Below, piece by piece: positions 1-32,583 of a DNA stretch of 32,583 nucleotides. The DNA is from Lachnospiraceae bacterium (GTDB taxonomy: Bacteria > Bacillota > Clostridia > Lachnospirales > Lachnospiraceae), in assembly GCA_017427775.1 (NCBI GenBank), contig JAFRSD010000033.1, forward strand, positions 1-32,583. The letters are read 5' to 3'. The position numbers were made by a program, and so were the translations under genes. Position 1 is the first letter of the stretch. Each line of letters starts with the position of its first letter. The notes beneath the pieces are model-generated. The model saw only the letters and a program-made list of their open reading frames with translations. It ran no database searches and had not been told where the DNA came from.

Positions 1-108
1 ATACGAAAGTAGTAAGACCCCTTGAAGACGACGAGGTTGATAGGTCGGGAGTGGAAGTGCGGCAACGCACGCAGCGGACCGATACTAATAGGTCGAGGGC
101 TTAACCTT
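1..108 (+). rRNA. 23S ribosomal RNA, 3' end (partial)
   Basis: The sequence matches the conserved 3' end of bacterial 23S rRNA. It includes the GATAGGTCGGG segment and the closing CGATACTAATAGGTCGAGGG stretch, and it ends in GGCTTAACCTT. The 5' part lies outside the window. The 3' boundary is placed at the conserved TTAACCTT by analogy with other 23S genes. No 5S rRNA follows. Confidence 0.95.
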
Positions 109-166
109 ATTTCTTGCAGGTTTTCAGTATGATTTTTTGAAGGCACAACGAATAATGAAACAAAAC

Positions 167-189
167 AAAGGACGCGAGTCCTTTCTTTT
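167..189 (+). terminator. Probable intrinsic terminator after the 23S rRNA
   Basis: A perfect 7-bp stem, AAAGGAC/GTCCTTT, carries a GCGA tetraloop and is followed by CTTTT. It lies 58 nt behind the 23S end and 25 nt before tRNA-Asn. The T-tract is short, so read-through into the tRNAs is possible, and no obvious separate tRNA promoter is visible in the gap. Confidence 0.6.
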
Positions 190-214
190 GCTACATAGGG
201 AAGGCTTTCAGTTT

Positions 215-287
215 TCCTCCTTAGCTCAGTCGGTAGAGCATGCGGCTGTTAACCGCAGTGTCGTTGGTTCGAGTCCAACAGGGGGAG
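215..287 (+). tRNA. tRNA-Asn (anticodon GTT)
   Basis: This is a complete 73-nt cloverleaf. The acceptor stem TCCTCCT pairs with AGGGGGA, with one G-T pair. The D-arm contains AGCTCAGTCGGTAGAGC, the anticodon loop is CTGTTAA with GTT, and the T-arm is GTTGG/CCAAC around TTCGAGT. The discriminator base is G, as expected for Asn. The 3' CCA is not encoded. An asparaginyl-tRNA synthetase gene is also present in this window at 15396. Confidence 0.95.
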
Positions 288-343
288 TAAATGTCATGAG
301 GAGGGACCCACGAAGTGGGAGGATTCCTTACGACCCAACATAT

Positions 344-414
344 GGCGCGATAGCCAAGTGGTAAGGCATAGGTCTGCAACACCTTGATCACCGGTTCAAA
401 TCCGGTTCGCGCCT
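344..414 (+). tRNA. tRNA-Cys (anticodon GCA)
   Basis: This is a complete 71-nt cloverleaf. The acceptor stem GGCGCGA pairs with TCGCGCC, and the discriminator base is T, the identity base for Cys. The anticodon loop CTGCAAC contains GCA. The T-arm is ACCGG/CCGGT around TTCAAAT. The 3' CCA is not encoded. A strong intrinsic terminator follows. Confidence 0.95.
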
Positions 415-421
415 CTTTCAG

Positions 422-455
422 TCTCGCAAATCCAAAAGAATTTGCGAGATTTTTT
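422..455 (+). terminator. Intrinsic terminator after tRNA-Cys
   Basis: A 10-bp perfect stem, TCTCGCAAAT/ATTTGCGAGA, is followed by an uninterrupted run of T. It closes the rRNA-tRNA transcription unit. Confidence 0.85.
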
Positions 456-495
456 ATGCCCAAACGCAAACAATACTTTTTACATGTAAAGAGTA

Positions 496-524
496 TTGAC
501 ATCCAGTTTCTCTTGTGCTATTCT
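496..524 (+). promoter_or_regulatory. Promoter of the lipoprotein gene at 635
   Basis: A perfect -35 box TTGACA (496-501) is followed after 17 bp by TATTCT (519-524). A TG dinucleotide one base upstream makes this an extended -10. The start codon lies about 100 nt past the predicted transcription start. The leader holds only a weak AAACC/GGTTT hairpin near 532-550, and no recognised riboswitch was seen. Confidence 0.7.
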
Positions 525-634
525 TTATTCAAAACCATCTTGGGGTTTTTGTATTTGTCTAAATGGGGTAAAGGAAAGGAACGGTTTGGGGCGGAATACG
601 GGGTATTTCGCAGCTGTTCCGGAACGGAGGATTT

Positions 635-2020
635 ATGAAGCGATGTATAGGTTTTTGTTTATGTATCCTTATGATTGCGGCACTTGCTGCCTGCGGTAAG
701 AGTACCGATCCGACACCTTCGGATACGCCGGCTGCGTCACCTGTCGCTGATACGCCGACGCCTACGAAGACGGCGGAGCCGGTGGAGTCGAGAGACGAGC
801 CGGTTCGTGAGATTTTAAGTGCGATTGCTGAAATCGCAAAGCATGACAGTTTTTCTATCAATATTGAAGAAACATATTCCGTGCCTAACCGTGTTGATGC
901 CTTACTTCAGGTAAAGAAGAAATACATCTTCGAGCCGTCGGATAAAGCTGTTTCGCTGTATGTGGAAATGATGCAGCAATACGATGATGATGATCCCGAT
1001 CGGAAATACCAGTATCAGTATTTAAAGGAAGACGGTGGTCTGGTTGTAGACGCCTATTTCGAAAACGGATTCAAATATGAGATCAAAGCGGCTGATGAAG
1101 ATTATGCCGGTACGATGTTTCATTTCTATTATGAATTGTTTACCCCGAAGGGCAGACCGATTGAGGAATTAAAGAAAGTTTTGCTCCGTACTTATTCGGG
1201 TTTCCCTACCAGTTATATTGACAGTACGCAGGTATTCCGGACAGAGATGGAAGATGTCCTGACATATTTCGATGATCCGAATAAGCTTCGGAGTGTTCTC
1301 GGATACGAGAAGAAGGGGGAAGGACAGTACTCATTTGCCGTTGATCTGGAGCACGTAAAAATCCCGCATATTTCGGATTTCCTGGCGGAAAGCGAGATTG
1401 CACAGCTTCTTGTATTAGGGGGAGAGGTTGAGCCGCAATATGTTTCTAACGTGGAGTTTGACGTAACGATTGAGAATGGTTGCCTTACCGCGTTTGAGAT
1501 TCGTTACAGCTTCTATGACGAAGGGGGAACTGCAACGATCAAGGGCACGATTTATGATGTCGGAAGTACAGCGTATACGATTCCGGAGAATATGCGTGCC
1601 GAGTATGAAACCGCTAAGAAATCATACAAGAATCTGAGTGAGATCAAGGATCCCATGCAGGCCAAAAAGTACCTCTACGAGGATACCAAGGCGGGGTACC
1701 TTGAAAAAGATGATCAGCAGATCAACAATATCCTGAATGCTTATTACTATGCGATCATCGATCCGAAAGTGAACAATCAGCTGGCCGATGTTGTAAGGAC
1801 AAAGGGAGAAGAACGCGGAACCGTATATAAGTTCAACATTGCCCGCGGAGACAAGATCGTGAAATCCGGTATATCGTTTGTTGATGACGGTGTCAAAACT
1901 GTTTTCCAGGACCAGACGTTGGAACTCAGTTCGAAATCCTATGAGAACCTTATCATGACCATCTATTTCGCCTTTGCTTCGGACGGAAGCGTCGGCATGT
2001 ACTACAATATAGATTATTGA
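635..2020 (+). CDS. Lipoprotein of unknown function
   Basis: The protein has 461 residues. The N-terminus has a basic start, a hydrophobic stretch and a lipobox, LAAC, with the lipidated cysteine at residue 20. A Pro/Thr/Ser-rich spacer of about 30 residues follows, and then a long folded region (roughly 55-461) rich in charged and aromatic residues with no motif I can name. This is the usual architecture of a Gram-positive lipoprotein tethered to the outer face of the membrane. GGAGG lies 4 nt before the ATG, and a strong promoter sits upstream. The gene is monocistronic, ending at a terminator shared with the convergent rubrerythrin gene. It could bind a ligand or be a cell-envelope sensor, but nothing in the sequence decides this. 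The lipoprotein call is firm; the function is unknown. Confidence 0.85.
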   Translation: MKRCIGFCLCILMIAALAACGKSTDPTPSDTPAASPVADTPTPTKTAEPVESRDEPVREILSAIAEIAKHDSFSINIEETYSVPNRVDALLQVKKKYIFEPSDKAVSLYVEMMQQYDDDDPDRKYQYQYLKEDGGLVVDAYFENGFKYEIKAADEDYAGTMFHFYYELFTPKGRPIEELKKVLLRTYSGFPTSYIDSTQVFRTEMEDVLTYFDDPNKLRSVLGYEKKGEGQYSFAVDLEHVKIPHISDFLAESEIAQLLVLGGEVEPQYVSNVEFDVTIENGCLTAFEIRYSFYDEGGTATIKGTIYDVGSTAYTIPENMRAEYETAKKSYKNLSEIKDPMQAKKYLYEDTKAGYLEKDDQQINNILNAYYYAIIDPKVNNQLADVVRTKGEERGTVYKFNIARGDKIVKSGISFVDDGVKTVFQDQTLELSSKSYENLIMTIYFAFASDGSVGMYYNIDY

Positions 2021-2046
2021 GGATATCTCCTTTAAAGAAACAGAAG

Positions 2047-2100
2047 ACGGCAGTACCGTGTTCCTGCTCAGGATAGCAGAAGCGGCGGTACTGCCGTTTT
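2047..2100. terminator. Bidirectional terminator between the lipoprotein and rubrerythrin genes
   Basis: An 11-bp perfect stem, ACGGCAGTACC (2047-2057) with GGTACTGCCGT (2087-2097), encloses a loop that can form a small inner hairpin. The stem is followed by TTTT on the plus strand. It lies between two convergent genes and may serve both. Confidence 0.75.
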
Positions 2101-2121
2101 CGGACAAATGGTACAAAGAGA

Positions 2122-2664
2122 TCAGTAATTCTCGGCGTTTACTTCAAAGTAAGCCTGCGGATGCGCACAGGTCGGGCAGATCTCCGGAGCCTTCTCGCCG
2201 ACTACGATATGACCGCAGTTACGGCACTCCCAAACCTTAACCTCGCTCTTCTCGAAGACCTTGGCGGTCTCAACATTCTTAAGAAGGGCACGGTAACGAT
2301 CCTCATGGTGCTTTTCGATGGCGGCAACAAGGCGGAACTTTTCGGCAAGCTCGGTAAAGCCCTCTTCCTCTGCGGTTTTGGCAAAGCCTTCGTACATATC
2401 GGTCCACTCGAAGTTCTCGCCGTCAGCGGCAGCTGCCAGGTTCTCGGCGGTCGTTCCGATGCCGTTCAGCTCTTTGAACCACATTTTTGCATGTTCTTTC
2501 TCGTTGTCGGCGGTCTTCAAAAAGAGTGCGGCAATCTGCTCATAGCCCTCTTTCTTCGCTTTGGAAGCAAAGTAGGTGTATTTGTTTCTGGCCTGTGACT
2601 CACCGGCAAATGCGGCAAGAAGATTGGCCTCGGTCTTCGTTCCCTGATAAGGATTGGCTTTCAT
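2122..2664 (-). CDS. rbr: Rubrerythrin (non-haem diiron peroxidase)
   Basis: The protein has 180 residues, close to the usual rubrerythrin length. The N-terminal four-helix diiron domain carries the ligand glutamates in GES (E22), NEKEH (E55, H58), YEG (E92) and EKHHE (E117, H120). The C-terminal rubredoxin-like domain has two cysteine pairs, C147-x2-C150 and C163-x2-C166, which bind a single iron. Rubrerythrins reduce hydrogen peroxide in the cytoplasm of anaerobes, taking electrons from rubredoxin or NADH-dependent partners. The start is set by AGGAGG upstream of the ATG. The gene is monocistronic and diverges from the gene at 2875. No Fur/PerR-like operator could be identified with confidence. 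Confidence 0.96.
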
Positions 2665-2712
2665 ATTCGGTCCTCCTGTTAATGATTTAGGGAAGCCCGT
2701 TCCCTGCTTTTC

Positions 2713-2741
2713 AGTCTATTATACGGCGTGACCGGTGTCAA
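2713..2741 (-). promoter_or_regulatory. Candidate promoter of rubrerythrin
   Basis: On the minus strand a perfect TTGACA (2741-2736) is followed after 17 bp by TAGACT (2718-2713). A better -10 sequence, TATAAT (2723-2718), lies only 12 bp from the same -35 box. The exact -10 is therefore uncertain, but the promoter location is well supported. Confidence 0.55.
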
Positions 2742-2794
2742 GCATTCATTTCCGCAAAAGGGACGGAATCCCCGTCGGTGAACGGTGTTTCCGG

Positions 2795-2823
2795 TTGAAA
2801 AACAGAGCCTTTTTTGGTATAGT
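2795..2823 (+). promoter_or_regulatory. Promoter of the nucleoid-associated-protein-like gene
   Basis: TTGAAA (2795-2800), a 17-bp spacer and TATAGT (2818-2823) give a near-consensus housekeeping promoter. The start codon is about 45 nt downstream of the predicted transcription start. Confidence 0.7.
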
Positions 2824-2874
2824 ACCAAATAGAAAAAGCTTCCAAGAAGAAGCATTTGCCGGAAGGAATCAAAC

Positions 2875-3876
2875 ATGAAAAGCAGTGAAATCGAAATTAT
2901 GCGGACCTTTCTCTGCGCATTGGACGGGGGAAGGCCCGCACCGTTGTGCAGTGAGATAAAAATCAATGACGAGGATGCCGTTTACGGCATTATGCAGAAA
3001 CTCGTAGCCGCCGCTTTGGAGGATACAAAGTCGAAGACGGGAGTCTTTCAGGAGGGCGATTATCTTGACGAAGCCGTGACAGATGACCCGGACGATCTGC
3101 GCGCATTTGCCGAGGACGTGACCGCAAAGGTGTTTGAGCTTGTCAGCGGCAGCACGGAAGTACGTTCCGGAAGCGGTTTTTTCGTATTCTGTATCGTAGA
3201 GGAGCAGCCGCTCGTCGGATTCTTTAAACTGAATTACCGTGAGACGTTCCTTTGTAAAGCCGACGAGGACGATAAGGTCACATGGGCAATCGCGTCCAAT
3301 GCTCTTCCGAAGGCTTCCATCCGTGAATGTGAGTATTTTCTGATCAATATTCTGGACCGCACGGTACGGATGTCGGACTCGGAGTTCTTCATCGGAGGAG
3401 AGACAAAGGTCAATTATCTTGCGGAGCATATCCTTCAGCTTCAGGCGCAGCGCTCCGAAAAGGAGAAGGTGGATATTATCCGTGACACGACGATTGAGAC
3501 GATCCGAGAGTGTTATAAACCCGAAGAGGTGGCGGAAAAGGTCATGTCCTACCGGAAGGAAGTGGCTGACCATGTTGAGCAGACCGGCCGTGTCAGCGTC
3601 GCTAAGATCGAGCAGGCGGTATTTGCCGATGACGACGAGGCAAAAACGGCTTACCGCGAAAAGCTGCAGCATCGGGAGATTCCCCGCGAACCGATGGAGG
3701 TCAGTCCCAAGACCGGCCGCGCGTACCTCAGAAAGCAGAAGATCGTTACCGATAACGGTATTGAACTGCTTGTTCCCGTGGAATATTTAAAGAATGCCGA
3801 TGTTGTCGAGTATCAGAAGGACGAGGAAGGCAATATTACGATTCTGTTGAAAGACATTCATGCGATTAACGCATAA
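2875..3876 (+). CDS. Nucleoid-associated protein-like (NdpA/YejK-type family, tentative)
   Basis: The protein has 333 residues, is acidic and soluble, and has no signal peptide or membrane segment. Its length and overall pattern resemble the NdpA/YejK nucleoid-associated family: an N-terminal alpha/beta region with a long FFVFCIVEEQPLVGFFKLNY-type strand segment, a central helical region, and a C-terminal segment ending in a strand-rich LLVPVEYLKNADVVEY stretch. This is from recalled family shape, not from a diagnostic motif. Such proteins are thought to bind DNA, but their role in Firmicutes is poorly defined. GGAAGGA precedes the ATG. The gene has its own promoter and diverges from rubrerythrin. 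It could instead belong to an uncharacterised family. Confidence 0.6.
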   Translation: MKSSEIEIMRTFLCALDGGRPAPLCSEIKINDEDAVYGIMQKLVAAALEDTKSKTGVFQEGDYLDEAVTDDPDDLRAFAEDVTAKVFELVSGSTEVRSGSGFFVFCIVEEQPLVGFFKLNYRETFLCKADEDDKVTWAIASNALPKASIRECEYFLINILDRTVRMSDSEFFIGGETKVNYLAEHILQLQAQRSEKEKVDIIRDTTIETIRECYKPEEVAEKVMSYRKEVADHVEQTGRVSVAKIEQAVFADDDEAKTAYREKLQHREIPREPMEVSPKTGRAYLRKQKIVTDNGIELLVPVEYLKNADVVEYQKDEEGNITILLKDIHAINA

Positions 3877-3972
3877 CGGCTGACCGAAACCTGTTCGAAG
3901 GCAGCCGGAAACACGGTCCGTAAAAGGCAAGGGTGTTTCACAAAAGATACATAAACCGCTTTTCTCTTTGGG

Positions 3973-4001
3973 TTGACGGATTACGGAAAATGTGAAATAA
4001 T
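3973..4001 (+). promoter_or_regulatory. Promoter of the membrane-anchored protein gene at 4050
   Basis: TTGACG (3973-3978) is followed after 17 bp by AATAAT (3996-4001). The gap before it (3877-3972) holds a weak CGGCTG/CAGCCG hairpin just after the previous stop codon. That hairpin has no T-run, so termination there is doubtful. Confidence 0.55.
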
Positions 4002-4049
4002 TTACATTGACCGGCCGTATGAGTCCGGGGGAGAGATCAGGAGGATAAG

Positions 4050-5579
4050 ATGAGAAAATTGGCTCGCTTCTGCTGCGTGATGATGATCATGGCAGCGCTT
4101 ATTGTACCGGCATTTGCCGCTGATGAAACCAATGTTTTTAAGGCACTTACGGCGACAGCCGACGGTGAGAAGGACGGTACAACGGAAACATCGGACGAGC
4201 CGGTTCTGACAACCGGAACCGATACCGATACGGAGGATGGTACGCAGGCGAAAGACCGCCTTCCTTTTGAGATCAAGGCGCCGAAGTATGTATTTGCGGA
4301 CCGTGTTTCGAAAGAGGGCGAATCCCAGGAGATCAATGTCGCATTTTCCAAAGATGAAGATATGATGGAGTTCTTCAAGCTCAGCGAAGAGGCGGCGAAG
4401 GATCTGATCACGAGCGAGGGACTGATGACCGTAAAAGTCAGCGCACAGATTGACTGGGCGATAGACAATCCGGAGGCCTGGCACGCAGATGCCTCGTGGG
4501 ATACCGACGGCAAGAACGCCAAAGGCGACCGTGTCGTAGGCGAATGGGCTTATGTAGACATTAATCCGGACGGAAACAGACTCCAGTCGGTTCGCATCTT
4601 CACTGATTTCGGCAATACGAAGAGCAAGGACAATAAAGCATGGAACGGCTCCGGCACGGTGAAAGGCTGGAAGGATATCATTGCTAAGGAGCTTCTTGCC
4701 AGCAAGGGCACTGATTCCTATTACATTAACTGGAATGCGCATACGCTTTATGTGCGTGTCAGATATTATGTTTATACTGTTGATAACGATGAAGGACTCG
4801 CTAAGAATACCTATCTGAGCGACTGGTCCGAAACCGTTTCGGTCGGCCTCGGTGTTGCGGAGTACGACGGGTACGGAATGGAATCCGATCTTCCGGTTCC
4901 CGTGCTTTCAGGGCTTACCGTAGATGATTCGGACGATGAAGTGGGACCCGTGATCGAATTTGACGCGCAGATTGATGAGGCGTTCACGAAAAATGCGCTC
5001 CAAAGCGAAGTATACGGCGGCGTAGGACATCTTGTATTTGCCATCCGTCTTCGTCAGGAGGGCGAGTGGAGAGTAATATACAGAGATGCCGTTTCCGGAA
5101 AGATCAGAGTACCGGTTACGGAAATCCTCGAAGAGAATGAGATATACAGCGACGGAGACGCGGTTGAGGTTTACGGTTTTGCCTGGATCGACCAGTATTC
5201 CGAGATCGGTGGTATCTGGTACGGCACTTTGGGAGGTTCCTTCTCGGAGACCTTGAAATACGGTGTTACCGATGTTGAGCCGACACTTGAACCGACTGCT
5301 ACGATAACGCCCGAGCCGTCCGGAGAGCCGACGCCCGAGCCGACCGGCAATGTGGATCCGGCAAAGCCGACGCCCGAAGTAATCCCGACGGAAACCGTTG
5401 TGGAGAAAAAGGATAAGGATGTATGCCCGGTATGTCATCAGGAAATCGACCCGCAGATCCTCGGGTTCTGTATGATCTACTGGGGAGCCGCGATCCTGGT
5501 GCTTCTTATCATTATCGTGATCATCGTGAAGGCCATTCAGCGCAAGCGTGATGAGGAAACGGATATCCTGTTCCGATAG
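4050..5579 (+). CDS. Secreted protein with C-terminal membrane anchor, function unknown
   Basis: The protein has 509 residues. A signal peptide covers about residues 1-23 and ends in AFA-AD. An acidic, Thr-rich segment follows to about 65, then a large extracytoplasmic region (about 65-405) with several WxD/Tyr-rich strands that look beta-rich. A Pro/Glu/Thr repeat linker spans about 406-456, then a CPVC pair (C459, C462), one transmembrane helix at about 475-494 and a short basic cytoplasmic tail. The topology is type I: outside domain, stalk, membrane anchor. AGGAGG lies 5 nt before the ATG. The CPVC pair just outside the membrane could bind metal or form a disulphide. I recognise no family. 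The gene is monocistronic with a strong terminator behind it. Confidence 0.85.
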   Translation: MRKLARFCCVMMIMAALIVPAFAADETNVFKALTATADGEKDGTTETSDEPVLTTGTDTDTEDGTQAKDRLPFEIKAPKYVFADRVSKEGESQEINVAFSKDEDMMEFFKLSEEAAKDLITSEGLMTVKVSAQIDWAIDNPEAWHADASWDTDGKNAKGDRVVGEWAYVDINPDGNRLQSVRIFTDFGNTKSKDNKAWNGSGTVKGWKDIIAKELLASKGTDSYYINWNAHTLYVRVRYYVYTVDNDEGLAKNTYLSDWSETVSVGLGVAEYDGYGMESDLPVPVLSGLTVDDSDDEVGPVIEFDAQIDEAFTKNALQSEVYGGVGHLVFAIRLRQEGEWRVIYRDAVSGKIRVPVTEILEENEIYSDGDAVEVYGFAWIDQYSEIGGIWYGTLGGSFSETLKYGVTDVEPTLEPTATITPEPSGEPTPEPTGNVDPAKPTPEVIPTETVVEKKDKDVCPVCHQEIDPQILGFCMIYWGAAILVLLIIIVIIVKAIQRKRDEETDILFR

Positions 5580-5610
5580 ATCGTAAAAATCGAATTATGA
5601 CAGAAATAAA

Positions 5611-5641
5611 AGAAGCATGCCGATGAGCATGCTTCTTTTTA
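5611..5641. terminator. Bidirectional intrinsic terminator
   Basis: The perfect 10-bp stem AGAAGCATGC/GCATGCTTCT has a T-run on the plus-strand side and an A-run upstream, which gives a T-run on the minus strand. It separates the convergent genes ending at 5579 and 5674. Confidence 0.88.
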
Positions 5642-5673
5642 TGTTGCAGTCGTATTATGAAACCGTATGAAGA

Positions 5674-6939
5674 TTATTTCTCAGAAGTCTTCTTCGTTAC
5701 AGCTTTCTTCGCAGCGGTCTTCTTCGCGCCGGACTTTGCGGAAGCCGGTTTGGAGGCTTTCTTCTTGCCTTTCTTGCGGTATTCTTCGAGAATCCTGTGG
5801 ATACGGTCGGTCGGGTTCAGGAATTCGCTGATGGAGGCGTCATGGTTCAGAGCGTCGATCAAAAGAGCAACATATTTGCTCATGTCCGCATTGCTGTACC
5901 ATTCGCGCTGAAGAAGTTCGGGCGTCTGATAGATAAGGTTCGTTGTAACAACTCGGGTGATGAGCCCTTCCTTGAAGGCCTGGTCGAATTTGTCCAGACC
6001 GTTTGTGAAGAGACCGAAGGTTGCGCATACGAAGATGCGGCCGGCATTTCTCTTTTTGAGCTCTCTCGCCACGTCAAGCATGCTTTCGCCGGAGGAGATC
6101 ATATCGTCAATTACGATAACATCCTTGCCCTGCACGTCGCTTCCGAGGAATTCGTGCGCGACAATCGGGTTACGACCGTCAACAACCTGCGTATAGTCAC
6201 GTCTCTTATAGAACATGCCCATGTCACAGCCGATCATGGTCGCAAAATAAACCGCACGGCTCATGGCACCTTCGTCCGGGCTGATGATCATCATATGCTT
6301 GCAGTCCATCTGAATGTCCGGAACATCGCGAAGGAGAGCCTTCGTGAACTGGTAGGTCGGAGTTACGTTCTCAAGGGAACGGGTCGGAATCGCGTTCTGT
6401 ACTCTTGCATCGTGTGCGTCAAATGTGATGATCGAATCCACACCGAGGTTTACAAGCTCCTGCAAGGCAACCGCGCAATCGAGGGATTCTCTTGCGGAAC
6501 GCTTATGCTGGCGGCTTTCATAAAGGAACGGCATAATGACCGTGATACGGGCTGCTTTGCCGCTCATTGCGCTGATGACACGTTTCAGATCCGCGAAATG
6601 GTCATCGGGCGACATATGATTCAGATTGCCGCAAACCTTGTAAGTCAGGCTGTAGTTGGTAACATCCACAAGGATGTAAATATCCAGGCCGCGAATGGTT
6701 TCGTTGATGATGCATTTGGCTTCGCCGGTACCGAATCTCGGGCATTTGGCGTTGATCAGGTAGGAATCTCTCTGATAACGGTCATGATCCGGGGTGTTGG
6801 CGTATTTGGAGTCACGATTGTTTCTCCATGAGACAATCCAATCGTTGACTGCGTCTCCGATGGCTTTGCTGCTTTCCAAAGCAATGATGCCCATCGGACC
6901 GTAAGACACATGCTCGACTAACCTTTTTTCTTCCGACAT
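5674..6939 (-). CDS. prs: Ribose-phosphate pyrophosphokinase with a Lys/Ala-rich tail
   Basis: This enzyme makes PRPP from ribose-5-phosphate and ATP for nucleotide, His and Trp synthesis. The protein has 421 residues, well above the usual 310-320 of bacterial Prs. The PRPP-binding loop, VIVIDDMISSGESM, lies at about 275-288. ESRQHKR (141-147) sits where the ATP-binding RQDRK-type loop is expected. The last ~33 residues (389-421) are almost only Lys, Ala, Ser and Thr, with repeated KK-A/T-KK units like histone-H1-type tails. The start is chosen at the ATG at 6939 because CGGAGGT lies just upstream; an in-frame ORF extends further but overlaps the preceding gene. It is the last gene of the dnaD-dnaC-prs operon, 43 nt behind the dnaC-like gene. 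Identity is firm; the tail function is unknown. Confidence 0.93.
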   Translation of the reverse strand: MSEEKRLVEHVSYGPMGIIALESSKAIGDAVNDWIVSWRNNRDSKYANTPDHDRYQRDSYLINAKCPRFGTGEAKCIINETIRGLDIYILVDVTNYSLTYKVCGNLNHMSPDDHFADLKRVISAMSGKAARITVIMPFLYESRQHKRSARESLDCAVALQELVNLGVDSIITFDAHDARVQNAIPTRSLENVTPTYQFTKALLRDVPDIQMDCKHMMIISPDEGAMSRAVYFATMIGCDMGMFYKRRDYTQVVDGRNPIVAHEFLGSDVQGKDVIVIDDMISSGESMLDVARELKKRNAGRIFVCATFGLFTNGLDKFDQAFKEGLITRVVTTNLIYQTPELLQREWYSNADMSKYVALLIDALNHDASISEFLNPTDRIHRILEEYRKKGKKKASKPASAKSGAKKTAAKKAVTKKTSEK

Positions 6940-6982
6940 AGTGACCTCCGTGTGGTGAATGATGATGTTTACAGGGCCGAAA

Positions 6983-7987
6983 TCATTCCGGACTGCCTTC
7001 AATAAACAGCTTGCGGACGCGGATATCGTCGCCCATAAGCTTGATATATTGATAATTGTTAAACAGACGGGACGCAATCCGTTCGGAATAGCGTGCGCTG
7101 ATTTCGGTCATATTGAGATTGGTGGAAATAATGATCGGCTTGCCGTGAAGCTGACGCTCTTCCATACAGATGAAGAGCTGAGACCAGCTGTAGGTGTTGC
7201 CGACTTCGCTGCCGAGATCGTCGATGATCAGCAGATCGCTGTCAAGGATCATATCGAAGTCACGGACAGCCTGACGGTTCTCGTCGCCGGTTTTAAAGCG
7301 ATAATTCTCGAAAACCTCAAAAAGCCGGAAGGCCGACATGTACAGAACCGTGTATCCGGCCACCATAAGCGCTTTCGCGATACAGTTTGAAAGGAATGTC
7401 TTTCCGACACCGGTGGACCCGGTCAGAAGGAGATTCCGTTTATTGGTCGGAAAATTCTGAACGTAAGAGTAGGCTTTCCGGTAAGCATCGCGGGCAATCT
7501 CGCGATAAGTGTCTCCGGTCGTTTCGTCAACTGCCTCATCGGAGTAATAACTCTCATCAAAGGTGCTGAAGTTCTCCTTCTCGAGAATCTCCTTACGGCC
7601 CGGATCCATATAAAAACGGTCAATCACGGCCTGCTTAAAGCAATAACACATTGCTCCGTCAACATAGCCGGTATCTTTGCAGTTGTCACAGCGGTAATGC
7701 ATTTCAAGGACATCATCGGGAAATCCTGCCTGACGGATCAGCTGCTTCTTCTGGGAAGTGATGAGTTCGATCATGCGGCGGTTATTGTCGATGGCCGATT
7801 CGTCACCGGAAAGAGCCAGCTTGGCAGCTTCCACCGAACCGGAGGCGATACGGTCGTCCAGCTCGGAAAGAACCGGAATGGCAGCATAGACTTTCTCTCT
7901 GCGCTGCGTAAGTTCGTAGCGGTCCTGTGCCTGCTGTTCGTCATAATCGCGAAGAATCGATTCGTATTCGGCGTTCGTCAGTCCCAT
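6983..7987 (-). CDS. DnaC/DnaI-type helicase loader ATPase
   Basis: The protein has 334 residues and belongs to the AAA+ ATPases that load the replicative helicase at the origin. The N-terminal helical region (1-95) leads to a zinc-ribbon-like set C100-x2-C103-x10-C114-x-C116, as in DnaI-type loaders. Walker A is GSTGVGKT (190-197) and Walker B is LLIIDDLG (252-259). STN (288-290) fits sensor 1, and the SERIASRL segment (301-308) fits the arginine-finger region. AAAGGA precedes the ATG by 8 nt. It lies 14 nt behind the dnaD-like gene and so is probably cotranscribed with it; together they would supply helicase loading. In Clostridia this gene is annotated dnaC or dnaI, so no symbol is forced here. 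Confidence 0.93.
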   Translation of the reverse strand: MGLTNAEYESILRDYDEQQAQDRYELTQRREKVYAAIPVLSELDDRIASGSVEAAKLALSGDESAIDNNRRMIELITSQKKQLIRQAGFPDDVLEMHYRCDNCKDTGYVDGAMCYCFKQAVIDRFYMDPGRKEILEKENFSTFDESYYSDEAVDETTGDTYREIARDAYRKAYSYVQNFPTNKRNLLLTGSTGVGKTFLSNCIAKALMVAGYTVLYMSAFRLFEVFENYRFKTGDENRQAVRDFDMILDSDLLIIDDLGSEVGNTYSWSQLFICMEERQLHGKPIIISTNLNMTEISARYSERIASRLFNNYQYIKLMGDDIRVRKLFIEGSPE

Positions 7988-8001
7988 GGAAGGAGTCCTT
8001 T

Positions 8002-9129
8002 CTATTTCTTGGCACGCATGCGCTTCTCAATCTCAGCCATGGCTTCGGGAGAATAGTCACGCTGGGTGAAATTCTCAAAGCGGTTAGCTTTCGCTGGAGC
8101 GGTGCGCGTTGTTGCTTTGGGTTTATGCTTTTCGTCTTCGGCCTGTTTATGAGCCTGATCGATCCTGGCGATATCGGCATCGGTCGTTGCGCCGGCCGTA
8201 TGCCAGTCCTTCAGAATGCTGTTCGCATACTGGAAGTTCGCACCTTTCCGAAGCATGGCGCGGGAGCAGGCTTCCCGGATCAGCGAAGCGGGCATATGCC
8301 ACTCGTTCACCCAGGTACGCAGATAACGGACCTGAGAGGCTCCGAGGCTTCCTTCGAGTCCGAACTCATCACAAACCGCGAAAAATGCTTCGCCTCGTGT
8401 AACGAGATAATTCTCCGCATCCTCAACGCTCGCTATACCGTCTTCGTGCCAGCCGATGGCAACCTTTTCAATATATTTCGGAGAGGTCTTCTTCTTTTCG
8501 ATGCACTTCTCGTACAGGAACAGAAGAAGTTCACAGGAAAATCCGAGCGTTCCGTAAATATACAGTGCCGTTTCTGTATCCTCACGGGAAAGCGGTCTGG
8601 CAAAATACTGTTCCAGTGTGGAAAGAAGGAAAGGCACGTTCTCGTCATCGCTCATGGAGTCAATGTCAACCCGCGTAACGTCACGCGGAGCGGATTTCTT
8701 CTCGGAAGCGGATGTTCTCACGCCGAGCGTCGTGCCGGAACCCGAAGCAGTCTTGCGGGTATTCCCGGAAACCGGCAGGGAACTGTCCGACATGGTTCTG
8801 CGGGTATCCTCAGATGCCGGGAGAGAACCGCCCGACAGATCAACCAGGTTGATGGATTCCACGGTTCCGTCGTCGGAAACGGTGTATTCAAGAAGACCCT
8901 GCTTGGTCCAGTAATCAAGCGCTTTACGAAGAAACTTCTCGGTACAGTCAAGCAATTCCGCAATCCCGGATACGGAAAGCTCCGAACGGTCGTCCAGATG
9001 GCGGAGAAGGTACAGATATACCTTTACATAGGTTCCGTTCGCGTCAGCCATAAATTCATCGATAAAACGATTCGGAACGGCCGTCATGGTAGGACGATTC
9101 GATTTTGAGATCAAGCCAATGGTACACAT
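8002..9129 (-). CDS. DnaD-domain replication initiation protein
   Basis: The protein has 375 residues. The N-terminal region (about 15-95) is a winged-helix-like domain with the VPNRFIDEFM and YVKVYLYLLR segments typical of DnaD-domain proteins. A Ser/Thr-rich linker (about 95-160) contains a 13-residue near-repeat. The C-terminal DnaD domain (about 255-325) ends in the family signature around FQYANSILKDW. DnaD-type proteins remodel origin DNA and help recruit the helicase and its loader. The ATG at 9129 is preferred: GGGGG lies 9 nt upstream, whereas the in-frame GTG at 9186 falls inside the promoter. It is the first gene of the dnaD-dnaC-prs operon, and DnaA-box sequences lie upstream. Confidence 0.9.
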   Translation of the reverse strand: MCTIGLISKSNRPTMTAVPNRFIDEFMADANGTYVKVYLYLLRHLDDRSELSVSGIAELLDCTEKFLRKALDYWTKQGLLEYTVSDDGTVESINLVDLSGGSLPASEDTRRTMSDSSLPVSGNTRKTASGSGTTLGVRTSASEKKSAPRDVTRVDIDSMSDDENVPFLLSTLEQYFARPLSREDTETALYIYGTLGFSCELLLFLYEKCIEKKKTSPKYIEKVAIGWHEDGIASVEDAENYLVTRGEAFFAVCDEFGLEGSLGASQVRYLRTWVNEWHMPASLIREACSRAMLRKGANFQYANSILKDWHTAGATTDADIARIDQAHKQAEDEKHKPKATTRTAPAKANRFENFTQRDYSPEAMAEIEKRMRAKK

Positions 9130-9186
9130 GGGCAATACCCCCGGGAAACTGTGGTGAAGGGACATAAAGAGCCCCAACGCGTCCAC

Positions 9187-9215
9187 ATTATACCCCAGGG
9201 AAAAGGGTTTGTAAA
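9187..9215 (-). promoter_or_regulatory. Promoter of the dnaD-dnaC-prs operon
   Basis: On the minus strand, TTTACA (9215-9210), a 17-bp spacer and a perfect TATAAT (9192-9187) form a near-consensus promoter. The predicted transcript starts near 9180, which rules out the GTG at 9186 as translation start. Confidence 0.85.
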
Positions 9216-9251
9216 TAGGCTAAAAGCAAGCCTAAATGCGTAGAATTTGAC

Positions 9252-9407
9252 TGTTGATAAAGTGGATAATCCACAGGCATTTTTTCGCGATGAAAACTTC
9301 GCAAAGCAAGTAAAATAAGGGCATTCACGCAATATCCGGGGGGACCTGCACGGAACTCCCCAAAAAAGTTTATCCACAACGAATCCTGTCGAATACATTG
9401 TGGATAA
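9252..9407. promoter_or_regulatory. Cluster of DnaA-box sequences upstream of the dnaD-like operon
   Basis: Perfect 9-mers of the DnaA box TTATCCACA lie at 9370-9378 (plus) and 9399-9407 (minus). One-mismatch copies are TTATCAACA at 9252-9260 (minus), TTATCCACT at 9261-9269 (minus) and TAATCCACA at 9267-9275 (plus). The last two overlap to form a near-palindrome. This gap (9130-9418) otherwise holds only the operon promoter. One more TTATCAACA lies at 9472-9480 inside the end of murC. DnaA binding is inferred from the sequence only. Confidence 0.7.
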
Positions 9408-9418
9408 AGTGGATGGTT

Positions 9419-10822
9419 TTAGGATTTCAGTATGGAAGTGCCGATATTTACTACATTTCCGGCTCCCATAGTTATCAACAAATCGCCGTTGACACAATTT
9501 TTTTTCAAAAAATCTTCGATTTCCGCAAATGACGGGAAATAATAAGCTTCACGTCCCATTTTCCGCAAATCGTCTACAAGATTACGGGAGGAAATGGCGC
9601 CCGTATCAATCTCTCTTGCGGCATAAATATCGGCAAGGACAATGCAGTCGGCAATGGACAGCGCGTCGACGAATTCCTTGCGCAGCGCGAGCGTACGCGT
9701 ATACGTATGAGGCTGGAAGACAACCCAGATCCGATTATGCGGAGTAGCCAGGGCTGCGGTCAGCGTTGCACGGATCTCGGTGGGGTGGTGCGCGTAGTCA
9801 TCCACAATGGTAACACCGTTCCGGACGCCCTTCTTTTCGAAACGTCGCTCGGTTCCGCTGAAGGCGGCCAGAGCGTTCCGGAAAGTTTCAACCGGTACAT
9901 TATGAAGATATGCAACGGCAATCGCGGCGAGCGAGTTGGAAACGTTGTGAACGCCGATCACCGAAAGTTCGATGCGGGTTACATACGAGCCGTCGCGGTA
10001 CAGGTCGTAGGAAGCACAGCCGAGATCGTCATAGGAGATGTTCGTGGCAGTATAGCGGTACGGGGAGTCCTTCGGATCGGTTCCCTCGGGAAGAAGACCG
10101 TAGGTATCGATCGTTCCGTGAAGACCCTCAAGGAACATCTTGAGATTCGGGATCTCGCCGTTGATGACAAGATGTCCGTCCGCAGGAAGTTTTTCGGCGA
10201 AAAGATGGAACGAATGGCGGATATCGTCGATATCCTTAAAGAAATCGAGATGGTCCGCATCAATATTCAGAATAATTTCATCGGTAGGATGGAATTTCAG
10301 GAAACTGTTCGTGTATTCACATGCTTCAAACAGAAACTCTTCCGATCCGCCGATTCGCAGGTTGCCTCCGAGAGCAGCCATCTTGCCGCCGAGCGATACG
10401 GTGGGGTCCTGCATGGCTTCCATCAGGATCATGGCGAGCATTCCGGTTGTCGTCGTCTTTCCGTGCGTGCCGGAAACACCGATGGAAACCGGATAAGTGG
10501 CGGAAAGCTGACCGAGCAGTTCGGCACGGTCCATCATCGGAAGACCTTTCGCCTCAGCAGCCGCATATTCCGGGTTGTCCGCATGAACAGCCGCCGTGTA
10601 AACGACCAGATCGATATCGTCTGTGAGGTTCGCGCCGGTCTGCGTATAGTATACGGTTACACCGAGACGTTCGAGCTCTTCGGTCAGGTCGGAACGGGTC
10701 CGGTCGGAGCCGCTGATCGTAAAACCGCGGGTTAAAAGCAGGTGCGCGAGTCCGCTCATGCTTACGCCACCGATTCCGATAAAATGAATATGAATCGGTT
10801 TTTCAAAATCGATTGTAAACAT
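9419..10822 (-). CDS. murC: UDP-N-acetylmuramate--L-alanine ligase
   Basis: MurC adds L-alanine to UDP-MurNAc in the first amino-acid step of cytoplasmic peptidoglycan precursor synthesis. The N-terminal Rossmann motif is GIGGVSMSGLA. The central ATP-binding loop SGTHGKTTTT and the DADHLDFFKD segment belong to the Mur ligase central domain. The GTERRFE and DDYAHHPTEI segments mark the C-terminal domain and are characteristic of MurC. The protein has 467 residues, normal for the family. AAAGGA lies 9 nt before the chosen ATG at 10822; an in-frame ATG three codons upstream abuts that AAAGGA and is less likely. A much longer open frame upstream is not part of the protein, as it would run into glgC. 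The gene diverges from glgC. Confidence 0.95.
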   Translation of the reverse strand: MFTIDFEKPIHIHFIGIGGVSMSGLAHLLLTRGFTISGSDRTRSDLTEELERLGVTVYYTQTGANLTDDIDLVVYTAAVHADNPEYAAAEAKGLPMMDRAELLGQLSATYPVSIGVSGTHGKTTTTGMLAMILMEAMQDPTVSLGGKMAALGGNLRIGGSEEFLFEACEYTNSFLKFHPTDEIILNIDADHLDFFKDIDDIRHSFHLFAEKLPADGHLVINGEIPNLKMFLEGLHGTIDTYGLLPEGTDPKDSPYRYTATNISYDDLGCASYDLYRDGSYVTRIELSVIGVHNVSNSLAAIAVAYLHNVPVETFRNALAAFSGTERRFEKKGVRNGVTIVDDYAHHPTEIRATLTAALATPHNRIWVVFQPHTYTRTLALRKEFVDALSIADCIVLADIYAAREIDTGAISSRNLVDDLRKMGREAYYFPSFAEIEDFLKKNCVNGDLLITMGAGNVVNIGTSILKS

Positions 10823-10864
10823 ATTTTGCATTCCTTTGTGATTTGCATCAAAAAATCCTCTTAT

Positions 10865-10892
10865 ACTATAACATGAATTTGGGAAAATACAA
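10865..10892 (-). promoter_or_regulatory. Candidate promoter of murC
   Basis: On the minus strand, TATAGT (10870-10865) lies 16 bp from TTGTAT (10892-10887). The -35 match is weak. The region is AT-rich and about 45 nt upstream of the murC start. Confidence 0.4.
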
Positions 10893-10936
10893 TGTTTTAT
10901 CCGAAATCTGTTCCCTTTTTTTCGCGCGTGTGATAT

Positions 10937-10942
10937 TATAAT
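10937..10942 (+). promoter_or_regulatory. -10 element of the glgC-glgD operon
   Basis: A perfect TATAAT lies about 40 nt before the glgC start. No good -35 box is present at 16-18 bp, where the sequence is a C/T run, so an activator may be needed. Confidence 0.5.
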
Positions 10943-10978
10943 AGATACATTACAAATATGACAGTTAGGGGTGATTTT

Positions 10979-12253
10979 GTGATTAAAAAAGAAATGATCG
11001 CCATGCTTTTGGCTGGCGGACAGGGCTCCCGACTCGGTGTTCTGACCCAGAACGTTGCGAAGCCTGCAGTCGGGTTCGGAGGAAAGTATCGCATCATTGA
11101 TTTCCCGTTGAGTAACTGTATTAATTCGGGTGTCGACACGGTCGGCGTTCTGACGCAGTATCAGCCGCTTAGGCTGAATACGCATATCGGAATCGGTATT
11201 CCGTGGGATCTCGACCGGAACATCGGCGGCGTATCCATTCTTCCTCCGTATGAGAAGAGTACCAATGCGGAATGGTATACCGGTACGGCCAATGCTATCT
11301 ACCAGAACCTCCGCTTTATGGAGTACTATAATCCGGAGTATGTTCTCGTGCTCGGCGGTGACCATATTTATAAGATGGATTACGAGGAAATGCTCGCTTA
11401 CCATAAGAGAAACAACGCTGACATCACGCTCGCGACCATTCCGGTTCCGTGGGAAGAAGCCAGCCGGTTCGGCGTGGTCATTACCGATGACGACATGCGC
11501 ATTACCGAGTTCGAGGAGAAGCCGAAGAACCCCAGAAGCAACCTCGCCTCGATGGGTATTTACATTTTCACCTGGAAAGTATTAAAAGAAGCCCTGATCA
11601 CGCTGTCCGAACAGGAAGGGTGTGATTTCGGAAAGCATATCATTCCGTACTGTCACAACCGCGGTGACCGCGTATTTGCCTACGAATTTAACGGCTATTG
11701 GAAGGATGTAGGAACGCTTGGCTCGTATTGGGCGGCCAATATGGAGCTGATCGATATCGTTCCGATCTTCGACCTGTATGATGAATACTGGAAGATTTAC
11801 ACGAAGAGCGATATGATCCGTCCGCAGTACATTGCCGGAGATGCAGTGATCAACCGTGCGATCATCGGCGAAGGCACGGAAGTATACGGAGAAGTCCATA
11901 ATTCCGTAATCGGCGAAGGCGTCACGATTGAAAAAGGAGCGGTAGTAAGGGATTCCATCATAATGAAGGGATCCGTGATCGGTGCCGGAACGTATGTTGA
12001 GAAGGCAATCATCGCGGAGAGCGTTACGGTCGGCGCAGGCTGCCGTATCGGTGTCGGCGAGGAGAAGCCGAACACCTGGAAGCCGAATATCTACCATGAA
12101 GGACTTGTAACAGTCGGAGAGGATTCCGTTATCCCCGACGGTGTGACAATCGGAAAGAATACCGTCATCTACGGAAAGACAACTGCGGAGGAGTACCCGA
12201 ACGGCGTACTCGAAAGCGGACAGAGTTTGGTAAAGGCAGGTGACGAAGAGTGA
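10979..12253 (+). CDS. glgC: Glucose-1-phosphate adenylyltransferase, catalytic subunit
   Basis: GlgC makes ADP-glucose from glucose-1-phosphate and ATP, the committed step of glycogen synthesis in the cytoplasm. The protein has 424 residues. The nucleotide-binding loop [13 protein letters not shown] is near the N-terminus. [10 protein letters not shown] holds the catalytic Asp region, and FEEKPKNP is the sugar-phosphate region. The C-terminus is a left-handed beta-helix of I/V-rich hexapeptide-like repeats. The GTG at 10979 is chosen because AGGGGTG lies 6 nt upstream and the family usually begins MIKKEM; the in-frame ATG at 10958 has no ribosome binding site. Its stop overlaps the start of glgD by 4 nt, so the two are translationally coupled. 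Confidence 0.95.
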
Positions 12254-13362
12254 AAGCAATCGGTATTATTTTAGCCGGCGGCAATTCGAGCCGGATGCAG
12301 GAACTGACAAGCCGCAGAGCCATTGCGGCAATGCCTGTTGCGGGAAGCTATCGCGCAGTCGATTTCGCGCTTTCCAACATGACCAATTCCCACATTCAGA
12401 AGGTTGCGGTGCTGACGCAGTACAGTTCCCGTTCCCTTCATGAGCATCTGAATTCTTCCAAATGGTGGGATTTCGGACGTAAACAGGGAGGTCTGTACCT
12501 CTTTGCCCCGACGATCACCCAGGAGAATGCTTTCTGGTATCGCGGCACGGCCGATGCAATCTACCAGAATAAGGATTTTCTGCAGAACAGCCATGAGCCG
12601 TATGTAGTAATCGCATCGGGCGACGGAATTTATAAACTGGATTACAACCAGGTTATCAACGCGCATATCGACACGCTTGCGGATATTACCGTTGTAACGA
12701 CCGAACTTCCGGAAGGCGTGGATAATTCCCGTTTCGGTACCGTTGTAACCGATGAGGAGAACCGAATCGTCAGTTTCGAAGAGAAGCCGCTTCAGTCGAG
12801 CAACCGTGTTGTTTCGACCGGCATTTACGTAATCAGAAGACGTCTCCTTCTGGAACTGCTTGAGAAGTCCATCAAGGATAACAATTATGATTTTGTCAGC
12901 GGCGTTCTTACCCGCTACAAGAATCAGAAGAAGATCTGTGCTTACCGGATGGAAGGATACTGGAGCAATATCGCGACCGTAGAGGATTACTTCCGTACGA
13001 ACATGGATTTCCTGAACCGCGATATCCGTGACAGCTTCTTTAAGGAATACCCGGACATTTATTCCAAAGTGGATGATCTGCCTCCGGCCAAATACAACCC
13101 CACTGCGGTTGTAAAGAACAGCCTGATCGCATCCGGAACGATTGTTAACGGTGTTGTTGAGAATTCCGTGATCTTTAAAAAGGTTTATATCGGCAATAAC
13201 GTAACGATTAAGAATTCCATCATTCTTAACGATGTTCAGATTCGCGACGGCGCATACATTGAGAACTGTATCGTCGAGAGCCGCGGAACCATTCCCGAAG
13301 GTGCCCGCCGTGTCGGCGAGGGCGAGATTTTGATCGTCGATGAAAAAGTAGACCGTTACTAA
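12250..13362 (+). CDS. glgD: GlgD, regulatory subunit of glucose-1-phosphate adenylyltransferase
   Basis: The protein has 370 residues and is homologous to GlgC, but it has a degenerate active site. The nucleotide loop reads [10 protein letters not shown] instead of GGQGSRL, and GDGIYKLDY replaces GDHIYKMDY. This fits GlgD, which in Firmicutes pairs with GlgC to boost activity and is not an efficient enzyme alone. The C-terminal half has the hexapeptide beta-helix repeats. Translation starts at a GTG that overlaps the glgC stop codon (GTGA). No glgA, glgB or glgP gene is in the window, so the rest of the glycogen pathway lies elsewhere. Confidence 0.93.
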
Positions 13363-13378
13363 AGGATGGAACATGATT

Positions 13379-13407
13379 ACAGCCCCCGAGTTCGGGGGCT
13401 GTTTTTG
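13379..13407 (+). terminator. Intrinsic terminator of glgC-glgD
   Basis: The GC-rich perfect stem ACAGCCCCCG/CGGGGGCTGT has an AGTT loop and is followed by a T-run (13402-13406). It lies between the convergent glgD and anti-sigma genes. Confidence 0.92.
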
Positions 13408-13431
13408 TATTGCCTTCTGTAGGACAATGAC

Positions 13432-14673
13432 TTACTTGATCGGAATGTCGACGCCGTTGATGTTGACGGAAACGATGTCGTCCATGGGAATACACGTGGT
13501 AAGACCGGACGGGGTCTTAAAGGATTCTCCCGGGAAAAGGGAATAATTCCGGAAATACTTGTCTTCTGGGTAGTTGATCCCGTTATCAATCCAGCCGTCC
13601 CATTCGGCTTGATCCGGGTTTGCGATGATTTCCGCGGGATCGGCCGACCTGGTCGGGATAACGGTTCCGTCCGAAAGCGTTACGGAATTCAGGCGGAAAC
13701 GTTTTCGTACGCCGTCATAGGAGATAAACATTTTGGTGGAGGTCAGCGTGATTCGCGTTATAACGACATCGCCGGCTTTCCGATTCATACGAAACGACTT
13801 TTCTTTTGCGGTATAATTGTTGCGCCAGTCAAATTCTACCGGCCAACGCTTTAAACCGTTGTAGTTGCAGTAGAGAACCACATGGACAAATCCACGGTTT
13901 ATGTTCACATCCTCTAAGGCTGTCAGAGAGGCAAGATACCACAGATAACCGTCCCTGGCGAACGGCCGTAGGGAAAATCCGCTGGCAACGCCTTTTTTAC
14001 GGTAAAGCGTATCATAATAGTACTGCATGCAGTCCGTATCGGATTTCAGCGTCTCAAAATGGGACCCCTCATAATAACTGACATCTGCGCTCCATACAAT
14101 CCGATTTCCTGAGCTAATAGCGATCCCAACAGGGTCAGATTCTTCCATGGTTAGATTGTTAAAGAAACCATCCGGAGTGCCGTCGGGAAGCTTATAGTTG
14201 GTCCGGAACTCTATCCACTGCGTGTGGGAATCGCCGATGGCATCCACGGCCGTTATCGTCAAGCCGCCGACTTCCGCGGTGAGCCCAATCTCGACATATC
14301 CGCCCTCCAGTTCTTTCATGGTTCCCTCTAAACCGATCAGCTGCGTAAAGCGGACATCGTAAGCGATCATCGCCGCCACGCACAGGGAAGTCATGAGAAG
14401 CACGGCGAGAGAAGCGGCAATGAGAACCGCCCGCAGGACTCTGCGGCCTTTTCTTTTCGCGGAACCGGCCTTCGAATTGTCGGAAGTGCGTATCGCTTCC
14501 GTCTTCATGCTGGCCAATGCAAGCGCGGTTACAGCCTGTTCGTTAAATGCCGCAGCGTTCGCGCTGCCGGCCTCAGCCTCCATGCGTTCGGCTTCTTCGG
14601 CTGTCGGAAGATTATCAAAAACTGTTGTTTCTAAATTGTTTTGCATGGACTTATCATTGTTAAGATTCTTCAT
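13432..14673 (-). CDS. DUF4179-like anti-sigma factor, single-pass membrane protein
   Basis: The protein has 413 residues. The N-terminal ~75 residues are soluble, acidic and then Lys/Arg-rich. One transmembrane helix lies at about 80-104, and the rest is an extracytoplasmic beta-rich domain of about 300 residues. This is the topology of anti-sigma factors that hold an ECF sigma factor through the cytoplasmic N-terminus and sense a signal outside. The domain resembles the DUF4179 family often encoded next to ECF sigma genes in Clostridia; this is recalled, not searched. AAAGGAG lies 9 nt before the ATG. Its first 14 nt overlap the sigma gene, so expression is coupled. The signal sensed is unknown. 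Confidence 0.78.
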   Translation of the reverse strand: MKNLNNDKSMQNNLETTVFDNLPTAEEAERMEAEAGSANAAAFNEQAVTALALASMKTEAIRTSDNSKAGSAKRKGRRVLRAVLIAASLAVLLMTSLCVAAMIAYDVRFTQLIGLEGTMKELEGGYVEIGLTAEVGGLTITAVDAIGDSHTQWIEFRTNYKLPDGTPDGFFNNLTMEESDPVGIAISSGNRIVWSADVSYYEGSHFETLKSDTDCMQYYYDTLYRKKGVASGFSLRPFARDGYLWYLASLTALEDVNINRGFVHVVLYCNYNGLKRWPVEFDWRNNYTAKEKSFRMNRKAGDVVITRITLTSTKMFISYDGVRKRFRLNSVTLSDGTVIPTRSADPAEIIANPDQAEWDGWIDNGINYPEDKYFRNYSLFPGESFKTPSGLTTCIPMDDIVSVNINGVDIPIK

Positions 14674-15235
14674 AAGAGGTGACTCCTTTCTCCGCGAGAA
14701 TCGAGCGAAGCTTTGATTTGCCGCGGTGAAGTATATTTTCCACTTTCTTTTCGGGGAGATCCAGATGAGCCGCGATTTCCTTTACGGAGCGTTGTTCATA
14801 GAAGCGCTCCCGGAAAATGCTCCGCGCCGGTTCGTCGAGCTCCGAAACGGCAGACGTCACGGCTTCCTGAAGCCAGCGTTTTGCAGCGAGATCTTCGAGG
14901 CGGGCCGGAGATTCCGGTTCGATTCCGAGGTCCGTGACGGCGTCGAGGGAAAGCATTTCCGGCTTAAGGCTTCGGAGCCGGTCTTTGGAAGCGTTTCGTG
15001 CGATTGCGAAGAGATAGCTTTTTAACGAATACTTTTCACTCAGCCGGACTCTCTCCCGATTCTTCCATAACTTCACAAAAACGTCGGCCTCAGCCTCCTC
15101 CGTTTCCTCGCGAGGGCGCCCTGCGAGTAATACGGAGCAGATTTTGTGCACGGCAGGGCCGTAAACATGGATGATCTGCCGCATTCCCTGTTCCGGATCG
15201 GTTTGTAACAGGTCCAGTAACTGCTGTTCGTCCAT
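14660..15235 (-). CDS. ECF-type RNA polymerase sigma factor
   Basis: The protein has 191 residues. The region-2 part (about 20-85) contains AEADVFVKLWKNRE and the YLFAIARNASKDRLR segment, which fit the core-binding and -10-recognition helices. The region-4 part (about 130-180) contains the helix-turn-helix SVKEIAAHLDLPEKKVENIL. Region 3 is absent, as in ECF factors. GGGAGG lies upstream of the ATG. It heads a two-gene unit with the membrane anti-sigma protein and probably directs a small regulon on release. The upstream gap (15236-15395, shared with asnS) contains no promoter that can be assigned to the sigma gene with confidence, so autoregulation is not shown. Confidence 0.9.
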   Translation of the reverse strand: MDEQQLLDLLQTDPEQGMRQIIHVYGPAVHKICSVLLAGRPREETEEAEADVFVKLWKNRERVRLSEKYSLKSYLFAIARNASKDRLRSLKPEMLSLDAVTDLGIEPESPARLEDLAAKRWLQEAVTSAVSELDEPARSIFRERFYEQRSVKEIAAHLDLPEKKVENILHRGKSKLRSILAEKGVTSYEES

Positions 15236-15319
15236 CTTGGTCCTCCCTTCTTAAGCGGTGTTCACCTTTCTATACGTATCTGACTTTGATTATCACTCAT
15301 TTTGCTCGGAAAACGATAC

Positions 15320-15348
15320 TTGCATTTTCCGTAAGAAACGCATATAAT
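15320..15348 (+). promoter_or_regulatory. Promoter of asnS
   Basis: TTGCAT (15320-15325), a 17-bp spacer and a perfect TATAAT (15343-15348). The leader is about 40 nt, too short for a T-box. The same TTGCAT-17-TATAAT arrangement occurs upstream of the gene at 21034. Confidence 0.6.
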
Positions 15349-15395
15349 AAGCAAATATTATAGATATTATAGCATTCCTTCAGGAGGAAGAGACC

Positions 15396-16787
<1,392 letters not shown>

Positions 16788-16796
16788 AGAAAAATG

Positions 16797-16825
16797 AAAA
16801 GAGGCTTTGAAAAGAGCCTCTTTTT
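16797..16825 (+). terminator. Intrinsic terminator after asnS
   Basis: AAAAGAGGCT/AGCCTCTTTT forms a 10-bp stem followed by T residues. Only 18 nt separate it from the next start codon, leaving no room for a new promoter. The downstream permease must depend on read-through or on a promoter inside asnS. Confidence 0.85.
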
Positions 16826-16843
16826 AAACGAAAGGACGAAACG

Positions 16844-17677
16844 ATGGCTAAACTGGCACAATATCTGGCATATCCGTTCGTACGCTACGCGCTTGTCGTA
16901 GGCGTACTGATCGCGCTGTGCTCTGCGCTTCTCGGCGTCATCCTGGTATTGAAGCGGTTTTCGTTCATCGGAGACGGCCTTTCCCACGTGGCGTTCGGCG
17001 CGATTGCGATCGCGTCCGTTATGAAGATCACGAGCAACCTCGTATTTGTCTTCCCGGTTACCATTCTGGCAGCAGTCATTCTCTTAAAGACCGGCCAGAA
17101 TAAAAAAATCCACGGAGATGCGGCGATTGCCATGATATCCGTGGGTGCTTTGGCGGTCGGGTATTTTCTGTTATGTCTGAGACCTTCTACGACAAATGTG
17201 TCGGGTGACGTCTGCAATACGCTGTTCGGCTCGCAGGCGATGGTGACGCTTCAAAGAAACGACGTGATCCTTTGTATGGTAATGTCGCTGATCGTGATCG
17301 CGATGTTCATCGTGTTCTATCGGAAGATCTTCGCGGTCACATTTGACGAGAACTTTGCGCGAAGCACCGGACTGGCTACAGGCGCTTACAATATGATGAT
17401 CGCGGCGGTTACCGCTGTTGTGATCGTACTTGCGATGAATCTGGTCGGATCGCTTCTTGTTTCGGCGCTGATCATCTTTCCGGCACTTTCCGCGATGCGC
17501 ATATTCCGGAGTTTCCGTGCCGTGATATTCTGCTCGGCAGGTCTCGCCGTCATCGGAGCGGCGGCAGGGGTGATCCTTTCTATCCTGTGGTCCACCCCAC
17601 CCGGAGCTACGATTGTAATCTTAGATATGATTTTCTTCTTTACATCGGCCGTAATCGGACGATGCATGGGACGTTAG
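16844..17677 (+). CDS. ABC-3-type metal ABC transporter permease (orphan)
   Basis: The protein has 277 residues with about eight hydrophobic helices. Segments such as LKRFSFIGDGLSHVAFGAIA and LLVSALIIFPALSAMRIFRS are typical of the ZnuB/MntB/TroC permease family, which imports zinc, manganese or iron together with an ATPase and a metal-binding lipoprotein. AAAGGA lies 8 nt before the ATG. No ATPase or binding protein gene is adjacent, which is unusual for this family. The stop codon overlaps the stop codon of the convergent queT gene. The metal cannot be told from sequence alone. Confidence 0.88.
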   Translation: MAKLAQYLAYPFVRYALVVGVLIALCSALLGVILVLKRFSFIGDGLSHVAFGAIAIASVMKITSNLVFVFPVTILAAVILLKTGQNKKIHGDAAIAMISVGALAVGYFLLCLRPSTTNVSGDVCNTLFGSQAMVTLQRNDVILCMVMSLIVIAMFIVFYRKIFAVTFDENFARSTGLATGAYNMMIAAVTAVVIVLAMNLVGSLLVSALIIFPALSAMRIFRSFRAVIFCSAGLAVIGAAAGVILSILWSTPPGATIVILDMIFFFTSAVIGRCMGR

Positions 17678-18183
17678 AGTTCTTTCGGAAGAGGAGTCTG
17701 CTTCAGTGAGAACAGAAGCAGCCCGCCGAGGATACAGCAGCATACGACTTCACCGATTCCTACCGTGAGCATCATGTACGGGATGGCATCGGGAACACCG
17801 TAAGCATAACGCAGTACGAACGGCACGATCAACACATTGGCTATAACAGGCGGAAGGGTGCATAACAGTGCGCCCTTTGTTTTTTTGCAGAAAGGAATCC
17901 GCGAAAGCAGATAAGTGCCCACTGCGCCGAGAAGGGTGGCAACGGAGCCGAAGATTATATCTGCGGGTACACAGCCGGTGAGAACGTTTGCGAGAAGACA
18001 TCCGATGGTCAGGCCGGGAATCGCTGCCGGGGTGAAGAACGGAAGAATCGTGAGGGCTTCGGAAAGCCGGAACTGGATCGCCCCGCTGGCAAGGCCGAGG
18101 GCGTTACTGAGACACGTCAGGGCGACGTAGAGTGCCGCAGTGATCGCTGCCACTGCGATGAAGACGGTTTGTTTCTTTTGCAT
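17674..18183 (-). CDS. queT: QueT family queuosine-precursor transporter
   Basis: The protein has 169 residues with about five transmembrane helices and fits the QueT (DUF988) family of small S-component-like importers of queuosine precursors. Shared features recalled for the family are the N-terminal AAITAALYVALT helix, the IQFRLSEALTILPFFTP segment and the GCLLAN motif. The ATG at 18183 is chosen because earlier codons overlap the riboswitch-like leader. GGAGG lies 25 nt upstream, but a 5-bp hairpin between it and the ATG would bring them to about 11 nt. A preQ1-I-like element overlaps this ribosome binding site, which supports the assignment. It presumably works with an energy-coupling module encoded elsewhere. 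Confidence 0.88.
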   Translation of the reverse strand: MQKKQTVFIAVAAITAALYVALTCLSNALGLASGAIQFRLSEALTILPFFTPAAIPGLTIGCLLANVLTGCVPADIIFGSVATLLGAVGTYLLSRIPFCKKTKGALLCTLPPVIANVLIVPFVLRYAYGVPDAIPYMMLTVGIGEVVCCCILGGLLLFSLKQTPLPKEL

Positions 18184-18192
18184 TTGTGTTTC

Positions 18193-18206
18193 GGGGCAAG
18201 AGCCCC
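18193..18206 (-). promoter_or_regulatory. Hairpin between the queT ribosome binding site and start codon
   Basis: GGGGC/GCCCC with a TCTT loop sits exactly between GGAGG (18213-18209) and the ATG (18183). Folding removes 14 nt and shortens the effective spacing from 25 to 11 nt. No T-run follows, so it is not a terminator. Confidence 0.6.
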
Positions 18207-18208
18207 TT

Positions 18209-18253
18209 CCTCCTAGTATTTTTTTAAGGTGAGGATGGATTTGCGAACTCACC
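18209..18253 (-). ncRNA. PreQ1-I-like riboswitch upstream of queT
   Basis: On the minus strand, GGTGAG pairs with CTCACC around a loop that begins TTCGCA and contains a CC pair. An A-rich tail follows, TTAAAAAAATACTAGGAGG, which ends in the ribosome binding site. This is the order seen in class I preQ1 riboswitches: a short hairpin, then an A-rich tail whose end pairs back into the loop. The loop start TCGCA and the tail are close to the Thermoanaerobacter-type aptamer as I recall it. QueT genes are known targets. The pseudoknot pairing is weak by eye, so a covariance-model search would decide. Confidence 0.65.
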
Positions 18254-18256
18254 ATT

Positions 18257-18367
18257 TGTCACATGCCCGCGAAGCGGGGGTGCGACCTACGCACATCGCT
18301 CGGCGAAGCCGACTCTAATGCGATGTGCTCCTTCTGTCAAATATCGGCGAAGCCGATGTTCGACCTA
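18257..18367. repeat. Two 33-nt hairpin repeats flanking a nested palindrome (REP-like)
   Basis: Two copies (18257-18289 and 18335-18367) are 25/33 identical. Both run TGTCA, a hairpin with a GAA loop inside GCGAAGC, and CGACCTA. Two stem differences are compensatory: C-G for T-A and C-G for G-C. Between the copies, GCACATCGC (18291-18299) pairs with GCGATGTGC (18320-18328) around a third GAA hairpin, TCGGC/GCCGA. The right copy overlaps the stop codon of the phosphoesterase gene. Confidence 0.75.
18312..18340 (-). promoter_or_regulatory. Candidate promoter of queT inside the repeat
   Basis: On the minus strand a perfect TTGACA (18340-18335) is followed after 17 bp by TAGAGT (18317-18312). 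The -35 box is part of the right-hand repeat copy. Confidence 0.45.
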
Positions 18368-19036
18368 TTCGGCGTCTTTGTGCTTGCGCCTCCGATGCCG
18401 TTTCTTTTTGGGAGTTTCCTGCTCCCAGCGGGCGATTTCCTCGTCCGGTATTTCCAGAACATACCGGTCATACCCGTTTACAATCTGCGTATCCCCGTAG
18501 GAGGAAATCCGTTTTAAGTTGCGGGTATAGTTGGCATGCACATGGCCGTGAATCATGTATTTCGGGTGGTATTTGTCCATGAGATGGACAAATGACAAAA
18601 AACCGTGGTGCGGCAGGTCCTCCGCGTCGCCGAGCCCCTGGGCGGGCGAATGGCTTAACAGAATGTCAAAGCCGTTGTTTCGGAATATACGGAACCGTAA
18701 ACCGCGGATACGGTGGCTCATTTCGGCTTCCGTATACTGGTTGGTGCCGGGCTTATAACGCATGGATCCGCCGAGTCCGAGTATGCGGACGCCTTTATAG
18801 CGGTACACCGTATTCTCGATGCAGGTGCAGCCCTCCGGCGGAGTCTGCTCATAGCAGTCGTCGTGGTTGCCGTGCACGTAAAGGACGGGGGCCTTCGTGA
18901 AGGTCGCAAGAAAAGAAAGGTACTGAGGGGCCAGATCCCCGCAGGACAGAATGAGATCGTACTCATCTAACATTCCCGGGGTGTAATAGTCCCAAAGTGC
19001 CTTCGATTCCTTGTCCGCAACGATAAGAATCTTCAC
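18365..19036 (-). CDS. Calcineurin-like metallophosphoesterase
   Basis: The protein has 223 residues and shows the metallophosphatase blocks: SCGDL (D34), GNHD (57-59), an LLSHSP block and HGHVH. The first block, normally DxH, reads ADKES (D8, E10), so the usual His is replaced by Glu. The C-terminus is strongly basic, with KKKRHRRRKHK. The GTG at 19036 is chosen because GGGAGG lies 5 nt upstream; longer in-frame starts have no ribosome binding site and lie in the intergenic hairpins. The substrate is unknown. Family members cleave phosphodiesters or phosphomonoesters, and small ones of this type often act on nucleotides. Mutually exclusive hairpins precede it. Confidence 0.85.
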   Translation of the reverse strand: MKILIVADKESKALWDYYTPGMLDEYDLILSCGDLAPQYLSFLATFTKAPVLYVHGNHDDCYEQTPPEGCTCIENTVYRYKGVRILGLGGSMRYKPGTNQYTEAEMSHRIRGLRFRIFRNNGFDILLSHSPAQGLGDAEDLPHHGFLSFVHLMDKYHPKYMIHGHVHANYTRNLKRISSYGDTQIVNGYDRYVLEIPDEEIARWEQETPKKKRHRRRKHKDAE

Positions 19037-19062
19037 GGTAACCTCCCAATACAATACAATCC

Positions 19063-19116
19063 TTTTCCGAAATAAGCAACTCTTATTTCCGAAAACACCC
19101 AACCGTTTTCGGAAAA
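19063..19116 (-). promoter_or_regulatory. Three-part palindromic leader upstream of the phosphoesterase
   Basis: Three related segments, TTTTCCGAAATAAG (19063-19076), CTTATTTCCGAAAA (19082-19095) and GTTTTCGGAAA (19105-19115), can form two exclusive hairpins. The middle one pairs with the left one at 13 of 14 positions, or with the right one over 11 bp. This lies between the stop codon at 19121 and the phosphoesterase ribosome binding site. Neither hairpin has a T-run. Confidence 0.5.
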
Positions 19117-19120
19117 TGTG

Positions 19121-21034
19121 TTAAAGCTGCGTTTCCGCCTCCGGACGGAATACGGCCTGCGCCGTCATAAACTCGCGGAATTCGTCCCGCAGGTCATCCG
19201 GACCCGGGATAAAACCGTGGATGCCATCCACCAGGCGGTCCATACGGATGATCTCCTCGGGTGCAAGGCCTTCCCCCGCATCGAGGGATGTGCCATCCTG
19301 GAACGTGATCTGACCGGAGAACGGAACGAGCGTCCGGTTGATGATTGCCGTCTTCAGCGTCTCGGTAAGCCGTAGCAGTTCAGGCGGCAGCTTGAGAGAC
19401 GTGATCACGTCGATCGCACCGGCGGACATGCCCCACCAGTAGTTCAGCGCATAAATGCCGACCGATTCGTCCTCGTCCTTCCAGTTGTTATTCAAAATGC
19501 TTCTGAGAATTTCTTCGTATAATTTGCCCCAGTGCCATACCGGCATTGCGTAGTTGACCGGTGTCTCGCCTTTTTCGTAGAGGCCGAACTCACGGGAAGC
19601 GCTTGCCGGAGCATTCAGGTCGCGGTTACTGATGATATAGACATCGTTCCGGTCGAAAAGATCGTCATCCGAACGGTTCTTCAGCGTTGACCAGTCAAGG
19701 AATACTTCCGCGCGCGGGTTCACCGCCTTTGCTCCCAAGGCAAATGCGTTGATGCTTGCGACCGAACCGAATACCGGATAGTCCGCAACGTAGCCGACGC
19801 GGTTGTTGTCCGCCATCGCGCCCGCAATGCAGCCGATGATGAATTTGGCCTCGTAGGTCCGCAGATAGTACGAACGGACGTGCTTATAGGAAGTGTTCAG
19901 GGAACAGTTCAGGATTTTGACATCCGGATGCGTGGCAGCAGCCTTGGCGCACGCCGCAATATGCTGCGGGGAGGTGGCAAATATGATGTCATAGCCCTGG
20001 CGGATGATCGCTTCAAGCTCATCGTCAGCTTTGTCGGCGGAAATATCGAAGAAGGAAGCCGTACGGATCCGGTTTCCGAATACATCCTCGACATGCTCGC
20101 GCCCGAGCTCGTGGCTGTAGGTCCAGGCACTGACGGAGGTATCTTTTTCGTGGATCCAGGCAACGCTGTGCTGCTTCTGCGGAATCAGGTTCGTGAAGAC
20201 ATGCTTCTTCGGGTCTTCCACCGGATTCAGCGAGATTGCGGCCTGGCGGTCGCGTCCGTAAATCTTGAATTCGCTCCATACACGGGAGATGTTCTTGGAA
20301 AGTTCGCTGCTTCCCGCGTCTTTGGCTGCGGCATATCCGAAGATATGCAGATACACAAGAAACGCATCGGCAACCGTCGTAACGAGCTTCTCACCGCCTG
20401 CTGCAAGGTATTCCTTACGGAACCTCGCATAGGCGGAACGAAGATCCATCGCGTCCTCCTCCGTGAAGGGCGTGTCGGGATTTTCCTTGATCTCTTTATA
20501 AAACAGGGCATAACTGCCGGTTTTCGTAAAGGTCAGATAGTTCACGCCGGTTTTTTCGAAGAAATCCAGAAACTCGTAGTAGAGCTGAATCTCCTTGGCA
20601 TCGGTGCGTTTCGGAATGACCCGTGTTACCTCGGCTTCGATGGTAACGGCACCCATAAATTTGGACACGCTGACCCGCTTGTTTCCTTCCTGAACGTAGA
20701 ATTTGTTCAGGAATTCGTAGCAGATGATCGGGTCACGCAGCCCTTCCTCCAGCATGGAATCGTAAAGAGCCATCCATTTGTATCCGAACTCGCTGTCCGG
20801 ACCCAAAAGAGGCATGAAATTTCTGGCAAAAGCGTTGGAACGTCCTTCCGCAAAGGTCCCCACTACCTGATTCAGCGGAATCTCCTGAAGACCGAGCTTC
20901 ACCTTTGACTCGGTTTCATAAGGAGCCATGATGTCTTCCATGCAGATGAGGTAAGGATGCAGCCCCTTGCTGATGCAGGCACTGTATTCCTTCTGCCCCA
21001 GGTGCATCGCTTTTTCGTACTCGTCATTCGTCAT
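19121..21034 (-). CDS. BMP-type substrate-binding domain protein with an N-terminal ParB-like module
   Basis: The protein has 637 residues. The N-terminal part (about 40-145) contains FYVQEGNKRVSVSKFMGA, which resembles the VxxGNxR core of the ParB-like fold. The C-terminal half (about 290-600) looks like the BMP/PnrA-type periplasmic binding domain of nucleoside uptake systems: HVEDVFGNRIRTASF, QGYDIIFATSP, RTYEAKFIIGCIAGAM, DNNRVGYVADYPVFGS. No signal peptide or lipobox is visible, so the binding domain appears to be inside the cell and may sense a metabolite. The ATG at 21034 has AAAGGAG 12 nt upstream, which is a little far, so the start is probable, not certain. It has its own promoter. 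Confidence 0.72.
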   Translation of the reverse strand: MTNDEYEKAMHLGQKEYSACISKGLHPYLICMEDIMAPYETESKVKLGLQEIPLNQVVGTFAEGRSNAFARNFMPLLGPDSEFGYKWMALYDSMLEEGLRDPIICYEFLNKFYVQEGNKRVSVSKFMGAVTIEAEVTRVIPKRTDAKEIQLYYEFLDFFEKTGVNYLTFTKTGSYALFYKEIKENPDTPFTEEDAMDLRSAYARFRKEYLAAGGEKLVTTVADAFLVYLHIFGYAAAKDAGSSELSKNISRVWSEFKIYGRDRQAAISLNPVEDPKKHVFTNLIPQKQHSVAWIHEKDTSVSAWTYSHELGREHVEDVFGNRIRTASFFDISADKADDELEAIIRQGYDIIFATSPQHIAACAKAAATHPDVKILNCSLNTSYKHVRSYYLRTYEAKFIIGCIAGAMADNNRVGYVADYPVFGSVASINAFALGAKAVNPRAEVFLDWSTLKNRSDDDLFDRNDVYIISNRDLNAPASASREFGLYEKGETPVNYAMPVWHWGKLYEEILRSILNNNWKDEDESVGIYALNYWWGMSAGAIDVITSLKLPPELLRLTETLKTAIINRTLVPFSGQITFQDGTSLDAGEGLAPEEIIRMDRLVDGIHGFIPGPDDLRDEFREFMTAQAVFRPEAETQL

Positions 21035-21054
21035 GGAAAAAACATACTCCTTTC

Positions 21055-21079
21055 CCGGACGGCGGTATGCGGCGTCCGG
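21055..21079 (-). repeat. Inverted repeat next to the ribosome binding site of the BMP-domain gene
   Basis: CCGGACG (21055-21061) pairs with CGTCCGG (21073-21079) around an 11-nt loop in the 5' leader, just upstream of the AAAGGAG. It could be an operator or a leader hairpin. Confidence 0.5.
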
Positions 21080-21120
21080 CATATGCAAAGAGCCCGCGTT
21101 TCGTGCGTTCTCTTTACCGC

Positions 21121-21149
21121 ATTATAGCCGTAAGAGGGAAAGAATGCAA
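21121..21149 (-). promoter_or_regulatory. Promoter of the BMP-domain gene
   Basis: On the minus strand, TTGCAT (21149-21144), a 17-bp spacer and a perfect TATAAT (21126-21121). It has the same elements and spacing as the asnS promoter. Confidence 0.65.
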
Positions 21150-21182
21150 CAACGGGTTATTTTTCACAGCTTTTTCAAAAAG

Positions 21183-21211
21183 TTGACATTTTTCCATTAG
21201 ATTAGTACTTT
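21183..21211 (+). promoter_or_regulatory. Candidate promoter of the M1-peptidase-like gene
   Basis: A perfect TTGACA (21183-21188) is followed after 17 bp by a weak TACTTT (21206-21211). A better TATGAT (21211-21216) lies at 22 bp. The -35 box is clear; the -10 is not. Confidence 0.45.
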
Positions 21212-21284
21212 ATGATAGATTACTGTCAGAAATCGCCGTTCTTTGCGCGTAAAGGCGGCGGAAAATGTGAGGGAGTATTCGTTC

Positions 21285-22958
21285 ATGCTGGGAATCAGAC
21301 GAAGAATTGCTGTTATATCCGTATGTCTGCTGGCGCTCTTTGCGGCCGCCTGCGGAACGCAGGATGAGATAAAATGTCCGGAGGCCAACCGGATGGCAGA
21401 GGCCAATGAAACAAACGGCGCAGACATCGAGCCGATCCGTGAGACGCCGATGCCGACACCGGTCCCGACGGAGGAGCCGTGGCAGGAGGAAGGCCGCGAG
21501 ATAAAGCTGCCGGAAGAGGAACGGTACCATTATGACATGGATATTGTCCTCGATATCACGGAGAAGAAGCTCCGGGGGCATGTCGTATTTGACTTCTATA
21601 ACGATACGGATAAGACATGGGACAAGCTCTGCATGAGAGATTATCCGAGCCTGCTCTCCGATCCGGAGGCAGCCGGCTATGGGGAAGGAAAGGATTTTCA
21701 CGGGGCTCTGACGGAGATTGACAGTCTGACGGACGGCAGGGACGGGTCCGGGATCTCTTTTGAAAGGGACGAAGACGTTTCCGTTCTGTGGCTTACTCTT
21801 GAGAAGCCGCTTGAACCCGGAGAGAAGATGACTTTGACCTATGATTATACGGCGACGGTTCCGAATATCGGCGACCGGTTTGGTTATCTGAACGGAATCT
21901 ACTGCATGGCGGATTTCTATCCGATCCTGGCGGAATATGACCGCGAGGGTTGGGAGCGCGAACCGTTCTGCAGTGCCGGAGAAGGCTGCTACTCGGAAGT
22001 CGCGGATTACGATGTGCGAATCACTTTGCCGAATGATTTTGATGTGGCTTCGACAGGCGTTACGACCGCGCGGCGCAATAACGGAGCCACGGCGACATTT
22101 GTATTCCATGCGGACTGTGTGAGAAACTTTATGTTTACGACATCCGATGCGTTTGTCCGTAAGGAGGAGACCTTCGATGACGTGAAGGTAAATCTGTTGT
22201 ATGTAAAGGAATACGACGAAATGAAGTACATGGCCGGTGCGGTCGAAGCGGCTATGAAAGCAGCGGAGGATTCGCTCGCGGCGTTCGGAAACGCGCTTGG
22301 GAGGTATCCGTACAGTGAACTGGATATCGTCATCACGCCGCTGCAGGCTGACGGAATCGGTTATCCGAACATTGTCGTTATCACGGATGAGGTCTTCCGT
22401 CCGTTTGCCCTACAGGAAACCGTAAAAACCGCGACAGAGGTCAGTTACGGAATGTTAGAGGAAAGCATCGCCCATGAGATCGGGCACCAGTGGCTGTTAG
22501 GGATCGTCGGAAGCAACTCCCGCCTGCAGCCTTGGCAGGAAGAATCACTCACATCCTATCTGGAACTGGTTTTCGCGGAGTACCGCGGAAAGACGGAGTG
22601 GGCGAGCGGAAGGTACGGAAACAGCCAGGCTGATCTTCGGGATCCGGAGGTGGTCTCCCTCTATGCGCAGAACGAATTTCTGCCGATCAACAAAGCACCC
22701 GCGGAATATTCGGATATCACCAAATGCAACATTTCGACTTCTAACATGGGGCGCATGGTGTTCATGCAGATGGAGGAGATACTCGGACAGAAGGAATTGT
22801 ACTCCGTACTGCGCGAATACGTGAGGAGAAACGCCTTTAAAAATGCCGAACCGGAAGATTTCTTTGCGGTGCTTTATGAGTTCGCCGGCACGGACAATGC
22901 CGAACTGAACGCTCTTCTTGAGAACTGTTTTGACCTCTCGCGTCTTCGTGAAAAATAA
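21285..22958 (+). CDS. M1-family metallopeptidase-like lipoprotein with altered active site
   Basis: The protein has 557 residues. A signal sequence ends in a lipobox-like FAAAC (C23), then a Pro/Thr/Glu spacer to about 70, an N-terminal beta-domain (about 80-290) and a catalytic domain. The zinc motif is intact: H397-E398-x2-H401, then E420 after 18 residues, the classic HEXXH-X18-E. The substrate-binding GxMEN-type motif reads GIGYPN (357-362), with Gly359 where Glu is expected. The position of the catalytic Tyr in the usual YxKG appears as SNMG (486-489). It therefore probably binds zinc, but may not be a normal aminopeptidase. The ATG at 21285 is chosen over an upstream TTG because GAGGGAG lies 9 nt before it. 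Confidence 0.85.
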   Translation: MLGIRRRIAVISVCLLALFAAACGTQDEIKCPEANRMAEANETNGADIEPIRETPMPTPVPTEEPWQEEGREIKLPEEERYHYDMDIVLDITEKKLRGHVVFDFYNDTDKTWDKLCMRDYPSLLSDPEAAGYGEGKDFHGALTEIDSLTDGRDGSGISFERDEDVSVLWLTLEKPLEPGEKMTLTYDYTATVPNIGDRFGYLNGIYCMADFYPILAEYDREGWEREPFCSAGEGCYSEVADYDVRITLPNDFDVASTGVTTARRNNGATATFVFHADCVRNFMFTTSDAFVRKEETFDDVKVNLLYVKEYDEMKYMAGAVEAAMKAAEDSLAAFGNALGRYPYSELDIVITPLQADGIGYPNIVVITDEVFRPFALQETVKTATEVSYGMLEESIAHEIGHQWLLGIVGSNSRLQPWQEESLTSYLELVFAEYRGKTEWASGRYGNSQADLRDPEVVSLYAQNEFLPINKAPAEYSDITKCNISTSNMGRMVFMQMEEILGQKELYSVLREYVRRNAFKNAEPEDFFAVLYEFAGTDNAELNALLENCFDLSRLREK

Positions 22959-22961
22959 GGG

Positions 22962-22990
22962 TTGACATCTTTGAAAAGCTGTAGTATAGT
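22962..22990 (+). promoter_or_regulatory. Strong promoter of the leader-peptide/GNAT unit
   Basis: A perfect TTGACA (22962-22967), a 17-bp spacer and TATAGT (22985-22990). It begins 4 nt after the stop codon of the preceding gene and drives the attenuator region. Confidence 0.85.
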
Positions 22991-23023
22991 TAGCGCAATA
23001 TTTTTCGAAAGGAGTTCTTCGTA

Positions 23024-23110
23024 ATGTTTGCAATGGTCTCCCGCAATACCGATATTATTACCAAGGCAGTGAATTCTTACGGTCACGGTCTTCTTTTGGT
23101 ATGCGGATGA
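23024..23110 (+). CDS. Short leader peptide (28 residues)
   Basis: The ORF runs ATG to TGA and encodes a peptide starting MFAMVSRNTD and ending GLLLVCG. AAAGGAG lies 9 nt before the ATG and a near-perfect promoter is just upstream. The stop codon is 2 nt before a strand that can pair with the terminator stem at 23148. This layout is typical of ribosome-controlled attenuation, where stalling or translation rate decides read-through. The peptide has no run of one amino acid, so it does not look like a classic amino-acid biosynthesis leader; antibiotic- or stress-induced stalling is possible. I do not recognise the peptide. Confidence 0.6.
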   Translation: MFAMVSRNTDIITKAVNSYGHGLLLVCG

Positions 23111-23112
23111 GA

Positions 23113-23180
23113 ATAAGCGAAGAACAGTTTCAAACAGCATTTTAAATGTCGCTTATCCGATTCGGGTAGGCGACTTTTTT
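23113..23180 (+). terminator. Attenuator: terminator with competing antiterminator strand
   Basis: The terminator stem is 12 bp with two G-U pairs (23148-23159 with 23163-23174), an ATT loop and six T (23175-23180). ATAAGCGA (23113-23120) is fully complementary to TCGCTTAT (23149-23156), the left arm of the terminator, so the two folds exclude each other. CGAAGAAC (23118-23125) also matches GTTCTTCG (23014-23021) next to the leader-peptide start. Confidence 0.7.
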
Positions 23181-23211
23181 ATTCGGAATGGTTAGCAGAA
23201 GGAGGCGGACG

Positions 23212-23328
23212 ATGAACGACGAGGCGTTTTCGGAATTCCTTCGATACCACCTGGCAACCTGCGAAAAGCGGGAATTGCTGGGGGCATCGAGCCATCTGCT
23301 GTACATTTGCCGTAAGGAAAGAGAATAA
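23212..23328 (+). CDS. Small protein of 38 residues, unknown
   Basis: The ORF starts at an ATG with AAGGAGG 7 nt upstream and encodes a 38-residue, mostly helical, charged peptide beginning MNDEAFSEFLRYHLATCEKR. It lies between the attenuator and the GNAT gene, 18 nt before the latter, so it is probably cotranscribed. No family is recognised. The strong ribosome binding site and tight spacing favour a real gene, but the length is too short to be sure. Confidence 0.5.
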   Translation: MNDEAFSEFLRYHLATCEKRELLGASSHLLYICRKERE

Positions 23329-23346
23329 AAAAGGGAGGAAATAAGC

Positions 23347-23898
23347 ATGAAATTTGCGGAACGTGAAATCAAACTGAAAGACGGCAGGACCTGCGTCCTG
23401 AAGCCGAATTCCCCGGAGTACGCGGCGGAGATGATCGAATTTATGAAGAAGACGGCCGGAGAGACCGAATACCTGCTCCGTTACCCGGACGAAGTTAGTT
23501 TTACAGTCGAGAAAGAGAAGGAAATCCTCGGGAATATCCTCGAAGACCCTTACCATATCATGATGATCGCGGTTGTGGACGGAAAGCCTGCCGGAAACGG
23601 AAGCGTCAGCGGTATCGGGACGAAGCGGAAGATTCAGCACCGCTGCACCCTGGCGATCGCTCTTTATGAGGAATTCTGGGGGCTCGGAATCGGCAGCGCG
23701 ATGATCAATTATCTTTCGGAGCTTGCCGCCGGAATCGGCTGGAAGCAGCTTGATCTTGAGGTAGTCGCGGACAATGAGCGCGCGCAGGCGCTGTACCGCA
23801 AATGCGGATTTGTGGAGAGCGGACGCAGACATAACGCACTCCGGTTTGACGACGGGACATACCATGATGAGATTCTGATGTACAAGGACCTGACGTGA
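23347..23898 (+). CDS. GNAT-family N-acetyltransferase
   Basis: The protein has 183 residues. The acetyl-CoA-binding motif A appears as YEEFWGLGIGSAMINYL (about 107-123), with the Q/RxxGxG/A-like core GLGIGS. The C-terminal ADNERAQALYRKCGFVESG block is typical of ribosomal-protein- or small-molecule-type GNATs. Acetyl transfer to an amine is expected; the acceptor is unknown. GGGAGG lies upstream of the ATG. It sits behind the attenuator and the 38-residue ORF, so it may be the regulated gene, and a drug or toxin acceptor is possible. It is followed closely by a phosphodiesterase gene. Confidence 0.9.
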   Translation: MKFAEREIKLKDGRTCVLKPNSPEYAAEMIEFMKKTAGETEYLLRYPDEVSFTVEKEKEILGNILEDPYHIMMIAVVDGKPAGNGSVSGIGTKRKIQHRCTLAIALYEEFWGLGIGSAMINYLSELAAGIGWKQLDLEVVADNERAQALYRKCGFVESGRRHNALRFDDGTYHDEILMYKDLT

Positions 23899-23934
23899 GG
23901 AAGGAAAGGCGCGAAACGGTCAGAAGGGGGTATT

Positions 23935-25029
23935 ATGAGCAAACTGACTTTGCCGGATTACAAAAACTGCATCGCGAACCTGCCGAATTCGATTCTTAAG
24001 AAGTTTGATTCGGAACCTGTCGGCGACACGCTGCCGCTGATAGACCCGTATCTTGAAAAGGACTACGAGAATATCGTCGTAATCCTTCTTGACGGGATGG
24101 GGAAAGTGATCTTAGAGAGGCATCTCGCCGAGGACGGGCCGTTCCGTTCACATCTTGCCGGCATTTATAAATCCACATTTCTCTCGACTACGGTTGCTGC
24201 GACGACTTCGATGCTGTCGGGGCTTCAGCCGTGCGAACACGGCTGGCTCGGGTGGGACTGCTACTATCCGCAGATCGACAAGAACGTTACGGTATTTCTG
24301 AATGTGGAAATGGGAACGGATCAACCGGCGGCAGACTATAATCTGGCTTGGACCGTAACGCCGTACGAGGGCGTTGTGGAGCGGATTAAAAGGCACGGCG
24401 GACAGGCATACCTGGTCGCGCCTTTCGCCGATCCGGAGATAAACACGTTCGAAAAACTTTGCGACCGGGTGCGGCAGCACTGCGAAAAGCCCGGAAAGAA
24501 GTACGTATACGCTTACTGGAACCAGCCTGACGGTGTTTTGCACCGGAAAGGATGCGGTTCCGAAGAGACCGCGGACAATGTGAGAATGCTTGAGGCGGCG
24601 GTCAGTAAGCTGGCAGCAGATCTTACGGACACGCTGGTAATCGTAACCGCGGACCACGGTCATATCGACAGCGAGCAGGTCTGGATTCAGGACTATCCCA
24701 TCCTTATGGACTGTCTGGAGCGTCTGCCGTCCTTAGAGCCGAGGGCACTGAATCTCTTCGTAAAACAGGGAAAAGCAGCATGCTTTGTCGCAGAGTTCAG
24801 TCGACTCTTTGGGGACAAGTTCAAATTGATGCGGATGGATGATGCAATTCAGCAGAATCTGTTCGGAACGAAGACGCATCATCCGCAGTTCCGTTCCATG
24901 CTCGGAGATTATCTCGCAATCGCGACCGGTGACCTGTCGATCATGAGTGTCGATGAGAAGTTTGTTTCGATGCACGGAAGCCTCACGGAGGACGAGATGT
25001 TAATACCGCTGATCGTCTTTGAACCCTGA
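23935..25029 (+). CDS. Type I phosphodiesterase/nucleotide pyrophosphatase-like protein
   Basis: The protein has 364 residues and belongs to the alkaline phosphatase superfamily. Metal and active-site residues are visible: D53 in LLDGMG, the nucleophile Thr region FLSTTVAATTS (T85/T86), D199 and H203 in QPDGVLH, D240-H241 in ADHGH and H347 in MHGSL. It has no signal peptide, so it acts in the cytoplasm. It should hydrolyse a phosphodiester or pyrophosphate bond; the substrate is unknown. AAGGGGG precedes the ATG. It starts 36 nt after the GNAT gene and ends at a terminator, so it closes that operon. Confidence 0.88.
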   Translation: MSKLTLPDYKNCIANLPNSILKKFDSEPVGDTLPLIDPYLEKDYENIVVILLDGMGKVILERHLAEDGPFRSHLAGIYKSTFLSTTVAATTSMLSGLQPCEHGWLGWDCYYPQIDKNVTVFLNVEMGTDQPAADYNLAWTVTPYEGVVERIKRHGGQAYLVAPFADPEINTFEKLCDRVRQHCEKPGKKYVYAYWNQPDGVLHRKGCGSEETADNVRMLEAAVSKLAADLTDTLVIVTADHGHIDSEQVWIQDYPILMDCLERLPSLEPRALNLFVKQGKAACFVAEFSRLFGDKFKLMRMDDAIQQNLFGTKTHHPQFRSMLGDYLAIATGDLSIMSVDEKFVSMHGSLTEDEMLIPLIVFEP

Positions 25030-25087
25030 CGGAAGCCGGGGCGGACGATCGGTCCGGCGGTATTCGAAAAATGACATGTTACAGGAG

Positions 25088-25124
25088 AGCACTGCCAAAT
25101 AACTGTTTCTTTGGCAGTGCTTTT
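25088..25124 (+). terminator. Intrinsic terminator after the phosphodiesterase gene
   Basis: The perfect 12-bp stem AGCACTGCCAAA/TTTGGCAGTGCT is followed by TTT. Confidence 0.88.
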
Positions 25125-25125
25125 C

Positions 25126-25134
25126 TGTTATAAT
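25126..25134 (+). promoter_or_regulatory. Extended -10 promoter of the permease/radical SAM run
   Basis: TGT-TATAAT (TATAAT at 25129-25134) is an extended -10 element lying directly behind the terminator. A -35 box is not clear because that position is inside the terminator stem. Confidence 0.6.
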
Positions 25135-25193
25135 GAAAAGAAACGGTATTTCAGGGAGAAATACTTCGGAACATACGGACGGATGAGGAATAT

Positions 25194-26348
25194 ATGAAGA
25201 AGAAATCAGTCTTTACGGCTTCCGCGATCGTGGCTGGAAACGGTATCGGAAGCGGCGTTATGGCAATTCCCTATTTTGTGTCGAAAACGGGTGTTTTGGG
25301 CGGAGTGATCGCATTTGCCGCCGCATACGTTACGAGCGTTCTGCTTCATCTGATGATAGCCCAGATCCTTCTCAATACGGGCGAAACGGCGGATATCCTG
25401 AGTTCCTTTAACCGATATCTGTTCCGGGGACGGTTTAAGAACGTTCTGAAGATATCCTTCTTTTTGATCATGGTTGTTGTTCTGGAGACCAATCTTGCCG
25501 CATACATTTCGGGCGCGGCCGAGATCACGGCGGAATTCGTTCCGAATATCCCGGGGCGCGTGCTCGGCGCGGCGTTTTATCTTATTGCGGCCGTTGTCGT
25601 GCTGCTTGGGCTTCGCGCGATCTGCATCAGCGAAAAAGTGACAGTAAGCGTTATGGGGGCAATTCTCTTAGCGGCGGTAATCTTCTCTATAAGAAACATC
25701 AATCCATCCTTCCGGATCGGAATCGGACTCGGAAGCGGTGCGGGGATCGGAAGGCTCGCGGCGACGTTCAGCATGATCATGTTCTCATTTTCCGCCATAT
25801 TCGCCGTTCCGCAGGTGATCGAGTGCCTCGATCATGATGCGGAAAAGGTGCGGAAATCCGTTTTTGGGGGACTTCTGATGAATCTCGCCATCTCGGCGGT
25901 AGTTACGGTCTGTGCGGTAATTACTTCAAAAGAAGTGACCGAAGTTGCCATCGTCGGCTGGGCGGAAGCGGTCGGAGGGGTCATCCGGATACTCGGATCG
26001 GCATTTATCCTTCTTGCCATGTTCACTTCCTATTGGTCGATCGGGCTTGCAACGACCGAGATGATCTCAAGCCAGACGAAGAAAACCTTCGGGCTCAGTT
26101 TCCTGCTTGCAACGGTTCCCGCTCTGCTGCTGATGTTCTTCCTGCCGGGCGGATTTATGGAATATATGAAGATTGCGGGAGGTGCCGTCGCGGTCATCAT
26201 CTCGCTTATGGTTATCCCGACTTACCGGATCTGCACGAAAGGAAAGGAAAGTACGGTAATGAATCGGGCGGAGGCTTCCAAAATCACGATCGCGGTCGTA
26301 TTTGTCATGTATCTGATCATGGCCGTCGGTTCGATGATCTCTGTTTAG
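25194..26348 (+). CDS. Aromatic amino-acid-type permease (HAAAP/APC family)
   Basis: The protein has 384 residues with about eleven transmembrane helices. The first helix, IVAGNGIGSGVMAIPY, carries the Gly-rich GxG(S)G substrate-binding stretch of the hydroxy/aromatic amino-acid permease family (TyrP/Mtr type). It should import an amino acid, perhaps tyrosine or tryptophan, with a proton. GAGG lies upstream of the ATG. It is first in a tight plus-strand run, and the first radical SAM gene starts 8 nt after it, so the permease may supply a substrate to that pathway. The exact substrate is not deducible. Confidence 0.85.
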   Translation: MKKKSVFTASAIVAGNGIGSGVMAIPYFVSKTGVLGGVIAFAAAYVTSVLLHLMIAQILLNTGETADILSSFNRYLFRGRFKNVLKISFFLIMVVVLETNLAAYISGAAEITAEFVPNIPGRVLGAAFYLIAAVVVLLGLRAICISEKVTVSVMGAILLAAVIFSIRNINPSFRIGIGLGSGAGIGRLAATFSMIMFSFSAIFAVPQVIECLDHDAEKVRKSVFGGLLMNLAISAVVTVCAVITSKEVTEVAIVGWAEAVGGVIRILGSAFILLAMFTSYWSIGLATTEMISSQTKKTFGLSFLLATVPALLLMFFLPGGFMEYMKIAGGAVAVIISLMVIPTYRICTKGKESTVMNRAEASKITIAVVFVMYLIMAVGSMISV

Positions 26349-26356
26349 GAGGGCAT

Positions 26357-27706
26357 ATGAAGATAGCGCTTCTTTCTCCCGCAGGTGCGATGCACCGTTA
26401 CAACGGAATGTTTCACAAAGGGTTACATTATGCGCCGATCACGCTGGCGCTCCTGGCGGCGCTTGTTCCTTCGGAACTGAATGCGGAGGTTGTGATCTAT
26501 GACGAAACCGCAGAGGCTATCCCGCTTGATACCGATGCCGACGTGATCGCGATCACCTGCATTACGGGTACGTCCTCCCGGTGCTACCGCTATGCCGACT
26601 ATTTTCGAAGTCTCGGAAAGAAGGTCCTGCTCGGGGGCGTGCATCCTTCGCTTGCACCCGATGAGGCGGCGGAGCATGCGGATGCCGTGCTTGTCGGACT
26701 CGGCGAGAAGACGTTTCCGCAGGCGCTTTTAGATATCCGTGACGGCTGCTTAAAGCCGATGTACCGGGGCGACGGCTGCGTGGATATCGCAAACCGTCCT
26801 TTGCCGCGGAAAGACCTCTTAAAGAAAGAAAAATACATCACGCTCAATACGGTGGAAGCGGTCCGGGGCTGCAATCATTCCTGCACGTTCTGCGCTTATC
26901 CGGCCGCATTCGGGCGGCGTGTGATCACGCGCCCCGTGGAGGATGTCATCGCGGAGATCAAAACGTTCAAAGGAAAGCCGGTAATCTTCCCGGACGTCAA
27001 TCTGATCGCGGACATGAAGTACGCGAAAGAACTGTTCACGGCCATGATCCCGTTAAAGAAGTGGTGGTTCGGACTGACGACGACCGCTATCGGCCAGAAC
27101 GACGAGATGCTTGATATTTTCAAGAAAAGCGGCTGTAAAGGACTGCTTGTCGGGTTTGAATCGGTGAACCAGGAGACGCAGAAGAGCATCCACAAGGGCG
27201 TCAACCGTGTCAGTGAATATAAGGAACTGATGAAGAAGCTTCACAAGAAGGGCATCATGGTGATGGGCTGCTTCGCATTTGGCGCGGACGAAGACGGGCC
27301 GGATGTTTTTAAGCGTACCGTTGACCTGTGCATTGAGGCGAAGATCGATCTGCCGAGATTCTCCATCATTACGCCGTTTCCGGGTACGGAGTTCTACCGG
27401 GAGCTTGAAAGCCAGGGACGCATCATCGAGCGGGATTACGCCATGTACGATGTGGAGCATTGCGTCTATAAGCCCAAGCAGATGACCAAGGAGGAGCTGG
27501 AGGCAGGAATTGCCTGGGCGTGGAAGGAAGCCTATTCCTGGAAGAACATATTCAAAAGACTCGATCTGACCAAGATCCGGACCATCAAGAGCATCTACAT
27601 GCTCGTGAACATCGGCTACCGCAAATACGCAAAGGAATTCGAGATTTTCGGCGCCGACGTCATGGCGGACAACTCCGATATTCCGGCTCCCATTAATGAG
27701 ATGTGA
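26357..27706 (+). CDS. B12-binding-domain radical SAM protein (first of two)
   Basis: The protein has 449 residues. The N-terminal ~130 residues form a cobalamin-binding-like Rossmann domain with GGVHPSLAPDEAAEHAD and a VGLGE turn. The radical SAM core carries the cluster-binding C172-x3-C176-x2-C179 in RGCNHSCTFC. The C-terminal ~100 residues are helical and basic. Such enzymes use a 4Fe-4S cluster and SAM, often with cobalamin, to methylate or rearrange unactivated carbon in lipids or natural products. GGAGGG lies 3 nt before the ATG at 26357; a longer open frame upstream overlaps the permease and is rejected. The second radical SAM gene follows after 11 nt. Confidence 0.93.
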   Translation: MKIALLSPAGAMHRYNGMFHKGLHYAPITLALLAALVPSELNAEVVIYDETAEAIPLDTDADVIAITCITGTSSRCYRYADYFRSLGKKVLLGGVHPSLAPDEAAEHADAVLVGLGEKTFPQALLDIRDGCLKPMYRGDGCVDIANRPLPRKDLLKKEKYITLNTVEAVRGCNHSCTFCAYPAAFGRRVITRPVEDVIAEIKTFKGKPVIFPDVNLIADMKYAKELFTAMIPLKKWWFGLTTTAIGQNDEMLDIFKKSGCKGLLVGFESVNQETQKSIHKGVNRVSEYKELMKKLHKKGIMVMGCFAFGADEDGPDVFKRTVDLCIEAKIDLPRFSIITPFPGTEFYRELESQGRIIERDYAMYDVEHCVYKPKQMTKEELEAGIAWAWKEAYSWKNIFKRLDLTKIRTIKSIYMLVNIGYRKYAKEFEIFGADVMADNSDIPAPINEM

Positions 27707-27717
27707 AAGGAGAAGCG

Positions 27718-29058
27718 ATGAAGATCACATTTGTCCTCCCCGCGATCGGAAAGAAACCGGGCAAGAAATATTTGAAGAGCTGGCTGATGGAACCGCTGAC
27801 GATCGCGGTGCTGAATTCGCTTCTGCCGGCGGATTGCGAAAGGGAGTTTTTCGATGACCGAATCGAAAGCATCAACTATGATACCGAAACGGACGTTGTC
27901 CTACTGACCGTGGAAACCTATACGGCGAAGCGCGCCTATTATATTTCCGAGCAGTTCCGTAAACGGGGGAAGAAAGTCGTTATGGGCGGCTATCACGTGA
28001 CGCTTGTTCCGGAGGAGGCGCTCGAGCACTGTGACGCCATTATGGTGAATAACTGCGGAGACAATCTGAAGCTTCTGCTTCAGGATATCGCAAACAATAC
28101 CATGAAGGAGCGATATGTCGGAAAGCCGTGCATCGATTACAAGATGGCGGACCGTTCGATTTATCAGAAGCAGCAGAAGAAGTATCTGCCGGTCTCTCTG
28201 GTGGAAACCGGGCGCGGCTGCTATCATAACTGCGAATTCTGTTCCATAGCGAAATATTACGAATCGCGGTACATCCACAGGGAAGTGAGCGACATCATCG
28301 CGGAGATGAAGTCCTGCAAGCATAAGCTGTACTTCCTGGTCGATGACAGTATCTTCTCAAATAAGGAGTTTGCAAGGGACCTTTTTGCCGAGATCAAGAA
28401 GCTGAAGATCACATGGACGACGCAGATCACACTGGATATCGCGAAAGACGAAGAGACGCTCAGGCTTATGAAAGAGAGCGGCTGTGAGATGGTTTTGATC
28501 GGCTTTGAGTCCATCAACAGCGGCAACCTGAAGCAGATGAACAAGGAATGGACGGCACGCCTCGGGGAGCGGGACGAGCTGATTGAGAAGATCCATAAGG
28601 TCGGGATCAGCATCTATGCTTCGTTCGTATTCGGATTTGACGAAGATACCGAGGAGAGCTTTATCAAGACGCTGGAGTTTTCGAGAAAGCACGAGTTCTT
28701 CGTCATAGCGTTCAACCATCTGCTGACGTTTCCGAACACGCCTACCTATAAGGAATTTCAGGAACAGGGGCGCCTGATCTGCGATAAATGGTGGCTGCAG
28801 GACGGGTACACCTTCGGTACGATCTCATTTGTCCCGAAGCAGGTGACCGCAGAGGAACTGCGGGCTTTGTGCAGGAAGTACAAGAAGAAGTTTTTCAAGT
28901 TCGGTTCCGTGTTTAAACGGGGCATTACCTGTTTCAAACGGACGAAGAAGCCGTTAATCAACTTCGCGTACTGGTACATTAACATCCTGTTCCATTTTGA
29001 AGTGGATAAACGCATCGGCATTCCCGTCGGGGAGAATTTGGAGGAGGCCAGAAAATGA
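27718..29058 (+). CDS. B12-binding-domain radical SAM protein (second of two)
   Basis: The protein has 446 residues with the same layout as the preceding gene: an N-terminal B12-binding-like domain (GGYHVTLVPEEALEHCD), a radical SAM core with C168-x3-C172-x2-C175 in RGCYHNCEFC, and a basic C-terminal region. The GxGE-type turn of the first protein is degenerate here (VNNCGD), so cobalamin binding is less certain. The ATG at 27718 has AAAGGAG 5 nt upstream; the in-frame GTG at 27703 overlaps the previous stop and is less likely. Its stop overlaps the next start (ATGA), so the GNAT-like gene is translationally coupled. The two paralogues probably act on one pathway. Confidence 0.93.
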   Translation: MKITFVLPAIGKKPGKKYLKSWLMEPLTIAVLNSLLPADCEREFFDDRIESINYDTETDVVLLTVETYTAKRAYYISEQFRKRGKKVVMGGYHVTLVPEEALEHCDAIMVNNCGDNLKLLLQDIANNTMKERYVGKPCIDYKMADRSIYQKQQKKYLPVSLVETGRGCYHNCEFCSIAKYYESRYIHREVSDIIAEMKSCKHKLYFLVDDSIFSNKEFARDLFAEIKKLKITWTTQITLDIAKDEETLRLMKESGCEMVLIGFESINSGNLKQMNKEWTARLGERDELIEKIHKVGISIYASFVFGFDEDTEESFIKTLEFSRKHEFFVIAFNHLLTFPNTPTYKEFQEQGRLICDKWWLQDGYTFGTISFVPKQVTAEELRALCRKYKKKFFKFGSVFKRGITCFKRTKKPLINFAYWYINILFHFEVDKRIGIPVGENLEEARK

Positions 29059-30125
29059 GCAGCCGGTTCCGATTGGCATCGCGTGAAGACGGAGCGGGAA
29101 TTCTTAAGATTATGGAAAGCGACGTCGCAAAGGGCGACTTACAGCTTCTCTATACGCGAAGACCCAATCCGTTCGATTCGTTCAAAAAGGAAAGCCCGAA
29201 ATCGGTCGTCGGGATTTACGAGGACGCCGGGGACATCGTCGGAACAATCGCCGGAATCCCGCGTGAGATGTATGTCGGCGGAGAGCGGCGTAACGTGTGC
29301 TATGTGACCAATATGAAGCGCGCCGCGGACCGGGGAGGCTTCCTCAAATGGAAAGACGCCTTTGACGCGATGTACGACCCGCTTGATTCACAGGTCTATT
29401 ACTGCTCCGTTGTGAAGGAAAATGCGGGCGTTCTTAAGATGCTCAAAAAGAAGCGGAAGGGGATGCCTTACGCCGTAGAGCTCGACGGGTACCGGACTTA
29501 TATCATCAGCCCGACCGCCCCTGTGCGGAGGCCGGACAGTAAACTGACCTTCCGAAGGGCAACTGAGGAGGATTCCGAGGCCGTGCTCCGGTTTCTGAAG
29601 ACATGGGGAATCCGCCGGAATTTGTTTCCGGCGTTTGACGGGTTTGACGGCACGGAGGTTCCGAAGATCACGGATTTCTATCTCCTCTTCGACGGAGAGG
29701 AGCCGGTTGCGGCCGGGGCGCTTTGGGACCGCTCGGACAGTAAGCAGTACGTTTTGAAGAAATGTTCCGGGAAGATGGCATTTGTCCGATTCCTGAATCC
29801 GGTCATCTCGCTGCTCGGGTATATCAAACTCCCGAAAGAAGGGCAGCAGGCTATGTTCACGTTTCTTTCCTTCTTCCTTGCGAAAGAGGACCGCGAGGAT
29901 TATTACAGAACGTTTTTATACCATATCCGTCGGGAGGTGAAGAAAACCTACGCGATGTTCGTTCTGGGAACCAGTGACCGTAACCCGAAGCGGGCAGTGC
30001 TGGATAAGATCCGCGCAATCTCATTCGACACGACGCTTTGCGAAATAGTGATGAGCGAGTTCCGCGGGGCGGAAAAGGTTACGTTTGACCCCGCCGAACT
30101 GGAGGCGGAATGCGCTTATTTATAA
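29055..30125 (+). CDS. GNAT-like acyltransferase, possibly two GNAT folds
   Basis: The protein has 356 residues. The N-terminal half (FRLASREDGAGILKIMESD, DIVGTIAGIPREMYVGG, YYCSVVKENAGVLKMLKKK) and the C-terminal half (FRRATEEDSEAVLRFLKTW, FYLLFDGEEPVAAGALWD) each look like the start and middle of a GNAT fold, so it may be a tandem GNAT. The classic acetyl-CoA P-loop (Q/RxxGxG/A) is not clear in either half, so catalysis is not assured. The ATG overlaps the stop of the second radical SAM gene by 4 nt, and it probably acts on the same product. It could use acyl-CoA or aminoacyl-tRNA; this is inference. Confidence 0.7.
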   Translation: MSSRFRLASREDGAGILKIMESDVAKGDLQLLYTRRPNPFDSFKKESPKSVVGIYEDAGDIVGTIAGIPREMYVGGERRNVCYVTNMKRAADRGGFLKWKDAFDAMYDPLDSQVYYCSVVKENAGVLKMLKKKRKGMPYAVELDGYRTYIISPTAPVRRPDSKLTFRRATEEDSEAVLRFLKTWGIRRNLFPAFDGFDGTEVPKITDFYLLFDGEEPVAAGALWDRSDSKQYVLKKCSGKMAFVRFLNPVISLLGYIKLPKEGQQAMFTFLSFFLAKEDREDYYRTFLYHIRREVKKTYAMFVLGTSDRNPKRAVLDKIRAISFDTTLCEIVMSEFRGAEKVTFDPAELEAECAYL

Positions 30126-30132
30126 AAGATTG

Positions 30133-30145
30133 CGGGCATTGCCCG
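30133..30145 (+). repeat. Small hairpin before the prolyl-tRNA editing gene
   Basis: CGGGC/GCCCG with an ATT loop lies 8 nt after the previous stop codon and just before the next ribosome binding site. No T-run follows, so it is not a terminator. Confidence 0.4.
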
Positions 30146-30162
30146 AGAGAGGAAACAACAGA

Positions 30163-30708
30163 ATGGAATTACTGGAAGGGCGGCCGGCTGATGCCGCAGG
30201 CAGGCTTCCGCGGGAGATGCGGGTTTATGATTATCTCGATCAGCTCGGGATAAGCTATCAGCGGACCGATCATGAGGCGGCGGGAACGATGGAGCTGTGC
30301 AACGCGATTGACGCGGTTCTCGGCGTGATCATTTGCAAGAACCTGTTCTTATGCAACCGTCAGAAGACGGCCTTTTATCTTTTGATGATGCCCGGGGACA
30401 AGAAGTTCAAGACCAAGGAGCTTTCCGCGCAGATTAACTCGGCAAGGCTCTCATTTGCCGATGCCGACGATATGCTTAAGTACCTGGATATTGAGCCCGG
30501 ATCGGTCAGCATCATGGGACTCATGAATGACACGGAGCATCATGTTCAGCTGCTGGTGGATGAGGACGTCTTAAAGGACGAGTACGTCGGCTGCCATCCG
30601 TGCGTGAATACTTCGAGTTTAAAGCTCCGCACCGCGGATGTTTTCGGCCCCTATCTGCAGGCGGTCGGGCATACGATGAAGACGGTGCATCTGGTCGGGG
30701 AGGACTGA
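30163..30708 (+). CDS. YbaK/ProX-type prolyl-tRNA editing protein
   Basis: The protein has 181 residues and fits the YbaK/ProXp-ala family, which removes wrong amino acids, mainly alanine, from tRNA-Pro in trans. The conserved lysine is probably K59 in CKNLFLCN. The C-terminal GCHPCVNTSSLKL block matches the G-HP-N-(T/A)-(S/A)-L signature. The ATG at 30163 is chosen because GAGAGGAAA lies just upstream; an in-frame start at 30085 overlaps the GNAT-like gene. The NUDIX-GrpB gene starts 1 nt after its stop, so the two are probably coupled. Confidence 0.88.
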   Translation: MELLEGRPADAAGRLPREMRVYDYLDQLGISYQRTDHEAAGTMELCNAIDAVLGVIICKNLFLCNRQKTAFYLLMMPGDKKFKTKELSAQINSARLSFADADDMLKYLDIEPGSVSIMGLMNDTEHHVQLLVDEDVLKDEYVGCHPCVNTSSLKLRTADVFGPYLQAVGHTMKTVHLVGED

Positions 30709-30709
30709 A

Positions 30710-31645
30710 ATGAAAACATATTATCGTGCAGGGGAACTGGAGAATATCGGATTTGTCGTTATATTTGCCCGCTATCAGGACAAATGGGTATACAGTTTCC
30801 ACAAAAGGAGACAGAGTTTTGAACATCCCGGCGGGCATGTGGAGCCGGGTGAGACAGCACTTGCAGCGGCCTTCCGGGAACTTTACGAGGAGACCGGAAT
30901 CAGGGACTGTTACATGATTCCGCTCTGGGATTATGAGCAGTTGTGGGACGACGGTGTCGGGAAGAATAATGGGCGAGCATTTCTTGCTTATGCGCATGCG
31001 CTCGGAGACCTCCCTGAAAGCGAGATGGAGCGTGTCGTGTTGTTCGAGGACGTTCCGGACAATTATACTTATGACACAGAGGAGGAACGGGCAGACTTCA
31101 AGCGGATTGCGGAAGTTCTGAAAACCTCGCCGAAAGGGTATAAGCGCGTGGAGGTATGCCCGTATGACAGCGTGTGGGCGTCGGATTTTCAGGCGATTAA
31201 AAAGGAGCTAACGGCTGCGCTCGGGGACCTGGCAATCTCGGTGGAACATGTCGGAAGTACATCCGTTCCGGGACTGTCAGCAAAGCCGATCATTGACATT
31301 GACGTGGTGATCGAAGGGGAAGATGTGCTGCCGGCAGTGATTGAGGCACTTGGAAAGATCGGATATGCTCATGAAGGCAATAAAGAGATTCCGGGGCGGG
31401 AGGCATTCTCCTATGACGGAAAGGAACACCTTCGGAAGCACCATCTGTATGTCTGTACGAAGGATGCGGCCGATCTTAGAAGGCATCTTACTTCTCGGGA
31501 CTATCTTCGGTCGAATCCCGATGCAGTTGCGGAATACAGCAGGGTGAAGGAAGAGGGCGCGAAGCGGTATCCGTTCGACATCGACGGCTATATCGCTTAC
31601 AAATCGCCGTATATTGAGAAAGTATACGGCAAGCTTGGCATTTAA
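30710..31645 (+). CDS. NUDIX hydrolase fused to a GrpB-like nucleotidyltransferase domain
   Basis: The protein has 311 residues and two domains. Residues 1-140 are a NUDIX domain with a complete box from G42 to I64 (G-x5-E-x7-REL-x-EE-x-G-I), which cleaves nucleoside diphosphate-X compounds. Residues 145-311 are a GrpB/UPF0157 domain with the signature EHVGSTSVPGLSAKPIIDID, part of the nucleotidyltransferase superfamily. The domains are in one frame with no internal ribosome binding site that would suggest a broken pair of genes. The gene starts 1 nt after the prolyl-tRNA editing gene. The substrate of either domain is unknown. Confidence 0.9.
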   Translation: MKTYYRAGELENIGFVVIFARYQDKWVYSFHKRRQSFEHPGGHVEPGETALAAAFRELYEETGIRDCYMIPLWDYEQLWDDGVGKNNGRAFLAYAHALGDLPESEMERVVLFEDVPDNYTYDTEEERADFKRIAEVLKTSPKGYKRVEVCPYDSVWASDFQAIKKELTAALGDLAISVEHVGSTSVPGLSAKPIIDIDVVIEGEDVLPAVIEALGKIGYAHEGNKEIPGREAFSYDGKEHLRKHHLYVCTKDAADLRRHLTSRDYLRSNPDAVAEYSRVKEEGAKRYPFDIDGYIAYKSPYIEKVYGKLGI

Positions 31646-31659
31646 AGGAGTTTTATCAC

Positions 31660-32340
31660 ATGAAAGTACTGGTACTGAACGGAAGCCCGAAGAAGAAAAG
31701 CGATACCTTTCGACTGACGGATGCGTTTCTTAAGGGATTGAACCGGAACGGAGAGCATGAGATTCACATTGTTGACGTGATTGAGAAGAAGATTGCACCG
31801 TGCAGGGGCTGCTTTGGATGCTGGCAGCAGATGAACGGGCACTGCCTGATCGAGGATGACCAGAATGCGATTTTGGACTTATACCGGAGTTCGGATCTCA
31901 TCATCTGGAGCTTCCCGCTTTATTGTTACGGCATGCCGTCGCATCTAAAGGCAGTACTTGACCGCACCATTCCTTTGGTGAAGATGCGGATGGAACAGCT
32001 TTCAGACGGAACCGTGCGGCATGAGGCACTGGCGGATTTCTCGCGGATCCATACGCTTGTAATCTGCGGATGCGGGTTCCCGCACTGGGAAGGTAATTTT
32101 GATGCCGTAAAGCTTCAGTGCAAGACCTGTTTCTGCGACCCCGATATGGTATGTGTTCCCGAAACGCCGCTGTTGAACGTTCCTCCGGCAGCAGTGGTTG
32201 CAGATCCGCTTCTAAAGAAGTTCGAAAAGGCCGGAGAGGAATATGCGTCAAAGATGACGCTTTCCGCGGAAACGATTGCGGAACTTGAGAAACCGATGAT
32301 TTCCGCAGAGGAATACATCCGAAACGTAAACGGAGGCTGA
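31660..32340 (+). CDS. Flavodoxin-fold NAD(P)H:FMN reductase-like protein
   Basis: The protein has 226 residues. The N-terminal NGSPKKKSDT (7-16) is the FMN phosphate-binding loop of the NADPH-dependent FMN reductase/iron-sulphur flavoprotein family. Cysteines C48, C51, C54 and C62 in PCRGCFGCW and GHCLIEDD form a compact cluster, as in clostridial flavoproteins of this type. The WSFPLYCYGMPSHLKAVLDR segment is the typical flavin-ring loop. It should transfer electrons to flavin or to a partner protein; it could serve the radical SAM enzymes upstream, but this is inference. AAAGGAG precedes the ATG, 14 nt behind the NUDIX-GrpB gene. An insertion sequence lies directly downstream. Confidence 0.88.
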   Translation: MKVLVLNGSPKKKSDTFRLTDAFLKGLNRNGEHEIHIVDVIEKKIAPCRGCFGCWQQMNGHCLIEDDQNAILDLYRSSDLIIWSFPLYCYGMPSHLKAVLDRTIPLVKMRMEQLSDGTVRHEALADFSRIHTLVICGCGFPHWEGNFDAVKLQCKTCFCDPDMVCVPETPLLNVPPAAVVADPLLKKFEKAGEEYASKMTLSAETIAELEKPMISAEEYIRNVNGG

Positions 32341-32367
32341 TTAAAAAAGCCGTGACGAGCAATGATA

Positions 32368-32583
32368 TGTACCCAGAATCCTGGACACATTATCTATGAT
32401 CAACCGAAACACATGGATGCTTCCCTGTATCTTGCAGGGGGCATCCATTTTGTTTTCGCCTGGATCCGCTCGTTATTGTAGTAATCTATGTATTCTTTCA
32501 GGGAGTTTGCAAAGGCTTCGAATGTCGGATACTCCTTCTCGCAGCCGTAATACAGTTCGTTCTTTAACCGTCCGAAGAACGTC
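32368..32583 (-). mobile_element. IS3-family insertion sequence, right end (partial)
   Basis: The element begins with a probable terminal repeat TGTACCCAGAATCCTGGACA (32368-32387), which starts with TG as IS3-family ends do. It continues with the transposase 3' end and runs out of the window, so the other end and any target duplication cannot be checked. Confidence 0.65.
32400..32583 (-). CDS. IS3-family transposase (OrfB), C-terminal part
   Basis: The window holds the last 60 codons. The translation begins TFFGRLKNELYYG and continues with YIDYYNNERIQAKTKWMPPARYR, the characteristic C-terminus of IS3-family (IS150-type) DDE transposases. The catalytic Glu is expected just before the first visible residue, outside the window. 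The gene is read on the minus strand toward the flavodoxin gene. Whether it is intact cannot be seen. Confidence 0.9.
   Translation of the reverse strand, partial: TFFGRLKNELYYGCEKEYPTFEAFANSLKEYIDYYNNERIQAKTKWMPPARYREASMCFG

Follow-up and report, generated by a model that had tools for sequence, protein, structure and literature searches.

A predicted ribosome-mediated transcription attenuator in a Lachnospiraceae genome, with relatives ahead of differing operons

The stretch of DNA analysed here (32,583 nucleotides from a Lachnospiraceae bacterium, called the window throughout) contains a short leader region between an M1-peptidase ORF (21243-22958) and two adjacent genes, one for a GNAT acetyltransferase and one for a phosphodiesterase-like protein (Table 1). 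The leader's promoter begins three bases past the end of the peptidase ORF and ranks first among 9 promoter-like sites detected between positions 15000 and 32583. Other leaders of the genus also have a like promoter on their 5' side, in a set gathered by a pattern that demanded one, and a Shine-Dalgarno-like site is present in 39 of 39 parsed leaders, part of which were selected by such a site. The predicted terminator is placed between the leader ORF and the first gene, beginning in the window 37 nt past the stop codon, and the terminator stems of other leaders are similar to it.

Table 1. Leader region and the genes behind it, in coordinates of the window
Feature	Position	Strand	Remarks
Sigma-70-type promoter, TTGACA-17-TATAGT	22962..22990	+	11/12 consensus bases
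Shine-Dalgarno AGGAG of the leader ORF	23010..23014	+	
Base of the 5' arm	23014..23022	+	9-bp helix with 23117-23125 in the MFE fold
Leader ORF, 28 codons, MFAMVSRNTDIITKAVNSYGHGLLLVCG	23024..23110	+	putatively translated; TGA stop 23108-23110
3' arm, candidate antiterminator strand CGGATGAGAATAAGCGAAGAAC	23104..23125	+	overlaps the stop codon; partner: 5' arm or terminator left arm
Predicted intrinsic terminator	23148..23180	+	12-bp stem 23148-23174, 3-nt loop, T6
In-frame remnant, 38 codons, of a class I SAM methyltransferase gene	23212..23328	+	
GNAT acetyltransferase, first intact gene past the attenuator	23347..23898	+	Pfam PF00583, 9.8e-14
Type I phosphodiesterase / nucleotide pyrophosphatase-like protein	23935..25029	+	Pfam PF01663, 6.1e-16

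In its MFE fold the leader forms one long hairpin, with the first leader codons in the 5' arm and the end of the ORF in the 3' arm. An earlier note on this DNA had described a near-perfect promoter, a 28-codon ORF with a strong ribosome binding site, a strand after the stop codon complementary to the left arm of a 12-bp terminator, and a second strand complementary to the sequence next to the leader start. The promoter and the ORF with its binding site are as described (Table 1), and so are both pairings: ATAAGCGA (23113-23120) and TCGCTTAT (23149-23156) can form an 8-bp antiterminator helix, and CGAAGAAC (23118-23125) is complementary to GTTCTTCG (23014-23021), a pairing present in the MFE fold. 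The antiterminator strand placed right after the stop codon does exist, but the strand that recurs in the family takes in the stop codon itself. In the window this is CGGATGAG (23104-23111), which can form another 8-bp antiterminator, absent from the earlier note, with CTTATCCG (23152-23159), and which is invariant across the 9 leaders of alignment A1. Compared with dinucleotide shuffles, the 152 nt up to the terminator fold with a z-score of -2.3 (3 of 200 shuffles as good), and the leader including the terminator with one of -4.4 (0 of 200). These scores, together with recurrence in diverged homologues, confirm that the arrangement in the window is above chance.

The earlier note had listed the 38-codon ORF ahead of the GNAT gene as the first sequence reached by read-through; by its similarity it is the C-terminal rest of a methyltransferase gene that relatives retain. 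Positions 23203-23319 match residues 242-280 of the G018 methyltransferase with 82% identity, and in G016 the DNA of the remnant site lies inside an intact methyltransferase gene (98% identity over 41 bases). It is the sole methyltransferase match in the window's genome at E 0.001. Because its Shine-Dalgarno sequence, start codon and reading frame are retained, we read it as the product of an in-frame deletion. A class I SAM methyltransferase gene directly follows the leader in six genomes (G018, G016, G020, G005, G014 and G019), and in four others (G003, G009, G001 and G010) a protein of 135-136 aa (MKYYRVHT...) is encoded between the two. This protein is often the first gene product past the attenuator, and its 135-aa form (L136:2529-2933) and relatives have no match in Pfam, NCBIfam or PADLOC at E 0.01. 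Other leader copies, for example G005:C12 and G016:C31, lack an adjoining methyltransferase gene. The methyltransferase as a universal partner of the leader could be ruled out, as the leader model matches at 9 of 80 methyltransferase loci (E <=0.1), eight of these matches being strong and one (L159) weak and partial; a crude terminator search on the 5' side of the 80 genes gave mainly unrelated hairpins.

We consider it likely that the window element is a ribosome-mediated transcription attenuator ahead of the GNAT-phosphodiesterase operon. In the absence of leader translation, the 3' arm would be held by the 5' arm, so that the terminator would form and RNA polymerase would stop. Under translation at normal speed, a ribosome at the stop codon would cover the 3' arm, and the terminator would form again. 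A ribosome that is slow or held within about the first ten codons would block the 5' arm and leave the 3' arm free, and the free arm would pair with the left arm of the terminator during its transcription, giving read-through into the GNAT and phosphodiesterase genes. Such a leader would report slowed initiation or early elongation, as when a drug targets the ribosome or usable tRNA runs short, and not the supply of one amino acid. The methyltransferase gene, directly behind the leader in several relatives, has been lost in the window.

The leader is not confined to this genome. A blastn search with 351 bases as query hit 10 of 61 genomes, among them that of the window, and all ten belong to one genus. 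In counts to which the source genomes of the models contribute by construction, and in which many of the weak matches are partial, a sequence-only covariance model built from 14 leaders (R1) matched 17 of 22 genomes of the genus at E 0.01, with the best match in each at 1e-14 or better, and 16 of 150 genomes of the family, while a model built from 24 leaders without the RtcB-type leaders described below (R2) gave matches at E <=0.001 in 40 genomes of the family (397 searched) and in 36 of its 334 genera, 19 of the genomes reaching 1e-8 or better. A search of the order gave matches in 16 of 295 genomes, 12 of them outside the family; these were weak (best 2.1e-5) and are not counted as members. 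Apart from those before RtcB genes, R2 matches precede genes that, judged by eye, encode small Xre-like proteins, GNAT-like proteins, methyltransferases and an ABC transporter-like protein. These comparisons suggest repeated use of the same switch in different genera of a mostly uncultured family, where the enzymes behind it differ. We rejected the idea that the stem is a terminator in general use in these genomes: of the 11 places where a stem pattern matched in 203,740 bases, 10 are attenuators. This count is biased, since the stretches had been chosen for attenuators or the genes next to them, and 5 of 15 attenuators, the window's included, escaped the pattern. The window's own genome carries a second attenuator of the family (L083, G000:C1:65275-65468). 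It precedes the gene for an MRYFRVHT protein and also one for a protein that resembles another with a Pfam GNAT domain and that has, by eye, a P-loop-like start. At L245 (G682) a leader of this kind stands before a gene resembling that of an ABC transporter (by eye).

For the comparisons that follow, 28 leaders of the main type were parsed and 24 kept, the near-duplicates G018a, G007, G018b and G014 being dropped; G009 was excluded as nearly identical to G003. A further set came from 22 inspected loci, 16 of which had a leader ORF and terminator by pattern and 12 of which were used (L219 and L233 were near-duplicates, L236 was already included and L241 doubtful). The weak R1 matches L088, L093, L096 and L099-L104 were unparsed as leaders, and L087 stands outside the counts.

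RNAalifold on MAFFT alignments recovered the terminator and an inner stem, nothing else. Because it missed the arms, which we think is due to shifting alignment columns, we turned to partner-swap tests. Among the 24 leaders, 5' and 3' arms from the same leader pair at -32.4 kcal/mol compared with -21.8 kcal/mol for swapped partners, and 0 of 2000 swaps were as good. The 3' arm and the left arm of the terminator pair at -12.2 compared with -10.1 kcal/mol (0/2000), and the control pairing of 5' arm with terminator gives -7.0 compared with -7.4 kcal/mol (1717/2000). When swaps were restricted to subclasses, the first pairing kept its signal (0/5000) and the second did not (518/5000); terminator arms are nearly alike inside each subclass. 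Against shuffled 3' arms, the 3':terminator pairing has a mean z-score of -1.05, positive in 1 of 24 leaders. Examples can be picked out by eye: GTTCTTCG/CGAAGAAC in the window corresponds to GCACCT/AGGTGC in G010, and CGGATGAG/CTTATCCG to CGGATC/GATCCG in G025. By these tests the sequestering helix of 5' and 3' arms is maintained in homologues despite sequence change, whereas the antiterminator is the weaker half, its support coming from differences between subclasses. The proposal of a ribosome-controlled two-state attenuator, and with it the expectation that related loci would keep the peptide ORF and both pairings, is thus supported for the leader ORF and the 5':3' pairing throughout, and for the competing antiterminator between subclasses but not within them.

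In a folding model, the leader was folded up to the terminator loop with the footprint of a ribosome barred from pairing. For the window, the model predicts 2.6 expected antiterminator pairs without a ribosome and 1.5 with one at the stop codon, compared with 9.6, 11.8, 8.9, 11.9 and 4.9 pairs for a ribosome at codons 0, 3, 6, 9 and 12, and with 2.6, 2.6 and 2.9 pairs farther along (codons 15, 18 and 22). Averaged over the 24 leaders, the prediction is 6.5 pairs with no ribosome bound and 11.7 for one on the start codon; the later positions give 8.9 (codon 12), 6.6 (codon 18) and 2.4 (stop codon). In this model a ribosome at codon 3 gains more than 0.5 pair over the stop state in 24/24 leaders and over the ribosome-free state in 19/24; in the remaining five it gains less than 0.5 pair over the ribosome-free state, or loses. 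At codon 3, 23 of the 24 leaders have a modelled value above the average for shuffled terminator arms; when only the window is considered, 11 of 150 such shuffles do as well as the real arm. When the complete window leader is modelled at equilibrium the terminator always wins, with 0.0 antiterminator pairs in the ten states tried; antitermination must therefore be kinetic, acting during transcription, and on this modelling we regard that need as the main uncertainty in the mechanism.

A sister form of the leader accompanies RNA repair genes. Some R1 and R2 matches precede genes for the RNA ligase RtcB (assigned from sequence by inspection), and a search of 100 family genomes gave RtcB-like matches in 33. 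From these, 30 loci were taken and 22 inspected upstream; three were unparsed and 19 evaluated, of which 11 have a leader ORF and terminator (L106-L110, L112, L113, L115, L116, L117 and L119), while L111, also upstream of rtcB, has a like terminator only. In six loci (L087, L106, L107, L108, L113 and L116) the interval from attenuator to rtcB contains between one and four tRNA genes (Leu-TAG, Lys-TTT, Ser-TGA and Trp-CCA). Separately, tRNA genes for Glu, Tyr, Arg or Ser are found behind rtcB at L106, L110, L113 and L116. In the 11 RtcB-type leaders the swap test of start and stop arms shows co-variation (3/2000). The 3':terminator test is negative (837/2000) with the 3'-arm segment used for the main set, and positive (3/3000) with a segment from codon 26 to the terminator that was picked after the former result. 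The modelled mean of the 11 rises from 2.6 to 5.8 pairs in the ribosome model, and 5 of the 11 stay below 3.5 pairs at every position. R2 matches some RtcB-type leaders over most of their length (6.8e-9 in G185, 7.2e-7 in G089), and the main and RtcB-type peptide profiles give a weak hhalign match (probability 10%, P 0.003).

It is unlikely, in our view, that the window's leader is a relic that no longer regulates without its methyltransferase, the GNAT operon being read from elsewhere or constantly low. Such decay would agree with a methyltransferase cut down to 38 codons and with GNAT genes that stand elsewhere without a leader (a GNAT relative without any leader match in G004, and two GNAT relatives with a single leader match in G008), but promoter, ORF, both arms and terminator are all intact, and the plus strand of the interval from terminator to GNAT gene holds no other promoter-like site of at least 9/12. 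Since the first target gene is deleted in the window, this copy of the attenuator may nonetheless be on its way out.

If the element is a working attenuator, the drift of its peptide bears on what it senses. Six close leader pairs, which share members and are not independent, differ by 31 nonsynonymous codon changes (one a stop) compared with 11 synonymous ones, and in these pairs the peptide shows, from the codon counts, no sign of purifying selection. Because the peptide drifts, an arrest peptide is less likely than a device that senses slow translation early in the ORF. Our preferred reading, in line with proposals made for bmrB and toiL, is a sensor that responds generally when initiation or early elongation slows. 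None of the 32 leader peptides listed contains a run for one pathway amino acid. An amino-acid starvation leader of the trp or his type was rejected, there being no codon run and the genes inspected behind the leaders not being those of amino-acid biosynthesis. From the absence of a run the earlier note had concluded that the inducer would be unusual; the absence holds, but the conclusion need not follow, since in the model the operon is turned on by a ribosome held at any point within roughly the first ten codons.

A more specific sensor, in which cut, uncharged or undermodified tRNAs would stall the ribosome at Asn, His and Tyr codons within the leader's first third, seems to us quite unlikely, even though these residues are plentiful: at codons 4-16 they make up 20.8% of 312 codons in the 24 main leaders, 22.4% of 143 in the 11 RtcB-type leaders and 22.4% of 156 in the 12 further leaders, compared with 9.0% at the same codons of 137 mechanical ORFs of at least 250 aa, and the sister leaders have RtcB and tRNA genes behind them. 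But no enrichment is seen for Asp (0.71-fold across entire leaders), which completes the GUN-anticodon group as its fourth member, and the frame effect is weak, with NAY at 24.4%, 8.3% and 19.9% in frames 0, 1 and 2 of codons 2-16 in the main set, where ordinary ORFs have 16.1%, 5.3% and 13.4%. Pairing with a purine-rich 3' arm may also force a pyrimidine-rich 5' arm, and such pairing demands could be behind part of the enrichment. Sensing of the queuosine or colicin-E5 kind was set aside as the main reading, Asn, His and Tyr being enriched and Asp not, and enters only this rival and the bolder reading given below.

The nascent peptide itself might stop an antibiotic-bound ribosome, as in erm leaders, where the nascent peptide halts a ribosome with antibiotic bound. 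Recurring positions in alignment A3, chiefly H-G-[LF]-x-x-V near the peptide end, and the methyltransferase behind several leaders would suit a drug-specific arrest peptide of this kind, which we nevertheless hold to be improbable: the count of 31 to 11 given above runs against it, the H-G codons sit in an inner stem with compensatory changes, and in the folding model a ribosome halted at this late motif would cover the antiterminator strand, which is the OFF state. A metabolite riboswitch or protein-bound leader in which translation plays no part is highly improbable, for although riboswitches too use a two-helix switch with a terminator and the leader shares that layout, loop codons vary among close leaders, yet start, stop and frame are constant, and no Rfam family (T-box, riboswitches and others) reaches its gathering score in the leaders, which rules out a known riboswitch or T-box (of three chance-level matches the top one is trpB, at 21.1 bits against a gathering score of 59).

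To our knowledge, most leader-ORF attenuators described from Firmicutes are isolated examples from a small number of model species, and the natural inducers of bacterial RNA repair (RtcB) are poorly known. The bmrB leader of Bacillus subtilis bmrBCD has a predicted terminator, antiterminator and anti-antiterminator, lincomycin raises its read-through, and rare codons have no major role (PMC4191407). It resembles the window element in having a leader ORF with competing terminator and antiterminator folds, a likeness drawn from layout, but its terminator lies within the bmrB coding region, that of the window past the stop codon, and its operon is other than a GNAT-phosphodiesterase one (PMC4191407). 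In the toiL uORF of Escherichia coli a pairing spans the uORF, and halts at various codons caused by several drug classes derepress (PMC12121999). The window leader is alike in its pairing across the ORF, by which halts at different codons would act; unlike toiL, which acts on a ribosome-binding site and Rho termination, it would act on an intrinsic terminator. The same source names vmlR, cplR and vga(A) as leader-ORF attenuator cases (PMC12121999). The yxjB leader of B. subtilis is described as tylosin-induced, with antibiotic-dependent ribosome stalling tied to methyltransferase expression (PMC6851288); the yxjB enzyme methylates 23S rRNA, whereas the methyltransferase behind the family's leaders is a generic class I enzyme. 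Judging by titles and opening abstract lines, we found no description of the leader element in the literature searched, which covered few subscription papers and no preprints and included passages of an attenuator survey (PMC2965389).

By computation, then, the element is a real attenuator that would work like known ribosome-mediated attenuators and has an unusual spread over operons. If the proposed polarity is right, the leader marks which uncharacterised enzymes respond to translation stress, and RNA repair would be linked to ribosome stalling through the sister form that precedes RtcB and tRNA genes. A bolder reading is that one translation-sensing leader across many of the family's operons for enzymes that modify small molecules (methyltransferases, GNATs, a kinase-GNAT and a transporter), together with the sister form before RtcB and spare tRNA genes, constitutes a regulon for ribosome poisoning and tRNA damage, with Asn/His/Tyr codons tuning the leaders to anticodon-nuclease attack; we regard this as unlikely.

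Two minor observations concern the neighbourhoods of these leaders. A cobalamin riboswitch (L090:2506-2695) lies near the attenuator locus of G141. Similar leaders stand before a gene for an Xre-like HTH protein of 83-89 aa with a GFATPQAIYKWQ-like motif at L231, L233, L239, L240 and L242, and like-looking Xre-like proteins adjoin rtcB in L085, L097 and L111.
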